NCBI RefSeq assembly: GCF_027497495.1
Contig: NZ_CP114205.1
Location: forward strand, 7,006,001-7,070,000
DNA length: 64,000 nt
Direction of reading: 5' to 3'
DNA from: Streptomyces tubercidicus
Lineage (GTDB): Bacteria > Actinomycetota > Actinomycetes > Streptomycetales > Streptomycetaceae
Below, piece by piece: positions 1 to 64,000 of this stretch (position 1 is its first letter; each line of letters starts with the position of its first letter). The translations under genes and the position numbers were made by a program. The notes below the pieces were generated by a model that had not been told where the DNA came from, did no database searches, and worked only from the letters and a program-made list of their open reading frames with translations.

Positions 1-77
1 TTGGTCCGGACACGGCGCCGGATGATCTCCATGTCGTAGTCGGCGGGCAGGGTGAGGGTGTACTGCATGGCGTGCAT
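1..77 (-). CDS. DUF4865 family protein (N-terminal fragment, cut by window edge)
   Basis: Only the first 25 or so codons are inside the window, on the minus strand, starting ATG at 77. The protein begins MHAMQYTLTLPADYDMEII, which matches my memory of the start of DUF4865 proteins, a family of unknown function common in actinobacteria. The gene lies 29 nt downstream of the TetR-type regulator in the same direction, so the two probably share a transcript. A DUF4865 gene directly behind a TetR gene is a frequent arrangement, which supports the call. Most of the protein lies outside the window. Confidence 0.6.
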   Translation of the reverse strand, partial: MHAMQYTLTLPADYDMEIIRRRVRT

Positions 78-106
78 GACGGGCTCCGTACGGATGGGGG
101 AGGGGC

Positions 107-736
107 TCAGCCGGTGGTGGCGGCGGTGGCGGTGCCGGGCGTGCGCTGTGCCGCGAGCAGCGCCAGTACGCCCTGAACGGCGGCGTCGAAGGGGGCGGGG
201 TCTTCGGCCGCGCGGGCCAGGACATAGCCGCCCTGGACGACGGCCGCCACGGCCGCGGCACCGGCCGCCGGATCCAGCCCGTCGGCCAGCTCGCCACGGC
301 GCTGCCCCTCGGCGAGAACCTCGGTGATCCGGCCCTGGAGCCAGCCGAACAGCTCGTCCAGCGGCCGCCGAAGCTCCGGGCTGTGCACCACATCGCGGTC
401 CTGCGTCATCCGGCCGATCGGGCAGCCACGCAGCACCCGCCGCTCACGCAGCAGATACGCCGAGACGCGGTCGTACGCCGTGCCCGGGGCGCCCAGGCAC
501 TCCTCGGCGCTCTGCCTCAGCTCCTCCGCGCTGCGCCGGATCGCCGCCAGCGCGAGCTCCGACTTGCCCGCGAAGTGGTGATACATGCTCCCCTGGCCGA
601 CGCCCGCGCGCTCCAGGATCGCCTTGGGGCTGGTGCCGACATAGCCCCGCTCCCACAGCAGCTCCTGGGTGCTCCGGATGAGCCGTTCTTGTGTGCCGCG
701 GGGTTGCTCTGTGCCGCGAGGTTCCTGAGTGCCCAT
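107..736 (-). CDS. TetR/AcrR family transcriptional regulator
   Basis: A 209-residue one-component repressor. The N-terminal HTH covers about residues 18-62, with the typical elements GYVGTSPKAILERAGV and GSMYHHFAGKSELALAA; the rest is the helical ligand-binding and dimer domain. An upstream ATG at 751 would add five residues, but it lies inside the palindrome at 744-765, so I prefer the ATG at 736. The ribosome site is weak (AGTGG) for either start. The gene precedes the DUF4865 gene, which it probably controls together with itself. The ligand cannot be read from sequence. Confidence 0.88.
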   Translation of the reverse strand: MGTQEPRGTEQPRGTQERLIRSTQELLWERGYVGTSPKAILERAGVGQGSMYHHFAGKSELALAAIRRSAEELRQSAEECLGAPGTAYDRVSAYLLRERRVLRGCPIGRMTQDRDVVHSPELRRPLDELFGWLQGRITEVLAEGQRRGELADGLDPAAGAAAVAAVVQGGYVLARAAEDPAPFDAAVQGVLALLAAQRTPGTATAATTG

Positions 737-743
737 GGTGCCA

Positions 744-765
744 CTGTACATACTAGTAGTTACAG
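744..765. promoter_or_regulatory. Probable TetR operator, near-perfect 22-bp palindrome
   Basis: The site reads CTGTA, two bases, TACTAGTA, two bases, TACAG. Eighteen of 22 positions obey dyad symmetry, centred between 754 and 755. It lies directly upstream of the regulator's ATG at 736, the standard place for TetR self-repression. It could also serve a rightward promoter, since the gap to the next gene (start 1047) is about 280 bp. Confidence 0.75.
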
Positions 766-1046
766 AGATCGAGGGGAGGCGGGCGGCGGGCGGCGGGCGC
801 GTGAGGGGGTGGGGGTTGGCTGGCGCTCGGGTGGCCGGTGGCCGGTGGCCGGGGGCCGGGGCGGCTGGGGCGGCCGGGAGCAGTCTTTGGCGCCCCGTCT
901 ACTTCCCGCGTCGTACGGGCAGAGCCGCTGGCGGTACGACGACCGGCGGACGCCGAAGCGCGAGTCTCGAAGCAGACCGGAAGTACCCGGTTCGCCCGGA
1001 CCGGAAAGGACCGGGAGACCTCTGCCTCACCGAGGAGCTGATTGCG
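766..1046. other. Intergenic region with short GC repeats
   Basis: This stretch separates the TetR gene from the SHOCT-type gene. It contains GCGGGC-type runs near 780-800 and three exact tandem copies of GTGGCCG at 831-851. I see no coding pattern. A GAGGAG ribosome site at 1032-1037 serves the next gene. Confidence 0.5.
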
Positions 1047-1352
1047 ATGTTCGAGCTTGCCGACCCCTGGTCGGGCGGCGGCCCCGGCCCCTGGATCCTG
1101 TTCGTGCCCGTCCTCTGGGCGCTGGTCATCGTCGGCGTGATGACACTGCTGCGCCGCACCGTATGGCGCCACGGCGGGCCCGGCCGCCAGTTCCAGGGAT
1201 CGCAGTACCCCGCCCGTGCCGACACGCCCTCACCCCTCGCCGTCCTCGGCCGCCGCTTCGCCGCGGGGGAGATCGACGAGGAGGAGTACTGGCGCCGCCT
1301 CTCCGTCCTGGAGGAACACTTCGCCACAGGCCCCAAGGGGGGCGCGGCATAA
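1047..1352 (+). CDS. Small membrane protein with C-terminal SHOCT-type motif
   Basis: A 101-residue protein. The ATG at 1047 follows GAGGAG by 9 nt, so longer in-frame extensions upstream are unlikely. Residues about 14-33 (PWILFVPVLWALVIVGVMTL) form one transmembrane helix. The C-terminal part, LAVLGRRFAAGEIDEEEYWRRLSVLEE, has the short SHOCT pattern found at the ends of many actinobacterial membrane proteins, thought to mediate oligomerisation. Function is unknown. It appears to be transcribed alone. Confidence 0.8.
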   Translation: MFELADPWSGGGPGPWILFVPVLWALVIVGVMTLLRRTVWRHGGPGRQFQGSQYPARADTPSPLAVLGRRFAAGEIDEEEYWRRLSVLEEHFATGPKGGAA

Positions 1353-1392
1353 GCCGCCGGAGGCCCGGACCGCCGTGCCCGCCGACAGCCCA

Positions 1393-1989
1393 TCAGCCCA
1401 CCCTGGTGCCCCGTATCCGGATGTGCGACCCGGCCACCGTACGGGCGTCCTCCATCGGCACGGCCTCCCCGTAGCCACGGACCGTACAAGCCTCCTCGGG
1501 CGCCGTGGTCAGGGCCGGAAGGGTGAACCACACGACCTTGCCGCTGCCGTCCGGGCGCACCCCCCAGCTCTCGCTGAGCGCCGCGATCAGCGCCAGGCCG
1601 CGGCCACAGGTCTCCCAGCTCTCGGCGACCCGGATCCGGGGCAGCCGGGGGTCCTCGTCGTGCACCGAGACCGTCAACTGGTCGAGAAGAACGCACAGTT
1701 CCACGGTGCAGTGCTTGCTGGGGCGGGCGTGTCGGTGCACATTGGCGAGGAGTTCGGTCACCCCGAGCGCCGCCGGGTCTATCACGGCGTCGAGACGCCA
1801 GTACCGCAGCTGGGCGGAGACGATTCTGCGCACATGTCCGATGCGAGCCGGAACGGCTTGGAGCTCCACCGTGCAGTGCCTGCTGGGCTGCCTGATCACG
1901 ACCGCGACTCCCTGATGAGGCCGGGCGCCCCTCGTACCGGGCAGGGGCGAAGATCGGATCCAGCGATGCCGACTGCGCCACAGCGTCAC
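1393..1989 (-). CDS. Anti-sigma-factor-like ATP-binding protein (HATPase, RsbW/SpoIIAB type)
   Basis: About 198 residues. The region ALGVTELLANVHRHA is the N-box of GHKL ATPases, and DEDPRLPRI followed by TCGRGLALIAALSESWGV supplies the two glycine-containing ATP-lid boxes. This is the single-domain family that Streptomyces holds in dozens of copies, mostly read as anti-sigma kinases. The N-terminal 30 residues look poorly conserved, so the true start may lie further in. It converges with the SHOCT gene. The partner sigma or anti-anti-sigma factor is not next to it. Confidence 0.82.
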   Translation of the reverse strand: MTLWRSRHRWIRSSPLPGTRGARPHQGVAVVIRQPSRHCTVELQAVPARIGHVRRIVSAQLRYWRLDAVIDPAALGVTELLANVHRHARPSKHCTVELCVLLDQLTVSVHDEDPRLPRIRVAESWETCGRGLALIAALSESWGVRPDGSGKVVWFTLPALTTAPEEACTVRGYGEAVPMEDARTVAGSHIRIRGTRVG

Positions 1990-2074
1990 CGCTGGTGAAC
2001 CCTCAGTGATACGAGTCCAGGGTCAGACAGCCACAGCGCTCCCGCAACCGCACCCCCACGGCCGGAGCAGCCCG

Positions 2075-2362
2075 TCAGGGGTGCGGTGGGCGCGCCGCCT
2101 CCAGGGCCTTGAAGAAGAGCTCCGGGGTGCCGAGCGTGAGCGAGTAGCGGTGCCCGTTGAGCGTGGCAAGCGCCCGGTCCCGCGCCGCGAACAGCGGTTT
2201 ATGGGCCTGTACGGCCTGCAACGGGGCGCTGTCGATCTCCGTGCCGTAGCTGGTCAGCAGCGCCAGCCTGCCGTCGCTGATGACGACCTGGCCGGCGCGG
2301 GTCAGGGACCGCAGCCACCGCTCGATCCGTACGCCGGTCGCGTTGAACTCAGGCTCCGCCAT
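2075..2362 (-). CDS. Conserved hypothetical protein, 95 aa
   Basis: The ATG at 2362 is preceded by a strong GAGGAGG site, which rules out the longer upstream reading frame. The protein begins MAEPEFNATGVRIERWL and has a compact mixed alpha/beta composition with no signal peptide, membrane segment or metal motif. I recall similar short proteins in other Streptomyces but can assign no domain. It is divergent from the PLP enzyme gene, with about 240 bp between the starts. Confidence 0.7.
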   Translation of the reverse strand: MAEPEFNATGVRIERWLRSLTRAGQVVISDGRLALLTSYGTEIDSAPLQAVQAHKPLFAARDRALATLNGHRYSLTLGTPELFFKALEAARPPHP

Positions 2363-2603
2363 GCCGGCACCTCCTCGGTAGACGGGCAGCTGCCCTCCAC
2401 CGCCCCTTGGGGGAAGTCTGCCGGTACCGCGCCCGGCGCACCAGTGGCACCGGCGCACAGTGCGGTCAACGACCCTGCCCCATGGCCGCCTTGGGGTATC
2501 CCAAAGTGATGTTTATGCAGGTGAGAAGGGTGCGGCGGGTGGTTATAGTCGGAAGCGGCCCGCCCTTTTCCACGGGCCGTCCGACCCCCGGAGGAGCGCG
2601 CCG

Positions 2604-3761
2604 GTGAGCACCGCACAGCAGCCGCAGAGCCGGCCTGACCACCAGGCCGCGACCGAAGCCCCGATGCCGACCGTCGACATCGACCGTACGGATCCGGACT
2701 ACCGAAGCTGGCTCAATGAAGCCGTCCGCAAGGTTCAGGCGGACGCCAACCGGACCGCCGACACCCATCTGCTGCGCTTCCCGCTGCCCGAGAGCTGGGG
2801 CATCGACCTCTACCTCAAGGACGAGTCGACGCACCCCACCGGGAGCCTCAAGCACCGGCTGGCCCGCTCCCTGTTCCTCTACGGGCTGTGCAACGGCTGG
2901 ATCCGCCCCGGCAAGCCGGTCATCGAGTCCTCCAGCGGCTCCACGGCCGTCTCCGAGGCGTACTTCGCCTCCCTCATCGGCGTGCCGTTCATCGCGGTGA
3001 TGCCGGCCACCACCAGCCCGGAGAAGACCCGGCTGATCGAGTTCCACGGCGGCACCTGTCATCTGGTGAAGGATCCGCGGACCGTCTACGAGGTCTCCGC
3101 CCGTCTCGCCGCCGAGTCCGGCGGCCACTACATGGACCAGTTCACCTACGCGGAACGAGCCACCGACTGGCGCGGCAACAACAACATCGCCGAGTCGATC
3201 TACCAGCAGCTGCGGCTCGAACGCTATCCCGAGCCCGCCTGGATCGTGGCGACCGCGGGTACCGGCGGCACCTCGGCGACCATCGCCCGCTATGTCCACT
3301 ACATGCAGTACGACACCCGCATCTGCGTCCCCGACCCGGAGAACTCCTGCTTCTTCGACGGCTGGCGCACCGGTGACGCCAAGACCGACTGTGCCACTGC
3401 CTCGCGTATCGAGGGCATCGGGCGGCCGCGGATGGAACCGAGCTTCGTGCCCGGCGCCATCGACCGGATGATGAAGGTCCCGGATGCTGCCAGCATCGCC
3501 GCCGTACGCGCCCTGGAGACCGCGATAGGGCGCAAGGCGGGCGGTTCGACCGGTACCGGGCTGTGGAGCGCCCTGAAGATCGTCGCCGAGATGGTCGCCG
3601 AAGGTCGTACGGGATCCGTCGTCACCCTGCTGTGCGACCCCGGCGACCGCTACCTCGACAAGTACTACTCCGACGCCTGGCTGGCCTCCCAGGGGCTGGA
3701 CATCACGCCCTACGCGCGCACCCTCGACGAGTTCCTGGCCACCGGCGCTTGGCCCGCCTGA
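2604..3761 (+). CDS. PLP-dependent cysteine synthase / cysteine desulfhydrase family protein
   Basis: A 385-residue fold-type II PLP enzyme. The GTG at 2604 follows GGAGGAG at about 2590-2596. The Schiff-base lysine is in [11 protein letters not shown], the substrate loop is [14 protein letters not shown], and the phosphate-binding loop is [13 protein letters not shown]. The family includes O-acetylserine sulfhydrylases and, closer in feel, the mycobacterial Cds1-type cysteine desulfhydrase. Synthesis or breakdown of cysteine cannot be decided from motifs. It stands alone, without cysE beside it. The upstream region carries a possible TTATAGTC -10 element near 2541-2550. Confidence 0.85.
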
Positions 3762-3790
3762 CCCCCCCCGGCGAGATCCAGCGGGCAGGT

Positions 3791-4264
3791 TCAGGGCCGG
3801 GTGAGCCTGCGGTCCAGGGCCCGCGCCGACTCCCGGAAGGCGCGGCCCAGACCCGGCCTGGCCAGCGTCAGCAGAAGCCGGAACGGCGCCGGGCCGTCCG
3901 CCGCGAACGTCCACCGCAGCCGGGTGCCGCCGCCCGACGGCGTCAGCCGCCAGTCCTCCAACAGGGCCCGCAGGCCGGGGGCGTTGGTGGTGTCGACACG
4001 GTAGGCGTAGCGCGCGTCGGGCTCGGCCGCCAGCACCGTCTCGGTGAAGCGGGTGCCACCGGTCAGCCGGACCTCCCGGCCCGCGCCGCCCTGCGTCGAC
4101 GCCGACCGCGCCACGCCCGTGAACCAGCACGACCAGCCGGCCACATCGTCCGCCAGCGCCGCATACACCGCCTTCGGCGGCGCGCTGACCTCCGCGGCGA
4201 ACACCAGCCGCAGCGGGGCGGACTCGACGAAGTCGAGTTCCACGGGGCGGAGTCGGCGTGCCAT
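3791..4264 (-). CDS. SRPBCC family protein (polyketide cyclase/dehydrase-like)
   Basis: A 157-residue helix-grip protein. It opens with a beta strand containing VFAAEVSAPPKAVYAALAD, has W-containing loops (DVAGWSCWFTGV) and ends in a long C-terminal helix (LARPGLGRAFRESARAL), the standard START-like order. The family binds hydrophobic ligands in a cavity; members include aromatase/cyclases and many uncharacterised proteins. There are no polyketide genes nearby, so a biosynthetic role is not supported. It converges with the PLP gene, 29 nt between stops. Confidence 0.82.
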   Translation of the reverse strand: MARRLRPVELDFVESAPLRLVFAAEVSAPPKAVYAALADDVAGWSCWFTGVARSASTQGGAGREVRLTGGTRFTETVLAAEPDARYAYRVDTTNAPGLRALLEDWRLTPSGGGTRLRWTFAADGPAPFRLLLTLARPGLGRAFRESARALDRRLTRP

Positions 4265-4327
4265 GGGACGAGCACCCCCTATGGGACGGTCGGCTGGTCT
4301 GCGCGGCTCACCATAGCTAACGATCCG

Positions 4328-5173
4328 TCAGATGTCTGCGCCGTCCGGCTGCTCGCCCGCCACCACCAGCTCCGGCGGCAGCTCCGCGAACTCCCTGCGG
4401 GCCTCCACGGGCAGCCCGGAATCCGTCACCAGCACATCCACCTCGTCCAGAGAGGCGAACGAACTCAGGCCGACCGTGCCCCACTTGGTGTGGTCGGCGA
4501 CCACCACCACCCGCCGCGCGGACCGTACGAAATGCCGGTTGGTCTCCGCCTCCGCCAGATTCGGCGTCGACAGACCCGCCTCGACGGATATGCCGTGCAC
4601 CCCGAGGAAGACCACATCGAAGTGCAGCGACCGGATCGCGGCATCCGCCACCGGGCCCACCAAGGTGTCCGACGGTGTCCGCACTCCACCCGTCAGCACC
4701 ACCGTCGCGGCGCCCGCGCGCGGTCCCGTGCCGCCGCTGGCCGCCGCCCGCTGCGCGGTGTAGAACACATCGGCCACCCGCACCGAATTCGTCACCACCG
4801 TCAGATCCGGCACCTCCAGCAGCTGCTGGGCCAGCGCGAACGCGGTCGTGCCGCCCGCCAGCGCGATCGCGCTGCCCGGCGCCGCCATCTCGGCCGCCGC
4901 CTTGGCGATGTCCTCCTTGGCGCTCAGCTCCAGCCCGGACTTCGCCTCGAAACCGGGCTCATGCGCACTCGGCTCGCTGACCGGCACCGCGCCGCCGTGC
5001 ACCTTCTCCACCATGCCCTGCCGGGCCAGCGCGTCCAGATCGCGACGGACCGTCATGTCCGACACGTTCAGCTTGCGGGTCAGCTCATTGACCCGCACCC
5101 CGCCCCGCCGCCTGACCTCATCGAGAATCAGGGCCCGCCGCTGCTCCGCGAGGAGATTCTGGTTGTCGCTCAC
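4328..5173 (-). CDS. DeoR/GlpR family transcriptional regulator
   Basis: 281 residues from a GTG at 5173. The N-terminal winged helix covers about residues 8-62 (RRALILDEVRRRGGVRVNEL, then SDMTVRRDLDAL). The C-terminal DeoRC sugar-phosphate sensor has the IALAGGTTAFALAQ loop and the segment FLGVHGISVEAGLSTPN. Members usually sense a phosphorylated sugar and repress catabolic genes, but no sugar operon sits beside it, so its targets are elsewhere. A second, only distantly similar DeoR gene is at 58385-59146. Confidence 0.88.
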   Translation of the reverse strand: MSDNQNLLAEQRRALILDEVRRRGGVRVNELTRKLNVSDMTVRRDLDALARQGMVEKVHGGAVPVSEPSAHEPGFEAKSGLELSAKEDIAKAAAEMAAPGSAIALAGGTTAFALAQQLLEVPDLTVVTNSVRVADVFYTAQRAAASGGTGPRAGAATVVLTGGVRTPSDTLVGPVADAAIRSLHFDVVFLGVHGISVEAGLSTPNLAEAETNRHFVRSARRVVVVADHTKWGTVGLSSFASLDEVDVLVTDSGLPVEARREFAELPPELVVAGEQPDGADI

Positions 5174-5413
5174 CCCGGCCCGTCCCTTCCACCCCGGCTC
5201 GCTCTGCCGGGTCGTACGCGCTGGCTGCCGCCTGCGATCACTGATGCCCTCATCCTCGCACGAGGCACTGACAGTGACGGGGTTGTCGGGTGAGACGGGG
5301 TGTGGGGGTGTGCCTGGCGGGTTGAGGGTGGGCTTGGGGGAGGGCGGGTTGGGGTGCTTTCGGGCCTGGCCCGTGCCCGCCGCGTCCGCCGGACCTGGCC
5401 GCGACCGCGTTGT

Positions 5414-5539
5414 GCCCGCCGGGTCTCGTCGCGCCCGCCGGGTCTCGTCGCGCCCGCCGGGTCTCGCCGTGCCCGCCGCCGCGCCTGGCCGTACTCGCCG
5501 CCGCGCCCGGCCGTACCCGCCGCCGCGCCCGGCCGTACC
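5414..5539. repeat. Two adjacent tandem arrays: 19 bp x3 and 22 bp x3
   Basis: The first array has units GCCCGCCGGGTCTCGTCGC at 5414-5432 and 5433-5451 (exact) and 5452-5470 (two changes). The second has 22-bp units with core CGCCGCCGCGCC..GCCGTAC at 5474-5495, 5496-5517 and 5518-5539, differing at one or two places. Both are non-coding. Confidence 0.85.
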
Positions 5540-5553
5540 CGCCTCCGGTTGCT

Positions 5554-5598
5554 CCCCCGCCCCCTCCCCCTCTCCCCCTTCGGGGGAGGGGGCGGGGG
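5554..5598. other. 17-bp perfect inverted repeat followed by G-tracts
   Basis: The left arm CCCCCGCCCCCTCCCCC (5554-5570) and the right arm (5582-5598) are exact reverse complements with an 11-nt loop. The plus strand then continues in G-runs to about 5618, so it also fits a G-quadruplex. With no T-run and no gene ending here, an ordinary terminator is unlikely. The hairpin lies roughly 200 bp upstream of the hydrolase start. Confidence 0.7.
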
Positions 5599-5796
5599 GT
5601 GGGTTCGGGGGTGGGGGGACGCGTACGCGACAGCGGAAGCGGAAGCTCCCCCGAAGCGGAAGCTCCCCCGAAGCGGAAGCGCAAGCTCCGCCGGAACGAC
5701 GCCCCGAGAGGGTGCTGGATGTGCCGGGGCGGGGAAGAGAGAATTCTGGGGGCGTCGCACCGCTCGGCGGCGCCGCATGGACTACGGGGGAATTCA

Positions 5797-8214
5797 GTGG
5801 AGACCGCGGACCCGACACCGCACGCCCGGTCAACGGACCGTGGCAGCACAGCAGATGGGCCACCGGACACCGCACCACAGCTCTCCCTGGAGCTGCTGGT
5901 GCACGGGGTCGGCGGCACCACCGCCCAGGAGATGCTCGGTGACCCACGCGTCCAGTTGATCACCGGCGACGACACCGCCGCCTGCTACCGCCGCACCGAC
6001 GACGCGGACGCCGAGCAACGGCCCGACGACTACCGGGGCGAGCCGGTCCGCGAGGCGTACTGCTGGTCCAACCTCACCTCGGGCAACGGCGCCCGCGCCC
6101 TGTGGCTGGTCCTGGTGCCCTTCATGGTCGCCAACCTCGCCCACTGGATGCGCCCGGCCGCCCCGTCCGAGCACCCGGCCCAGCGGATCTACGACCTGCT
6201 CGTCCGCATCCTGGCGCTCACCCTCACGGTCCTGCTCGCCGCCGCGGCCTGTGAGGTCGCCCTGGACCTCACCGCCTGGCAGTGCGCCGGCACCACCGTC
6301 TGCGCCTCCGGCAAGTCCTGGATGGGCTTCCTCAGCCCCGACAATTCCGGCTGGTGGAGCGCCCCGGGCCGCCGCCTCGCGCTCGCCTCCATGGTGCCGC
6401 TGCTCGTCATCGGCTTCCTGTGGTGGCTCTCGCGCCGTACGTGGAGCGCGTACGAATCCGCCTCACCGCCGCCGCGGCTGCCCGGCACCTCCCGGGACAC
6501 CCCGGCCGCCGAGCGCACCGCGCTCAGCCGTGAGGGCTTCTGGTACGGCCGCCGGCTGGTCGCCAGGCTGCGTGCCGCGCACACCACGGCCGGGGTGCTG
6601 ACCATCGCCGCCGTGCTGCTCGCCGCCGCGGCGAAGGCCGACCGGGGCGATGGCGGCGGCAGCGTCCTCGCGGTCACCGGCCGGGCCCTGACCGCCCTGG
6701 TCATCGTGCTCGCCGCCGTCACCCTGGTGGTGGTCTGGCGCACCGCCCGCAGCGAGGGCGCACCGGACGTCGCCTCGGACCACCTGGTCGTACGGGCGCT
6801 GCCGTTCGCCTCCCTGGGGGTGCTGGCGCTGACCATGCTGCACACCGGCTGGGCGCGCCCCGGTGCGCACAGCCACGGCCCGCTGCCCGGCGCCGCCGCC
6901 TTCGGCGGGATCGCCGTCTTCCAGGGCGTGCTGGTCCTGGCGCTGGCGGTGACGGCTTGGGTCCTGCAGCGCGCCGCCCGTGACGACGCCCGCACCGCGC
7001 TGCGCGGTATGGGCGGGCCCGCCGTGGCGCTGCTGGCCTGTGCGGTCGGCGGGGTGCTGTCGGGGGGCGTCGCCCAGCGCTTCGCGGACTGGCTGGACGG
7101 TGGCGCGACTCCCGGTCAGGCGCACGCCCCCATCCCCGGGCCGCCGGTCCTGCTGTCCTGGCAGGCGTCGGTCATCCCCGTGCTGCTGGTCGTCGTCGCC
7201 GTGGTCGCGGTGCTCGCCGCGGTCCGGGTGGTGATCGTCGGGAACCGGGTGGCCAAGGACATCCCCGGGCTCTACGACCCGCGCGAGCAGCCCGACGCGA
7301 GCCGCACGAAGCGCATCGCCGCGACCATCGCCGGGGCCGGACTCACCGACTCCGCGCCCGTTCTGATCGCGGCCACCTCGGCCGTCACCCTCGTCCTCGG
7401 GGCCGGTGCGGTGATCGGCGCCTGGCTCACCGGCCGGGCGCCGGGCCGGGCCACCGAAGGGGCGCCGCCCGTCGTGCACGCCGCCGCCGAGACCGCGGAG
7501 TCCCTGGGGTCCTGGCTGATGGGCGCCGGGGTCATACTGCTGATCACGGCGGGCCGACGCGCCTACCGCGATCACTCCGCCCGCCGCACCATCGGCATCC
7601 TGTGGGACGTCGGCACGTTCTGGCCCCGTGCCGCCCACCCCTTCGCACCGCCCTGTTATGCCGAGCGCGCCGTCCCCGACCTCACCTGGCGGATGGCCAC
7701 CTGGACCGAGCGGTTCGACGGCCGGCTGGTGCTCTCCGGGCACTCCCAGGGCAGTGTGCTGGCGGCCGCCGCGGTCTGGCAGCTGGATCTGGTCACCCGC
7801 AGCCGCATCGCCCTGCTCACGTACGGCAGCCCCCTGGAGCGTCTCTATGGGCGCTGGTTCCCCGCCTTCTTCGGGCCGCCCGCGCTGACCGGGCTGCACC
7901 GCGAGATGGACGACTGGCGCAATCTGTGGCGCTTCACCGACCCCATCGGCGGCCCGATCCGGCTCACCTGTGAGGACGGCCGGCGGATCGACCAGGGACC
8001 GCTGCGCGACCCGCTCTCCTTCGGCCGCACCCTGCAGAACCCGCTGCCCGCCCAGATCCTGGGCCACAGCGACTACCACGCCGACCCGGTGTTCGGCACG
8101 GTCCGCGCCGAACTGATCGCCCGGCTCAGCCCGGACCTGCCGGGTCAGCGGCCCGCGAAGAACGGTCCGAACGGCCCTCCCGCTCAGGGGAGTTCGGGCA
8201 GATCGTCCGCGTAG
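5797..8214 (+). CDS. Multi-pass membrane protein with alpha/beta-hydrolase (lipase-like) domain
   Basis: 805 residues from a GTG at 5797. The N terminus has a split hydrolase signature, LELLVHGVGGT (about residues 33-43). Several hydrophobic helices follow (for example ALWLVLVPFMVANLA and ILALTLTVLLAAAACEVAL) and fill the centre. The C-terminal part holds the nucleophile elbow GHSQG with Ser650, and a late GHSDYH could carry the catalytic His. The oxyanion strand and the nucleophile therefore lie either side of a large membrane insert. The substrate is unknown; lipid is a guess. Its 3' end overlaps the end of the convergent AAA+ gene by 31 bp. Confidence 0.75.
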   Translation: METADPTPHARSTDRGSTADGPPDTAPQLSLELLVHGVGGTTAQEMLGDPRVQLITGDDTAACYRRTDDADAEQRPDDYRGEPVREAYCWSNLTSGNGARALWLVLVPFMVANLAHWMRPAAPSEHPAQRIYDLLVRILALTLTVLLAAAACEVALDLTAWQCAGTTVCASGKSWMGFLSPDNSGWWSAPGRRLALASMVPLLVIGFLWWLSRRTWSAYESASPPPRLPGTSRDTPAAERTALSREGFWYGRRLVARLRAAHTTAGVLTIAAVLLAAAAKADRGDGGGSVLAVTGRALTALVIVLAAVTLVVVWRTARSEGAPDVASDHLVVRALPFASLGVLALTMLHTGWARPGAHSHGPLPGAAAFGGIAVFQGVLVLALAVTAWVLQRAARDDARTALRGMGGPAVALLACAVGGVLSGGVAQRFADWLDGGATPGQAHAPIPGPPVLLSWQASVIPVLLVVVAVVAVLAAVRVVIVGNRVAKDIPGLYDPREQPDASRTKRIAATIAGAGLTDSAPVLIAATSAVTLVLGAGAVIGAWLTGRAPGRATEGAPPVVHAAAETAESLGSWLMGAGVILLITAGRRAYRDHSARRTIGILWDVGTFWPRAAHPFAPPCYAERAVPDLTWRMATWTERFDGRLVLSGHSQGSVLAAAAVWQLDLVTRSRIALLTYGSPLERLYGRWFPAFFGPPALTGLHREMDDWRNLWRFTDPIGGPIRLTCEDGRRIDQGPLRDPLSFGRTLQNPLPAQILGHSDYHADPVFGTVRAELIARLSPDLPGQRPAKNGPNGPPAQGSSGRSSA

Positions 8215-10622
8215 AGGAGGGTCAGGTCGTCGGTGCTCGGGTCGGTCAGCTGGGACACCCGGCCCGCGTGCCGCTCGACCATCGCCTCGAATGTCTGCCG
8301 TGCGGTACGGCCGTTGCCGAAGGAGGGACCCTTGGGCAACGCGGTGAAGTACTTCAGCAGCGCCTCGCCGGCCCCCTCGGCGAGGTGGTACTCATGCTCC
8401 TCACCCTGCTGCTCAACGATCCGCAGCAGCTCCTCGGGCGCGTAGTCACCAAAGGTGATGGTCCGCGAGAAACGGGATGCCACACCGGGGTTGACGGCAA
8501 GGAACCGCGCCATCTCGGCGGTGTAGCCCGCCACGATCACCACCACCGCCTCCCGGTGGTCCTCCATCAGCTTCACCAGGGTGTCGATGGCCTCCTTCCC
8601 GAAGTCCCGTCCGGAGTCCTCGGGGGAGAGGGCGTACGCCTCATCGATGAACAGCACCCCGCCGCGCGCCCGGTCGAATGCCTCCTGGGTACGGATCGCC
8701 GTCGAGCCGATGTGCTCGCCCACCAGGTCCACCCGGGACACCTCGACCAGATGACCGCGCTCCAACACCCCCAAGGACGCCAGGATTTCGCCGTACAGCC
8801 GGGCCACGGTCGTCTTGCCGGTACCGGGGGAGCCGGTGAAGACGAGGTGGCGGCGCACCGACGCGGCCTTCAGCCCCGCCTCCTGGCGCCGCCGTCCCAC
8901 CTCGATCATGTTGATCAGGCTGCGCACCTCACGCTTGACGCTCTCCAGCCCCACGAGGGTGTCCAGCTCGCCCAGCACCTCGTCGGAGGGCCGGTTGCCG
9001 GTGTCCGGCTCCGCGACGGCCGGCGCGGGCGCTGCCGGTGGCGGGCCCTGCGCGGGGACGTTGCCCAGCAGCCCGGCCGTCTGGGTCAGCTGCGCCACCG
9101 CGGGTGCCGTCGCCGCGGCGGCCAGTGCCTGCACGGCACGGCTCTCGTCGCTGGTGCAGTCCTGCACCGTCGGCCCGTCGCCCTGCCCGGCCCCGCCCTC
9201 GGCGAACTCGTAGCCGCCGCGGGCACACCGCTCCGTACGGCACCGCGTCAGCGTCGTACGGCACCCGTCGATCACATGGAAGCCGAAGCCGGAACTCCCG
9301 GTGACCCGGCAGCCCTGGAAGGTGCCGCGGCCCTCCGCGGAGACATAGAACCCGGCCTCGGTGGGCGAACTGACCGTGCAGCTCTCGATGGTGGGGTCCG
9401 CGCCCTTGGTGACGATCACGCCGGTCTGCGCACCGTCGATGGTGCAGTTGGCGAGCGTGCCACCACTGCCGTGGTCCCGGAACCAGGCGCCCGTGGCGGC
9501 CTCCCGGATCCGGCAGTCGTCCAGCTGCACGGTCGCCCCGTCGCTCACCGACACCGCGGTGTTGCGGACCTGCGCGATATCGGAGTCGACGACATCGGCG
9601 CGGGAGCCCCGGTCCAGGACGAACAGCGCGTCCGGGACGTCATGCACCCGGGTCGAGTCCAGTACGGCGGTGGCGCCGTCGCTCACCCACACCGCCGGGT
9701 AGTCGCCCGTACTGTCGTGGATCTCGCACTGGTTGGCGTCCACCCGGGTGCCCGGGTCCCAGACGGACAGCCCGTTGCGCCCGAAGTGCCGCACCGTGCT
9801 GCGGGTCAGCGTCAGCACCGAACGGGAGCGCAGATCGACGGCGTTCTCCGGGATGTCGTGGATATCGCAGTCGGCGAGGGTGAGCACCGCATCGGTGTCC
9901 AGGGTGACGCCGTCGGCGGAGGTGCGGTGGACCGTGCAGTCGGTGAAATGCCCGGTGGCGCGCGAGGCGACCTGGATGCCCGCGCCCTTGATCTCGTACA
10001 GCTCGCAGCCCACCGCCTCGACCGCGCTGCCCTCGCCGTGCAGCGACAGCCCGGCACCCGAGGCGTGATGGATCCGGCAGTGCTCCAGCCGGGGGTGGGC
10101 CCCGCCGCGCACCGCCACACCGGCCTGCCCGGCGGCCATCACCTCGCACTCCTCGAAGACGCCGCCGGCGCCGTCCAGGACGCTGATGCCCACCCCGCCC
10201 GCGTTGTCGACCGTGCAGCGGCGCACCGTGGGGCGGGCGCCGCCACGGACCTCGATACCGGACGCGGACCGGGTCACCACACGCAGCCCGATCAGCTCCG
10301 GGGCGCCGTCCTCGACCAGCAGCGCGGGCGCCGCCGAGTCCGTCGCTTCCAGATGCAGATCGTGGACGGTGGCCGAGGCGCGTATGGTCAGCGCCACTCC
10401 GTCGGCCGGGGCGATCCGCACCGAACCACGGGCCCCGTCCGGGCCGCGCAGGGTCACCGCGCGCACCAGCACCAGATTCTCGCGGTAGGTACCGGCCGGG
10501 ACGGTCAGCACATCACCGTCCCCGGCGGCCTCCAGGGCGGCGGCGAGCGAGCTGTACTCCCCTGTACGGCGTCGCCAACGGGACGTTCCGGAGTGCGTCA
10601 CCTGGACCGAGCCCTGTGCCAT
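8184..10622 (-). CDS. Right-handed beta-helix protein fused to CbbX/SpoVK-type AAA+ ATPase
   Basis: 812 residues from an ATG at 10622. Residues about 20-480 form successive beta-helix coils of roughly 22 residues, rich in G-[VI]-x-[VI] and C-x-[VI] positions as in pectate-lyase-like repeats. An Ala/Pro linker follows. The C-terminal ATPase has Walker A GSPGTGKT (Lys603) and Walker B GGVLFIDEAYAL, in the CbbX/SpoVK/EccA branch. EccA-type ATPases serve type VII secretion and CbbX remodels Rubisco; neither partner is nearby. The helix probably binds a polymer or protein that the ATPase acts on. It is followed by convergent overlap with the hydrolase gene. Confidence 0.88.
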   Translation of the reverse strand: MAQGSVQVTHSGTSRWRRRTGEYSSLAAALEAAGDGDVLTVPAGTYRENLVLVRAVTLRGPDGARGSVRIAPADGVALTIRASATVHDLHLEATDSAAPALLVEDGAPELIGLRVVTRSASGIEVRGGARPTVRRCTVDNAGGVGISVLDGAGGVFEECEVMAAGQAGVAVRGGAHPRLEHCRIHHASGAGLSLHGEGSAVEAVGCELYEIKGAGIQVASRATGHFTDCTVHRTSADGVTLDTDAVLTLADCDIHDIPENAVDLRSRSVLTLTRSTVRHFGRNGLSVWDPGTRVDANQCEIHDSTGDYPAVWVSDGATAVLDSTRVHDVPDALFVLDRGSRADVVDSDIAQVRNTAVSVSDGATVQLDDCRIREAATGAWFRDHGSGGTLANCTIDGAQTGVIVTKGADPTIESCTVSSPTEAGFYVSAEGRGTFQGCRVTGSSGFGFHVIDGCRTTLTRCRTERCARGGYEFAEGGAGQGDGPTVQDCTSDESRAVQALAAAATAPAVAQLTQTAGLLGNVPAQGPPPAAPAPAVAEPDTGNRPSDEVLGELDTLVGLESVKREVRSLINMIEVGRRRQEAGLKAASVRRHLVFTGSPGTGKTTVARLYGEILASLGVLERGHLVEVSRVDLVGEHIGSTAIRTQEAFDRARGGVLFIDEAYALSPEDSGRDFGKEAIDTLVKLMEDHREAVVVIVAGYTAEMARFLAVNPGVASRFSRTITFGDYAPEELLRIVEQQGEEHEYHLAEGAGEALLKYFTALPKGPSFGNGRTARQTFEAMVERHAGRVSQLTDPSTDDLTLLYADDLPELP

Positions 10623-10789
10623 GGCGCTGTCGTGCCCCCACTTCGTGCGGCTGTTGTCGGCCCGGCACCATCCGTCCGCGGATGTCCGTATTCCGGTCTG
10701 CGAGGCCCCAGCCGAGAGGCTGGCGCCACCACCGTAGCGCGCCGGGCGGGCGGTAGTTGACAGGGTCAGCAGCTTCCCGGGGCAGGCTC

Positions 10790-11392
10790 TCAGCTGCCCG
10801 TGTCGGCCCGTCCCCAGTCCTGTCCCGCGCGCTTCCACTCCTGGTCCCAGTGGCGGAAACGACGCACCATCAACTGCCAGACGATCATGCGCCGGGCGCC
10901 CTCGATCATCATGCCGACCCCGGCAGTGGCACCCAGCCCGGCCAGCACGGCGTGGGTGGCGGCCGTACTGGCGTCCATCGGCCGCGGCACCACCCGGCCC
11001 CGGTCATCCGTCCAGATCCGGAACCGCTCACCGGTCTCCACCGGACGGGGCGCGGCGAGCTGCCCGAGGTGCGCGCTGCCGTCCCGGGCCGTCCAGCGGC
11101 CGAGGACCCGGCGGTGCGAGTCGCGGTGCGAGGAGGTCTCCGGATCGGGGTCGAGCGGGGCCCGTGAGAGCAGCCGGTCGACCGTGACCCACACCAGATG
11201 CCGCTGCTGGTGCTGGACCCGTACGGTCTCCAGCAGTGCGCCCTGCGCGGTCCGGCCGGTGAGCCAGCCCGCGGAGGTCGAGCCGAGGGCGATCAGAAGG
11301 GCCGCGATGAGCGCCACCCACGCCTCGATCCGATCGGTCCGGCGCCGCAGCGGGTTGCGCCGCCAGCGCCATACGCCTCGCATCGCTCGCAT
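10790..11392 (-). CDS. Rv1733c-family membrane protein
   Basis: 200 residues. There are two transmembrane helices, near residues 24-46 (AWVALIAALLIALGSTSAGWL) and near residues 148-166 (AVLAGLGATAGVGMM), with a beta-rich soluble segment between them (RFRIWTDDRGRVVPRP). This two-helix layout with the GERFRIWTD element is that of the Rv1733c-like family, abundant in Streptomyces and of unknown function. It lies upstream of the beta-helix/AAA+ gene in the same direction, but a 167-nt gap argues against tight coupling. Confidence 0.8.
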   Translation of the reverse strand: MRAMRGVWRWRRNPLRRRTDRIEAWVALIAALLIALGSTSAGWLTGRTAQGALLETVRVQHQQRHLVWVTVDRLLSRAPLDPDPETSSHRDSHRRVLGRWTARDGSAHLGQLAAPRPVETGERFRIWTDDRGRVVPRPMDASTAATHAVLAGLGATAGVGMMIEGARRMIVWQLMVRRFRHWDQEWKRAGQDWGRADTGS

Positions 11393-11602
11393 CGTTGCCC
11401 CCTCTCCGTGTCCGTGAATACCGCATCAGGGGTGGTCTGCGCGAGAGTTCTGCGAAGAGAGAGCAACATCGCCGCGTACAAAACGCAACATCCGGGCGTA
11501 CGGTGCGGGCCCCGGGAGCGGGCGCCGAGCCCGCCCGGACCGGCCGCTTGTGCCGTCGGCGCGGCCGTACGGTCGGCGTCACCACGGCGCCCGTCGCGCC
11601 CG

Positions 11603-12427
11603 TCAGCCGAGTATCTCGAACGGGTCGCCGATGCGGATCGTGCCGACCCCACGGGGAATCAGATTCTGGCCGAAGATCAGCCCGTCACCGAAGCGGCGAT
11701 GGCGGGCGAGCGTCCGCAGTGGTTCCTTGCCGCGCTCGGCGGTGTGCTGGTCGGAGGTCGTGACCACACAGCGCGAGCAGGGCTTGACCACCTCGAATTC
11801 CACCGCGCCGATACGGACCCGGTGCCAGTCGTCCTCCGCCCAGGGCGCGGTGCCGTCCACGACCACATTGGGCCGGAAGCGGTCCATGGGCAGCGGCCCC
11901 TCGTCGGCGTGATCGCCCTGCGCGATAAGCGAGTTGAGGGCGTTCAGCGACGCGGTGGTCGTCAGCAGCAGCGGGTAGCCGTCGGCGAAACTGACCGTGT
12001 CGCCGGGCTCGGAGTACGCCGGGTCGATCGGCCGGCGCCTCTCCGGGGCGTCGAGATACACCAGCCGGCACTCGATGCCCAGATACCCGCGGAACCACTC
12101 GGCCGCCTCCGGGCCCGCGGGCACCGCCTCGACCTCGTCCTTCCAGACTTCGACCGGGACCGTCTCCCCGGAGGCGGGCACCGCGACCGTCAACGGCTCC
12201 CTCCCGGGCGCGGTCAGCCCGAGGCCACCGCCCGGCAGCTCCTCGGCGCGCGCCAATGCCAGCGTCCGCTGCTGTCGTTGGGTGAGCTGTCTGCCCTCGG
12301 CATCCACCAGCAGCCAGCGTCGGTCCCCGGCGAGCCCCCACGGCTCCACGACCGCCTCGCCGGGACCGGACCCCGCAATGGATTTGACCGGGTAGAGATG
12401 GATCGACTGGAGCACAGGCATGGGCAT
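11603..12427 (-). CDS. MOSC domain-containing protein with N-terminal beta-barrel (YcbX-like)
   Basis: 274 residues. The N-terminal MOSC_N barrel begins LQSIHLYPVKSIAGSGP and contains GLAGDRRWLLVD. The C-terminal MOSC domain holds MDRFRPNVVVDG and the cysteine pair in KPCSRCVVTT, where the molybdenum cofactor sulfur ligand is expected. Family members transfer sulfur to, or use, the Mo cofactor and reduce N-hydroxylated compounds (YcbX, mARC). An alternative ATG two codons in (12421) has the better-spaced GGAG site. Confidence 0.88.
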   Translation of the reverse strand: MPMPVLQSIHLYPVKSIAGSGPGEAVVEPWGLAGDRRWLLVDAEGRQLTQRQQRTLALARAEELPGGGLGLTAPGREPLTVAVPASGETVPVEVWKDEVEAVPAGPEAAEWFRGYLGIECRLVYLDAPERRRPIDPAYSEPGDTVSFADGYPLLLTTTASLNALNSLIAQGDHADEGPLPMDRFRPNVVVDGTAPWAEDDWHRVRIGAVEFEVVKPCSRCVVTTSDQHTAERGKEPLRTLARHRRFGDGLIFGQNLIPRGVGTIRIGDPFEILG

Positions 12428-12473
12428 GGCTCCATCCTGCCAGCCGCCTCGGACAGTTGACCGATCGCCGGGA

Positions 12474-12923
12474 TCAGTACCCGCGCGGGTACTGGCGGCC
12501 GTACGGGTCGTCGTAGGGCGAGGCGGGGCGCGGCGCGACCGGGGCGGCCGGGCGCATCGCCTCGTACCCCGTGCCCATGGGCGGGCGCTGGGGCTGCTGC
12601 TGTTGCGGGGCCGGGTAGCCGCGGGTGCCCGCCTGCTGCGGGATGTACGGCTGCGGAGCCTGCTGCAGCGGGGCGACCGGCTGCGCGGCCGCGCCCGGAT
12701 AACCCTGCGGCGAGGGGTGGGAAGGTGCGGCCGGAAGTGCCGGCAGCGCCGAGGGCAGCGCCGGCAAATAGGACGAACCCGTTTCGTAAGGGGCGGGGTT
12801 CACCCGGATCGGGGCGATCTGCGGTGTACCGCGCTCTGCGACGAGGCTGTCGTAGATCGGGGTGTCCGGGAAGGGAGGCGAAGCGTAGTAGCCGCCGCCG
12901 TAGGTAGAGCGGGGGGAGGTCAT
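12474..12923 (-). CDS. Pro/Gln-rich DUF6643-like protein
   Basis: 149 residues. The N terminus, MTSPRSTYGGGYYASPPFPD followed by PIYDSLVAERGTPQIAPIRV, is a conserved block I associate with DUF6643 of Streptomyces. The rest is low-complexity Pro, Gln, Ala and Tyr, probably disordered. There is no membrane segment or catalytic motif. It is divergent from the TerD gene with about 240 bp between starts, so the two may share a control region. Function is unknown. Confidence 0.7.
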   Translation of the reverse strand: MTSPRSTYGGGYYASPPFPDTPIYDSLVAERGTPQIAPIRVNPAPYETGSSYLPALPSALPALPAAPSHPSPQGYPGAAAQPVAPLQQAPQPYIPQQAGTRGYPAPQQQQPQRPPMGTGYEAMRPAAPVAPRPASPYDDPYGRQYPRGY

Positions 12924-13167
12924 ACCTCATAAGTTAAGCCCACGATGTGCCGATTGGGGAGTCTGGCAAGACTGTTGTTTTGCGTGTTCGGAGTGGCCAT
13001 GGCGCGCCAATGGGAGCGAACTTGTGGAAATCGGTCGCGATCGCCCGTAGGGATCGTGTAAAGACCTCGCTTCTCGCGGGTGAACAAGGGGCGTTCGGCA
13101 CGGCGGGGGACGAGTAGGTTGGGGGTGCCACCACCGAGGGGCACGGCGGACGAGAGGAAGCGCGGCG

Positions 13168-14535
13168 ATGTCGATGCTCAAGGGCAGCAATGTGCCGGTT
13201 CCGGCCCCGGCGGTACGGGTGGAACTCGGCTGGCAGGCGGCCCCCGGAGCACCGGACGTGGACGCCTCCGCCCTGCTGCTGGTGTCCGGAAAGGTCCGCG
13301 ACGACGGAGACTTCGTCTTCTACAACCAGGCCGCGCACGCCTCCGGCGCCGTACGCCATGAAGGCAAGCGCCCGGCCGGCGGCGCCATGACCGACTGCCT
13401 CGCCGTCGATCTGGCGGCCGTCGAGCCCGCCGTCGACAAGGTAGTGCTCGCCGCCTCCGCCGACGGCGGCAGCTTCGGCGGCGTCCCGGGACTGCACATC
13501 CGGGTGCTGGATGCCGCGGGCGGCGCCGAGCTGGCCCGCTTCGACAGTCAGGACGCCGGCACCGAGACCGCCTTCGTCCTCGGCGAGCTCTACCGGCGGC
13601 AGGGCGCCTGGAAGTTCCGTGCGGTGGGGCAGGGCTACGACACCGGGCTCGCCGGGCTGGCCACCGACTTCGGCATCAGCGTCGAGGAGGTCGAGGAACC
13701 GGCGGCGCCGCAGGCCCCGGCTCCGGTCCCCGCCGCGCCCGCTCCGCCGCCCTCCGCGCCCCCGGCCATGGCGCCCGCGCCCCCGGCCATGGCGCCCGCG
13801 CCCCCGGCCATGGCGCCCGCCCCTCCGATGGCGCCGCCGCCCCCGGCCCCCGCGCCCCCGCCCGTTCGTCTGACGAAAGTCACCCTCACGAAGGATGCCC
13901 CGGCCGTCTCCCTGACGAAGCAGGGCGGCACCTCCGGCGCGATGCGGGTGAACCTCAACTGGACCGGCGGCTCGGCCGGCAAACGGCTGGGCAAGAAACT
14001 CGGCCGCAAGGCGATGGAGGCCATGGGCGCGCGCGGCGCGCTGCTGCCGTCGTCCGGGGAACTCGACCTCGACCTGTGCGCGCTCTACCAACTCACCGAC
14101 GGCGCCGCGGGCGTGGTCCATCCGCTGGGCGGCAACTTCGGCGCCCTGCACGCCCCGCCGTACATCCAGCTCGACGGTGACGACCGCACCGGCGCCGTCG
14201 CGGCGGGCGAGAACATGACCATCAACCTCGACCACCAGGAGCGCATCAAGCGCATCCTGATCTTCGTCACCGTCTACGCCGGCGCCCGCAGCTTCGCGGG
14301 GCTGAACGCCACGGTCACCCTCCAGCCCCAGCACGGCGCCCCCGTCGACTTCACCCTGGACGCCTGCACGGTGCCCTCCAACGTCTGCGCGCTGGCGCTG
14401 ATCACCAACACCGGCAGCGAACTCGTCGTCCAGCGCGAGGCCCGCTACCTCGTCCCCGCCCCCGGCGTCAGCCCGCAGCGCACCGTCGACCAGGCATACG
14501 GCTGGGGTCTGGACTGGTCACCGGCCCGTAAGTGA
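13168..14535 (+). CDS. TerD-family protein with Pro/Ala linker and C-terminal TerD-like half
   Basis: 455 residues. Residues 1-180 form a TerD domain: [13 protein letters not shown] start, [23 protein letters not shown], and acidic calcium-binding positions around [20 protein letters not shown] Pro/Ala/Met linker follows (about 180-230), built from a 21-bp repeat. The C-terminal half (about 235-455) has a second, diverged TerD-like beta sandwich ([30 protein letters not shown]). The family is linked to tellurite and general stress responses and to calcium binding, but the biochemistry is poorly known. No other ter genes are in the window. Confidence 0.87.
13759..13821 (+). repeat. 21-bp coding tandem repeat x3 in the TerD linker
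   Basis: Three units of 21 bp (13759-13779, 13780-13800, 13801-13821) encode Pro-Pro-Ala-Met-Ala-Pro-Ala. The first two are identical and the third differs at its last base. The length is a multiple of three, so copy number can change without a frameshift. Confidence 0.9.
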
Positions 14536-14556
14536 CGGCGGCAGCGGGGGCGCCAC

Positions 14557-15705
14557 TCAGGGCGCCGGGTACGTCCGGCCCTTCCAGGCCGCACCGCGCC
14601 CCCGGTAGTGCTGCACCGCCGAGTCCACCGTCATCAGCAGATAGAGCAGGGCGGTGAACGGCAGCAGCGGCGCCGCCCACAGCGGCTGCCCGTAGTAGCG
14701 CAGCATCGGCAGATAGGTCCCGCTCATCACCGCCCAGGCCGCCCCGCCCAGCGCCGCGAGCACCGGACCGCCGCCGGCCAGTCCGGCCACCAGCGCGACG
14801 GGCGGCGCCAGATACACCAGCGCGAGGCCCAGGACCGTACCGAGCAGCAGCAGGGGCCGGTGCCGCAGCTGGGCGTACGCGCTGCGCGAGACCATCCGCC
14901 ACAGCTCGGCGGGCCGCGGATACGGCCGCACGCTGTCCACCCGGTCCGCCAGCCCCAGCCAGATCCGCCCGCCGCCGCGCTTGACCGCCCGCGCCAGCGT
15001 CACATCGTCGATCACCGCGCCCCGGATCGCCTCCGGGATGCCCGCCCGCTCCGCTGCCTCCCGCCGCAGCAGCACACAGCCCCCGGCCGCGGCCGCGGTC
15101 CGCGCCCCGGGCCGGTTGACCCACCGGAAGGGATACAGCTGCCCGAAGAAGTAGACGAACGCCGGCACGATCAGCCGCTCCCAGAACGTCACCACCCGCA
15201 GCCGCGCCATCTGCGAGACCAGGTCCAGCTCCGCCGAACGGGCCGCCGCCACCAACTCCCGCAGACTGTCCGGCTCGTGCGCGATATCCGCGTCGGTCAG
15301 CAGCAGATACTCCGGCGCGCTGCGCTCCCGCGCCAGCGCGATCCCGTGCCGTACGGCCCACAGCTTCCCCGTCCACCCCGGCTCGGGCTCGCCGGGCGAG
15401 GACACCGTCAGCGGCAGCCCGCCCCGCGCGGCCGCCAGTTGCCGGGCCACCGCGCCGGTCCCGTCCGTACTGCCGTCGTCGACCAGGAACACCTCCGCCC
15501 GGCCCGGGTACTTCTGGCCGAGCAGCGACGGCAGGCTGTCCGGCAGCACCGCGGCCTCGTCCCGCGCCGGGACCACCACCCCGACCGACGGCCAGCGCTC
15601 CGGATCCCGGCGGTCCGGCAGCCGTACGTCCGTCCGCCAGAAGAAGCCCTGCCCCAGCAGCAGCCACACCCAGGCCAGCAGGGACCCGGCACCGATCCAC
15701 TCCAT
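14557..15705 (-). CDS. Family 2 glycosyltransferase, HpnB-like
   Basis: 382 residues; the ATG at 15705 follows a GTGGGAGC site. An N-terminal membrane helix (SLLAWVWLLLGQGFFW) precedes a GT-A domain: VGVVVPARDEAAVLPDSLP, the UDP-sugar motif VDDGSTDGTG, and the metal-binding TDADIAH. EAIRGAVIDDVTLARAVKR matches the later acceptor motif. Three C-terminal transmembrane helices end the protein. The architecture resembles HpnB of hopanoid clusters, but no other hopanoid gene is here, so the sugar acceptor is open. It converges with TerD, 21 nt between stops. Confidence 0.8.
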   Translation of the reverse strand: MEWIGAGSLLAWVWLLLGQGFFWRTDVRLPDRRDPERWPSVGVVVPARDEAAVLPDSLPSLLGQKYPGRAEVFLVDDGSTDGTGAVARQLAAARGGLPLTVSSPGEPEPGWTGKLWAVRHGIALARERSAPEYLLLTDADIAHEPDSLRELVAAARSAELDLVSQMARLRVVTFWERLIVPAFVYFFGQLYPFRWVNRPGARTAAAAGGCVLLRREAAERAGIPEAIRGAVIDDVTLARAVKRGGGRIWLGLADRVDSVRPYPRPAELWRMVSRSAYAQLRHRPLLLLGTVLGLALVYLAPPVALVAGLAGGGPVLAALGGAAWAVMSGTYLPMLRYYGQPLWAAPLLPFTALLYLLMTVDSAVQHYRGRGAAWKGRTYPAP

Positions 15706-15886
15706 CGCTCCCACGGTCGCAGTCTGCCGCACCGCACCCGGCCCGCGGCGGCGCTCGACACGGTGTCGGAACGGGCGGAAAGGGGCGGAGGAAGGAGTGC
15801 AGAGGCAGGGAAGGGACGGGCGGCCGCGGCCGGTTTCGTCCCGCCCGGTATGACAAGCCCGACGAGCGGCTGAGTAAAGTGTCCGG

Positions 15887-16735
15887 GTGAAGATCGCGCT
15901 GATGGACTCCGGGACCGGGCTGCTCGCGGCGGCCGCCGCCATGCGGCGACTGCGGCCGGACGCCGATCTGGTCCTCTCCTCCGACCCCGACGGTATGCCG
16001 TGGGGGCCCCGCACCCCCGACGATGTCACCGACCGGGCGCTGGCCGTGGCCCGCTCGGCGGCCGCGCACGGCCCCGACGCCCTGATCGTCGCCTGCAACA
16101 CCGCATCCGTGCATGCGCTGCCCGCCCTCCGCGCCGAACTGGAACCGCAGATCCCGGTCATCGGCACCGTCCCGGCGATCAAGCCCGCCGCGGCCGGCGG
16201 CGGCCCCGTCGCCATCTGGGCGACCCCCGCCACCACCGGCAGCCCCTACCAGCGGGATCTGATCGACCGGTTCGGGAGCGGGGTGGAGGTCACCGGTGTG
16301 CCCTGCCCGGGACTCGCCGACGCGGTCCAGGCCGCCGACGAGCCCGCGATCGACGCCGCCGTCGCGGCCGCCGCCGATCTCACCCCACGGGACGTGCGGA
16401 CCGTCGTCCTGGGCTGCACCCACTACGAGCTGGTCGCCGAACGCATCCGGGCCGCCCTCCAGCAGCCCGGCGCCCCCGCGCTCGTCCTGCACGGTTCCGC
16501 CGAGGCGGTCGCCGCCCAGGCGCTGCGCCGTATCGGTGCCGAACCGGCCCCCGCGGCCGCCCCGACCGGCGCCCTCAGCGTGATCCTCAGCGGCCGCCCC
16601 GCCGGACTGCCGGCCGAGGCGCTCGCCTACGCCGAGGGCCGGCTGCTCGCCCGGAGCCGTACGGACCTCGCGCCGGGCGCCACCGAACCGGTCGCCGCAG
16701 TGGCCGACGAGACCGCCGCGGCGGCCCGGCGCTGA
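15887..16735 (+). CDS. Glutamate/aspartate racemase family protein (MurI-like)
   Basis: 282 residues from a GTG at 15887. Both catalytic cysteines of cofactor-independent racemases are present: Cys70 in ACNTAS and Cys177 in GCTHYE. The N-terminal acid is in MDSGTG, where MurI normally reads DSGxGG; here the second Gly is Leu. Housekeeping MurI makes D-glutamate for peptidoglycan. With this loop change it may be a second racemase with another role. It is divergent from the glycosyltransferase. Confidence 0.75.
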   Translation: MKIALMDSGTGLLAAAAAMRRLRPDADLVLSSDPDGMPWGPRTPDDVTDRALAVARSAAAHGPDALIVACNTASVHALPALRAELEPQIPVIGTVPAIKPAAAGGGPVAIWATPATTGSPYQRDLIDRFGSGVEVTGVPCPGLADAVQAADEPAIDAAVAAAADLTPRDVRTVVLGCTHYELVAERIRAALQQPGAPALVLHGSAEAVAAQALRRIGAEPAPAAAPTGALSVILSGRPAGLPAEALAYAEGRLLARSRTDLAPGATEPVAAVADETAAAARR

Positions 16736-16853
16736 CGCCACCCGTGACGTAGCTCATGACGTCACCCATGGCGTCGCCCGTTGCGCAACCCGGGCGGGAA
16801 AGGGGCCGTTCGACGCACTGCCATGGGGTGCGAAGACGCGTACGCTGCGTCTC

Positions 16854-17471
16854 ATGAGGGACCACCCCCACGAGGGGGCAGCAGCCCCCGGTAACCACGG
16901 CAGTACCGACGGCGACGACAGCGGAGCGCGCCCCGCCGGCGGCTCCCATGCCGAGATCCCCGAGGTCTGGCACGGCAGCGCCACCAACCGCATCCAGTGG
17001 CTGCTGGCCGCGATCGGTGCGGCCTGTCTGGCGCTGGGCATCCTGCTCGCCGTCGAGAGCAACTGGACCTCGGGGCGAGCGCCCCTGGTGATGTCGGTGG
17101 TCGGCTGTGTCGCGGCCGGCCTGCTGGTGCTCTTCGGCACGCTCGCGTTCGTCCATGTCGCGGTGCGCGTCGACAAGGAATGCCTGGAGGTGCGGTGCGG
17201 CCATATAGGGGTGCCACGCCGCCGGATTCCGCTGGACACCGTCGTCGGCGCCGATTTCACCCCCCAGGTCACGCCCCGCCACTGGGGCGGCTGGGGCTAC
17301 CGCTGGCGCCCCGAGCAGGGCACGGCCGTAGTGGTCCGGCGGGGCGAGGGGGTGGTGCTCCAGCTGGGCGACGGGATGACCTTCACCGTCACCGTCGATG
17401 ATGCCGAGGGCGCCGTCCGCGCGATCCGCGGTCGGCTGCGGCCGCGCGAGGGGACCCCGGCGGGGACCTGA
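16854..17471 (+). CDS. Membrane protein with C-terminal PH-like domain
   Basis: 205 residues. A charged disordered N terminus of about 40 residues precedes WHGSATNRIQWLL. Two transmembrane helices follow (LLAAIGAACLALGILLAV and MSVVGCVAAGLLVLFGTLAF), then a beta-rich tail with VRVDKECLEVRCGHIGVPRR and WGYRWRPEQGTAVVVRRGEG. This resembles bacterial PH-type membrane proteins whose C terminus folds as a small barrel. Function is unknown. It is followed 78 nt later by a NUDIX gene. Confidence 0.7.
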   Translation: MRDHPHEGAAAPGNHGSTDGDDSGARPAGGSHAEIPEVWHGSATNRIQWLLAAIGAACLALGILLAVESNWTSGRAPLVMSVVGCVAAGLLVLFGTLAFVHVAVRVDKECLEVRCGHIGVPRRRIPLDTVVGADFTPQVTPRHWGGWGYRWRPEQGTAVVVRRGEGVVLQLGDGMTFTVTVDDAEGAVRAIRGRLRPREGTPAGT

Positions 17472-17549
17472 GGGGCGCGCGCCGGCGGGTGTGTGCGGCG
17501 CGCGTACTCCGCCACGTGGCGGGCCGGGTACGTCCCGTAGGGTCGGACC

Positions 17550-18053
17550 ATGGCAACCCCCGACTTCATCCGTGACCTCCGGAACTCCATCGGCCGGCAG
17601 CTCCTCTGGCTGCCCGGGGTGAGCGCGGTCGTCTTCGATGACCAGGGCCGTGTCCTGCTGGGCAAGCGGGTCGACACCGGCGGCTGGTCGGTGATCGGAG
17701 GCATCCCCGAGCCCGGCGAGCAGCCCGCCGAGACCGCCGTACGGGAGGTCTACGAGGAGACCGCCGTACGGGTCGTCCCCGAGGGCATCGTGCTCGTCGA
17801 GACCATGCCGCCCACCCACTACCCCAATGGCGATGTCTGCCAGTTCATGGACGTGACCCTGCGCTGCCGGGCAGTTGGCGGTGCGGCGCAGGTCAATGAC
17901 GATGAGTCGCTGGAGGTGGGCTGGTTCGCCTTGGACGCCCTGCCGCAGCTTGAGGAGTACGCCCTGACCCGTATCAAGCGGGCGCTGGAGGCCGGGCCGA
18001 CGTGGTTCCAGGGGATGGAACAGGAGTCGGCGGGTCCGGATCTCGAAGCCTGA
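17550..18053 (+). CDS. NUDIX hydrolase
   Basis: 167 residues. The NUDIX box starts at GGIPEPGEQPAETAVREVYE and continues ETAV. The Glu metal ligands are all kept, but the final conserved Gly (EExGU) is Ala. An N-terminal helix (FIRDLRNSIGRQLLWLPG) and the segment MPPTHYPNGDVCQFMDVTLR match the MutT-type NUDIX proteins that streptomycetes hold in many copies. The substrate cannot be inferred. It ends in a long inverted repeat that includes the stop codon. Confidence 0.87.
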   Translation: MATPDFIRDLRNSIGRQLLWLPGVSAVVFDDQGRVLLGKRVDTGGWSVIGGIPEPGEQPAETAVREVYEETAVRVVPEGIVLVETMPPTHYPNGDVCQFMDVTLRCRAVGGAAQVNDDESLEVGWFALDALPQLEEYALTRIKRALEAGPTWFQGMEQESAGPDLEA

Positions 18054-18104
18054 GCGCCCGGAGCCTGAGTGCCCTGGCGGATGCCTTCAGGGGCTCAGGC
18101 TTCG
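18044..18104 (+). terminator. Inverted repeat spanning the NUDIX stop codon
   Basis: CGAAGCCTGAG (18044-18054, containing the TGA stop) pairs exactly with CTCAGGCTTCG (18094-18104) over a 39-nt loop. The loop holds a further GAGCCTGAG that could pair in its place. There is no T-run. It sits between convergent genes, so it may act on both. Confidence 0.5.
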
Positions 18105-18157
18105 GAGTTCCGGCGGCGCGGCGGCCCGGCGGCGCGGTGACGCGGTGGGGTGATGGG

Positions 18158-18709
18158 CTACAGCTCCTCCGTCGACGGCTCGTCCAACGGGTCGGATGAC
18201 TCATCGGGAAGCGGGGGCAGCTGGGACGCGTCCGGGTCACCGGGTTCCCCGGAAGGGCCCGGTTCGGTTTTCCCGCCGGGCGGCTCCTCCGTGTGCATCT
18301 CCCGCTTGTCCTTGCGGCAGGTCGTGATCCAGGTGCCGGTGGGGCCGCTCTCGTACTGACAGACCCAGCCGCGTACGGACAGCGTGGCCCGGTCGTCCTG
18401 TGCCTCCCGCGGCGCCCGCAGAAAGAACTCGGCCATCACCGAACGGGCCTCACCACAGCCCACCGTGCCTCCGGCCCCGGGGTCGGCGAAGAGCGTGACG
18501 TCCCCCTCCGAGCCCAGCGCGTCGGGGAGTTCACCGCAGTTCACCGGCTGCCCGGGGACGGTCGGGGAGGCGGAGCCCGGCCCGTCGCCCGGCCCGGCGC
18601 CCGTGGGGGAGGAGGTCGCGGCCGTCGTGTCCGGGCCGCCGTCCGCGTCCCCGCAGCCCGCGGCGGCCAGCGCGAACAGCACCGTCGGTACGGCGATGAG
18701 TCTCCGCAT
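18158..18709 (-). CDS. Secreted lipoprotein of unknown function
   Basis: 183 residues. The signal peptide MRRLIAVPTVLFALAAAGC ends in a lipobox with Cys19 as the lipidation site. Next come a Gly/Thr/Pro-rich spacer, a domain with four or five cysteines (VNCGEL, VGCGEARSVMAEF, RGWVCQYE, TTCRKDKR) likely to form disulfides, and an acidic Pro-rich tail. I recognise no family. It converges on the NUDIX gene. Confidence 0.75.
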   Translation of the reverse strand: MRRLIAVPTVLFALAAAGCGDADGGPDTTAATSSPTGAGPGDGPGSASPTVPGQPVNCGELPDALGSEGDVTLFADPGAGGTVGCGEARSVMAEFFLRAPREAQDDRATLSVRGWVCQYESGPTGTWITTCRKDKREMHTEEPPGGKTEPGPSGEPGDPDASQLPPLPDESSDPLDEPSTEEL

Positions 18710-19027
18710 ATCGGCCTCCCAGGTGGCGGCGGTGCGCAGACGGCATGCCGCCCTACCGCACAGACCTTAGGAGCCCGCCGGGCGCCGGGCGATCGGGGGC
18801 GGCTGATCGGGTGAGGGCGGCGGCGTGTGCGGCGGACCCCGGTCGCGCCGCATCTCGTCCCCGGCTCTCCTCAGTTGTGGCGGGCGATACCGGCAGGTAG
18901 CGGGGCGCGCCGGTCCACGGCGTGCCCGGAGACGGCCCCTACCGATGGCCGCCTCCGGGTGCGCGCCATCGTGACCTGCGGCAACGTGGTGCCGAAGCTT
19001 TCCCCCCACAGGACAGAGGAGTGCGAA
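18710..19027. other. Intergenic region upstream of the CsbD gene
   Basis: About 318 bp between the lipoprotein start and the CsbD start. Short frames cross it with no ribosome site. It must contain the promoters of both. CsbD-type genes are often under a stress sigma factor, but I could not identify a convincing GGGTA-type -10 element. Confidence 0.4.
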
Positions 19028-19222
19028 ATGGGTGACAAAGGCGCCATGGACAAGATGAAGGGCAAGGCCAAGCAGAAGGCCGGCAAGGTCATGGGCAACG
19101 AGCGCATGAAGAGCGAAGGCCGCGCCGACGAGGCCAAGGGCAAGGCCAAGAGCGCGATGGGCAACGCCAAGGAGAACATGCAGGGGATGAAGGACTCCCT
19201 GAAGAGCAAGAACCACTCCTGA
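19028..19222 (+). CDS. CsbD family stress protein
   Basis: 64 residues, nearly all charged, Gly, Ala or Met: MGDKGAMDKMKGKAKQKAG and so on. The pattern of amphipathic K-G-K-A-K repeats with KVMGNERMKSEGRADEAKGK matches CsbD/YjbJ-type hydrophilic stress proteins. In Bacillus csbD belongs to the sigma-B regulon. The ATG follows an AGGAG site. It is followed within 5 bp by a strong bidirectional hairpin. Confidence 0.9.
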   Translation: MGDKGAMDKMKGKAKQKAGKVMGNERMKSEGRADEAKGKAKSAMGNAKENMQGMKDSLKSKNHS

Positions 19223-19226
19223 CGCC

Positions 19227-19292
19227 CGGCGGGGGCGTGGCGGACCCGCCACCCGTCTCCCGGACGTCCCCGGGGCCGCCACGCCCCCGCCG
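19227..19292. terminator. 17-bp perfect stem, bidirectional terminator
   Basis: CGGCGGGGGCGTGGCGG (19227-19243) is the exact reverse complement of 19276-19292, with a 32-nt loop. It lies between the CsbD stop (19222, plus) and the stop of the MFS remnant (19297, minus), the expected place for a shared terminator of convergent genes. Confidence 0.8.
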
Positions 19293-19296
19293 TACA

Positions 19297-19475
19297 TCAG
19301 GTTTTGGGCCGCTCGGGAAACGCAGGCCGCTGAGGCCCCGCGCCCCCTTCGACCGCTGTCTCCGCCGAACGCCCCTCCACCACCCCAAGATCCCGACCGC
19401 GGGTCTCCCGCGCCACGCCCACCGCGACCAGCGTCAGCAACGCCGAGGCGATGTTGAGGCCGGCCCCGCTCAGAG
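19297..19475 (-). pseudogene. C-terminal stub of an MFS transporter
   Basis: Read on the minus strand, a frame with no plausible start ends in a stop at 19297-19299. Its translation contains LTLSGAGLNIASALLTLVAV then VARETRGRDL and a polar tail ending FPERPKT. A last transmembrane helix followed by ETRGRDL is the typical C terminus of major-facilitator transporters. The 55-60 residue stub keeps its own terminator, but upstream it runs into the end of the next gene (stop 19476), and no matching N-terminal part appears in the window. I read it as the left scar of the accessory insert. Confidence 0.65.
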
Positions 19476-20528
19476 TCAGGGCGTGTCGCTGGGCGCGTCG
19501 TCAACCGGGCCGTAACTCGCGGGCGGATCGAATCTTCTCAACAGTTCCTCGGCCGTCTCGTGCCGCTCCTGCGTCTTGATGATGTCGGCGATCTGCTTGG
19601 CCAGCATCCCCCGCCGGTCATCTCCGTCCGTGAAGCCCATACCGGAGAGAAATGCTTCGAAGTGGTCAGCGGCTGTCGGCTCTCGTGTGAACGAAGCGGA
19701 GGGCGCGTCCGCGGTTTCCAGGTAGGGCCGATCGCTCTGCGACTGAGGCAGGAAGTCCCGCAGTCGGTCAGGCACATCCGTGTCGTTGGCCGCGGACGTG
19801 AGCTGGGCGAGCAGACCGAGGTCTCCCACCGTCTTCTCCAGGTGATCGTCGTTCTTCGCGAGCCACCAGACCACCGCGCTGCCGGTGTCCTTGAGTACGT
19901 CCTCGCCCAGGTACTCGCGTTTGCTCTGCTCGTACTTCCGTTGGTGCTCCCAGACGGCCTTGTCCTTGCGCACTTCAGCGAGCTTGTCCAACCGCGCCTG
20001 ATCGTGTTCGCGCAAGGTGAGCGTGACATTCTCCGCCATGACCTGGAGGTGTCCGGTGTGGTCCGGACTCATCCTGCTGAGCGCACCACTCAGCTCGTGC
20101 TGGACGAGTGAGGCCCGACCGGGCTCTCGCTGTTCCGTGAGCGCGCGGGCGTGGTCCAGCACCGTTTCGACGGCGAGGCCCGCCGGGTTGGCGACGGGGT
20201 CGTAGCCGTTGGCTTCGAGGGGGTACCACCGGACGGTCGCGGAGAACAGGAAGTCGTAGTCGGCCCATTGGCTGGGCAGCGGCACGTGGCGGATGCGGTG
20301 TTCCGTGCGTTCGATGGGCACCGCGGTGCGTTGCTCCTCGAAGCCGACCGGTACGGACCCTCGCCTCGCTGCGGCGATCCTTAAGGCTGCTGCCGGTGCT
20401 CCGACCACGAGAACAGCGAGGGTGGCCCACGCCCATGTCGGCCACACCTGTACCAGGCCGAGAATCGTCAGCAGCAGAGCGCACAGGACGGTAAGGAAGA
20501 CGGTCGTCGTCTTGCAGCCGGTCGTCAT
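19476..20528 (-). CDS. Two-span membrane protein of the TIR operon, possibly SPFH-like
   Basis: 350 residues. Two close N-terminal transmembrane helices (about 9-26 VFLTVLCALLLTILGLVQ and 33-52) precede a large cytoplasmic part. It holds beta strands (ADYDFLFSATVRWYPL), a segment ending in VMAENVTLTLREHDQARLDK, a charged coiled coil (KAVWEHQRKYEQSKREYL) and a disordered tail. Strands then coiled coil behind a membrane anchor resemble SPFH/band-7 proteins, but the match is weak. Its ATG overlaps the NTPase stop by 4 bp (ATGA), so it belongs to the operon. A membrane sensor or a membrane-acting component would fit. Confidence 0.6.
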   Translation of the reverse strand: MTTGCKTTTVFLTVLCALLLTILGLVQVWPTWAWATLAVLVVGAPAAALRIAAARRGSVPVGFEEQRTAVPIERTEHRIRHVPLPSQWADYDFLFSATVRWYPLEANGYDPVANPAGLAVETVLDHARALTEQREPGRASLVQHELSGALSRMSPDHTGHLQVMAENVTLTLREHDQARLDKLAEVRKDKAVWEHQRKYEQSKREYLGEDVLKDTGSAVVWWLAKNDDHLEKTVGDLGLLAQLTSAANDTDVPDRLRDFLPQSQSDRPYLETADAPSASFTREPTAADHFEAFLSGMGFTDGDDRRGMLAKQIADIIKTQERHETAEELLRRFDPPASYGPVDDAPSDTP

Positions 20529-22522
20529 GGTGTGGCTCCCCGAGGCGGTGTTGAGCGAGGTGGTGCGGCCGACGGGCGGAGGCCCTGTGCCGCGGAGATC
20601 TTCTGGAGAAGGCGGTCAGTTGTGGCGGCGCCGCGTGCCGGGCCACCGGAGGCGGTGGGTTCCGCTGCCCGGGCCACGGAGTACAGCGCCGCGAGTTGCT
20701 TGCCTTTTCGGTCGGCGGCGTTGACCAGGAGATCGAGCAGCAGGTCATGGCGGTTGTCGGCGTCGCCGGCGGTGTGCAGCCAGCGCTCCGCGTACGGGTG
20801 CCAATGCGGCTGCGGCAGCGCGGCGAACACCCCCCGCCAGCCGAAGGTCACACAGTCCTGTACGTACTGCTCGTCCACCAGCGCGTGGGGCGCGCTTCCC
20901 GGGTCCGTCAGCGGCACCGGGTCGCAGATCCGCAGGAAGATGCGTGCGTCGGCGTCCGAGGGGCGCCGGGTGAGGCGGTCGAGCATGCGGCGCCGGAGCC
21001 TGCTGCTCGTCGCCACCAGATCGCTGAGAGCGTCCAGCGGGAGCGTGGACCCCTGATCACGGCGGGCGAGGTGGTGCAGCCGGACCATTGCCTGATCGGG
21101 ATGGGTCGGCGCGATCACTTCGGTGCAGACGCGGAGCAGAACGTACACGAGGCTTTCCGTCAGCTGCTTGTCTTTGCACCACGTGTAGATCAGATGCCGG
21201 AAACCCCCGCCGTACTTTTTGTGCTCCAGCCCGGGGGTGAGTGCGTGGATTGCCGCCGTTGAACGGGTCAGGGTCTTGGCGTTGGCGCCCCACTCCTCTG
21301 CCAGGGCCGCCAGTTCCTTCCACTGCCCGGCACGCAGGTATTGGTCGGCGAGCCGTTCCACCAGCTCCTCACGGAGGTCCGGAGTGAGGTGTGGGTCCCC
21401 CAGCTCGGTACTGCGCGCGGTCCAGACGCTGAGGAGACGTCTGAGATCGGGCATGTGGTCCCAGAAGTGGGTGCGGACGGCGGCATCGAAGTCCAGCTTG
21501 TCGAACCGCACGTGACCGTCCGGTCCGGCCGACGCGAAGATCTCCTTCAGGCGCTCGGCCAGGTCTTTGCCTTCGAGTGGGACCACCTTTTCCTGAGAGA
21601 TCTTGAAGGTGCGGAGCAGAAGAGCGGCGGCGTGGTGGACGACGTCGGCATGCGCACCGTGCAGCATGGCCGTGGTGATCAGCAATGCTCGCTGTGGTGC
21701 CTCGCGCCGGTCGGTGACGAGACCGGCGACCTCTTGTCGCCAGGCCTTCCGCGCATCGCGGGCCTGCTCACACCAGCTGGCGAAACCGTCGCGCACCGGA
21801 TGCGCTGTACGGGCCCGCCGTACACGATCCGCGAAGTCCGCGATCTCTTCGTTCGAAGGCTCTTCGGCCAGGAAATCCGCCAATGCGGGCGCGGAATGGA
21901 GGTATCCCTCGTGCGGTATCCGGTGGAGTCGTAGGTGACGCCGGAACACTTCCTGGGCCGGAGGGGTTGTGATGCGAGCCCGGTAGAACTGAAGGTCCGA
22001 TTCCAGCGTGTCGTCGTACGGCATGACGACCACCAAGTGCGCCTGCTGTTCCTGCACGGCCTTGCGGAGCGCCGGCAGGGCTCTGCGGCACTCCGCCCAT
22101 CGGGCGCCGTCGGCCTCGGCAAGGTCCAGCAACAGCCGGTCACCGGCGCCGACCAGCCCGGGATCCGTAAGAGCGACTTCGTCTGCGTCGCCGGGAAGCA
22201 ATTCGCGGAAGATGCCGGTGGCAGCCTGGAGTTCGTACAGGAGGACACGGGCTGCGGCAGTTCTGCCGCAGCCCGGAGCGCCGTCCAGGATCACGGTGCT
22301 GTGCTCTGCCAGCAGGCGGCGTGCCTCGCCCATACCGTCAGGGTCGACGAACCGCTGTCTGAGCAGACGAAGCTGGTCGTCTGCGATGCGGCGGGGGCTT
22401 CGGCCGGCCGTCTCCTGCTTCGGCGGGCCGGAGTGGTTGTAGTAGTTGTAATGGATGTCGCCGAAGCCGGCATGCACCGAGCCGTCGGCATGACCGACAC
22501 GTGTCGTGGGCGGTACGTTCAC
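20525..22522 (-). CDS. P-loop NTPase of the TIR operon (STAND-like), variant Walker A
   Basis: 665 residues from a GTG at 22522 that overlaps the TIR stop (GTGA). Residues 14-32 carry the motif GSVHAGFGDIHYNYYN shared with the TIR protein's tail. Walker A is GAPGCGRT (residues 81-88), with Arg87 in place of the usual Lys. A Walker B-like strand is DRLLLDLAEAD (128-138). The remaining 500 residues are helical, resembling the helical repeat arm of STAND regulators (VLLRVCTEVIAPTHPDQAMV and similar). STAND NTPases act as ligand-triggered switches that oligomerise effectors; here the natural partner is the TIR protein. Whether it binds ATP with Arg87 is open. Confidence 0.72.
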   Translation of the reverse strand: MNVPPTTRVGHADGSVHAGFGDIHYNYYNHSGPPKQETAGRSPRRIADDQLRLLRQRFVDPDGMGEARRLLAEHSTVILDGAPGCGRTAAARVLLYELQAATGIFRELLPGDADEVALTDPGLVGAGDRLLLDLAEADGARWAECRRALPALRKAVQEQQAHLVVVMPYDDTLESDLQFYRARITTPPAQEVFRRHLRLHRIPHEGYLHSAPALADFLAEEPSNEEIADFADRVRRARTAHPVRDGFASWCEQARDARKAWRQEVAGLVTDRREAPQRALLITTAMLHGAHADVVHHAAALLLRTFKISQEKVVPLEGKDLAERLKEIFASAGPDGHVRFDKLDFDAAVRTHFWDHMPDLRRLLSVWTARSTELGDPHLTPDLREELVERLADQYLRAGQWKELAALAEEWGANAKTLTRSTAAIHALTPGLEHKKYGGGFRHLIYTWCKDKQLTESLVYVLLRVCTEVIAPTHPDQAMVRLHHLARRDQGSTLPLDALSDLVATSSRLRRRMLDRLTRRPSDADARIFLRICDPVPLTDPGSAPHALVDEQYVQDCVTFGWRGVFAALPQPHWHPYAERWLHTAGDADNRHDLLLDLLVNAADRKGKQLAALYSVARAAEPTASGGPARGAATTDRLLQKISAAQGLRPSAAPPRSTPPRGATP

Positions 22523-23274
22523 CGCTCGTCGTCCTCACGCCGCCGCGGTCCACCGAACTGGTGCCGGATGTCGCCGTGATGGTCGCCCTCGATGTTCGTC
22601 ATGCCATCGCCCGAGTAGTGCCGGCTGCCCGACAGATGGCGGGAATTCTGATAGATGTTGCCGTTGCCGGAATGCACAGGGCCGGTCGGGCCCTTGAAGA
22701 CGGTGCCACCGACATCTCCGGTGAAGTCCCGGCTCTGTACGGCGGTTCCGTGGACATCGCCGGTCGTGTTGGAGACCGAGCCGGGGCCGGGGGCCGCTGC
22801 TGCGGCCTGTTCGAGGTCATACAGCTCGGGAACCATCTCGGCGATCAGATCACCGAGGCGCTTCAGATCGGCTTCGGCACTCTGCGTGTCCAGCCGTACG
22901 GATTGCAGTTCGGCCAGCCGCGCCAGCTCGTCCGGCAGATCGTCCTTCTTCAGACGCTCCGTCCTCATACCGGCCAGGACGGGGATCACCGGCAGTCCGC
23001 AGTCGAACGCCTCCAGGATCTCCTTCCGTACCCAGTCTTCCGGGTCACTCAGGCCGTCCTGGAAGTTGATCCAGTCGGCTCCGATCACCGCCAGAAGCAG
23101 TGCGCTGCGGCGCAAGCTCGTCAGCAGGGCGTCGGGGTAGGCGGTACCCGGCGGGATGGACTTCGAGGCGCGGAAGGCACAGTCCTTACCGAAACGCTTG
23201 GAGAGCTCGTTGTCGATCAGTGCGGCGGTTTCGTGACCGTCGCCTGTCCGGTAGTTGATGAACACATCGGCCAT
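22519..23274 (-). CDS. TIR domain protein with glycine-rich motif tail
   Basis: 251 residues. The ATG at 23274 has a GAGGAGGA site. Residues 1-150 form a TIR domain: strand A VFINYRTGDG, box ending DCAFRASKSIPPGTAY, strand ALLLAVIGADW, and DWVRKEILEAF with Glu85 at the position of the catalytic Glu of TIR NADases. Strand GLPVIPVL follows. Residues about 170-245 are repeats of G-D-V-H/G-D-V-G type, ending GPVHSGNGNIYQNSRH and GDHHGDI. The tail matches the NTPase N terminus. TIR proteins often cleave NAD when oligomerised. It starts 13 nt after the regulator gene and is coupled to the NTPase. Confidence 0.85.
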   Translation of the reverse strand: MADVFINYRTGDGHETAALIDNELSKRFGKDCAFRASKSIPPGTAYPDALLTSLRRSALLLAVIGADWINFQDGLSDPEDWVRKEILEAFDCGLPVIPVLAGMRTERLKKDDLPDELARLAELQSVRLDTQSAEADLKRLGDLIAEMVPELYDLEQAAAAAPGPGSVSNTTGDVHGTAVQSRDFTGDVGGTVFKGPTGPVHSGNGNIYQNSRHLSGSRHYSGDGMTNIEGDHHGDIRHQFGGPRRREDDER

Positions 23275-23287
23275 GGCGGGTTCCTCC

Positions 23288-24601
23288 TCAGGATTGGGTG
23301 AAGCGGGATAACGTGCCGAGTCGCGGGGACAGTTGGCGCACCGAATCGTGATCCGAATGGCGGGCCAGAACGCGGGCGAGACGCCGGAGATCGATCGTGA
23401 CGGTCGCGGAACGTACGGTCGCCACCCCGTCGAGAAGTGGCTCCGCCAACGTGCAGGCATGGTCGATCTCGCCGTCCGCCGCGTAGGCGAGTGCCCGGCG
23501 TACCCCGTAACGCACCTGCGTCCGTACCGCGTCAGGGGAGACCAAGGCGAGCTGCCGGTTCAGCTCCTCGGCCGCCTCCCGCGGGCGACCCAGGTCAAAC
23601 AGACACCAGCCGGTGACCATGCCGACCGAGTCAGGCAGATGCATGCTGCCGATCACCGGTGCGTCGGTATCGTCAACCTGGCGGGCGAGCAGCGCTCGGG
23701 CCCTGTCCAGGGCACGCTGACAGGCGTCGCGGTCACCCGCGAGCGCGTGGCCCTGTGCCTCGCGCTGCGCGGCGAGTCCGCGGATCCGGGGCGGGAGCGT
23801 GCTGCTCTGGGCCCGCTGCGCCAGGGCGACTGTCTGTTCGGCGTTGTCCTGGTACAGCGTGACCAATGCCCGGCGGACCAGCGCATATCCGGCCAGTGCT
23901 CGGTCACCGCCGGCGGCCGCAAGATCCACTGCGCGCTGTGTCCACCACAGTGCCGCCTGTTCGTCTCCGGTCTCCTGTACCAGCCAGCCGACGTATTCGG
24001 CGTACCTGGAGCCGAGTGCGAGCAGCTCTCGTCGGCTGCGGGAATCGGCATGTGCCGACAGCTCCCGCAGTGTGTGGGTCTGCGCGATGAGCCCAGGTAA
24101 GAGGAATCCGGGCTCGACGCTCTGGCCCAGTCGTCGATAGTGCGTGAACAGGGAGCGGGACGCCGCCAGCATTCCGGCCCCCGTTGTCGGCGGGACCGGG
24201 CCCTGACCACCGGTACGCCATCGCATCAATGAGGCGGCGCCGGCGTTCACGACCTGACGCCGGCCCACGGGCTGGAACCAGCCCGAGCCGTCCGGTGACA
24301 GTTGCATCGTCCACTCCTCCTCATCGATTCCGCCTGGTGCCGGTTCATCCGGTTTGCTGGAAACGGACGTGGCAACCAGGGCGATCAGCGCTCCGCCGGC
24401 CCGGAGGGTGGCGTCGCAGAGTCGGGCGAGATCGCGGCTGGGTGCCTTGAGGCCTCGTTCAACCTTGCTCAGCTGCGCCTTGCTGTAGTGCACGGCGGCA
24501 GACAGCGCGGTGAGACTGAGTCCGGCGTCCAAACGTCGCTTTCTCAGTTCCTCGCCGAACTCGGTGGACGGCTGCGGCACGGGACCTCCATAACCATCCA
24601 T
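23288..24601 (-). CDS. XRE-type HTH regulator with TPR-like C-terminal domain
   Basis: 437 residues from an ATG at 24601; an upstream ATG at 24685 is possible, but its GGAG is too close. Residues 15-70 form a Cro/CI HTH (FGEELRKRRLDAGLSLTALS, then YSKAQLSKVERGLKAPSRD). The rest is helical with repeated Ala-rich hairpins (RSLFTHYRRLGQSVEPGFLL, ALWWTQRAVDLAAAGGDRAL), as in Streptomyces HTH-TPR regulators. It is first in the four-gene operon, 13 nt before the TIR gene, so it probably controls the operon or senses the trigger. HTH-TPR proteins in streptomycetes often regulate development or neighbouring genes. Confidence 0.85.
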   Translation of the reverse strand: MDGYGGPVPQPSTEFGEELRKRRLDAGLSLTALSAAVHYSKAQLSKVERGLKAPSRDLARLCDATLRAGGALIALVATSVSSKPDEPAPGGIDEEEWTMQLSPDGSGWFQPVGRRQVVNAGAASLMRWRTGGQGPVPPTTGAGMLAASRSLFTHYRRLGQSVEPGFLLPGLIAQTHTLRELSAHADSRSRRELLALGSRYAEYVGWLVQETGDEQAALWWTQRAVDLAAAGGDRALAGYALVRRALVTLYQDNAEQTVALAQRAQSSTLPPRIRGLAAQREAQGHALAGDRDACQRALDRARALLARQVDDTDAPVIGSMHLPDSVGMVTGWCLFDLGRPREAAEELNRQLALVSPDAVRTQVRYGVRRALAYAADGEIDHACTLAEPLLDGVATVRSATVTIDLRRLARVLARHSDHDSVRQLSPRLGTLSRFTQS

Positions 24602-24834
24602 CCAGGCCAACGGGGCTGCCGCAGGAAAGAATGTGGCAACCCTGGCCGGACGGACAAGGCGAATGGTGCTGTTTCCCGTTTCCATCTCCGTCGGCGAGAC
24701 GCAGTATTCCCACGAGTGCGGAGTCGTGTGGTGACGCGGAGCCCCAGGAGTTGTTTTCGAATGGACCGTGGCGGTGGATTATTCGGTGCCACCGCATCCT
24801 GAACTGCCGGATGTCAGGCGGGAGTTCGTCCGGC
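24602..24834. other. Control region of the TIR operon
   Basis: About 230 bp between the operon start and the AlkD remnant. It is relatively AT-rich for this genome. Short frames cross it but show no ribosome site. The operon promoter should lie here; I could not fix a convincing -10/-35 pair. Confidence 0.4.
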
Positions 24835-25047
24835 CTACTCCCCCCGCCGCTGCACCGTCTCGGCGATCCACACGGGCGCGAACGGAGATGTGCAACCCGC
24901 GGACGTCGGATAGTCCTTGAGGACTTCCAGGCGTTCGCCGATGGCGAGGGCGCGGAGTGTGGTGAGGTTTACACCATGATCGTCGCCGTGTTTTTCGTTC
25001 ACCGCGCGTGTCCGCGGGTCCTCCAGCTCGGCCAGCACCTCGGCCAC
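24835..25047 (-). pseudogene. AlkD-like DNA alkylation repair protein with its middle deleted
   Basis: The 70-codon frame opens MAEVLAELEDPRTRAVNEKH then GDDHGVNLTTLRALAI, matching the N terminus of DNA alkylation repair (AlkD-type HEAT repeat) proteins. It continues directly into GERLEVLKDYPTSAGCTSPF then APVWIAETVQRR, which matches the C terminus of the same family in streptomycetes, normally about 230 residues long. Around 160 internal residues, with most of the HEAT repeats and the active site, are missing without loss of frame. It cannot work as the enzyme. I read it as the right scar of the accessory insert. Confidence 0.6.
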
Positions 25048-25179
25048 TGTCGTCTCGGCTACCGCAGCCTCTGTCCGTCACGTGCGGATTCAGCCTACGA
25101 CGGGGGCGGCCGCCTGTCGTACGGGCCGGTTCGGCGGCGGGCAACGGTACTAAGTCGCAGGTCAACGGTGTCGTGGCGG

Positions 25180-28100
25180 TCAAGGGGTGAGGGTGGCCGT
25201 GGCCAGATCGCGCCAGTTTGTCCGGGTTCCGGCCTGTGTCGCCTCGGTGAAGCGCCTGGCGCCGAGGTTGCGTCGCGCGGTGTGCTCGATCCGGGCGACA
25301 TCCGGTTGGGAGCGGTCCGGGAGACCGCGCACGGCGGTGCTCGCCGCGAGCAGCCGGGCGGCTTGCTCGTACTGGTGGTCGCGTAGCGCCAGATCGGCGA
25401 TCCCGACGAGCACCTGCGCGATCAGGGGCGCGTGCCCCGCCTCGGACGCCGCGTGGAAGGCCGCGATGCGGTGTGCGCGAGCCTTGTCGAGATCCTCGGC
25501 GAGGTAGCCGAGCAGGTCTTGGATCACCGCGCGGACGTTGGGCCGCTCGGCGTCGTCGCCCAGCATCGCTGTCGCGGCGTCGAGTTGCCGGTGTGCCTGC
25601 TCGGGGTTGCCGCTCCAGCGCGCCAGATCCGCCTTCGCCATGGCCAGCTCGGCCAGCGCACTCGGCCAGGCGACACGTTCCGCCGACCGCTGGGCTTCGG
25701 CCATGGCAGCGACGCCGGCGTCCGCATCGCCCAGCAGCCAGTACAACTGGGCCTGCCGCGACCGGATGCGTACGACGTCCTCGATGGCGCCGACCTCGGT
25801 GACGACCGCGACGGCCTGTTCGTAGTACTCGCAGGCTCCGGCGAACTCGCCGCGTACCGCGCTGCGTTGGGCCAGCTCGCTCAGGGCGAAGGAAATCCCC
25901 CAGCGTTCGCCGAGCGCGCGGAATTCGGTGAGTGCCGTCTCCAGATAGGCGTCCGCGTCCCGGCCGTCGTGGCCAAGGATGATCCGCATCTTGCCGAGGT
26001 GCAGCCGGGCAAGGGCGCGTACCCAGGGGTCCTCGTCGGTGAGCAGCGGTTCGAAGGCGGGGAGGAACGCGTCCGGCGCTTGCAGCATGCGTTTCAGGGG
26101 GGCGACGAACCCCAGCGCCGGGTGCGGGCGCGGAAGCCGTCGGCTGATGTCGTAGGCCCGGTGGATCCACTCCTCCGCCTGGTACTGATCGGCCAGTCCG
26201 GAGGTCATGAACATGATGACGAAGGCGTAGACCATGGCCCGGGTCCCGTCGGCCACCTCGCCGGGGAGGGCGGTGGCCGCCATGATCAGCTCATTGCCCT
26301 CGGCCTTGTGCCCGCCGAGCCACCAGTACCACCCGGCGGCCGCTGCGAGCCGCATCGCCCCCTGCGCCTCGCCCGCCGCCAGGGCATTCCGCATCGCGGC
26401 GGCGATGTTGTCGTGCTCGATGTCGAGCGCGGTGAGCCATTCCAATTGCTCGGCGCGGCGGAGGTGTGGATCCGCGGCTTCGACGAGTTCGGTGAAGTAG
26501 GTGAGGTGTCTACGGCGCGTGAGATCCGATTCGCCCGTCTCCGCGAGTCGTTGAGCGGCGTACTCCTTGATCGTGCCGAGCATCCGGTAGCGGGGCGCCC
26601 GGTCGCCCTCGGCGAGTACCAGCGATTTCTCGGTCAGTGCCGTGAGGAATTCGAGCATCTGGGCCGCGTCGGCGGCATCGTCGGCGCAGACCCGCTCGGC
26701 CGCTTCCAGGCTCGCGCCGCCGGAGAACACCGAGAGCCTGCGCAGCACCCTCCGTTCGGCGTCGGTGAGCAGTTCCCAGCTCCAGTCGATCACCGCACGC
26801 AGCGTCCGGTGCCGCGGTAGTGCGGTGCGGCTGCCGCCGGTCAGCAGGCGGAACCGGTCGTCGAGCCGATGGGCGTGCTGATCGAGGGACATGGTGCGCA
26901 ACCTGGCCGCGGCGAGTTCGATGGCCAGTGGCATACCGTCCAGGGCCCGGCAGATGCGCGCCATGGCCGACATCGCGTGGGCGTCCGTCGCGAGGTCCTT
27001 GCGCACCGCGACGGCTCGGTCCCGCAGCAGCCGGACGGCCGGCGAGGACTCGATCCCGGCGGGGCCGGCGTCCTCCGCGGGCAGGGCCAACGGCGCGACC
27101 GGCCACAGCGCCTCACCGGTGATGCCGAGGGGCTCCCGGCTCGTCGCGAGGATCCGCAGCCGCCGGCACTCCCCGAGCACGCGATGCGCGAACGCCGCCG
27201 CGGACTCGATCACATGCTCGCAGTTGTCCAGAATGAGCAGCATCGCCTGTTCGCGGACCGCGGCGATGACCCGGTCCGTCGGCTCCGCGTCCGGTGCCTC
27301 GCCGAGCAGCGCATCCCGCAGACCGAGCGCGGCGAGCGTCGCCTGCGCCACGTCACCGTCGGCGCCGATGGCCGCGAGCTCCACCAGCCAGGCCCCGTCC
27401 GGCAGGTCGTCGAGCAGCGTGTGCGCGGATTCCGTGGCCAGTCTGGTCTTCCCCGAGCCGCCCGGCCCGGTCAGGGTGGTGAGCCGGTGGTCGGCGATGA
27501 GTTCATGGACCGTGGCGACATCGGCTTCCCTGCCGACGAAACTGGTCAGCTCCGCTCGCAAGTTGCTCTTACGGGCTTCCTGCCGCCGCCCCAACTCGCC
27601 CCGCAGCAGTGCGAGATGCACGGCGGCCAGCTCCGGTGAGGGGTCGACGCCCAGTGTGGCGGCCAGGGTTTCCCTCGTGCGCTCGTACAGGAGCAGCGCC
27701 TCGCTGTCGCGGCCGGTCGCGACGAGGGCCCGCATCAGCGCGGCGACCAGTCGTTCGCGTACCGGGTGCGCGGCTACCAGGTCGGTCAGTTCGGTGACCA
27801 GCTCCGCACCGTGGCCGAGGCCGATCTCCGCATCGAAGCGGTCCTCCATGGCCGTCAGGCGGAGCCCCTCAAGCCGGGTGACCGCCGCGCAGAACGCCGT
27901 GCTGTCCGGCAATCCGACGTCCTGCATGGCCGCACCGCGCCACGAGGCGAGGGCCTCGCGCAGCAGCCGCACCCGCCGTGGATCGTCATCGTGACGGGCC
28001 TGGCCGACGAGGCGTTCGAACCGCACCGCGTCGACGGCGTCGGGTTCCACCCGCAGCCGGTAGCCGTCCGTCTGCCCCTCGACCAGCCCTCCCGGCAGCG

Positions 28101-28317
28101 CCTTCCGCAGCCGGGACACCAGGCGCTGCAAGGCATTTGCCGCGTCAGCGGGCGGGCGCTCCCCCCAAATCCAGTCGATGAGCGCCGCCTTGGGGACCAC
28201 GTGACCCGCCTTGAGCGCGAGCGCGATCAACAGTGCGCGCAACCGGGCGCCCGGAACCTCGGCGAGGACGCCGTCGTCCGTACGAACCTCAAGAGATCCC
28301 AGCATCCCGATCTGCAC
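25180..28317 (-). CDS. AfsR/SARP-like regulator: BTAD, NB-ARC-type ATPase, TPR
   Basis: 1045 residues from a GTG at 28317, MQIGMLGSLEVRTDDG. Domains in order: an OmpR-like DNA-binding winged helix (about 1-90, with LRALLIALALKAGHVVPKA and LQRLVSRLRKAL); a BTAD helical domain (about 95-240); an NTPase with Walker A GPGGSGKT and Walker B MLLILDNCEH; and TPR repeats to the end. This is the layout of large AfsR-type activators of antibiotic and other secondary genes. It is divergent from the P450 gene, with 155 bp between starts, so the P450 is the obvious target. Confidence 0.9.
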   Translation of the reverse strand: MQIGMLGSLEVRTDDGVLAEVPGARLRALLIALALKAGHVVPKAALIDWIWGERPPADAANALQRLVSRLRKALPGGLVEGQTDGYRLRVEPDAVDAVRFERLVGQARHDDDPRRVRLLREALASWRGAAMQDVGLPDSTAFCAAVTRLEGLRLTAMEDRFDAEIGLGHGAELVTELTDLVAAHPVRERLVAALMRALVATGRDSEALLLYERTRETLAATLGVDPSPELAAVHLALLRGELGRRQEARKSNLRAELTSFVGREADVATVHELIADHRLTTLTGPGGSGKTRLATESAHTLLDDLPDGAWLVELAAIGADGDVAQATLAALGLRDALLGEAPDAEPTDRVIAAVREQAMLLILDNCEHVIESAAAFAHRVLGECRRLRILATSREPLGITGEALWPVAPLALPAEDAGPAGIESSPAVRLLRDRAVAVRKDLATDAHAMSAMARICRALDGMPLAIELAAARLRTMSLDQHAHRLDDRFRLLTGGSRTALPRHRTLRAVIDWSWELLTDAERRVLRRLSVFSGGASLEAAERVCADDAADAAQMLEFLTALTEKSLVLAEGDRAPRYRMLGTIKEYAAQRLAETGESDLTRRRHLTYFTELVEAADPHLRRAEQLEWLTALDIEHDNIAAAMRNALAAGEAQGAMRLAAAAGWYWWLGGHKAEGNELIMAATALPGEVADGTRAMVYAFVIMFMTSGLADQYQAEEWIHRAYDISRRLPRPHPALGFVAPLKRMLQAPDAFLPAFEPLLTDEDPWVRALARLHLGKMRIILGHDGRDADAYLETALTEFRALGERWGISFALSELAQRSAVRGEFAGACEYYEQAVAVVTEVGAIEDVVRIRSRQAQLYWLLGDADAGVAAMAEAQRSAERVAWPSALAELAMAKADLARWSGNPEQAHRQLDAATAMLGDDAERPNVRAVIQDLLGYLAEDLDKARAHRIAAFHAASEAGHAPLIAQVLVGIADLALRDHQYEQAARLLAASTAVRGLPDRSQPDVARIEHTARRNLGARRFTEATQAGTRTNWRDLATATLTP

Positions 28318-28472
28318 TCGGGTGATTTTGCCATGGGGGTGGGGGAGCGGCGTTGGGTGAGGAGCGCCGACCGTCTCTCCGCAGGGTGGTGTCAGTGCCG
28401 TGTCAGCCATATGTCCGGCCCTTCGGCGAGGGTGGCCGCACGGCAACCACAACCGCCACGAGAGGACATCCC

Positions 28473-29729
28473 ATGAGTCAGACGGCTGCCATTCCGCACG
28501 GCCTCCCGGTGGAGCGCGACGCGGGTCCCTTCGACCCGCCCCGCCTGCTCACCCGGCTGCGCGAGACCCGCCCGGTCAGTCCTCTGGTCTTCCCCGACGG
28601 TCATGAGGGCTGGATCGTCACCGGCTACGAGGTGGTCCGCCAGCTCATGGCCGACACCCGGTTCAGCTCCCGCCAGGACATCGGCGTCATCCACGACGCG
28701 ATAGAGATCCCCGGCATGCCCACGGTTACCGAACCGTCCCCGCAGGTGCCGGGGCTGTTCGTCGCCATGGACCCGCCGGACCACACCCGGCTGCGGCGCA
28801 AACTCACCGGCGCCTTCACCGTCAAACGAATGAAGCAGCTCGAAGAGCACATCGTCGATATCGCCGAGCAGCAATTGGACGAAATGGCACGCCTGGCCCC
28901 GCCGGTCGACCTGGTCAAGGAATTCGCGCTGCCGGTGCCGTCCCTGGTGATCTGCGCAATGCTCGGTGTGCCCTACGCGGACCGGGAGAGCTTCCAGGCC
29001 AACTCCGCAAACTTCCTGAACACGGACCTGTCGCTCGACGAGAAGATTGCCGCGTATACGGAACTGACCACGTACCTGGGCGAATTGGTCACGCGTAAAC
29101 GCGCCACCCCCGGCGAAGACCTGCTGTCCGACCTGGCCCTCGATAGCGACCTCACCATCGAGGAGCTGACCGGTATCGCCTTCCTGCTGCTGCTCGCGGG
29201 CCACGAGACCACCGCCAACATGCTGGCACTGGGCACCTTCGCGCTCTTGGAACACCCCGAGCAACTGGCGGAACTGCGCGCCAATCCGGAGCTGCTCCCC
29301 GGTGCCGTCGAGGAGCTGCTGCGCTACCTCTCCATTGCCGATAACTTCTATCGCTATGCCACGGAGGACATCGAACTCGGCGGCGAAACAATTGGCGAGG
29401 GATCGACCGTCGTGGTCTCCCTGCTGGCCGCCAACCGCGACCCGAGGCGTTTCGACAACCCCGACACCCTGGATATCCACCGCAAAGCCCGTGGCCATCT
29501 GTCTTTCGGCCACGGCATCCACCAATGTCTCGGCCAGCAACTGGCCCGCATCGAGATGCGCGCCGGTTTCGCCGGACTGCTACGCCGCTTCCCGACGCTG
29601 AAGCTCGCCCTTCCCGCCGATGAGGTGAAGCTCAGGACCAATATGCGGATCTATGGCGTTCATGCTCTGCCGGTTACTTGGGCGGAGGCCGAGGCGGAAA
29701 CAGAGACGGAAACGGCGACGGAGCGGTAG
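28473..29729 (+). CDS. Cytochrome P450 (CYP105-like)
   Basis: 418 residues; the ATG follows GAGAGGA. Motifs in order: FVAMDPPDHTRLRRKLTGAF (C helix), I-helix oxygen-binding AGHETT, E-x-x-R in EELLR, and heme loop FGHGIHQCLG with Cys352 as the thiolate ligand. The overall pattern suggests the CYP105-type bacterial class I P450s that oxidise macrolides, statins and xenobiotics. No ferredoxin gene follows. The C-terminal tail WAEAEAETETETATER is an unusual acidic repeat. It is probably activated by the divergent AfsR-like protein. Confidence 0.9.
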   Translation: MSQTAAIPHGLPVERDAGPFDPPRLLTRLRETRPVSPLVFPDGHEGWIVTGYEVVRQLMADTRFSSRQDIGVIHDAIEIPGMPTVTEPSPQVPGLFVAMDPPDHTRLRRKLTGAFTVKRMKQLEEHIVDIAEQQLDEMARLAPPVDLVKEFALPVPSLVICAMLGVPYADRESFQANSANFLNTDLSLDEKIAAYTELTTYLGELVTRKRATPGEDLLSDLALDSDLTIEELTGIAFLLLLAGHETTANMLALGTFALLEHPEQLAELRANPELLPGAVEELLRYLSIADNFYRYATEDIELGGETIGEGSTVVVSLLAANRDPRRFDNPDTLDIHRKARGHLSFGHGIHQCLGQQLARIEMRAGFAGLLRRFPTLKLALPADEVKLRTNMRIYGVHALPVTWAEAEAETETETATER

Positions 29730-30024
29730 GGCGGTAGGACGGTAGGGCTTTCGGCCGAGCGTCCGGGAGCCGGCCAGCGCGCCCGGCTCGGGGATCGGGC
29801 CGGGCCGTAGCGGACCGGCCGGTCGGGTGGTGGCCGCGTGTCGCTCGGGCCCGCGGGCGCATCCGGCGTAATCGCGGCGGATCCGGCATGAGAGGAGGGG
29901 CGTACCGGGAATTCGTCCTGTCGTGCGAGCACCGGCTTGCCGCGCCGTGTCTTCTGCCGACGGCGATCAGCGCGACGGCACGAATGGCGGCGGCCTCGAT
30001 ACCGCGAGAAAGGAACCACGGTTC
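29730..30024. other. Intergenic, no feature recognised
   Basis: About 295 bp between the P450 and the DJ-1/PfpI gene. Apart from a short GGTAGG repeat right after the P450 stop, I see nothing but the GAAAGGA ribosome site at 30008-30014 for the next gene. Confidence 0.5.
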
Positions 30025-30573
30025 ATGCAGATTGCTTTCCTGGTAGCGCCCGAGGGCGTGGAGCAGGTCGAACTGACCGACCCCTGGCAGGCGGTTCATG
30101 ACTCGGGGGACGTTCCGCATCTGGTGTCCACGAAGTCCGGCCGGATCCAGGCGTTCCACCACTTGGACAAGGCCGATACCTTCCCGGTGGACCGTACGGT
30201 GGACGAGGCCGATGTGGCGGATTACGGCGGTCTGGTCCTGCCCGGTGGCGTGGCCAATCCCGATGCATTGCGGATGGACAAGAATGCGGTCGCTTTCGTG
30301 AAGAAGTTCTTTGACCGTGGCAGGCCGGTGGCGGCCATTTGTCACGCACCGTGGACGCTGATCGAGGCCGATGTCGTACGGGGGCGCACTCTGACGTCGT
30401 GGCCCAGTCTGCGGACGGATATCCGCAACGCCGGGGGCACCTGGGTGGACGAGCAGGTCAAGGTCTGTACAGCGGGAAACAACACGCTGATCACCAGCCG
30501 GAAGCCGGCCGATCTGAATGCCTTCTGTGCCACCTTCGTCGCTGAATTCGCCCAGGCCGGGAGGGCTGCCTGA
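30025..30573 (+). CDS. DJ-1/PfpI family protein (class I glutamine amidotransferase-like)
   Basis: 182 residues. The fold signature is IAFLVAPEGVEQVELTDPWQ at the N terminus, YGGLVLPGGVANPD, and the nucleophile elbow AICHAPW with Cys106. Family members act as intracellular proteases, glyoxalases or chaperones in stress; PfpI-type members keep the His after the Cys, as here. The ATG at 30025 follows GAAAGGAACC. It is a single gene; the next gene starts 79 nt on. Confidence 0.88.
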   Translation: MQIAFLVAPEGVEQVELTDPWQAVHDSGDVPHLVSTKSGRIQAFHHLDKADTFPVDRTVDEADVADYGGLVLPGGVANPDALRMDKNAVAFVKKFFDRGRPVAAICHAPWTLIEADVVRGRTLTSWPSLRTDIRNAGGTWVDEQVKVCTAGNNTLITSRKPADLNAFCATFVAEFAQAGRAA

Positions 30574-30652
30574 GGGCGGCCGGCGACCGGGCATTCGCGT
30601 GAACCAGGGTGCGTACGGGCGTGAACGGGTCGAGCATGGACATTGACTGATC

Positions 30653-31408
30653 ATGTTTGCCGGTGAGCGGAGTCCACACCTGGCGCGCGGATTGGCGCGA
30701 ACGGGCGATCGCCCATGCCGGGAGGCATGGGCGGCCCTCCTGCTGGCCGCCGGCGCCGTGCTCTACAACGGCTGGCTGCTGGAGTACCTGCTGCCGACCG
30801 GGCTGGATCCGCGCCACTCGTACGTCAGCGAGCTGTACGCCGCCGACCAGCCCTTCCGTCCGCTCTTCGGCGGCATCGAAAGCCTCTGCGCCGTATTTGT
30901 CGCCGTGGGGGCGCTGCTGGCGTACGGGTCCGCGTCCGATGGCTGGGGGCGGGGCGGCTGGCTGGCGATGCTCGGCCTCGGGATGTCCTCCGTGGCCGAT
31001 GTCCTGCTGCCCATGCGCTGCGCGCCCTCGGTGGAGCCGGCCTGCGCGGCCGTGCACCCGAGCCATACGGTCACCAGTGCACTGGCTCACTTCTTCGTCT
31101 TCGCCGCGATGGCGCTGCTCAGCCGGGCCGCGGTGACCGCCCGGCCCCGTCTGCCGCTGCTCCGCCGCTGGGGCCCGCGCGTCCTGGCGCTCGCCCTGCC
31201 GACCGCCGTCTGTACGGTCGGCCCGCTCTTCGGCCGGCCCGGCTGGCACGGTATCCCGCAGCGGGCGCATCTGGCGCTGGTGGGCGTGTGGTTCGCCCTG
31301 CTGGCCGTCGAGTTGGCCAGGTCGTCCTGGGGGCGGCGTACCGGCTTGGTGACGTCAACTGGCCTGCGGGAGCGGGAAGAAGACGTTCCGGTGGCGGACG
31401 CACCGTAG
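30653..31408 (+). CDS. DUF998 integral membrane protein
   Basis: 251 residues. Six transmembrane helices can be followed (AALLLAAGAVLYNGWLLE, IESLCAVFVAVGALLAY, WLAMLGLGMSSVADVLLP, ALAHFFVFAAMALLSRA, VLALALPTAVCTVGPLFG, LALVGVWFALLAVELA), with the conserved loop RHSYVSELYA after helix 1 and CAPSVEPACA after helix 3. This matches DUF998. Function unknown. A short stretch of 79 nt separates it from the DJ-1 gene, so cotranscription is possible. Confidence 0.85.
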   Translation: MFAGERSPHLARGLARTGDRPCREAWAALLLAAGAVLYNGWLLEYLLPTGLDPRHSYVSELYAADQPFRPLFGGIESLCAVFVAVGALLAYGSASDGWGRGGWLAMLGLGMSSVADVLLPMRCAPSVEPACAAVHPSHTVTSALAHFFVFAAMALLSRAAVTARPRLPLLRRWGPRVLALALPTAVCTVGPLFGRPGWHGIPQRAHLALVGVWFALLAVELARSSWGRRTGLVTSTGLREREEDVPVADAP

Positions 31409-31680
31409 GGGTATGCCCCGCAGCCAGGCACTCGATGTCGTTGTCTGACAGCAACACCCGTTGACTGCTTGGCAGTTCGGGCCGGGCCCAAGTGCGGTAG
31501 GACCACGACCTGCACGGCCTCGGGGCACGTCACCCACGCAGTTGGACGTCTGCCGCCCCCTGTGTCAACAGGCCCGGGGCGCATGCCGGCCATATCCGGG
31601 CGCCCGTACGGGCAAGGCAACCGCGGCTCTCTCCACGGCCTCTCCATAGGCGACTTTGTTCGATCGCCGATGGAGGACTG

Positions 31681-32487
31681 ATGAGCAAAGCGAGATCACA
31701 CCGCGCCACCTTGGCGGGCGTGGTGTTGGCGGGGGCAGTGGCGGCGCTGGTGACGGCATCCGCCCAACCCGCCGCCGCGGTCGTCGGGGGAGACCGGGCC
31801 GAGATCAAGAAGTATCCGTGGACCGTCGCGTTGACGTCGCGGGATGTGAAGGATCCGGAGTGCGCGGGCACGCTCGTCGCGCCGCGCAAGGTGCTGACCG
31901 CGTCCCACTGCGTCAGTCCGGCCACCGTCGACGGCGTACGGGTGGTGGGCGGACGGGAGGATCTGCGGGACACCCGCAAGGGCACCGTTCGCAAGGTGGC
32001 GAAGCTGTGGATCCACCCCAAGGCCGTCACCGAAGGGAACGGTGCCACATACGCGCACGACCTCGCCGTTCTCACCCTCAATGCCCCCATGCCGTACCGC
32101 ACTCTGCCGCTCGCCACCCCGGCGCAGCAGAAGCTGTACGAGGAGGGCACGCCCAACAGGGTTCTGGGGTGGGGCTCCACGACCGGCCGCGACGACGACT
32201 ACCGCGTCCCGCCGCTGCAGACCGCGCTGATCCCCAACAGGGGCGACGAGCAGTGCATCACGGCGTATGGCACCCGCCGGTACCGCGCGGCCTACACGAT
32301 GTGCATCGGCTACCCGGCAGGCGGAGTCAGTGCCTGCAATGGGGACAGCGGGGGACCGGTCGTGGTGCGGGGGCGGCTGGTCGGTGTCATCAGTGGTGGC
32401 GGCAGTTGCACCAGCCGTCTCTACCCTGGCGTCGCCGTGAAGTCGGCCTCCTACTACTCGCTGCTCCAGAGCCAGATCGCCGGATAG
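31681..32487 (+). CDS. Secreted trypsin-like serine protease (chymotrypsin fold, S1)
   Basis: 268 residues, with GGAGGA before the ATG. The signal peptide runs to about residue 33 (QPAAA), and mature VVGGD fits a trypsin N terminus. The catalytic triad is complete: His76 (TASHC), Asp127 (AHDLAV), Ser223 (NGDSGGP). There are cysteine pairs for disulfides. No propeptide beyond a few residues is evident, so activity may be controlled by secretion. It is followed 22 nt later by a paralogue. Confidence 0.92.
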   Translation: MSKARSHRATLAGVVLAGAVAALVTASAQPAAAVVGGDRAEIKKYPWTVALTSRDVKDPECAGTLVAPRKVLTASHCVSPATVDGVRVVGGREDLRDTRKGTVRKVAKLWIHPKAVTEGNGATYAHDLAVLTLNAPMPYRTLPLATPAQQKLYEEGTPNRVLGWGSTTGRDDDYRVPPLQTALIPNRGDEQCITAYGTRRYRAAYTMCIGYPAGGVSACNGDSGGPVVVRGRLVGVISGGGSCTSRLYPGVAVKSASYYSLLQSQIAG

Positions 32488-32509
32488 CCGGGTGGGAGGG
32501 AGTATGCAG

Positions 32510-33316
32510 ATGACACGACGCGCGTACCCGCGGTGGCGGGCCTTGGTATGCCTCATGGTGCTCGCCGGTGCGGGCTTCGCCGTGCTGCCGGCCCATCCCG
32601 CCCAGGCCGTCGTCGGCGGACACAACACCAGCACGGCGGCGGCACCATGGACCGTCGCCATCAACCTGTGGCGGCAGACCGACAGTTATCCCCGCTCGGG
32701 GCAGTTCTGTGGCGGCACCCTGGTCACTCCGAGGAAGGTCGTCACCGCCGCCCATTGCGTCGTGGACGAGGCCCCCACCGATCTGGGGGCGGTCGTCGGC
32801 CGTACCGATCTGCGCCGCCACGAGGGCCGTCTGCGCAAGGTGACCAAGGTGTGGATTCATCCGCGCTTCGGCCGCCACCTGGAGAACGATGTCGCCGTTC
32901 TCACGCTCGACAAGCCGATGCCGCCGCAGTACACCCCGCTGCCCCTCGCCACCGGGGCCGACACCGGTCTGTACCGCCCCGGCACCGGCGCCCGGGTGCA
33001 CGGCTGGGGCCTGCTGGATTACGAGGACCGGATGGCGAATGTGCTCCAGGCGGCGAACCTGCGGGTCCTCCCCGACCGGACATGCCAACGCCTCAACCCC
33101 GGCGGCGACTTCGACCCCAAGATGCACGCCTGTGCCAACGATCCGGTCACCGGCGCCCACCATGCCGAAGGCGACAGCGGCGGTCCGCTCGTCGCCGGGG
33201 GCAAGCTGATCGGGATCGTCAGCTGGCTGGCCAACAGCGACACCGCCACACCCACGCCCGGTGTCTACACCCGGGTCGCGGCATTCTCGCGCGAGATCTC
33301 CCGCCAACTCCGGTGA
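32510..33316 (+). CDS. Secreted trypsin-like serine protease, paralogue of the previous gene
   Basis: 268 residues from the ATG at 32510, which is 9 nt from GGAGGG; an ATG at 32504 is too close to the site. The signal peptide ends near HPAQA, with mature VVGGHNTSTAAAPWTVAI. The triad is His82 (TAAHC), Asp127 (ENDVAV), Ser223 (EGDSGGP), so Asp and Ser sit at the same residue numbers as in the upstream gene. This is a tandem duplication that has diverged. The short gap suggests a shared transcript. Confidence 0.92.
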   Translation: MTRRAYPRWRALVCLMVLAGAGFAVLPAHPAQAVVGGHNTSTAAAPWTVAINLWRQTDSYPRSGQFCGGTLVTPRKVVTAAHCVVDEAPTDLGAVVGRTDLRRHEGRLRKVTKVWIHPRFGRHLENDVAVLTLDKPMPPQYTPLPLATGADTGLYRPGTGARVHGWGLLDYEDRMANVLQAANLRVLPDRTCQRLNPGGDFDPKMHACANDPVTGAHHAEGDSGGPLVAGGKLIGIVSWLANSDTATPTPGVYTRVAAFSREISRQLR

Positions 33317-33344
33317 GGGATAGGGCGTGAACGGGGCAGCAGCG

Positions 33345-33426
33345 GATCAATGATGGATCAACGTCCGGGCGGGGGAGGGGGGAGGGGATCAGTGGCAGGT
33401 GCACGGCTGATCAATGACTGATCAAC
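33345..33426. repeat. Pair of 18-bp direct repeats with GATCA cores
   Basis: GATCAATGATGGATCAAC (33345-33362) and GATCAATGACTGATCAAC (33409-33426) differ at two positions and each contains two GATCA elements. Additional GATCAG copies lie at about 33387 and 33431. They sit between the 3' ends of convergent genes, not in a promoter. A related CATTGACTGATCA occurs just before the DUF998 start at about 30642-30654. Confidence 0.75.
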
Positions 33427-33432
33427 AGCGGA

Positions 33433-34170
33433 TCAGTACGTCAGCGCGTCGGACGCCGAGCTCTGCCAGTAGGTGACGGCGGCGTCGTCGTCCGTGTGCG
33501 TGCCTGCGGGCAGGGTGAGCTTGGTGGGGGTGCCCGTCGAACCGGAGCCGCTGCGCGGAGCGAAGTGCACGGTGAGGTGCTGGGCGGTGCGGCCACCGGA
33601 GTCCGCGCCGCCCTCGCCGCTGAGCTTGACGGCGGCGTAGGCGGACCGGCCCGGGGCGACGGATACGACGGACTGCGGCTTGCTGTCCTCCATGATCTGG
33701 GTCGCCGCCTGCGCGTCGTCGAAGCGCAGGAGGGGGGCGTAGTAGGCGTCGCAGGCGCGTGAGCCCGTGTTGGTGATCGTGATGAGCAGGTGATTGATGG
33801 GACGCCGGGCCTTGGTGACGACGGCCTTGACGTTCGCTCCCGTACAGGCAACCGACGAGCCGTTCCCGGAGCCTTGGGTCATCCCCGCGCCGCCGCTCTT
33901 TCCGGCGCCCTTGCCCTGACTTCCGGCGGCACCCTGGCCGTTGCCGGAACCCTCGCCGTCTGCCTTGCCGGTGCCGTCCGCCTTTCCGGTTTCGCCGGTC
34001 TTTCCAGCTCCGCCGGCCTTGCCGTCCGGCCGGCTCGTGGCGCCGGCATCCGGGCTTGCCGCGGACCGGCCGCCGGACGCCACCTCGTCGCTCTCACAGG
34101 CGGTCAGGGACAGGCCCGCGAGAACGGCGGCGGTGACGGCAGTTGCGGTACGGAATCGGATGGTGTGCAT
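33433..34170 (-). CDS. DUF4232 lipoprotein with glycine-rich linker
   Basis: 245 residues. The signal and lipobox LSLTAC put the lipid on Cys25. A low-complexity Gly/Lys/Ser/Asp linker (about 30-105, with repeated GKADGTGKADGEG) precedes a DUF4232 domain: ACTGANVKAVVTKARR, LLITITNTGSRACDAY, GRSAYAAVKL, and TLPAGTHTDDDAAVTYWQ. DUF4232 is an extracytoplasmic immunoglobulin-like domain of unknown role. It heads a leftward direction with a 30-codon membrane peptide gene 28 nt upstream. Confidence 0.85.
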   Translation of the reverse strand: MHTIRFRTATAVTAAVLAGLSLTACESDEVASGGRSAASPDAGATSRPDGKAGGAGKTGETGKADGTGKADGEGSGNGQGAAGSQGKGAGKSGGAGMTQGSGNGSSVACTGANVKAVVTKARRPINHLLITITNTGSRACDAYYAPLLRFDDAQAATQIMEDSKPQSVVSVAPGRSAYAAVKLSGEGGADSGGRTAQHLTVHFAPRSGSGSTGTPTKLTLPAGTHTDDDAAVTYWQSSASDALTY

Positions 34171-34198
34171 GGTGATTCGACTTCTCCTAGCAAGGGGT

Positions 34199-34291
34199 TC
34201 AACGGCGGGCGATCAACGAGATCACCACCGCGGCACAGATGATCAGCACGGTGACGGCGACAACGTCGCTGATACACCAGCGCGTTCGCAT
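34199..34291 (-). CDS. 30-aa single-span membrane peptide
   Basis: The ATG at 34291 follows a well-spaced GGGAGA site, and the frame ends TGA at 34199. The peptide starts MRTRWCISDVVAV, then TVLIICAAVVISLIARR. One transmembrane helix is bracketed by Arg-rich ends. It lies 28 nt upstream of the DUF4232 lipoprotein in the same direction, so the two may share a transcript. No family is recognised. Confidence 0.6.
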   Translation of the reverse strand: MRTRWCISDVVAVTVLIICAAVVISLIARR

Positions 34292-34602
34292 GGCATCTCC
34301 CGTCTCGGCGGTGCTGATCACAGCGTGCGTGGTGCCCGGCCGGGTGCCAACCCATCCGGGGCAAGGAGAGAAGCCGGAACACTGGAACAGGCTCTGACCT
34401 GGGGGAATGGTCTCTCCCTGGAATGCTTCCCTGGAACGGCGGAGCCTGGATGGGAGCGGGGTCGAAATTTTTTTGACCCGCCACCAATCCGCGGGCGCTG
34501 CCGCTCCGAATCACGCGCGACACCTCGCCGAGGTGTTGCTGTCGAACCCGGACGACGTGCGGTCCCCCCTCCTTCGCGGAGGCCGCCGGAAAAGGAACGA
34601 TC
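34292..34602. other. Divergent control region upstream of the CHRD gene
   Basis: About 310 bp. It holds repeated CTGGAA words at about 34380-34430, an AT-rich run around 34467-34480 (GAAATTTTTTTGAC) unusual in this genome, and a palindrome at 34521-34535. No gene is seen. Confidence 0.5.
34521..34535. promoter_or_regulatory. Palindrome CACCTCG-C-CGAGGTG upstream of the CHRD/sortase operon
   Basis: Two 7-bp arms are perfectly symmetric about one base. It sits 68 bp before the GTG start, so it could be an operator or a leader hairpin. The AT-rich run just upstream may hold the promoter. Confidence 0.4.
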
Positions 34603-35427
34603 GTGATAGCCAAGCGCACCCGCCGCCTCGCCGTAGTCGTCGCTCTGCCCGCCGCCCTGGCCCTCACCGCAGGCGCCTCGTCCCAGGCCGTCGCCCAGGG
34701 CACCGGAGCGTTCCAGATCAACCTGGCGCAGCTGAACGACTCCGGTTCCAAGGGCACGGCGATGCTCAGCCTCCAGGGCAACAACCTGACCGTGAAGATC
34801 GAGTCGACGGGACTCGTGCCCGGACAGCCCTCCGCCCAGCACCTGCACGGCTCCACCGACGGCCATGACTTCCACTGCCCCGATGCGAGCGACGACACGA
34901 ACGGCGACGGTGTCCTCAACAACACCGAAGCCACGGTCGATTACGGCGACATCAATATCTCGCTGACCACCAAGGGGCCCACGGATATGAAGAGCGGACT
35001 CGCCGTCGACCGGATGCCCGTGGCGAACGCGCAGGGCAAGCTCTCGTACGAGCGCACCATCCCGGTCTCCCAGGACGTGGTCGAGCACATCAAGGACCTG
35101 CATATCGTGCAGCACGGCATCGACCGCAACGACAACAAGAAGTACGACTTCGAGGGGGCGGGCAAGAGCGAACTCGATCCCAAGCTCCCCCAGGAGGCCA
35201 CCGCCCCGACCAACTGCGGTGAGGTCCTGGGCGCCGCGGTGGGCTCGATTCCGGTCGGCGGGGTCGAGACCGGCACCGGGCCCGCCGAGGAGAACGGGGT
35301 CCCGGCCGTAGTGTTCGGCGCCGGCGGGGCCGGTCTGGTGGCGGCGGCCGGTGCGCTGGCCTTCGCGCGGCGCCGGAAGACCGTGCTCGCCGCCGGGCGG
35401 GCCGGGGGCAACGGGGCCGCCGCATGA
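34603..35427 (+). CDS. Secreted CHRD-domain protein with C-terminal membrane anchor
   Basis: 274 residues from a GTG at 34603. The signal peptide ends at about QAVAQ. The CHRD domain (about 35-190) reads FQINLAQLNDSGSKGTAMLS then LTVKIESTGLVPGQPSAQHL and HLHGSTDGHDFHCP. It ends with one transmembrane helix (VVFGAGGAGLVAAAGALAFA) and RRRK. This C terminus looks like a cell-wall sorting signal without a clear LPxTG. The next gene, overlapping by 4 bp, is a sortase, which supports anchoring by it. CHRD domains occur in chordin and many bacterial surface proteins. Confidence 0.83.
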   Translation: MIAKRTRRLAVVVALPAALALTAGASSQAVAQGTGAFQINLAQLNDSGSKGTAMLSLQGNNLTVKIESTGLVPGQPSAQHLHGSTDGHDFHCPDASDDTNGDGVLNNTEATVDYGDINISLTTKGPTDMKSGLAVDRMPVANAQGKLSYERTIPVSQDVVEHIKDLHIVQHGIDRNDNKKYDFEGAGKSELDPKLPQEATAPTNCGEVLGAAVGSIPVGGVETGTGPAEENGVPAVVFGAGGAGLVAAAGALAFARRRKTVLAAGRAGGNGAAA

Positions 35428-36107
35428 GCCGCCGGAGCGAACAGACCATGATCACCGTACGCCGCCGGGGCCACCGCACCACCGGCTACGCCCTCGCCGC
35501 GGCACTGTCGGCCGTGCTCCTCGCCGGGTGCGGAGGGCAGGACGCGGCGCCGCCCAGCTCGCTTCCCCCGCAGCAGCAGCCGGGCGGCGGCGGCCAGTCG
35601 TCCGACGACGCGGCGGCGGGCGGTGGTTCCGGGAGTCAGGCCGCCGCCAGCATGCCGAAGTCGGTCCCGGAACGGCTCTCCATCCCGTCGCTCAAGGTCT
35701 CCTCCTCGCTGGAGACGCTGGGACAGCAGAAGAACGGGGCCATGGAGACGCCCCGGGATCCCGACAAGGCGGGCTGGTACCGGCCGGGGCCCACACCCGG
35801 CTCCCAGGGACCGGCGGTGATCGCCGGACATGTCTCCTGGAACGGCAAGCCATCGGTGTTCCACAAGCTGACGTCGATGAAGCGCGGGGACTCCATCGAG
35901 GTGACCCGGCAGGACGGGAAGACGGCGAAGTTCACCGTCGACCGCATCGCCCAGTACCCGAAGAACAAGTTCCCCACGCTTGAGGTGTACAAGAACCTCG
36001 ATCACGCCGGGCTCCGACTGATCACCTGCGGCGGTGACTACGACCAGGGCCAGCACTACTACCCCGACAACGTGGTGGTGTACGCCAGCCTCACGGGCAG
36101 CGCGTAG
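35424..36107 (+). CDS. Class F sortase, lipoprotein-like
   Basis: 227 residues. The signal ends in a lipobox (VLLAGC, Cys37), followed by a Gly/Pro/Gln-rich spacer and the sortase barrel from about residue 78 (PERLSIPSLKV). The active site is His136 (AGHVSW) and Cys202 (LITCGG), with the usual YYPDNVVVYA end. Class F sortases are the main actinobacterial type and their substrates are mostly unknown. The ATG overlaps the stop of the CHRD gene, so the two proteins are made together. Confidence 0.88.
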   Translation: MSRRSEQTMITVRRRGHRTTGYALAAALSAVLLAGCGGQDAAPPSSLPPQQQPGGGGQSSDDAAAGGGSGSQAAASMPKSVPERLSIPSLKVSSSLETLGQQKNGAMETPRDPDKAGWYRPGPTPGSQGPAVIAGHVSWNGKPSVFHKLTSMKRGDSIEVTRQDGKTAKFTVDRIAQYPKNKFPTLEVYKNLDHAGLRLITCGGDYDQGQHYYPDNVVVYASLTGSA

Positions 36108-36344
36108 CGCGGATCCGCACCGCACCGGCCGGTGGTCCGGCGCCCCCGCACGGGCGACCGGGCCGCTCGCCGGTGGCACGGCCGAAGGCCCGGCCGGTGG
36201 CCCGGGTGACGGATGGTCGGCCCCAGGTGTCGGTCCGTCCGCCTCCGGTGCCGGACCGTCGGCCCGGGGCGCCGGTCGGTCCGTCCGGGGCAACAGCCAT
36301 ACTGCCTGCGATCTTTCCTCGCCCCCCGAAGGGAACCTCGCAAC

Positions 36345-37553
36345 GTGTCCTCCACCGCCCCTCTCTCCGTTACTCGCACCCGCGTCGCCATCGTCGGCGC
36401 CGGTCCCGCCGGGCTCACCGTGGCGAATCTGCTGCGCACCGCCGGAGTCGACTGTGTGCTGCTGGAAACGGAGAGCAGGGAGTTCATCGAGCAGCGGCCG
36501 CGCGCCGGGTTCATCGAGGAGTGGGTGGTGCGCGCACTGGCCCGGCACGGGCTGGCCGACGGGCTGCTCGAACGGGCCGGTACGCAGGGCGAGTTCGAGT
36601 TCCGGTTCGACGGGGAGCGGCACACCGTACGGACGGCCGAGCTGTCGGGGCGCCATCACTTCGTCTATCCACAGCAGTTCCTGGTCACCGACCTCGTGGC
36701 CTCGTACGCGGACCGGGCGGGCGGCGAGGTCCGCTTCGGGGTGCGTGAGGTGGCACTGCACGACATCGACAGCGACCGGCCCGCGGTGTCGTACACCGAC
36801 CCGGTGACCGGTGCCCGGCACCGTATCGAGTGCGACTTCATCGCGGGCTGTGACGGTGCACGCGGGGTGAGCAGGCCGGCCGTCACCGACGGCGGGGCGG
36901 TCCTCACCCGCCATGACCACGGCGTCGCCTGGCTCGCCCTGCTCGCCGAGGCACCGCCGTGCGCCGACGGTGTGGTCTTCGGCATCCACGAGCGCGGATT
37001 CGGTGCCCAGATGGCCCGCAGCGCCCAGGTCACCCGCTATTACCTCCAGGTCGCGCCCGGTGAGGACGCCGCGAACTGGTCGCATACGCGGGTATGGGAC
37101 GAACTGCACCGCCGGCTCGCCGCCGAGGGTGCCCCGCCGCTGACCGAAGGACCGGTCATCGAGAAGGTGGTCCTGGACATGCACAACTATGTGGTGGAGC
37201 CGATGACGTTCGGCCGCCTCCACCTGGCGGGTGATGCGGCGCATCTGGTCGCGCCGATCGCCGCGAAGGGCATGAACCTCGCGCTCAATGACGCGCTGCT
37301 GCTCGGCGAGGCACTGATCGCGCACTACCGGGGCGACGACAGCGGCCTCGCCGGGTACTCCGAGGCGTGTCTGCGGCGGGTCTGGCAGTACCTGGAGTTC
37401 TCGCAGTGGCTGTCGGAGGTGCTGCACGGTGCCTCGTCCGGCGACCGGTTCCTGGCGGGCACGGCCCGTGCGCGGCTGCGGCGGCTGCTGGGCTCCGAGT
37501 CCGCGGCGAAGGCGTTCGCCGGGCTGTACATGGGGGAGGAAGCCGACCTGTGA
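36345..37553 (+). CDS. FAD-dependent aromatic hydroxylase, 4-hydroxybenzoate 3-monooxygenase type (PobA-like)
   Basis: 402 residues from a GTG at 36345 with GAAGGGAA before it. Motifs: FAD dinucleotide fold VAIVGAGPAGLTVANLL, RPRAGFIEEWVVRALARHGL typical of PobA, the DG motif FIAGCDGARGVSR, and GD motif LHLAGDAAHLVAPIAAKGMN. The family uses NADPH or NADH and oxygen to make protocatechuate from 4-hydroxybenzoate; length and FIEEW region fit. No pobR or pca genes are adjacent, so the substrate should be treated as probable. Confidence 0.85.
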   Translation: MSSTAPLSVTRTRVAIVGAGPAGLTVANLLRTAGVDCVLLETESREFIEQRPRAGFIEEWVVRALARHGLADGLLERAGTQGEFEFRFDGERHTVRTAELSGRHHFVYPQQFLVTDLVASYADRAGGEVRFGVREVALHDIDSDRPAVSYTDPVTGARHRIECDFIAGCDGARGVSRPAVTDGGAVLTRHDHGVAWLALLAEAPPCADGVVFGIHERGFGAQMARSAQVTRYYLQVAPGEDAANWSHTRVWDELHRRLAAEGAPPLTEGPVIEKVVLDMHNYVVEPMTFGRLHLAGDAAHLVAPIAAKGMNLALNDALLLGEALIAHYRGDDSGLAGYSEACLRRVWQYLEFSQWLSEVLHGASSGDRFLAGTARARLRRLLGSESAAKAFAGLYMGEEADL

Positions 37554-37722
37554 CGCCGTACCGGACCGGTCGGGCGGCGCTTCCGTGGGGTGATTCACAA
37601 ACCGGGGTGGGGTGGGAGTCCGCCGACCTGGGTACGCGGCCTCGTGATCGCCGGGCGAGATACCGTTGAGAAGTGGTAGAAATTCGGCGAAAAGCATCGC
37701 TGAGTCCTGAGGAGGGAGACGT

Positions 37723-37800
37723 ATGTCATCGAAGCGCCGTCGTAAGAAGAAGGCCCGTCGCAAGAACGGTGCCAACCACGGCAAGCGGCCCCAGTCCTGA
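37723..37800 (+). CDS. 50S ribosomal protein bL37 (25 aa)
   Basis: The peptide is MSSKRRRKKKARRKNGANHG then KRPQS. The KRxRKK...NHGKRP pattern equals that of mycobacterial bL37, a 24-residue ribosomal subunit found from structures and often missed in annotation. A perfect GGAGGGAG site lies just before the ATG, a possible GATACC -10 element lies near 37657, and a strong hairpin follows. It stands alone as a single-gene unit. Confidence 0.85.
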   Translation: MSSKRRRKKKARRKNGANHGKRPQS

Positions 37801-37834
37801 ACGAAGGCTGTGACCGGACCCCGCCGATGGGTTT

Positions 37835-37882
37835 CTGTGGGCTCCGCCCGTCCGTACTTCAGCGGACGCGCGGAGCCCACAG
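37835..37882. terminator. Strong hairpin between bL37 and the serine hydrolase
   Basis: The 13-bp arms CTGTGGGCTCCGC (37835-37847) and 37870-37882 are exact reverse complements, and a nested CGTCCG/CGGACG stem fills the loop. It lies 35 bp after bL37 and 52 bp after the end of the convergent serine hydrolase, so it can serve both strands. Confidence 0.75.
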
Positions 37883-37933
37883 TGGTAAGCGGCCCCGGCT
37901 CACACCTTTGTCCCGCTCACGGCTCCGTCCCGG

Positions 37934-39157
37934 TCACGCCTTCGTCAGGGCCTTGGCTATGCGTTCGGAGACCTGTGCCTGGGAGGCGTCCCGCCGGGTC
38001 GCGTTGAACGAGAAGACCGCGCGGCGCTGTTGATCACGGGTGGCGAACATCGCCGAGGAGTAGCCGTACCGTTCGCCGGTCTTGCCCCAGAGGGTGATGC
38101 CGTTCACCGTGAAGGTCTGCAGGCCCGCGGCATAGCGCGCCGGACTTCCGTCCACCATGCGCACGCCCTCCGGGAGGGTGAACATTCGCTCCAGCTCCTG
38201 GGGCGGCAGGAGTTCACCTGAGAACAGGGCGGTGACGAAGCGGTCCAGATCGCCGGTGTGGGAGATCATCTCGCCCTCTCCCCAGGCGAGCGACTGGTTG
38301 AACTCGGTGATGTCCAGCAGGGATCCGTCCGTCATCCGCATATAGCCGTGCACATGGGGCCCGTGAATCCGCGGGTCGTTGCCGGGCACGGTGGTGTGCC
38401 GCAGGCCCAGCGGACGCAGGATGCGGCGGGCGATCACCTCGCCGTAGCGGCAGCCCGTCAGCCGTTCGACGAGCAGCGCCAGCAGGACGTAATTGATGCC
38501 CCGGTACTCCTGCTTGGTGCCGGGGGTGAACTTCATGGGCCCGTGCGACACCAGCGCTACCAACTGCTCGGGCGTCCAGCGGTCGTAGCGGTGCCGGGCG
38601 ATGGCCTCCGGGGAGGACGGGTCGTAGGGCGGGTCCTGCTCGTCGGGGAGCCCGCTGGTGTGGTTCAGCAGCTGTAACACCGTGATCGGCGGGAATTCCG
38701 CAGGCAGCAGACCGGGCAGCAGCCGCTGGACCGGCAGCTCCGGAGACAGCCGTCGCTCGGCGGTGAGCTGCAGCACCACCGTCGCCACGAACACCTTGGT
38801 GATGCTGCCGATCCGGAAGGTGTCCCGCTCATGCACCTCGCGGCCGGTGACCCGGTCGGCGACGCCCGCGGTGCCATACCACCGCCCGGCCGAACCGCTC
38901 ACCCGCAGCTGGGCCGCGGTCAGCTGCGGGTGCTCCAGATCGGCGAGGGCGGCCCGCAGCGCGGGAACGTTCAGCGGAGGGACGGGGACGGGAGCGGAGA
39001 CGGGAGCGGACGGGATCCGATGGGCCCGATCGCCGCCCGACGACAGGGCGGTGGCCGGACGGGACGCGGCACGGGCCGGGCCCGCCGTCGCGGCGACCAC
39101 CGCGCCGGACAGTGCCGCCCCCACAACTGCCCTGCGGGACAAGGAAGAATGGCTCAT
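37934..39157 (-). CDS. Secreted serine hydrolase (class C beta-lactamase / DD-carboxypeptidase fold)
   Basis: 407 residues from the ATG at 39157. The N terminus has a twin-arginine signal (SRRAVVGAALSGAVVAATAG) ending ARA-AS. Catalytic motifs: S-x-x-K in GSITKVF, Y-x-N in YRGINY, and a late KTG-like motif LWGKTGERYGYSS. QLLNHTSGLPD is typical of this group, which includes Streptomyces R61-type DD-peptidases and esterases. It acts outside the cell; beta-lactam resistance cannot be concluded. Confidence 0.88.
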   Translation of the reverse strand: MSHSSLSRRAVVGAALSGAVVAATAGPARAASRPATALSSGGDRAHRIPSAPVSAPVPVPPLNVPALRAALADLEHPQLTAAQLRVSGSAGRWYGTAGVADRVTGREVHERDTFRIGSITKVFVATVVLQLTAERRLSPELPVQRLLPGLLPAEFPPITVLQLLNHTSGLPDEQDPPYDPSSPEAIARHRYDRWTPEQLVALVSHGPMKFTPGTKQEYRGINYVLLALLVERLTGCRYGEVIARRILRPLGLRHTTVPGNDPRIHGPHVHGYMRMTDGSLLDITEFNQSLAWGEGEMISHTGDLDRFVTALFSGELLPPQELERMFTLPEGVRMVDGSPARYAAGLQTFTVNGITLWGKTGERYGYSSAMFATRDQQRRAVFSFNATRRDASQAQVSERIAKALTKA

Positions 39158-39403
39158 GTCGAACAGCTTCGCGGATCCGCGCCGCCTCCGCGTCAGGGGT
39201 CTCCCTGATCCACCCCTGAACCACCCCGGACACCCGCCCCGAGTCCCGCCGGACGTCCGCCCCGACCCGGCCGCTCCCCGCCCGACCCCATCCCACCTCA
39301 CTCCCCGCCGCCCGCGCCCCGTCGCGACAACGCCCGAGTAGAGGGAGCCCAACCAGCGGTTTAGCGTGGAAGGGAGTTTCGCCTCTCAGGAGGGGCTTTT
39401 GCC

Positions 39404-40228
39404 ATGGCACAGGGCCGGACGGACACCGCCGCCGGTGGCCGGCTGTCACATCTTCTCGACAGCCCCGTCATCGGAATGTCGCCCTGGATCGCGATGTCGG
39501 TCCTGGTCGGGCCGGGCCGCTTCGAGCTGGCGGTCGGGATAGCCCTGGCCCTCGCGGTGGCGATCGTCATCGCCGGCCGGATACGCCGTCCTGGATCCTC
39601 CTTCAAAATTCTTGAGATCTGCGATGTGGTGTTCTTCGCGGTGATGGCGATCATCGGCATCTTCGCCTCCCCGGGCACCCACCGCTGGCTGGAGAACTAT
39701 TCGGGAGAAGTCGCGAATATCGCGCTGATGGCGATCGCCCTCGGGTCCATGGCGTGCCGGGTGCCGTTCACCCTGCAGTACGCCCGGGAACAGGTGCCCC
39801 GCGAATTCTGGGGCGAGCCCAGATTTCTGCGGACCAATTACTACATCACGGGTGCGTGGGGCGCCGCATTCGCCGTGGCGGCCATTGCGGGAGCCTACGG
39901 CGACCTCGTCCTGCACAATTCCAATAACCTGTGGACGGGCTGGATCATCCAAATCGCGGCCATCATCGCGGCGTTGCAGTTCACCCAGTGGTACCCGGAC
40001 GTCGTACGGGCGCGGTCGCTGCGCGAACGGCATCTGCCCGGCCCGCCCGAACCCCCGGTGAGCAGCCTGCTCATCCCGCTGGCGGGCTATCTGACCCCGG
40101 TGGGCATCGTGATACTCGCCTTTGGCGCCGGACCGGTGTGGCTCGGCGTGGCACTGATCGTGCTGGGGGTGCTGCTCGTCAAATCGATGGACCGCGCCAA
40201 AGAGGCCGAGCCCGGCGTATCGGGGTGA
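39404..40228 (+). CDS. Integral membrane protein, function unknown
   Basis: 274 residues. The ATG follows AGGAGGGG. About six or seven transmembrane helices can be followed (ELAVGIALALAVAIVIAG, VVFFAVMAIIGIFA, ANIALMAIALGSMAC, AWGAAFAVAAIAGAYG, IIQIAAIIAALQF, LIPLAGYLTPVGIVILAFG, ALIVLGVLLVKSM). The loop EFWGEPRFLRTNYYITGAWG is polar and conserved-looking. I do not recognise a family. It precedes a small ABM-domain gene by 42 nt. Confidence 0.7.
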   Translation: MAQGRTDTAAGGRLSHLLDSPVIGMSPWIAMSVLVGPGRFELAVGIALALAVAIVIAGRIRRPGSSFKILEICDVVFFAVMAIIGIFASPGTHRWLENYSGEVANIALMAIALGSMACRVPFTLQYAREQVPREFWGEPRFLRTNYYITGAWGAAFAVAAIAGAYGDLVLHNSNNLWTGWIIQIAAIIAALQFTQWYPDVVRARSLRERHLPGPPEPPVSSLLIPLAGYLTPVGIVILAFGAGPVWLGVALIVLGVLLVKSMDRAKEAEPGVSG

Positions 40229-40270
40229 GGGGTTGACGGCCCGGGGGATCAGATGATCTAGAATCGCTGA

Positions 40271-40594
40271 ATGATCTTTATCGTTGTCAAGTTTCCCGTG
40301 AAGCCCGAGCACGCCGAAGAGTGGCCGCAGCATGTCGCCGCCTTCACCGAGGCCACCCGCGCCGAACCCGGCAACCTGTGGTTCGAATGGTCCCGCAGCC
40401 TGGAGGACCCGAACACCTTTGTTCTGGTCGAGGCATTCAAGGACGATGCCGCCGAAGCGCATGTGAATTCCGACCACTTCCGTGCCGGGATCGAGACGAT
40501 GCGTCCGCTGCTGCGCCGCACCCCCGACATTGTGAGCACCACCATCGAGGGTGCGGACGGCTGGAGCGCCATGGGTGAGATCACCATCGACTGA
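40271..40594 (+). CDS. Antibiotic biosynthesis monooxygenase (ABM/YgiN) domain protein
   Basis: 107 residues in a single ABM ferredoxin-like fold: FIVVKFPVKPEHAEEWPQHV, then EPGNLWFEWSRSLEDPNTFV and DHFRAGIETMRPLLRR. The family includes quinol monooxygenases and heme-degrading enzymes as homodimers. The N-terminal F[IV]VVK..V and the W-containing strand fit the YgiN-type group. It lies downstream of a membrane protein gene and may be cotranscribed with it. Confidence 0.85.
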   Translation: MIFIVVKFPVKPEHAEEWPQHVAAFTEATRAEPGNLWFEWSRSLEDPNTFVLVEAFKDDAAEAHVNSDHFRAGIETMRPLLRRTPDIVSTTIEGADGWSAMGEITID

Positions 40595-40642
40595 AGGACC
40601 GGATCGGGTACGCCGAGGCACCTTGGCCTGACGGCCGGTCCG

Positions 40643-42043
40643 CTACGCCTCCTTCACCAAGTGGCTGAGGAACCAGTCCCGGGCGAGGTCGGCGACCTGT
40701 TGGAGGGCGCCGTGCTCCTCGAAGAGATGGGTGGCGCCGGGAATGATGTCCAGGCGGGTCGCGCAGCGCATCGCCGCCTCCGCCTGCTGGTTGAGGTCGA
40801 TCACCAGGGTGTCGTTGCCGCCCACGATGAGCAGGGTCGGCGCCCGTACCGCGTGCAGCAACGGTTCGGCGAGGTCGGGGCGGCCGCCACGGGAGACGAC
40901 GGCACCGACCTGCGCGCCGGGTGCCGCGGCGGCCCGTAGCGCCGCCGCGGCACCGGTGCTCGCGCCGAAGTAGCCGACCGGCACGGCCGTGCGGTCGCGC
41001 AGCCAGCCGGTGGCGTCGGTCAGCCGCTCGGCGAGGGTGGCGATGTCGAAGACGTTCGACCGGTGGGCTTCCTCGGCAGGGGTGAGCAGGTCGAAGAGCA
41101 GGGTGCCCAGCCCGGCCTCGTTCAGAGCCGCGGCGACCAGCCGGTTGCGCGGGCTGTGCCGGCTGCTGCCCGAGCCGTGCGCGAACATCACGACCGCGCG
41201 GGCGCCCGCCGGCAGACTGAGATCCCCGGCCAGCCGGACCCCTGCGGCGTCGATGGTCACCTCTTCCGCGATGGCCACCGCCTCCGCCACGTCCTTGTCC
41301 GCCGCTGCCTCCGCACCCGGCCCGGACCCCGCCGGCCCCGACCCCTCCGCCTCGGATCCCGCCTTCCCGGACCCGGACCCTGCCGCCCCGGACCCGGACC
41401 TGGCAGCCGCCTCGGCCAGCAACGCGACGACCTCGTCGTCGGGTGTCTGGGAGAAGTCCCGGTACCACTCGCCGACGGCGGAGAAGGCGAACGGGGTGGA
41501 GAGACAGACGTATTCATCGGTCGTGGTGCGCAGCCGCTCGGCCGCGTCCGGAGGCGCCACGGGTACGGCGAGCACCACACGGGCCGCGCCCTGTGCGCGG
41601 ACCACCTGGCAGGCGGCCGCCGCGGTGGCGCCGGTGGCGATCCCGTCGTCCACCACGATCGCCGTCCGGCCCTCCAGGGAGAGCCGCGGCCGCCCGGCAC
41701 GGAAACGCTCCGCCTGACGGGCGAGTTCCGCCGCCTCGGCATGCTCCACGGAGGCCAGATCCGCCTGTCCGAGCCGGCCGCGGCGGACGATGTCGTCGCT
41801 GATCACCCGCACGCCGCCCTCGCCGATGGCACCGAAACCCAGCTCACGCTGGTACGGGACGCCCAGTTTGCGGACCACGATCACATCGAGCGGAGCCTTG
41901 AGCGCCCGCGCCACTTGGAAGGCCACCGGGACCCCGCCACGAGGCAGGCCCAGTACGACGGGATCTTCCCCCTCCAGGTGCTGTAGCGCTTCGGCGAGGC
42001 GGTGCCCCGCATCCGCGCGGTCGGTGAACAGCACAGTGTGCAC
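40643..42043 (-). CDS. Phosphoribosyltransferase fused to an alpha/beta hydrolase
   Basis: 466 residues. Residues 1-210 form a type I phosphoribosyltransferase with the PRPP loop IVVDDGIATGATA and start LFTDRADAGHRLAEAL. A low-complexity Ser/Gly/Ala/Glu linker follows (about 215-255). Residues 256-466 are a dienelactone-hydrolase-like alpha/beta hydrolase: FAHGSGSSRHSPRN, nucleophile region FGASTGAAAALRA, and late GATHLFEE with the His. The fusion is widespread in actinobacteria, but the reaction is not known to me. It starts GTG at 42043, divergent from the HAD gene. Confidence 0.85.
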   Translation of the reverse strand: MHTVLFTDRADAGHRLAEALQHLEGEDPVVLGLPRGGVPVAFQVARALKAPLDVIVVRKLGVPYQRELGFGAIGEGGVRVISDDIVRRGRLGQADLASVEHAEAAELARQAERFRAGRPRLSLEGRTAIVVDDGIATGATAAAACQVVRAQGAARVVLAVPVAPPDAAERLRTTTDEYVCLSTPFAFSAVGEWYRDFSQTPDDEVVALLAEAAARSGSGAAGSGSGKAGSEAEGSGPAGSGPGAEAAADKDVAEAVAIAEEVTIDAAGVRLAGDLSLPAGARAVVMFAHGSGSSRHSPRNRLVAAALNEAGLGTLLFDLLTPAEEAHRSNVFDIATLAERLTDATGWLRDRTAVPVGYFGASTGAAAALRAAAAPGAQVGAVVSRGGRPDLAEPLLHAVRAPTLLIVGGNDTLVIDLNQQAEAAMRCATRLDIIPGATHLFEEHGALQQVADLARDWFLSHLVKEA

Positions 42044-42179
42044 CCCCTAGCCAGGGGAGACGGAAGCCGCGTTCACACCTCACTTCGAAATAACCCCATC
42101 CACGGGGCCTTCGCAAGTCGGGCCGAGGACGGGGCCCGGCCGTCCGCCCCACCGGGCCGCGGCTGGTTACCGTCGGCAT

Positions 42180-42986
42180 ATGGAAGGAATCGGAGCGGTT
42201 CTGATCGATATCGACGGTGTGCTCACCGTGTCCTGGAAGGCGCTGCCCGGTGCGGTCGCGGCCATGGAGCGGCTGCGCGCGGCCGGACTCCCACTGCTGC
42301 TGGTCACCAACACCACCTCGCGAACCCGCGCCGGGGTCGCCGGGCGGCTGGCCCGGGAGGGCTTCCTCGTCGGCGTCGACGACATTCTGACCGCGCCCGC
42401 CGCCACCGCAGCCTACCTGCGCGCACACCATCCGGACGCGCGCTGTCTGCTGATCAACAGCGGTGAGGTCCGGGCGGATCTGGAGGGGGTGGAGCTCGTC
42501 GAGGAGGGGGCTGGAGCGGCGGGCGGGGCGGCGCCGGATGTGGTGGTTTTCGGCGGTGCGGGCGAGGAATTCAGCTATCCGGCCCTCAACGCCGCCTTTC
42601 GCCATCTGCAGCGCGGCGCCCGCCTGGTCGCCATGCACCGCAATCTGTACTGGCGTACGGCGGACGGGTTCGACCTCGACACCGGGGCCTTTCTGCCGGG
42701 CCTGGAACGGGCCGCCGGTGTCGAGGCGGTGGTCACCGGCAAACCGGCCGAGGCGTTCTTCGCCACCGCGCTGGCGCACCTCGGCGCCCCGGCGTCGGAA
42801 ACCCTGATGGTGGGCGACGACATCGAGTCCGATGTGCTGGCGGCCCAGCGCTGCGGGCTCACCGGGGTGCTCGTCAAGACCGGCAAATATCTGCCGGAAA
42901 CCCATCGCGCGGCCACCGGGACCCCGGACCGGGTGCTCGATTCCTTCGCCGATCTGCCGGACCTGCTCGGGCTGCCCGGCCCGTAG
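42180..42986 (+). CDS. HAD-IIA family phosphatase (NagD/HDHD2-like)
   Basis: 268 residues. The HAD motifs are DIDGVLTVSW (motif I, both Asps), TNTTS (motif II) and GDDIESDVLAAQRCG (motif IV). The C2-type cap between motifs II and III places it in subfamily IIA with NagD, PGP and HDHD2, which dephosphorylate small sugar or nucleotide phosphates. No operon partner; a short tandem repeat lies after its stop. Confidence 0.88.
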   Translation: MEGIGAVLIDIDGVLTVSWKALPGAVAAMERLRAAGLPLLLVTNTTSRTRAGVAGRLAREGFLVGVDDILTAPAATAAYLRAHHPDARCLLINSGEVRADLEGVELVEEGAGAAGGAAPDVVVFGGAGEEFSYPALNAAFRHLQRGARLVAMHRNLYWRTADGFDLDTGAFLPGLERAAGVEAVVTGKPAEAFFATALAHLGAPASETLMVGDDIESDVLAAQRCGLTGVLVKTGKYLPETHRAATGTPDRVLDSFADLPDLLGLPGP

Positions 42987-43000
42987 GAACGGCCCGCCCC

Positions 43001-43056
43001 CTGAGCGCGGGGGCGCCCACTGAGAGCGCGGGGGCACCCACTGAGAGCGGGGGCGC
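43001..43056. repeat. Tandem repeat, about 20-bp unit, 2.7 copies
   Basis: The units CTGAG(AG)CGCGGGGGC(G/A)CCCA occur at 43001-43019, 43020-43040 and a partial 43041-43056. They are non-coding, between the HAD stop and the stop of the convergent reductase. Confidence 0.8.
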
Positions 43057-43074
43057 GGCACCGCTCCCCGGCGG

Positions 43075-43656
43075 TCACTCCCCGGCGGCCGTCCGGGCGC
43101 GCCGGTAGTGGAGCAGGACGACGCCGTTGCCGAACGTGCGGGTCCCGACGAGTTCGAGGCCGGTCCTGGCGTCCGTGTCCCGGAACAGGGGTGTGCCCCG
43201 CCCGAGGAGGATGGGGTGGACGTAGATGCGGTACTCGTCGATCAGGTCGTACTTCCGGAAGGACGCGGCGAGGTCGGGGCCACCGAGCACCAGATCACCG
43301 CCCGGCTGCTCCTTGAGCTCCATGATCTCTTCCGGGACGACCTCGCGCATGAGGATGGTGTGGTACCCGCCGGCGTCCTTCAGGGTCCGGGAGAACACGA
43401 TCTTGGGCATCTCCCGCCAGATCCCGGCAAATTCCGCCATGGGCCCGGTAATTGAGGGATCGGCGTCGGCGGTCGGCCAGAAATCGGCCATCAGCTCATG
43501 GGTGACCCGTCCGCTCAGGAAGGCGCCCATCGTGCTGAGGTAGTCGTTGAAGTGCTGGTGCAGCTCGTCGTCCACCAGGTGCCACTCGATGTCGTGGTCG
43601 GGGCCCTCGAAGAAGCCATCAAGGGACACCGAGATCGACACAATGATTTTTCGCAT
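43075..43656 (-). CDS. Dihydrofolate reductase family protein (RibD C-terminal type)
   Basis: 193 residues from the ATG at 43656, MRKIIVSISVSLDGFFEGPD, the typical start of small RibD_C-like reductases. FLSGRVTHELMADFWP, the nucleotide-binding GGDLVLGGPDLAASF and DEYRIYVHPILLGRGTPLF complete the pattern. Members bind NADPH; most streptomycete copies have no known substrate. It is a monocistronic gene by its spacing. Confidence 0.88.
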   Translation of the reverse strand: MRKIIVSISVSLDGFFEGPDHDIEWHLVDDELHQHFNDYLSTMGAFLSGRVTHELMADFWPTADADPSITGPMAEFAGIWREMPKIVFSRTLKDAGGYHTILMREVVPEEIMELKEQPGGDLVLGGPDLAASFRKYDLIDEYRIYVHPILLGRGTPLFRDTDARTGLELVGTRTFGNGVVLLHYRRARTAAGE

Positions 43657-43800
43657 CGCGGTCCTCGCCGAAGTCATCGGGCCAGGTCGGAACCGGCCGG
43701 GGGGCTCCAGTCTGCCCGCGGCGGGCACGTCGGCGGCCGGTACGCGTCCGTACGGCGTGCCGGGGCCTGCGGGCACCCCCGGGCACCCCCGGGCCGCAGG

Positions 43801-44520
43801 TCAGGCCGGGTCGGTGAGCAGTGCCGCGATCTCCGTCGCCGTCCAATGGCCGTCGGCTCCCGGGCAGCCGGCCAGGTAGTCGGCGGCCCGGCGGGCGCTC
43901 CAGCCGTGGGAGGCGACGATACCGGCCGCGATATGCCGCAGATACGCCGCCGACGGTGGGTTCATGGCGATGTCCTGGCTGCTCCACGGGGCGGTGAAGG
44001 TCAGCACCGGGTAGCCGTCCAGCAGCCCCGGGCACACCAGCGTCTCGTACCGCCCGGGGCCGGTGCGGGACCGGCCCCGGGTGACGGCCTCCGTGAGATC
44101 GAGATCCTCGCCGGGCTCCCGGTACATCTCCTGGGCGGCGATGTCGGAAAACTGGGAGAGCGTCAGAAGGTAGGCGCAGGAGGGGAGTTCGGCGCTTCCC
44201 GGTCGGCCGTCAGGGCGGCGGGCCGGTGCGGCGCCGGGGTCGTAGAAGGCGCTGCCGCCGGTCCACACCTGGGATTCGGTGGCGAAGTAGAGCAGCCCCG
44301 ACAGCATGATCGGGGCCGTACGCGCGGGGACGCGGGGGTCGCGGCAGCCCGGGTAGCTGCGCAGCCCGCCGGGCGGCCGGCCTCCGGCCAGGTAGGCGGT
44401 GAGCCGGTCGAGATGCATGTTGGAGCCGTAGGCGGCGTACCACAGGTGGTGGACGGGGCTGCGGCGCCGCACGGCTTCGGGGGAGTCGTCCAGCGCGTCG
44501 AGGCGGCGGGCCCTGATCAC
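43801..44520 (-). CDS. Gamma-glutamylcyclotransferase-like protein
   Basis: 239 residues from a GTG at 44520. LWYAAYGSNMHLDRLTAYL is the substrate-binding YGSN loop of the GGCT/AIG2-like fold. The family cyclises gamma-glutamyl residues to 5-oxoproline, though this streptomycete branch is often misnamed histone deacetylase in databases. The C-terminal 70 residues (YLRHIAAGIVASHGWSARRA) are an extension beyond the core fold. No operon partner. Confidence 0.7.
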   Translation of the reverse strand: MIRARRLDALDDSPEAVRRRSPVHHLWYAAYGSNMHLDRLTAYLAGGRPPGGLRSYPGCRDPRVPARTAPIMLSGLLYFATESQVWTGGSAFYDPGAAPARRPDGRPGSAELPSCAYLLTLSQFSDIAAQEMYREPGEDLDLTEAVTRGRSRTGPGRYETLVCPGLLDGYPVLTFTAPWSSQDIAMNPPSAAYLRHIAAGIVASHGWSARRAADYLAGCPGADGHWTATEIAALLTDPA

Positions 44521-44754
44521 ACCCTCACGCTACGCGGACCGGCCCGCCGCTGGGGCGCTCGGCCCGTACCGGTGGGGCGGCCGCGCGAGGCGACGGCCTA
44601 CGGGCGAGCGGCCGGGGCGAACCTGGCTTGATCGTTACCACCAGGGGTTTTGCCGTGGAGGGGCTGGAGAAGCGCACTGCACGGACCGGAGTGGACCGGT
44701 CCGCACGACAACCGGTGTCCGGTCAGCGGCCGGATGCCGGGGGACGGAGACAGC

Positions 44755-45882
44755 GTGGCGGACGAGATGCCAGGGCGAACCGACGCAGGGATACCAAGGA
44801 CAGACGCCGAGATATCGGAGACATCAGGGATATCAGGGATACGCAGGGCCAGGAGGGCGGGCGGCGGCCCCGCGCCCTCGCCGTCCGCCAGCCGGCGTCA
44901 CATGCTCGCGGCCACAACAGCGGCCGGGCTCGGACTGCTCACGGCCTGCGCGGGCACGTCCTCGCGGGCCGACTCCGCGTCCAGGGCCTCACCGCCGGGC
45001 GGGCCGGGCTCCTCCCCGTCGGGCGGCAGTGGCTCCCCAGGCCCGTCCGGCTCCGCGTCCTCCGCCCGCCCGAAGAAGCGGCGCCGCCCGGAACTCCCGC
45101 GTGGCGGAAGGGAGTTGTTCCCGCACTACCGGCTGGTCGGGTTCTGTGGCCTGCCCGGTGCGGCGGCGCTCGGCCGGCTCGGGACCGGCGACCCCGGGCG
45201 GCGGGCCGCCGAGGCGGAGAAGGTGGCGCACTCCTACGCGGCGGGACGCGAACCGCTGCCGGTCCTCGAACTCCTGGCGACGGTCGCCAACTCCTCGGCC
45301 GGCCCGGACGGCAAGTACCGCTCACGGACGCCCGCCGCCACCATCCGCCGCTTCCACCGGGTGGCGCGCGACCGGAAGGCGCTGCTGCTGTTGAACATCC
45401 AGCCGGGCCGGGCCGCGGTGCTCGACGAGGTCAAGGCGCTGCGTGACTGGCTCGTCCACCCGGACGTGGGGGTTGCCCTGGACCCGGAATGGGAGATGCG
45501 CTCCGGTGAGGTGCCGGGCGACACCTATGGGCATACGGACGGCCATGAGCTGACGAAGGTCGCCCGCTATCTGTCCGGCCTGGTCGAGAAGCACGATCTG
45601 CCGCAGAAGCCGCTGGTCTTCCATCAGGTCGCCACGTCCGTCGTGGGCGAGCAGTCGGCGCTGCGCCCCCAGCCCGGTGTGGCGCTGATCAAGAGCGCCG
45701 ACGGTATCGGCTCGCCCGGCCTGAAGCGCGGGACCTGGCGCAAGCTGGTCAACGATCTGCCCGACGGCCTGCACACCGGCTTCAAGCTCTTCTACGAGGA
45801 GGACGCCGAGGGCAGCCGCCTCATGACACCGAAGGAGGTACTGGCCCTCCGGCCGCAGCCGGAGTACGTGATGTACGAGTGA
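44755..45882 (+). CDS. Secreted protein with twin-arginine-like signal, glycoside-hydrolase-like domain
   Basis: 375 residues from the GTG at 44755, which has GGAGA at the right distance. A polar N-terminal region precedes SRRHMLAATTAAGLGLLTAC, a Tat-type signal with lipobox. A Ser/Gly/Pro spacer follows. The catalytic-looking part has LFPHYRLVGFCGLPGAAALG, LLLNIQPGRAAVLDEVKALR, VALDPEWEMR and LVFHQVA, suggesting a TIM-barrel with acidic residues. I do not recognise the family with certainty; glycosidase-like is a weak guess. The stop codon is inside an 18-bp repeat. Confidence 0.65.
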   Translation: MADEMPGRTDAGIPRTDAEISETSGISGIRRARRAGGGPAPSPSASRRHMLAATTAAGLGLLTACAGTSSRADSASRASPPGGPGSSPSGGSGSPGPSGSASSARPKKRRRPELPRGGRELFPHYRLVGFCGLPGAAALGRLGTGDPGRRAAEAEKVAHSYAAGREPLPVLELLATVANSSAGPDGKYRSRTPAATIRRFHRVARDRKALLLLNIQPGRAAVLDEVKALRDWLVHPDVGVALDPEWEMRSGEVPGDTYGHTDGHELTKVARYLSGLVEKHDLPQKPLVFHQVATSVVGEQSALRPQPGVALIKSADGIGSPGLKRGTWRKLVNDLPDGLHTGFKLFYEEDAEGSRLMTPKEVLALRPQPEYVMYE

Positions 45883-45924
45883 GCGGGCATGTACGAGTGA
45901 GCGGCCCTGTGCGAGTGAGCCGCC
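45871..45924 (+). repeat. 18-bp tandem repeat x3 spanning a stop codon
   Basis: Units at 45871-45888, 45889-45906 and 45907-45924, each like ATGTACGAGTGAGCGG plus two bases. The first contains the last codons and TGA stop of the preceding gene (Met-Tyr-Glu-stop), so the gene end has been copied twice downstream. The third unit has diverged. Confidence 0.85.
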
Positions 45925-45947
45925 AAGTACGGTGAGCCGTCCGGAAC

Positions 45948-45992
45948 GCTCGGGTCCGGGCGGCTCGGGTCCGGGTGGCTGGGGTCCGGGTG
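45948..45992. repeat. 15-bp tandem repeat x3
   Basis: GCTCGGGTCCGGGCG (45948-45962), GCTCGGGTCCGGGTG (45963-45977) and GCTGGGGTCCGGGTG (45978-45992) differ at one or two bases. Non-coding, in the gap after the secreted protein gene and before the deaminase 3' end. Confidence 0.85.
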
Positions 45993-46046
45993 GCGACGGT
46001 CCGCCGCCACCCGGCCCGCGCGGTCACGACGCCCGCTGATCCACCG

Positions 46047-46613
46047 TCAGTACGGATGCTTGTCCGGCCGGTTGGTCCATGCCGCATACGCATGGGCGCC
46101 CAGCTCGGGGTAGATCTGCGCGATCTTGATCCGGCGCTCGTCGAGCGGCCGCTGGAAGTCCTCGTACTGGAAGGTGTCGTCGAAGCCGATCCGCGCGGTG
46201 TCGTCCAGGTCGCAGCTGTAGTACACCGCGTCGATCCGTGACCAGTAGATGGCGCTCATGCACATCGGGCAGGGCGCGCCGCTGATGTAGATCGAGCAGC
46301 CCTGGAGCATCCGGGCGCGCTCGGGCACCGGGTCCGGTGACCCCTCGGGGCGGGGGACGTACGCCAGTGTGCTCTCGTTCTGGCGCTCCACGGCGATTGA
46401 CGGCGCCTCAGGGTTGAGGATCTGGATGGCTTTCCGGATCGTCTCCATCTCGGCGTGGGCGGTGGGATCGCCGGTCAGCAGAACGCGGTTCTGCCCACGC
46501 GCCAGGATCTCCCCATTGCGGGTGAGCACCGCGCCGAACGGGCCGCCCCAGCCGTTCTCCACGGATTCCGTGGCCAGCCGTACGGCCTCTGCGAGGAGTT
46601 CTTTGTCTTCCAT
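46047..46613 (-). CDS. Nucleoside deaminase (cytidine/guanine deaminase fold)
   Basis: 188 residues from the ATG at 46613, six bases after GGAGAG. Zinc ligands are in THAEMETIRKA (His, with the catalytic Glu) and PCPMCMSAIYW (two Cys). A segment WGGPFGAVLTRNGEILARG is the first strand pair. The length and YHSCDLDD-like region fit guanine deaminase or tRNA-adenosine-type paralogues used in purine salvage. The substrate is unconfirmed. It is divergent from the ABM-type gene with about 95 bp between them. Confidence 0.87.
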   Translation of the reverse strand: MEDKELLAEAVRLATESVENGWGGPFGAVLTRNGEILARGQNRVLLTGDPTAHAEMETIRKAIQILNPEAPSIAVERQNESTLAYVPRPEGSPDPVPERARMLQGCSIYISGAPCPMCMSAIYWSRIDAVYYSCDLDDTARIGFDDTFQYEDFQRPLDERRIKIAQIYPELGAHAYAAWTNRPDKHPY

Positions 46614-46708
46614 CACGGACTCTCCGATCGGCATCGATTCCGCTGCGGAACGGACCGGATAATTGCCCAATTTGCCCGGTAATTCCGTTATGCACTAGGC
46701 TACTCGAT

Positions 46709-47689
46709 GTGAGTTCCCGTGCAAGCCGTGACTCCATGGCCGTCAATGCCACCGTCGTGACCTCGCAAAAGGTGCGCGCGGGCCGGGCCGATGAGTATCA
46801 GCGCTGGCAGGACCGGATGAATCAGGCGGCTCGTGAATTCGAGGGTTTTGTGGGCGCCGAGGTATATCCGCCAGGCGCAGGTGAAGTCAATGAATGGGTC
46901 ACGGTATTCCGCTTTTCCACCATGGACTATTTGACCGCATGGCTGGGTTCGGACCACCGGCAGGAGTTGCTGGACGACGCGCGCGAACTCTTCGAAAGCC
47001 CCCCGAAGCAGGATGTGCTCCAGGGCGGCAGCGCCGCGGCTCCGGAGGCGGTCACGGCCGTGATCTCCCATGAGGTCAGGCCGGGCTGCGAAGAGGGATT
47101 TCTGAACTGGCAGCAGAAGACGCTCCGGGAGCAGGAGAAGGCGCCGGGCTTCATGGGGTCCGAGCTGTTCGAGCCGGTGGCGGGCGTACAGGAGAACTGG
47201 GTGGTCGTCTTCCGGTTCGAGTCGCGTGCGAATCTCGACGACTGGCTCGCCTCCGACGTACGCAAGGAGCTGTTGGAGGAGGGGCGCAACTACTTCACCG
47301 CCTACGACGTGCGCAAGGTCGGTTCGTCGTTCAGCGGCTGGTTCCGCTTCGACCACGGGCGGGACCGCAGCGCGCCGCCCAACTGGAAACAGGCCATGAC
47401 CGTGCTGCTGGCGCTCTATCCGACGGTGATGGTGCTCAACCTGACCGTCGGATACGGACTGGAGAAACTCGGAATCCGGGAGTACATCGGCCTGTTCCTC
47501 TCCAATGTGCTGAGCGTCAGTGCGCTGACCTGGCTGCTGATGCCTATGGTGAACAGGGCGTTCGCCTTCTGGCTGGTGCCCGCGCGGGTCCGCACCCGCC
47601 GGGTGCAGCTGATGGGTATCGCGTTGGTGATGGTCTGTTACGTGGTCTTCATCGGCGTCTTCGGCCTGATCACCGGCCAGATCTGGTGA
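46709..47689 (+). CDS. Tandem ABM-domain protein with C-terminal membrane helices
   Basis: 326 residues from the GTG at 46709. A TAGGCT -10-like element about 8 bp upstream suggests a leaderless message; ATG 46736 is the alternative. Two ABM domains (about 12-105 and 112-205: AVNATVVTSQKVRAGRADEY, then TAVISHEVRPGCEEGFLNW) are followed by a polar stretch and three transmembrane helices (MTVLLALYPTVMVLNLTVGY, FLSNVLSVSALTWLLMPMV, VMVCYVVFIGVFGLI). The likely role is a membrane-tethered oxygenase or heme-handling protein. It runs 11 nt into the next gene, a flavin oxidase. Confidence 0.8.
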   Translation: MSSRASRDSMAVNATVVTSQKVRAGRADEYQRWQDRMNQAAREFEGFVGAEVYPPGAGEVNEWVTVFRFSTMDYLTAWLGSDHRQELLDDARELFESPPKQDVLQGGSAAAPEAVTAVISHEVRPGCEEGFLNWQQKTLREQEKAPGFMGSELFEPVAGVQENWVVVFRFESRANLDDWLASDVRKELLEEGRNYFTAYDVRKVGSSFSGWFRFDHGRDRSAPPNWKQAMTVLLALYPTVMVLNLTVGYGLEKLGIREYIGLFLSNVLSVSALTWLLMPMVNRAFAFWLVPARVRTRRVQLMGIALVMVCYVVFIGVFGLITGQIW

Positions 47690-47699
47690 GGAGACCGCG

Positions 47700-49097
47700 A
47701 TGCGCCCACGGGCACCGGGAGTTGCGGCGGCCATCGAGGGCACGCTGATCCGGCGGGGTGACCCCGGCTACGAGGGCGCCCGTACCGGCGCGGTGTGGAA
47801 CGAGGCCACGCCCCCACGGTGCCCCGACGCCATCGTGCGGGCCGCCACCGAAGCGGATGTGGTGCACGCCGTTGCCTGGGCCCGTGCCCAGGGCCTGCGG
47901 GTCTCGATGCGCTCCGGCGGGCACAACTGGTCCGGCTCGCCCCTTCGCGACGGGGGCCTGCTGCTCGACCTCTCCGGGCTCCGGCAGTGCGGCATCACGC
48001 CCGCGCACGGCACCGGCCCGGCCACCGCCACGGTGGGACCCGGCGCCACCGGCCAGGATCTGGTCGCCGCCCTCACCCCGCATGACCTGGCCTTCCCCGT
48101 CGGACACTGTCCCACGGTGGCGGTCGGCGGATTCCTGCTCAGCGGCGGCCTCGGCTGGAACTCCCGTGCCTGGGGGGCGTCCTGCGCCGACGTACGGGAG
48201 ATCCGGGCCGTCACCGCCGACGGGCGGACGGTCACCTGTAGCGACACCGAGTACCCCGACCTCTTCTGGGCCGCCCGGGGCGCCGGGCCGGGCTTCTGCG
48301 CGGCCGTCACCGGCTTCCGCCTCGCCCTGCACCCCCACCCCGCCGCGATCATGACGGCCGGCCTCACCTTCCCGCTGGCCGAGGTCACCCGGGTCACGGA
48401 CTGGGCGGAGCCACTCGCCCGCCGCCTCCCGCCGTACGTGGAAACCGCCTTCGTCCTCGCGTCCTCCGGGCCGGCGACGGCCGATGCTCCCCGGGGGCCC
48501 CGGATCACGGTCGCCGCCACCGCGTTCGCCGCGACCGAGCACGAGGCCCGGCAGGCGCTGGAGCCGTTCGCCGACTGCCCCTTCGGCGCATGCGCCGTCA
48601 CCCGGACGCCTCCCACCCCGGTCTCCTTCGCCGCCCTGCACGAGGGCGCGGCGGCGGTCTGGCCGCCCGCCCACCGGTATGCGGCGGACACCCTGTGGTC
48701 GCCGGAGAGCTACACCACCCAGCTGACCCGGATCGCCGACGCGGTCGCCCACGCCCCCTCCGGGAAGTCCCTGGTGCTCTCGCCCGTACAGCCCGTCTCC
48801 CAGGAACCCGCGCTGCTGCGGAACATGGCCTTCGCCCCGCTCGGCGCGTCCTATCTCGTCTGCTACGCGATCTGGGACGACCCGGCCGGGGACCGCGACA
48901 ACGCGCGCTGGCTGCGGGACGCCATGGCCGCCGCGGACCCGCAGGGCGATGGCTGCCACTACATCGCCGAGACGGACCTGAAGGCCGACCCCGCACGGGC
49001 CCGGCGCTCCTACGCCCCGGCCACCTGGGACCGCCTGCAGGAGATCAAGGCACAGTGGGACCTGGAAAACCTCTTCCACTCCTACCTCGCTCCCTGA
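47700..49097 (+). CDS. FAD-binding oxidoreductase, berberine-bridge type
   Basis: 465 residues; the ATG at 47700 follows GAGGAGA. FAD-binding PCMH domain: RSGGHNWSG with His75, and VGHCPTVAVGG with Cys137, positioned to bind flavin covalently at two sites as in berberine bridge enzymes and hexose oxidases. The C-terminal Y-x-N-like SYAPATWDRL matches the BBE end. Such enzymes oxidise sugars, polyketides or alkaloids. It starts 11 nt after the ABM-membrane gene, so the two probably work in one pathway. There is no signal peptide. Confidence 0.87.
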   Translation: MRPRAPGVAAAIEGTLIRRGDPGYEGARTGAVWNEATPPRCPDAIVRAATEADVVHAVAWARAQGLRVSMRSGGHNWSGSPLRDGGLLLDLSGLRQCGITPAHGTGPATATVGPGATGQDLVAALTPHDLAFPVGHCPTVAVGGFLLSGGLGWNSRAWGASCADVREIRAVTADGRTVTCSDTEYPDLFWAARGAGPGFCAAVTGFRLALHPHPAAIMTAGLTFPLAEVTRVTDWAEPLARRLPPYVETAFVLASSGPATADAPRGPRITVAATAFAATEHEARQALEPFADCPFGACAVTRTPPTPVSFAALHEGAAAVWPPAHRYAADTLWSPESYTTQLTRIADAVAHAPSGKSLVLSPVQPVSQEPALLRNMAFAPLGASYLVCYAIWDDPAGDRDNARWLRDAMAAADPQGDGCHYIAETDLKADPARARRSYAPATWDRLQEIKAQWDLENLFHSYLAP

Positions 49098-49170
49098 GGG
49101 CTCTTGCCTCGCCCCTTAAGGGCTGTCCCGCCGGGGAGCGGGGACGGCTCCCCGGGGGCACCATGGCCCT

Positions 49171-50718
49171 ATGCTGCTGGCGCAACTCGCACAGGTGTCG
49201 GGGGAGGTCGCCGCGACACCGGCGCGTTCGCGGAAGATCGCGCTGCTGGCCGGGCTGTTCCGGGCCGCGGCGCCGGAGGACGTCCCGGTGGTCATCCCGT
49301 ACCTCGCCGGACGGCTGCCCCAGGGGCGGATCGGCATCGGCTGGAGCGTGCTGCGGGAACCGGTGCCGGCCGCCGACCGCGCCACGCTGACCGTACGGGA
49401 CGTGGATACCGCGCTGTCCGCCCTGGCCCGGGTCTCCGGGGCCGGGGCGCAAGAGGAGCGGCGCGGACTCGTCCGGGAGCTGCTGGCGGCGGCGACGGCG
49501 GAGGAGCAGCGGTTTCTGACCGGCCTGCTCACCGGCGAGGTACGGCAGGGCGCGCTGGACGCCATCGCGGCCGAAGGGCTCGCCGCCGCCACCGAGGTGC
49601 CCGCGGCGGACGTACGGCGCGCCGTGATGCTGGCGGGATCGCTGCCGGACGTGGCACGGGCGCTGCTCGCCGGCGGGCCGGCCGCGCTCGCGGAGTTCCG
49701 GCTCACCGTCGGCCGCCCCGTCGGGCCGATGCTGGCGCACAGCGCCAAGACGGTGGCCGAGGCGATCGACCGGCTCGGCGCCTGTGCCGTGGAAGAGAAG
49801 CTCGACGGCATCCGCATCCAGGTCCACCGCGACGGGCCGGACGTCCGGATCCACACCCGCACCCTGGACGAGGTCACCGACCGGCTCCCCGAGGTCACCG
49901 CGGTCGCCCGGGACCTGCCGGCCACCCGCTTCATCCTCGACGGCGAGGTGATCGCCCTGGACGGTGCGGGCCGGCCGGTGCCGTTCCAGCGGGTCGCCGG
50001 ACGGTTCGGCTCACGGGTGGACGTCTCCGCTGCGCAGGCCGCGCTGCCGCTGTCCCCGGTCTTCTTCGACGTGCTGTCGGTCGACGGCCGCGACCTGCTG
50101 GAACTCCCCGGCGCACAGCGGCATACGGAGCTGGCCCGGCTGGTTCCCGAGCCGCTGCGGGTGCGCCGCCAGGTGGTCGGCGACCCGGCCGATGCCGCCG
50201 CCCGCGCCGCCGCCGAGGAGTTCTGGGCCGCGACCCTGCGCCGGGGCCATGAGGGCGTCGTGGTCAAGGCGCTGGACGCCCCCTACAGCGCGGGCCGCCG
50301 CGGCGCCGCCTGGCTGAAGGTCAAACCCGTACACACCCTGGATCTGGTGGTGCTGGCCGCGGAGTGGGGTCACGGCCGGCGCACCGGGAAGCTGTCCAAC
50401 CTCCACCTCGGGGCGCGGTCTCCGGACGGCGGCTTCGTCATGCTGGGCAAGACGTTCAAGGGGCTCACCGATGCCACCCTCGGCTGGCAGACCGAGCGGC
50501 TGCAGCAGCTCGCGGTGGCGGACAACGGCCATGTCGTGACGGTGCGTCCGGAACTCGTGGTCGAGATCGCCTACGACGGGCTGCAGACCTCCTCGCGCTA
50601 CCCGGCGGGGGTGACCCTGCGCTTCGCGCGCGTGGTGCGCTACCGGGAGGACAAGACCGCGGCCGAGGCGGACACCGTCGAGACGGTGCTCACCGCGCAC
50701 GACAGCGGGGAACCGTGA
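49171..50718 (+). CDS. ATP-dependent DNA ligase (LigB/LigC-type)
   Basis: 515 residues. An N-terminal helical domain (about 1-180) precedes a nucleotidyltransferase with motif I EEKLDGIRIQ (Lys210 is the adenylated residue), motif III FILDGEVIAL, motif IIIa FDVLSVDG, motif IV EGVVVKALDAPY, motif V AAWLKVKP and an OB-fold C-terminus (TSSRYPAGVTLRFARVVRYR). This is the archaeal/LigB-like type found in mycobacteria and streptomycetes alongside the NAD-dependent LigA, with a role in repair. It overlaps the next NUDIX gene by 4 bp. Confidence 0.92.
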   Translation: MLLAQLAQVSGEVAATPARSRKIALLAGLFRAAAPEDVPVVIPYLAGRLPQGRIGIGWSVLREPVPAADRATLTVRDVDTALSALARVSGAGAQEERRGLVRELLAAATAEEQRFLTGLLTGEVRQGALDAIAAEGLAAATEVPAADVRRAVMLAGSLPDVARALLAGGPAALAEFRLTVGRPVGPMLAHSAKTVAEAIDRLGACAVEEKLDGIRIQVHRDGPDVRIHTRTLDEVTDRLPEVTAVARDLPATRFILDGEVIALDGAGRPVPFQRVAGRFGSRVDVSAAQAALPLSPVFFDVLSVDGRDLLELPGAQRHTELARLVPEPLRVRRQVVGDPADAAARAAAEEFWAATLRRGHEGVVVKALDAPYSAGRRGAAWLKVKPVHTLDLVVLAAEWGHGRRTGKLSNLHLGARSPDGGFVMLGKTFKGLTDATLGWQTERLQQLAVADNGHVVTVRPELVVEIAYDGLQTSSRYPAGVTLRFARVVRYREDKTAAEADTVETVLTAHDSGEP

Positions 50719-51197
50719 CCGGCATGGCCGGGAAGCGCAGCGCCGGACTGCTGCTGTACCGGGGCACGGCGGACGGGTTCGAGGTGCTGCTGGCGCATAT
50801 GGGCGGGCCGTTGTGGGAGCGGCGGGACGCGGGGGCGTGGTCGGTGCCCAAGGGCGAGTACGTACCGCCGGAGGAGGCGTGGGACGCGGCCCGGCGGGAG
50901 TTCGAGGAGGAGCTGGGCCTGCCGCCGCCGGAAGGGCGGTTTCTCCCGCTGGGCGAGGCCCGCCAGTCGGGCGGCAAGGTGGTGACGGTCTGGGCCGTCG
51001 AGAGCGATCTCGATCCCGGGCGGGTGGTGCCCGGCACCTTCGAGATGGAGTGGCCGCGCGGATCCGGGGTGCTCCGCACCTTCCCCGAGATCGACCGGGT
51101 GTCCTGGTGCGGCCCGCAGGAGGCGCGCATACGGATGGTGACGGGCCAGCGGGTGTTCCTGGAGCGGCTGGCGGTACGGCTCGCGAGCGGGGACTGA
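50715..51197 (+). CDS. NUDIX hydrolase coupled to the DNA ligase
   Basis: 160 residues from the GTG at 50715 that overlaps the ligase stop; an ATG at 50724 is possible. The NUDIX box is complete and canonical: GEYVPPEEAWDAARREFEEE then LGL. The core starts RSAGLLLYRGTADGFEVLLA and ends WPRGSGVLRTFPEIDRVSW. This type hydrolyses nucleoside diphosphate derivatives. Coupling to a repair ligase suggests clean-up of damaged or adenylated nucleotides, as inference only. Confidence 0.88.
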   Translation: MTGMAGKRSAGLLLYRGTADGFEVLLAHMGGPLWERRDAGAWSVPKGEYVPPEEAWDAARREFEEELGLPPPEGRFLPLGEARQSGGKVVTVWAVESDLDPGRVVPGTFEMEWPRGSGVLRTFPEIDRVSWCGPQEARIRMVTGQRVFLERLAVRLASGD

Positions 51198-51360
51198 CCG
51201 CGGGCGCCGTGCACTCCCCGGCTTCACCACCCGCGCAGCGACATGCCTCAACTCGCCCTGGACACCTCCGTTCCCCACCGGCAATCTGGCGGCGGGGCCG
51301 TTCGACCTGGCCCCGAACGGGGCCCTGGCAACGGGGTCATGAGCATGCCGCGGGGGCCGC

Positions 51361-52374
51361 ATGTTGCGTATTCACTTCGAAGAACGGGATATCGCGCGGG
51401 TGCAGATAGCCGCCGAACCCGATCCGCTGTGGGAAACGGTGCTCGCCCTGCACCATGTCGCACCAACGGGCCGGGGGGTACCGGTCTACGGCGCCTGGCG
51501 CGCTCGGGCCCGCCGCGAACTCGACGCCCGGGGGCTGACCCGCGCCGCCCGGCTGATCAGCGCACTGGCCCCGGCCGACGCCCGCTACTTCCCGGACTTC
51601 CTCACCCCGGACGCGGCCCGCGACGGGCTGGCCGCGGGGCTGGCGGCGCTGCGGGACACCTCCCCGGTCCGGCTGACCGCGGAGTGCGCGCGGGCCGCGC
51701 TGCCGGACCGGCTCCCGCGCTGGAGCGCCGCACTGGCCGCCGGGAGCCGGGAGCCGCTCGATGAGCTGGCCCGCGCGTTCCAGGAGGTGCACCGCGCGGT
51801 GATAGCTCCCGACTGGACGGAGGCGGCGGTCACCGTCGACTCCGACCGCGGTGCCCGCGCCCGCGCCTTCTGCCGGGGCGGCGTCGACGGCATGCTCAAC
51901 AGCCTCCGCCCCGCACTCCGTTGGGAGCCACCGTGGCTGTATGTCGACTATCCCCAGGACCGCGAACTGCGGCTGGGCGGGCGCGGGCTGCGGCTGATCC
52001 CGTCCCACTTCTGCTGGCGAAGACCCATCGCCCTCGCCGACCCCGCCCTGCCGCCGGTCCTGGTCTACCCCGTGGAACACTCCACGGCCTGGGCCCCGGC
52101 CACCACCCGCAGCTGCCATCCGCAGGCGCTGTCCACCCTCCTCGGCCGCACCCGGGCCCGTATCCTCGCCGCCCTCGACGCACCGGCCACCACGGGCGAA
52201 CTGGCCCGCCGCTTACGGGTCTCCGCCCCCTCGGCCAGCGAGCACGTGAGCGCCCTGCGGGAGGCCAATCTGGCCCGCAGCCGCCGCGACGGCGGTTCGG
52301 TCGTCCACGCCCTCACCCCGCTCGGCACGGCGCTGCTGCACGGCGAGCTGGCTCCGGTGCGGCTGCCGCATTGA
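51361..52374 (+). CDS. ArsR-like winged-helix regulator with N-terminal DUF5937
   Basis: 337 residues. The N-terminal 250 residues match the DUF5937-type sensor (MLRIHFEERDIARVQIAAEP, DPLWETVLALHHV). The C-terminal part is an ArsR-type winged helix: RARILAALDAPATTGELARR, SAPSASEHVSALREANLARS, and a late beta wing GGSVVHALTPLG. Domain order is the reverse of classical ArsR proteins, which have the HTH alone. No metal-binding Cys pair is present. It converges on the solenoid protein gene, 5 bp between stops. Confidence 0.83.
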   Translation: MLRIHFEERDIARVQIAAEPDPLWETVLALHHVAPTGRGVPVYGAWRARARRELDARGLTRAARLISALAPADARYFPDFLTPDAARDGLAAGLAALRDTSPVRLTAECARAALPDRLPRWSAALAAGSREPLDELARAFQEVHRAVIAPDWTEAAVTVDSDRGARARAFCRGGVDGMLNSLRPALRWEPPWLYVDYPQDRELRLGGRGLRLIPSHFCWRRPIALADPALPPVLVYPVEHSTAWAPATTRSCHPQALSTLLGRTRARILAALDAPATTGELARRLRVSAPSASEHVSALREANLARSRRDGGSVVHALTPLGTALLHGELAPVRLPH

Positions 52375-52379
52375 GCCCC

Positions 52380-53855
52380 CTACTGACGGGCCAAGGACCG
52401 GGTGATGCCCGTCGCGATCGTCGTGGCCAGCGTCCAGCCCGTGATGACCAGCAGATACGAGAGCCACTGGTACCAGCCCCGCGGCGCGAAGGCCCCCTCC
52501 TGTCCGAAGCCGATGATCGGCATCAGCAGATCGAGGGTGTAGAAGAACGGGTTGAAGTCGGGGGCCTCGTCGCTCTTCAGCGGACGCGGCGGGTGCAGGG
52601 CGAAAGCGACGGCGCCGATCAGCAGCAGCGCCAGCAACCAGCCGGCGGCGCGCATCGGACGGAAGCCGTAGCCGACCGTGGCGTCCTGAAGGTGACCCCA
52701 GATCTTGGCGTACCAGGGCAGGGTGCGGCGGTGGCGCCGGAGTTTGGCCAACTGGACGGTGCGGGCGGCGGCTTCGTCCCCGGCCGTACGGTAGGCGCCG
52801 GCGAGCTGCTCGTACGAGTACGACACATAGCCCGCGCGCTCGCGCTCCAGGACCGGGAGCCGTTCCTCGGCGGGAAGGTGCGGGAGCAGCGAACCGTAGG
52901 TGAGCCGGTCCAGCTTGACCTCGTCCGGCCAGACCTCCGGCGGGACGTACAGGACATCGAACTGGGCGCGGCGCAGATTCACCGTGCCCACCACGGGCTT
53001 CGCCTCGCGCAGCCACATCTCGCCCGCGACGCAGCTGCTGACGCGTAACGCGACCCCACCCGGGTTGGCGAGGGCGGCATAGGCGAAATTGAGCTGGCCA
53101 CCGATCCGGGCGCCGCGCAGATCGACCCGGCCGTGGGCACACAGCCGCATCGCGTGCACATCGGTGCCGACGCTGAGGGTCTCGGCCTCCAGCGCATGAC
53201 CGCCGGGGGCGCTGAGCCGCGCGTCGTCGAGTGTGATCTGTCCGCCGACGGTGGCGCCGTTCAGCCGGATCCGGCCGTGGGCGACCAGGCCGGGCGCCCA
53301 GAGGTCGGTGCCGATATCGGCGTGGTTCAGCTGGAGGACCGGCTCCTCCGGCGGCTCCGTGGCGGCCGGATCGCCGAAGTGGGAGCCGTTGGCGAAGACC
53401 GCACCGGATACTTGCGCCCCGGCCAGCCGCACCGGCCCCGTGATACGGCAGCAGGTGAGGCGCAGCACGCCGTCGACATGGAGGTGTCCGGCCGTGAGCC
53501 CCGGCAGGACCGAGTCGTTCAGCGCCAGGATGCGCAGCTGCGCGCCGTACAGATCCGGGGTCTCCTCGAAGTAGCAGGACCGCAGCCGCACCGGGTGCCC
53601 AACCCTGCCGTATTTGAGGTTCAGTTCCCCGGTGATGCGGGCGCCCCACAGCTTCAGCCCCGCTATCTCGCCGTCCCGTGACGGCCCGTTGAGCAGCAGC
53701 ACCCGGAGCACCGCGGCGCGCACGGTCCGCTCGGGGCCCCAGGCGGCGCCGGTGGCGGGGTCTTCGTCGGCGCTCTCCCGGAAGTCGACGCCCTCGCCGA
53801 GGGGGAACGCCTGCCAGACACGGCGTTCCGCTGGGGTGAGCCTGGTGATCTCCAC
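52380..53855 (-). CDS. Beta-solenoid membrane protein (pentapeptide-like)
   Basis: 491 residues. An N-terminal segment with ERTVRAAVLRVLLLNG precedes about 250 residues of short repeats, each a strand of the type [AG]xL.L.GA.[IV].G (LKLWGARITGELNLKYGRVG, VRLAGAQVSGAVFANGSHFG, IRLNGATVGGQITLDDARLS, VDLRGARIGGQLNFAYAALA). A hydrophilic helical part follows, and two or three transmembrane helices end the protein (AGWLLALLLIGAVAFALH, WLSYLLVITGWTLATTIATG). Databases often call this family membrane-associated oxidoreductase without evidence. There is no nucleotide motif, so I do not support that name. Confidence 0.75.
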   Translation of the reverse strand: MEITRLTPAERRVWQAFPLGEGVDFRESADEDPATGAAWGPERTVRAAVLRVLLLNGPSRDGEIAGLKLWGARITGELNLKYGRVGHPVRLRSCYFEETPDLYGAQLRILALNDSVLPGLTAGHLHVDGVLRLTCCRITGPVRLAGAQVSGAVFANGSHFGDPAATEPPEEPVLQLNHADIGTDLWAPGLVAHGRIRLNGATVGGQITLDDARLSAPGGHALEAETLSVGTDVHAMRLCAHGRVDLRGARIGGQLNFAYAALANPGGVALRVSSCVAGEMWLREAKPVVGTVNLRRAQFDVLYVPPEVWPDEVKLDRLTYGSLLPHLPAEERLPVLERERAGYVSYSYEQLAGAYRTAGDEAAARTVQLAKLRRHRRTLPWYAKIWGHLQDATVGYGFRPMRAAGWLLALLLIGAVAFALHPPRPLKSDEAPDFNPFFYTLDLLMPIIGFGQEGAFAPRGWYQWLSYLLVITGWTLATTIATGITRSLARQ

Positions 53856-53940
53856 CGGCCGGATGCTGTCGCGTGGGTGTACGAACTGTCAACCAAGAGC
53901 TGTGCGGCGGGCCTTGCTTTCCCCGCGCCTCCATGGAGTC

Positions 53941-53975
53941 GGCCCGGGGCGGGCCTTGCGAACCCGCCCCGGGCC
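53941..53975 (-). terminator. 13-bp hairpin after the sugar-alcohol operon
   Basis: GGCCCGGGGCGGG (53941-53953) and 53963-53975 are exact reverse complements with a 9-nt loop, only 4 bp beyond the dehydrogenase stop on the minus strand. No T-run is seen, as is usual for streptomycete terminators. Confidence 0.75.
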
Positions 53976-53979
53976 CGGT

Positions 53980-54972
53980 TCACGGCCGTACCAGGATCTT
54001 CCGCCCCTCGCCCGCCCGGAAGCGGCCCAGCGCCTCCGCGTAGCGGTCCAGCGGGAGCCGGTCGCTGATGAAGATCTCCGGGTCCAGGGTGCCCGCCGCG
54101 AAGAGTTCCGCGGCGCGTTCATAGCTGTGCAGGACGGCCATCGAGCCGGTGATGGTGATCTCCTGGTTGTAGATGCGGTAGGGCTCGATGGTGGCGCGGG
54201 CGGCGTAGTCGGCGACGCCGAACTGGAGGAAGGTGCCGCCCTTGCCGACCCGCCCCAGCGCGTCCTGGATGGCGTGCTCATTGCCGGTGGCGTCGATCAC
54301 CACGTCCCAGCCGCGCGGGCGGTCCAGCTCGTGGGCGGAACCGGCCGCGGCGCTGCACCCCAGGGTGCGGGCGGTGGCCAGCCGCTGCGGGTTGATGTCG
54401 ACGACATCGACCCCGGCCGCACCGGTGCGCTTGGCGAGTTCGAGCATCATCAGGCCCATCGTGCCCGAGCCGTAGATCAGGACCCGGGTGCCCAACTGCT
54501 GGGAGCGCAGGATGTCGTAGCCGCGGACGGCGCAGGAGAGCGGCTCGATCAGCGCCGCGTCCTCGGTGCGGATGTGATCGGGCAGCTTGACGCAGTTCCC
54601 GACCGGGGCCACGGCGAACTCGGCGGCGCCGCCCGCCGTGGTCACCCCGATGGCCGCCCAGCGCTCACAGAGGTTGTTGCGGCCGATGCGGCAGTAGTGG
54701 CACTCGAAGCAGTAGAGCGACGGGTCGACGGCCACCCGGTCGCCCTCGGCGAACTCGGTGACCGCGCTGCCGGTGGCCACGACCGTACCGGCGAACTCAT
54801 GGCCCGGCACGACCGGCAGGGTGGGCGCGAACTCGCCCTGGAGGATGTGCAGATCGGTGCCGCACAGCCCGCACGCGGCGACCGAGACCACGACCTCGCG
54901 GGGGCCGGGCGCCGGGTCCTCGACGGTGGCGACCTCGACGGTGCCGGGGGCGCTGATCACTGCGGCTTTCAT
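53980..54972 (-). CDS. Zinc-dependent medium-chain alcohol dehydrogenase (polyol type)
   Basis: 330 residues. Catalytic zinc: Cys in ACGLCGTDLH, His-Glu in VPGHEF. The structural zinc lobe has only part of the cysteine set (YCFECHYCRIGRNNLC). The NAD site is RVLIYGSGTMGLMMLELAKR with an Asp after strand 2 (VDVVDINPQRL), suggesting NAD. The family includes sorbitol, xylitol, mannitol and threonine dehydrogenases. Last gene of the leftward ABC operon, with an ATGA overlap to the permease. It probably oxidises the imported polyol. Confidence 0.88.
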   Translation of the reverse strand: MKAAVISAPGTVEVATVEDPAPGPREVVVSVAACGLCGTDLHILQGEFAPTLPVVPGHEFAGTVVATGSAVTEFAEGDRVAVDPSLYCFECHYCRIGRNNLCERWAAIGVTTAGGAAEFAVAPVGNCVKLPDHIRTEDAALIEPLSCAVRGYDILRSQQLGTRVLIYGSGTMGLMMLELAKRTGAAGVDVVDINPQRLATARTLGCSAAAGSAHELDRPRGWDVVIDATGNEHAIQDALGRVGKGGTFLQFGVADYAARATIEPYRIYNQEITITGSMAVLHSYERAAELFAAGTLDPEIFISDRLPLDRYAEALGRFRAGEGRKILVRP

Positions 54973-55844
54973 TTCACGGCTCCAAGCGACAGGCCCTGGA
55001 CGAGTTTGTCCTGGGCGGCGAACCCGGCGACGATCACCGGGAGGGAGATGACGGTGGCGGCGGCGCACACCTTGGCCAGGAACAGGCCCTGGCTGGTGAC
55101 GAGTCCGGTCAGGAACACCGGCGAGGTGCCGGCCACGATCCCGGTCAGGACCCGGGCGAACAGCAGCTCGTTCCAGCTGAAGATGAACGAGATCAGGGCG
55201 GTGGCCGCGATGCCCGGCATGGCGACCGGCGCCACGATCCGGGTCAGGGTGCAGGTCAGCCCCGCCCCGTCGATCGAGGCGGCCTCCAGCATCTCCACCG
55301 GGACCTCGGCGAGGAACGAGCGCATCATCCACACCGCGATCGGCAGATTCATCGAGGTGTAGAGCAGGACCAGCAGCCAGATGCTGTCCAGCATCCCGGT
55401 GTTCTGCGCGACCAGGTAGACCGGCAGCAGCCCGGCCACCAGCGGCAGCATCTTCGTGGACAGGAAGAAGAAGAGGACATCGCTCCATTTGCGCACCGGC
55501 TTGATGGCCAGGGCGTAGGCGGCGGGTATCGCCAGCAGCAGCACCAGCACGGTGGCGACGACGGAGGCGGTCAGTGAGTTGATCAGCGGCGGCCAGGGGC
55601 TGACGCCGCTGTCCGCGCCGAAGAACTCGCGGTAGCCGTGCAGACTCAGCCCGGCGCCGACGCTCGGCGGGTTGGTCGCCGCGTCCGTCTCGCTGTGGAA
55701 GGACGTCAGCACCATCCAGGCGACGGGCAGGAAGAAGCCGATCCCGCACAGCCAGGCCGTCAGGCCCAGCAGGGTGCCGGTGCGGCGCCGGCGCCGTGTA
55801 GCGGGGGAGCCGGTACGGCGCGGGGCCAGGGGGCTGCGGTTCAT
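54969..55844 (-). CDS. Carbohydrate ABC transporter permease (MalG type)
   Basis: 291 residues from the ATG at 55844. Six transmembrane helices with the EAA loop near the C terminus (EMLEAASIDGAGLTCTLTRI, with G) and a hydrophobic N terminus (LLGLTAWLCGIGFFLPVAWM). The HSETDAATNPPSVG loop is the periplasmic first loop typical of MalG-like permeases. It forms the translocation pore with the upstream permease; both ends overlap neighbouring genes by 4 bp. Confidence 0.92.
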   Translation of the reverse strand: MNRSPLAPRRTGSPATRRRRRTGTLLGLTAWLCGIGFFLPVAWMVLTSFHSETDAATNPPSVGAGLSLHGYREFFGADSGVSPWPPLINSLTASVVATVLVLLLAIPAAYALAIKPVRKWSDVLFFFLSTKMLPLVAGLLPVYLVAQNTGMLDSIWLLVLLYTSMNLPIAVWMMRSFLAEVPVEMLEAASIDGAGLTCTLTRIVAPVAMPGIAATALISFIFSWNELLFARVLTGIVAGTSPVFLTGLVTSQGLFLAKVCAAATVISLPVIVAGFAAQDKLVQGLSLGAVK

Positions 55845-56824
55845 CGGGTGACCTCCTCGCGCAGCAGGGACGAGACGGTGCGCAGCGCGAAGGTCGCCAC
55901 CAGCAGCGAACACAGCACCACCACGACGCCCTGTGCGGACGCCCGTCCGTAGTCATGGGCCTGGTAGAAGGTCTGGTAGATGGTGTATGGAAGGTTGGCC
56001 GTGCCGAGGCCGCCGGACGTGATGGTGAACACCGCGTCGAAGTTCTGCACGACGTACACCGTGCCCAGCAGCGCGGCCAGTTCGAGGTAGCGGCGCAGAT
56101 GCGGCAGGGTCAGATAGCGGAAGATGTCGAAGGCGGACGCGCCGTCCATCCGGGCCGCCTCGATCGCGTCCGTCGCCCGGCTCTGCAGCCCGGCCAGCAG
56201 GATCAGCATCATGAACGGCGTCCACTGCCAGATCAGCGACACCTCCACCGCGGCCAGCGGGGAGTCGGTCATCCAGTCCGGCTGCGGCGGATCGTCGCTG
56301 CCGAACAGCCGCCAGATCCAGGTCAGCGAACCATTGAGCAGCCCGTACGAGGCGTTGTACAGCGCATGCTTCCACAACAGCGCGGAGGCGACGGGGACGA
56401 CCAGGAACGGCGTGATGAGCAGGGTGCGGACGATGCCGCGGCCGCGGAAACCACGGTCCAGCAGCAGCGCCAGAACCAGCCCGAGCAGCAGGCTGACCAG
56501 CACCACGGTCACGGTCAGCAGCACCGTCGTGCCCACCGAGGCCCGCATCGCGGGATCGGTGAAGACGGCCCGGTAGTTGTCGAAGGCGGCGAAGCCGCGG
56601 TTCTCCGGCGCGAGTGCGTTCCAGCGGGTGAAGGAGATCACCACGGTGGCCACGAACGGGAGTTGGGTGACGATCACGAGGAAGACCAGCGCGGGCAGCA
56701 GCGGGGCGCGGCGGGCCCAGTTCTTCGCCCGCTCGGTGCGGCGGGCGCGGGCCGCCGGGCCACCGCCGCGCCGCACGGCGGACGCCTCGGCCCCGGGGGC
56801 CGGTTCAGCGGTCCGTATAGGCAT
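55841..56824 (-). CDS. Sugar ABC transporter permease (MalF type)
   Basis: 327 residues. A charged N-terminal extension precedes ALVFLVIVTQLPFVATVVIS; six helices follow with the EAA motif AIEAARMDGASAFDIFRYLT near the C terminus. A periplasmic loop WIWRLFGSDDPPQPDW suits MalF-like permeases. The start codon lies 20 bp inside the end of the binding-protein gene. It pairs with the MalG-type permease. Confidence 0.92.
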   Translation of the reverse strand: MPIRTAEPAPGAEASAVRRGGGPAARARRTERAKNWARRAPLLPALVFLVIVTQLPFVATVVISFTRWNALAPENRGFAAFDNYRAVFTDPAMRASVGTTVLLTVTVVLVSLLLGLVLALLLDRGFRGRGIVRTLLITPFLVVPVASALLWKHALYNASYGLLNGSLTWIWRLFGSDDPPQPDWMTDSPLAAVEVSLIWQWTPFMMLILLAGLQSRATDAIEAARMDGASAFDIFRYLTLPHLRRYLELAALLGTVYVVQNFDAVFTITSGGLGTANLPYTIYQTFYQAHDYGRASAQGVVVVLCSLLVATFALRTVSSLLREEVTR

Positions 56825-58181
56825 CGGACACCTCCTGCGCCGGTCGCTTGCTGTTCCTCAGGGCTTCGGACACGCTCTGCTTCCCGGCGATGGCCGAGCT
56901 GATCTCGTGCGAGACCTTGGTGCCCAGGTCGGCGAACTCGGGGATACCGAGGAACTGGATCCCGGGGGCCGGGCGTTGCTGTACGCCGGGGTCGCCGGGC
57001 CGGGCCGAGCTGATCGCCCGCTCGGTCGGGCCGGCGAACGCTCCCGACGCCTTGACATAGGCCGGATCGCGGTAGAGGGAGGCCCGCTTGCCGCCGGGCA
57101 CCTTCGACCAGCCCAGTTCGCGGCCCACCAGCTTTTCGTAGCTCTTGCCCGAGGCCCAGCGGATGAACTTCCAGGCCGCGTCCTGGTGCGTACTGGCCTT
57201 CTGGATGCCCCACGCCCAGGTGTAGAGCCAGCCCGCGTCCCGGGTCCGCTCCACCGGCGCCGGTGCGTAGCCGACCTTGCCCGCGACCTTGGAGTCCGCG
57301 CCCTCCAGCGAACCGGCGCCGGCCGTCGCGTCGTACCACATGGCGACCTTGCCCTGCTGCATGTCGTTGAGGCACTCGGTGTAGCCGGCCTGCGGCGCGC
57401 CCGCCTCGCCGTGTTTGCGGACCAGGTCCACATAGAACCGGGTGGCCCGGGTGAATTCCGGGCTGTCGACCTGCGGCTTCCAGTCCTTGGTGAACCAGGT
57501 CCCGCCGAAGGTGTTGACGACGGTGGTCAGCGGGGCGCCGAGCTGGCCCCAGCCCGGCTGGCCGCGCAGACAGATCCCCTTCATGCCCTTGCGGAAGCCG
57601 TCCAGCTTCGCCGCCAGGGCGGCCACCTGGTGCCAGGTGGGCTTCGCGGGCATGGTCAGCCCGGCCTCCTTGAGGAGGTCCTTGCGGTACATCAGGAACG
57701 AGGACTCGCCGTAGAAGGGCTGCGCGTAGATCTTGCCGTCGGCGGCCGTGAGGGAGGAGCGGACCGGGGGAAGGATGTCGCCCTGGTCGAACTCGCGGTC
57801 CTTGGCGGCGCGGGTCCCCAGCTCGGTCAGCCAGCCGTTGCGGGCGTAGATGGGCGTCTCGTAGTTGCTGACGCTCGCCACGTCGTACTGCCCGGCCTGG
57901 CTGGAGAAGTCCTGGCTCATCTTGTCGCGCAGATCGTCCTCCGGCAGCACGGTGAAGTTGACCTTGATGCCGGTCTCCTTGGTGAAGTGCTCGGCGGTGA
58001 GCCGCTGCAGATCCACCATCTGCGGGTTGTTGACCATCAGGACGTTGATGCTGTCGCGGCTCTCATTGCCCGCGTCGCCGGCACCGCGGTAACAGCCGGC
58101 GGTGGACAGGGCGAGGGCCACGGCGAGGGCGGTCAGCCCAAGGGAGCGGCCGCCGCCGGGTCCGGGGGATCGTGCTCTCAC
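56805..58181 (-). CDS. Sugar ABC transporter substrate-binding lipoprotein
   Basis: 458 residues from the GTG at 58181 with AGAAAGG before it. Lipobox STAGC with Cys at about 30 anchors it to the membrane. The lobes follow the family-1 binding-protein pattern (INVLMVNNPQMVDLQRLTAE, GQYDVASVSNYETP, GKIYAQPFYGESSFLMYRKD, KGKVAMWYDATAGAGSLEG-like loop). Specificity cannot be read directly; the neighbouring zinc dehydrogenase points to a sugar alcohol. First gene of the transporter operon. No ATPase gene is present; a shared MsiK-type ATPase elsewhere is expected in streptomycetes. Confidence 0.9.
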   Translation of the reverse strand: MRARSPGPGGGRSLGLTALAVALALSTAGCYRGAGDAGNESRDSINVLMVNNPQMVDLQRLTAEHFTKETGIKVNFTVLPEDDLRDKMSQDFSSQAGQYDVASVSNYETPIYARNGWLTELGTRAAKDREFDQGDILPPVRSSLTAADGKIYAQPFYGESSFLMYRKDLLKEAGLTMPAKPTWHQVAALAAKLDGFRKGMKGICLRGQPGWGQLGAPLTTVVNTFGGTWFTKDWKPQVDSPEFTRATRFYVDLVRKHGEAGAPQAGYTECLNDMQQGKVAMWYDATAGAGSLEGADSKVAGKVGYAPAPVERTRDAGWLYTWAWGIQKASTHQDAAWKFIRWASGKSYEKLVGRELGWSKVPGGKRASLYRDPAYVKASGAFAGPTERAISSARPGDPGVQQRPAPGIQFLGIPEFADLGTKVSHEISSAIAGKQSVSEALRNSKRPAQEVSDAYTDR

Positions 58182-58384
58182 GGCTCGTACCTTTCTGGGG
58201 ACAAGGGGGACGCGCATGTCCGGCGCGTGCCGCACAAGCGGCGGTTCCTGGGCGTACGGGCCTGTTCGCGGGTACGCCCGGGAGCCGTCCGACGGCCGGC
58301 GGTGCGGGCCCGGCCTTCGGCGGTCAGCTGTGGGGGATGTGGTGCCGCGGTGCGGGGCCGGTCGTCCGGCGGCCCCGGCCGCGG

Positions 58385-59146
58385 TCAGACCCGGAGCACC
58401 TGCGGCCCCAGGAGCGAATAGCGATGCGCCTCCGGCGCGGACAGCCCCGCGTCGGTGACGATCGTGTCGAAATCACGGACCTCGGCGAACCGGCAGAAGC
58501 TGCTGGCGCCGAACTTGCTGTGCACCCCGACCAGCACCCGCCGCCGCGAGGAGCGCACGGCCTGCTCCTTCACCTCGGCGACCGCCGGATCAGGCGTGGT
58601 CAGACCGTGCTCCCGGGAGACACCGTTCGCCCCCAGGAACGCCAGGTCGATCACGAACCGGGCGAGCATGTCGCGGGCCCAGGAGCCCACCGTCGCCTGG
58701 GTCCCGGAGCGTACCCGGCCGCCGGCCAGCAGCACCGTGGTCGATTCGGACGCGGCGACCAGCGAGGCGGTCCGCAGCGATGCGGTGATCACGGTCAGCG
58801 GGCGGTCGGTGGGCAGCAGCGTGGCGACCAGCTCCGGGGTGTAGCCCTCGTCGACGAAGACCGTCTCGGCCTCGCCGACCAGCGCCGCGGCGGCCGCCGC
58901 GATCCGGCGCTTCTCGTCCACCTGCAAGGTTTCCCGCCGGGCCAGCGTGGTCTCGAACCCGGCGCTCTCGACCGGATACGCCGCGCCGTGCGTACGCCGG
59001 ATCAGGCCCCGGCGCTCCAGCTCGCTCAGATCGCGCCGGACGGTCTCGCGGGCGACCCCGAACTCCGACGCGGCCTCGGTGACCTCGATCCGGCCGTGCT
59101 GCCGGGCGAGCGCGAGGATGCGTTGTTGGCGTTCCTCGGCCCTCAT
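58385..59146 (-). CDS. DeoR-family regulator of the sugar ABC operon
   Basis: 253 residues. HTH RQQRILALARQHGRIEVTEA then FGVARETVRRDLSELERRGL (about 6-60); DeoRC sensor with VFVDEGYTPELVATLLP, TVLLAGGRVRSGTQATVG and FLGANGVSREHGLTTPDPAV. It lies 203 bp upstream of the binding-protein gene and reads the same way, so it probably represses or activates the operon in response to a phosphorylated sugar or polyol. A palindrome upstream (59262-59286) may be its own operator. Confidence 0.9.
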   Translation of the reverse strand: MRAEERQQRILALARQHGRIEVTEAASEFGVARETVRRDLSELERRGLIRRTHGAAYPVESAGFETTLARRETLQVDEKRRIAAAAAALVGEAETVFVDEGYTPELVATLLPTDRPLTVITASLRTASLVAASESTTVLLAGGRVRSGTQATVGSWARDMLARFVIDLAFLGANGVSREHGLTTPDPAVAEVKEQAVRSSRRRVLVGVHSKFGASSFCRFAEVRDFDTIVTDAGLSAPEAHRYSLLGPQVLRV

Positions 59147-59455
59147 GGCTCACTCCTGCCGCTTTCTGGGTGGTTCCGGTCTGCGTTCGGTCACGGAGCT
59201 GCCCGTTTCCGCCCGCATCAGGTTTATAGCAACCAGGACGTCGCGAAAGGGTGCCCGTAACGGCAAAAAACCTGACCGTTTTTGCCCGCTTCGGGGCGCT
59301 GTCAGCTTGGCCGTATGCACGAACGGGTGCCCGTATGGCGCATGGGGAGGGTCCGTCCGGGCACTGCGGGCCGCGGCGCTGTCCGGGCGGGCCCGTGGTG
59401 CGCCGGGGGGCCGCCGCGGGTGGTGCAGTCGGCGGCGGCGCTTAGTCTGGACGGC
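59147..59455. other. Divergent control region, DeoR and STAS genes
   Basis: About 310 bp. It contains CCGTTTCCGCCCGC (about 59203-59216) and CCGTTTTTGCCCGC (59276-59289), a direct repeat differing at two bases, plus the palindrome described separately. No gene is seen. Confidence 0.6.
59262..59286. promoter_or_regulatory. Palindrome GGCAAAAA-N9-TTTTTGCC, candidate DeoR operator
   Basis: The 8-bp arms 59262-59269 and 59279-59286 are exact reverse complements. It lies about 115 bp before the DeoR start (59146) and 170 bp before the STAS start. The A/T-rich arms stand out in this genome. A similar half-site at 59203 gives a second possible contact. Confidence 0.55.
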
Positions 59456-59914
59456 ATGAGCTCGGAGATGCGGTCGTTGGCGGTCACTGCGATCGTGCAG
59501 GCGGAAGAGTGCGCGGTGCTGCGTGTGAGTGGGGAGCTGGACCTCCGCACCGAGCAGGCGTTTCTTGCCGAGGCACGGTCGGTGGTCTCGGCCGGACACC
59601 GCTATCTGGTGCTCGATCTGACCGCCCTGCGCTTCTGTGACTCACGGGGGCTGAGCTGCCTGCTCGCCCTGGAGTGGCTCTGCCGGCGGCTGGAGGGCAG
59701 GCTGCTGCTGGCCTCACTCGGCGTACGGATGCTGCGGCTGCTGGTCGGCACCCAGTCCCTCGGCGTCTTCTCCTGCTACCCCACGGTCGGCCATGCGCTG
59801 ACCGCGGTCCCCGACGCCACCCGCCCGGCGTGGCCGCCCGCGGTCGAGGACCCGTCCGCGGGAGCCGATCCGTCCGCGGGGGCCGGCCCGTCCGCAGGGG
59901 CCGACGACGCCTGA
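59456..59914 (+). CDS. STAS-domain protein (anti-sigma factor antagonist)
   Basis: 152 residues. STAS core: VLRVSGELDLRTEQAFLAEA, then LVLDLTALRFCDSRGLSCLL with the phosphorylatable Ser in DSRG, and GRLLLASLGVRMLRLL. SpoIIAA/RsbV-type proteins bind an anti-sigma kinase when unphosphorylated. The C-terminal 40 residues are a Pro/Ser/Ala/Asp repeat tail outside the fold. The nearest anti-sigma-like kinase in the window is at 1393-1989, so no local partner is evident. Confidence 0.88.
   Translation: MSSEMRSLAVTAIVQAEECAVLRVSGELDLRTEQAFLAEARSVVSAGHRYLVLDLTALRFCDSRGLSCLLALEWLCRRLEGRLLLASLGVRMLRLLVGTQSLGVFSCYPTVGHALTAVPDATRPAWPPAVEDPSAGADPSAGAGPSAGADDA
59849..59902 (+). repeat. 18-bp coding tandem repeat x3 in the STAS tail
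   Basis: Three 18-bp units (59849-59866, 59867-59884, 59885-59902) encode Asp/Gly-Pro-Ser-Ala-Gly-Ala. They are 15-16 of 18 bases alike and keep the frame. The copy number could vary between strains. Confidence 0.85.
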
Positions 59915-59931
59915 GGGCGCGCGACGGGCGG

Positions 59932-60672
59932 CTACTCGGCCCGGCCGAGGTCCTGGACGAGCGTGGGGGAGGGGCGGGGAATCTCGCCGAAGTCCTCGTC
60001 GTCGCTGTCCACGACGAGGCGGTTGATCACACTCTCCAGAGCGGTCGGCAGGGTCGGGGCGAGCCCGCTGTGCCACTGGACGAGGAGATTGTGCCGGGCC
60101 GCGTCCGGCAGCAGCTGCTTCTCGTCGAACGCGGCCACCGAGCGGCGCTCCTCGTCCGGCGCGTGCGCGGCCTGCTCGCGCCAGTAGGCGGCGTCGCGGT
60201 ACTCGCCGTTGCGGCGGTGCGAGAGATACAGGCAATACGCGGCCGTCCGGCTGCCGGCGCCGGCCCCGAAGTGCCACCAGAAGTGCGCCGCGTCGGTCCG
60301 CCCGGTGATGTGCAGCAGACAGGCGAAGACCAGCGCGCCCTCCGGGTCGATGTGGTGGTCGTTGACCAGCCGCTCCAGGCTCGCCGCTGCCGCCGCGGCA
60401 TTGACGACCAGCGCACAGGCCAGCTGGAGCTCATGGGTGGCCTCGTCACGGGCGCTGGGATAGGTGCTGGGCGCGCCCTGGTCGGCCCGGACCTGCCGCG
60501 GAACACGGTCGGCCGCCGCCCCCGCGCACCGGGACGCGCCGAGGGCGCTGAGCGCCCCCGCGTCATCGAGGTCGCGGAACCCGGCGAGATCATCGATACC
60601 GGACACCGCCGCGGCCGCGCTGAGCAGCGTCTCGACGGTCTCCCTGCGGTCGGCGGGGCGGGTGTGCCACAT
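59932..60672 (-). CDS. Hypothetical protein coupled to a sigma-like factor
   Basis: 246 residues; the ATG at 60672 follows GGGGGAA. Mostly helical with a central HHIDPEGALVFACLLHITGR, then AHFWWHFGAGAGSRTAAYCL and a Trp-rich element, and an acidic C-terminus (VDSDDEDFGEIPRPSPT). I do not recognise a family. It starts 2 nt after the sigma-like gene's stop, so the two are made together, and it may be its anti-sigma factor or a partner. No membrane segment or zinc-binding HxxxCxxC is present. Confidence 0.6.
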   Translation of the reverse strand: MWHTRPADRRETVETLLSAAAAVSGIDDLAGFRDLDDAGALSALGASRCAGAAADRVPRQVRADQGAPSTYPSARDEATHELQLACALVVNAAAAAASLERLVNDHHIDPEGALVFACLLHITGRTDAAHFWWHFGAGAGSRTAAYCLYLSHRRNGEYRDAAYWREQAAHAPDEERRSVAAFDEKQLLPDAARHNLLVQWHSGLAPTLPTALESVINRLVVDSDDEDFGEIPRPSPTLVQDLGRAE

Positions 60673-60674
60673 GG

Positions 60675-61319
60675 TCAGTTCCCCCTTGCGTTTCCCTGAT
60701 CGATACCGAGCGCGGCGGCGAGTTTGCGCTTGCCGCGGCTCGCATAGGAGCGGACGGTGACTTCGTCGACGCCGAGCAGCGAGCCGATCTGGGCGTCGCT
60801 GTACCCGATGACATGGCGCAGCACGATCACATCGCACTGCCGCTCCGGCAGCCGGGCAATGGCCGCATACAGCCCCAACTGGCTCTCCAGCATGGCGAAT
60901 TGCTGCTGGCACTCGCGCAGCAGGGCATGGGTGACGACGGCGAAGGCGGCGGTTTCGGTGAGCGCGGTCGGCTGGTGGTGGTCGTACAGCCACTCCACGA
61001 CGCGTTCCTTGAGGACCGACCAGGCGTACGCCTCCACCGACGCCTGCCGCAGCGCATGCGGCCACAGCCGGCTGAGCTGCCCGTACGCCGCCTGGGTCAC
61101 CTCACGGGCCGCGGCCTCACTGCCCGTGTGCAGATAGGCGTAGGTCAGCCACTTCCGTGCATGCGTGGCCAGGAACGCCTCAAAAGTGATCGACAGTCGG
61201 CGGTCGAACGGGGTCGAAGCGGAGGGCGGGAGCGAGCAGCGGGGGAGTGGAGATAACTCCGCGCTACGGACATGCGCCGGAGCGCACGCCGGCAGCGGTC
61301 GGTCCCGGTCTGCGCTCAC
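60675..61319 (-). CDS. Sigma-70 family (ECF-like) RNA polymerase sigma factor
   Basis: 214 residues from a GTG at 61319 with GAGGA upstream; in-frame ATGs at 61424-61466 would add about 35-50 disordered residues. Region 2: FDRRLSITFEAFLATHARKW then TQAAYGQLSRLWPHALR. Region 4: ARLPERQCDVIVLRHVIGYS, DAQIGSLLGVDEVTVRSYAS then RGKRKL, a clear sigma-4 HTH. Region 2 is atypical, lacking a strong -10 recognition motif. It may be a diverged ECF or a SigK-like factor. Partner genes: the coupled hypothetical and the STAS gene to the left. Confidence 0.78.
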   Translation of the reverse strand: MSADRDRPLPACAPAHVRSAELSPLPRCSLPPSASTPFDRRLSITFEAFLATHARKWLTYAYLHTGSEAAAREVTQAAYGQLSRLWPHALRQASVEAYAWSVLKERVVEWLYDHHQPTALTETAAFAVVTHALLRECQQQFAMLESQLGLYAAIARLPERQCDVIVLRHVIGYSDAQIGSLLGVDEVTVRSYASRGKRKLAAALGIDQGNARGN

Positions 61320-61698
61320 GAGCGTCCTCGTTCCGTTGACAAGCACCGAGCCGGGCGACAAGGAGCCGTCGGCCACGGGAGAGCGGTTGCTCTCACCTTC
61401 CAATGAACCGGAAAGTGAGCCCATTTGTGGCATCGCTACGGCAAAAATCTGCCGCTGCGTATTCATATGACTACGCATGACGCTGGCACGTGACCACTCG
61501 TGACGGTGGCATGGCGGCCCATCAGGGGCCGCGCCAGGAGTGCTTCGGAATGATCCATGATTTACGGGGCAGCGCCCCCAACGGCCGGGCGCACAACGGC
61601 CTTTGGGGCGCTCTCCGGGGCACACGGCGCGCGAAACGGGCATCATGGTGCGCGGGGCAGGCGCCGAGCAGCACGCCGTACCGGGGAGGCAGCGCACG

Positions 61699-62517
61699 AT
61701 GAGCGAGCACGATTCCGTGGTGGACCTACAGCTGGACCGGGCCCACTCGTCCCGGATCTATGACTACTTCCTGGGGGGCAAGACCAACTTCCTGGCCGAC
61801 CGGATGGCCGCCGGAAGAGTGCTGGGAGTCTTCCCCGCCGCGCTGGTCGCCGCCCGCATCAACCGGGAGTTCATGCACCGCGCCACCCGGGCCCTCGCCG
61901 CCTCCGGTCTCCGGCAGTTCCTCGACATCGGCACCGGCATCCCCACTCCGCCGAACCTCCACGACATCGCCCAGGGCATCGCCCCCGACGCCCGGGTCGT
62001 CTACACCGACAACGACCCGATCGTCCTCGCGCACGCCGCGGCCCTGCTGCTGAGCACCGCCGAGGGCCGCACCGCGTACGTCCAGGCCGACGTCAACGAC
62101 CCCGCGGGCATCCTCACCGCACCACAGCTCCTCGACACCCTCGATCTGACCCGCCCGGTCGCGCTCAGCCTGAACGCGCTGATGCACTTCGTCCCCGACG
62201 ACGGACAGGACCGCGCCCACACCATCGTCGAGACCCTCAAGGCCGCACTCCCCAGCGGCAGCACCCTGGCGCTGAGCCATGCCACCCCGGACTTCAGCCC
62301 CGAGGCGATGCGGCAGATCGTCACGATCTACGGCGCGACGGGCACCCGGCTCCAGTTCCGCTCCCGCGCCGAGGTCCTGCGCTTCTTCGACGGCTGGGAA
62401 CTGCTGGAACCGGGCCTCACACTCTCCCACCAGTGGCGCCCCGACCACCCCGAGGACGCCACCCATGTCACCGACGCGGAGGCCGCCTGTTACGCGGGCG
62501 TCGCCCGCAAACCCTGA
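61699..62517 (+). CDS. DUF574 SAM-dependent methyltransferase-like protein
   Basis: 272 residues; the ATG follows GGGGAGG. The start SRIYDYFLGGKTNFLADRMA (about 18-37) is the signature of the DUF574 family, abundant in Streptomyces. SAM-fold elements are FLDIGTGIPTPPNLHDIAQG, VVYTDNDPIVLAHAAALL, VQADVNDP and PVALSLNALMHFV. Their substrates are unknown despite numerous copies per genome. It converges on the dhaM gene, 25 nt between stops. Confidence 0.92.
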   Translation: MSEHDSVVDLQLDRAHSSRIYDYFLGGKTNFLADRMAAGRVLGVFPAALVAARINREFMHRATRALAASGLRQFLDIGTGIPTPPNLHDIAQGIAPDARVVYTDNDPIVLAHAAALLLSTAEGRTAYVQADVNDPAGILTAPQLLDTLDLTRPVALSLNALMHFVPDDGQDRAHTIVETLKAALPSGSTLALSHATPDFSPEAMRQIVTIYGATGTRLQFRSRAEVLRFFDGWELLEPGLTLSHQWRPDHPEDATHVTDAEAACYAGVARKP

Positions 62518-62542
62518 GCCCGGCGGCCTCGCGCGGTGCCGC

Positions 62543-62971
62543 TCACTCCTTCCGGTAGCCGTACGCCTCCCCGGCCGCCGCCGCGACCGCGTCCAGGTCC
62601 GCCCCGGCCGAGGCGGTGACCACGGCGGCCACCGCGCCCTCCACGAACGGCGCGTCCACCAGCCGTGCGCCCTCGGGGAGTTCGTCCCCCTCGGCGATCA
62701 GGGCCTTCACGGTCAGTACGGCGCTGCCCAGATCGACCAGGATCGCCACGCCCGCGCCACGGTCCACCGTCCGCGCCGCCTCGGTGATCAGCTCCGCGCT
62801 CGTGCCGAGACCGCCGTCCGGGGTGCCGCCCGCGGCGGCCACCGGCACCGTGTCCCCGCCGCCGGCCAGGCCGGTCGCCAGCGCCGCCACCGACTCCGCG
62901 ACCGGCCCGCTGTGCGACACCAGCACCACGCCGACCGGCGCGCCCGCGCCGCCGCCCGTCTCCGCGCTCAC
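62543..62971 (-). CDS. dhaM: DhaM, PTS-type phosphoryl donor subunit of dihydroxyacetone kinase
   Basis: 142 residues of EIIA-Man fold: VGVVLVSHSGPVAESVAALA with His20 as the phosphorylated residue, GLGTSAELITEA, and VAILVDLGSAVLTVKAL. DhaM carries the phosphate from HPr to DhaL. It is the single-domain type, lacking the HPr and EI-like parts of the E. coli protein. It is third in the leftward operon; its ATG overlaps the dhaL stop (ATGA). Confidence 0.9.
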   Translation of the reverse strand: MSAETGGGAGAPVGVVLVSHSGPVAESVAALATGLAGGGDTVPVAAAGGTPDGGLGTSAELITEAARTVDRGAGVAILVDLGSAVLTVKALIAEGDELPEGARLVDAPFVEGAVAAVVTASAGADLDAVAAAAGEAYGYRKE

Positions 62972-63576
62972 TTGGCCACCTCCGCCAGCGTCGCGAACAG
63001 CAGCGCCGAGGACGTCGCTCCCGGATCCTGATGCCCGATGCTGCGCTCGCCCAGATAGCTCGCCCGGCCCTTTCTGGCCTGCATCGGTACGGTGGCCAGC
63101 GCGCCCTCCTGGGCGGCCGCGGCCGCCGCGTCGAAGGAGTCCGCCAGCGCCACGACGCCGGGCGTCAGCGCGTCGAGCATCGTCTTGTCACCCGGCGCCG
63201 AACCGCCGAGCTGGCCCACCGCGGTCACCCCGGCGGCCAGCGCCGACCGCAGCTCCTCCGGCGACGCCTGCGGCGCCTCGCCCAGCGCCTTGCCGGCCCG
63301 CCGCAGCAGCGTCCCGTAGAGCGGTCCGGACGCGCCGCCCACACTGGAGATCAACTGCCGTCCGGCGGCGATCAGTACCGCACCGGGCGTCGCCGGGGGC
63401 TCCGTCTCCAGCACCTTGACCACGGCCGCGAAGCCGCGCTGCATATTCCTTCCGTGGTCGGCGTCACCGATGGGCGAGTCCAGCTCGGTGAGCCGGTCGG
63501 CCTCCCGGTCGATGACGGCGGCCGCCGCCGTCATCCAGCGTACGAAGAACGCGGCATCCAGCACCGTTTCGGACAC
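62968..63576 (-). CDS. dhaL: DhaL, ADP-binding subunit of dihydroxyacetone kinase
   Basis: 202 residues from a GTG at 63576 six bases after AAGGAGAG. The Mg-nucleotide site is LDSPIGDADHGRNMQRGF, with Ala in place of the second Gly of GDGDHG. SSVGGASGPLYGTLLRRAG and GDKTMLDALTP are the remaining DhaL blocks. It phosphorylates dihydroxyacetone held covalently by DhaK, using a phosphorylated ADP cofactor. Gap to dhaK is 76 nt. Confidence 0.92.
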   Translation of the reverse strand: MSETVLDAAFFVRWMTAAAAVIDREADRLTELDSPIGDADHGRNMQRGFAAVVKVLETEPPATPGAVLIAAGRQLISSVGGASGPLYGTLLRRAGKALGEAPQASPEELRSALAAGVTAVGQLGGSAPGDKTMLDALTPGVVALADSFDAAAAAAQEGALATVPMQARKGRASYLGERSIGHQDPGATSSALLFATLAEVAK

Positions 63577-63652
63577 GGACCACTCTCCTTGGTTGTTCAC
63601 GCACTGAGTAAGAAAGCGACAGGGGGACGGGACAGGGGATGCGTAGGGCCGC

Positions 63653-64000
63653 TCAGCGCCCCCAGCGGAGCCCCGCCGTCTCCACCGGCGCGTCCCACAG
63701 CCGCAGCAGCTCCCCGTCGACCTGGCACAGCGTCACCGAGCAGCCCGCCATGTCCAGCGAGGTCACATAGTTCCCGACGAGCGTGCGGGCCACCGCCACG
63801 CCCCGCTCGTCGAGCACCCGGCGGACCTCCGCGTTGAATCCGTACAGCTCCAGCAGCGGTGTCGCCCCCATGCCGTTGACCAGCACCAGCACCGGCAGCC
63901 GCGGGTCCAGATCCTCCAGAATCGCGTCCACCGCGAAGTCCGCGATCTCGTGCGAGGTCATCATCGCGCGCCGCTCCCGCCCCGGCTCGCCGTGGATCCC
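63653..64000 (-). CDS. dhaK: DhaK, dihydroxyacetone-binding subunit (C-terminal fragment, cut by window edge)
   Basis: The visible 115 residues begin in GIHGEPGRERRAMM, the segment with the His that forms a hemiaminal with dihydroxyacetone, and continue VLVLVNGMGATPLLELYGF and VGNYVTSLDMAGCSVTLCQV to the stop at 63653. First gene of the operon; the N-terminal part is off the right edge. The DhaK-DhaL-DhaM order matches PTS-dependent dihydroxyacetone use. Confidence 0.93.
   Translation of the reverse strand, partial: GIHGEPGRERRAMMTSHEIADFAVDAILEDLDPRLPVLVLVNGMGATPLLELYGFNAEVRRVLDERGVAVARTLVGNYVTSLDMAGCSVTLCQVDGELLRLWDAPVETAGLRWGR

Follow-up and report, generated by a model that had tools for sequence, protein, structure and literature searches.

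In Streptomyces and other bacteria, remnants of resident genes have been described at the edges of islands, where a gene is truncated at the point at which accessory DNA of lower G+C content begins. Integrative elements, including ICEs, AICEs and tRNA islands, are recognised by an associated tRNA gene or by repeats at their edges. A different body of work concerns bacterial amyloid signalling sequences (BASS), published as ten families, which link NLR/STAND proteins to effectors encoded in adjacent genes (PMC7889193, PMC12261475). The locus reported here lies in a stretch of 64,000 nucleotides (hereafter the window; bases 7006001-7070000) of a complete (100%), single-contig Streptomyces genome of 8.28 Mb, and consists of the 3' stub of a transporter gene of the major facilitator superfamily (MFS), placed between the small gene for a CsbD-like protein and an accessory segment that begins with a TIR–STAND operon. 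In all likelihood the stub is what remains of a resident transporter of the MHS type, most of which was removed by deletion where the accessory segment now sits. The stub is an ordinary, well-documented kind of evolutionary scar, and greater interest attaches to the TIR–STAND cassette beside it. The features are listed in Table 1.

Table 1. Features at and around the left edge of the accessory segment, in window coordinates.
Feature	Position	Strand	Remarks
GAF/CdaR-type regulator, 13-codon 3' tail	18862..18900	+	aligned to G064, G391, G295 and G349
CsbD-like stress protein, 64 aa	19028..19222	+	PF05532, E 1e-14
Convergent hairpin	19218..19301	.	31-nt arms 19218-19248/19271-19301 containing a perfect 17-bp stem
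MFS C-terminal remnant, ~52 codons	19297..19455	-	collinear with intact MFS genes of relatives
Joint sequence, about 20 bp	19456..19475	.	matches neither transporter nor cassette homologues
Accessory segment, 12.1 kb	19456..31562	.	stands where G064, the sister genome, has 4.07 kb
350-aa protein with N-terminal hydrophobic segments	19476..20528	-	fourth operon gene, last before the joint
STAND NTPase, nSTAND3-like	20525..22522	-	score under the curated cut-off
TIR-domain protein	22519..23460	-	Gly/His/Asn-rich C-terminal motif region
NsdA-family HTH/TPR-like regulator	23288..24685	-	first operon gene; overlaps the TIR frame (TIR start uncertain)

On the minus strand the stub reads ...LNIASALLTLVAVGVARETRGRDL...PERPKT*, with its stop codon at 19297-19299; followed further upstream, the frame reads RRAQRHALTLSGAGLNIASALLTLVAVGVARETRGRDL...PERPKT* and stays open for 67 codons, with no ATG start in frame. 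The encoded sequence matches MFS C-termini in 59 of 150 Streptomyces genomes, its own included (E ≤ 1e-3, best 4e-8). At the DNA level, the region comprising CsbD and the stub aligns collinearly to loci where the CsbD-MFS pair is intact, with 81% identity to G064, the sister of the source genome (E 1e-164), and 80% identity to G295 (E 3e-159), and the stub portion alone is 80% identical to G391 DNA (E 1e-13). Judged from these sequences, a chance match to the MFS loci is excluded. A Pfam scan of the 67-aa frame gave no match; the assignment to the MHS/MFS group is based on orthology and DNA alignment and not on a family model, and by these the stub is assigned to the 3' end of a formerly intact MHS-type MFS metabolite:H+ symporter.

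An earlier reading of the DNA by sequence alone had also seen an MFS C-terminus here, which the matches to relatives bear out, but had let it run to 19475. In an alignment with five intact relatives, transporter homology drops abruptly at 19453-19456; hence the remnant amounts to about 52 codons, and the last transmembrane helix, which that reading had noted, is present but itself cut. The same reading had noted that the N-terminal part of the transporter does not appear on the island's far side, and indeed this part is absent both from the window, that side included, and from the whole 8.28-Mb chromosome. The host has no second orthologue of the transporter, the next best MFS protein being 48% identical.

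A frame that stays open for 67 codons, includes part of one hydrophobic helix and is still highly identical to relatives in this helix and in the motif ARETRGRDL might be taken for a small membrane protein that has been retained for a function. This is very improbable, given that an in-frame ATG is missing, the helix is truncated, the residues upstream of it come from joint DNA, Pfam recognises nothing in it and a stand-alone form was found in no other genome searched. The stub today probably makes no protein, and it is presumably now the 3' untranslated sequence of the TIR operon.

The intact locus is preserved in six relatives (G064, G295, G391, G349, G137 and G194) in the order lipoprotein – bdhA – GAF/CdaR regulator – CsbD> <MFS. 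The CsbD-MFS pair that the sequence-only reading had expected in the same place in relatives is thus there, in the sister genome too; the C-termini of the full-length proteins match the stub, and the four-gene TIR–STAND cassette, which other species carry as a unit elsewhere in their genomes, occurs there without the stub. In G064 the MFS protein is of the MHS type, has 551 aa and is convergent with CsbD. It spans the full TIGR00883 model with 432.2 bits, which is below the curated cut-off of 443.45 bits, and reaches that of PF00083, and its C-terminus is the part matched by the few codons that the window copy retains. The G064 bdhA product matches TIGR01963 above its cut-off. By its content, the bdhA/regulator/CsbD/MFS locus would form a module for uptake and oxidation of a hydroxy acid, e.g. 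3-hydroxybutyrate.

A tree made from the neighbouring Nudix-lipoprotein flank DNA groups the window with G064 (100/100) and places this pair beside G295, G391 and G349 (80/92). Since these four neighbours are all intact, the transporter was lost on the branch that leads to the window alone. Flank sequences differ little among these species and the gene content beside the CsbD hairpin is variable, as might be expected if the scarred segment (CsbD, stub and island) had been imported whole by homologous recombination from another Streptomyces. Such an import is unlikely, as the flanks group with the sister genome, which is what vertical descent predicts, and no donor with the same joint is present among 393 Streptomyces genomes.

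The edges of the accessory segment were placed by comparison with the sister genome, in which window position 19453 corresponds to 1389310 and window position 31563 to 1385235, and the left edge of the island is now located within about 40 bp. G+C content is 67-69% within the segment as against 71-73% in the flanks. Two genes adjoin the MFS gene in G064, one encoding a secreted protein and the other a trypsin-like one, and neither was found in G391, G295 or G349; hence the 4.07 kb need not all be ancestral and only the loss of the MFS gene is certain. The longest word shared by the two edges, in direct or inverted orientation, is 7 bp, no tRNA gene is present in the window, and a scan of the ten main frames from 19476 to 32487, with the short frames partly covered, found no integrase or transposase. 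By the absence of a tRNA gene and of edge repeats, the segment differs from an integrative element. It resembles the island-edge remnants in that a resident gene is truncated where lower-G+C accessory DNA begins, with the intact version kept by a sister species, but departs from them in having neither tRNA gene nor attachment repeat and in that the incoming operon is apparently cut at the same joint. The island may also be composite, since for the DUF998 gene in its right part none of the nine homologues compared has any of the window's neighbours within ~1.5 kb. That the joint is an assembly error is hardly credible in a genome that is 100% complete in a single contig, with an island of coherent gene content and edges without long repeats.

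The operon at the left of the segment ends within a few bases of the stub, as had been read from the sequence; its last stop codon is at 19476-19478. PADLOC gave no match for the TIR, STAND or 350-aa genes; NCBIfam gave none for the TIR or STAND genes and assigned the first gene to the NsdA family. The sister genome holds a divergent copy of the four-gene cassette at a different site (L081, 5671000-5686000; 32-50% identity). The C-terminus of the TIR protein and the N-terminus of the adjacent STAND protein have a short GPVHTGxGDIY-type motif in common; its score was reached by 0 of 2000 shuffles for the G204 pair, by 0 of 2000 for the G389 pair and, in the case of the window's own pair, by 25 of 2000. 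As in BASS systems, the motif is thus shared between neighbouring proteins, and the pair looks like a putative case of homotypic, BASS-type signalling.

In relatives the operon is longer. Of the 23 genomes with a fourth gene of 63% identity or more, 20 have a fifth gene immediately after it (17 full-length, 3 partial), a count made by comparing the coordinates of fourth-gene and fifth-gene matches. The fifth gene encodes about 138 aa (e.g. L079 5014-5427, L060 1035-1448), has no match in Pfam, and carries the C-terminal motif NxINGGVQHGPVIQSGRITGLTFH, which looks like RHIM/BASS3. Unlike these loci, the window has no fifth gene; the host protein closest to the fifth-gene product, at 39% identity, is encoded at another site. 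This comparison suggests that the joint which truncates the transporter probably also cut the TIR operon, which lost its fifth gene there. It is possible, as a tentative proposal, that the joint has cut an undescribed five-gene Streptomyces operon for immunity or cell death (NsdA-like regulator-TIR-STAND-membrane-RHIM-like) with two short homotypic motifs; if this were true, the host's version would lack the RHIM-like partner and might be disarmed or rewired. The probable incompleteness of the TIR–STAND operon here is relevant to the choice of strain, and G204 and G179 have the five-gene form.

The sequence-only reading had proposed that the insert arrived together with the deletion of most of the transporter. 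The loss itself holds, and the sequence is compatible with more than one order of events. A single step is a realistic possibility, in which illegitimate or homology-facilitated recombination brought in an island that had lost its fifth gene beforehand or never possessed one, and most of the transporter was replaced in that event: one event would account for the sharp joint, and the fifth gene could have been absent before the cassette arrived, as it is missing from 3 of the 23 close cassettes, which lie at other sites, and as G312 has a four-gene form with a hairpin of its own about 50 nt downstream. It is from these three cassettes that this route keeps its standing. Against it, the fifth gene of 20 of the 23 close homologues lies exactly where the joint is, so that a loss there is simpler, and further deletion remnants occur at 24835-25047 and to the left of CsbD. 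Several mechanisms are compatible with the 20-bp joint sequence and with edges that share no repeat longer than 7 bp. The probable loss of the fifth gene at the same joint favours a later deletion across a pre-existing border between island and transporter, which we regard as somewhat the likelier course.

The following order of events is the one that we infer under a cross-border deletion. A conserved locus of bdhA, GAF/CdaR regulator, CsbD and convergent MFS gene would once have been intact, and on the window's lineage an accessory segment would have come to occupy the upstream side of the transporter. A deletion would then have taken the transporter except for its last ~52 codons, and the same joint most likely cost the incoming NsdA-like regulator-TIR-STAND-membrane operon its fifth gene, while a second deletion would have taken bdhA and the regulator on the opposite side of CsbD. 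The TIR operon would now read through the stub as a 3' trailer and then meet the shared hairpin; with the stub as such a trailer, the operon would in effect have taken over the terminator of the transporter.

The hairpin, reported in the sequence-only reading as a 17-bp stem terminator convergent with CsbD, is found as described, with a perfect stem of that length. It folds far better than shuffled sequences (z = -4.9 and -5.8 for the two strands), lacks an obvious T run, and contains both stop codons in its outer arms; it is kept in G064, G137, S. kronopolitis and S. sioyaensis. It is likely a shared two-way terminator, so predicted from its fold, for CsbD and the gene opposite; in the window that opposite side is now occupied by the TIR operon, which presumably ends at this old MFS/CsbD hairpin. 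The stub sequence itself is able to form a weaker stem.

On the other side of CsbD, comparison with the six relatives shows a deletion between about 18820 and 18862, one that the sequence-only reading had not noticed, which took bdhA and all of the regulator gene but its 3' tail. Only 47 bp separate the lipoprotein-side homology from the CsbD-side homology in the window, where G064 has about 3 kb, and the best bdhA-like protein of the host is 40% identical. CsbD therefore stands between two 3' gene stubs, the regulator tail and the MFS remnant, and the loss of bdhA and the regulator is attributed to a second deletion, separate from that on the MFS side. The losses identified at this locus are thus the transporter and the pair of 3-hydroxybutyrate dehydrogenase and regulator, both of which the sister genome has kept. 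Just past the cassette, at 24835-25047, a frame of 70 aa joins the two ends of a Streptomyces protein of ~223-235 aa, and this frame appears to be an internal-deletion remnant of a parent protein that, by eye, is possibly DNA-alkylation-repair-like. Together with the deletion to the left of CsbD, this remnant points to deletions being frequent here.

The site beside the CsbD hairpin appears to be a hotspot of turnover, with content differing from species to species. S. kronopolitis and S. sioyaensis have neither bdhA nor the regulator between lipoprotein and CsbD, and their similarity to the window reaches 19303-19305, just beyond the hairpin, after which unrelated genes follow. At these two loci beside CsbD (L048 and L049), the genes that begin immediately after the hairpin in S. 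kronopolitis encode a methyltransferase, a luciferase-like monooxygenase, an aldehyde dehydrogenase, BtpA and an aminotransferase, and in S. sioyaensis the CsbD hairpin is followed by frames other than those of S. kronopolitis.
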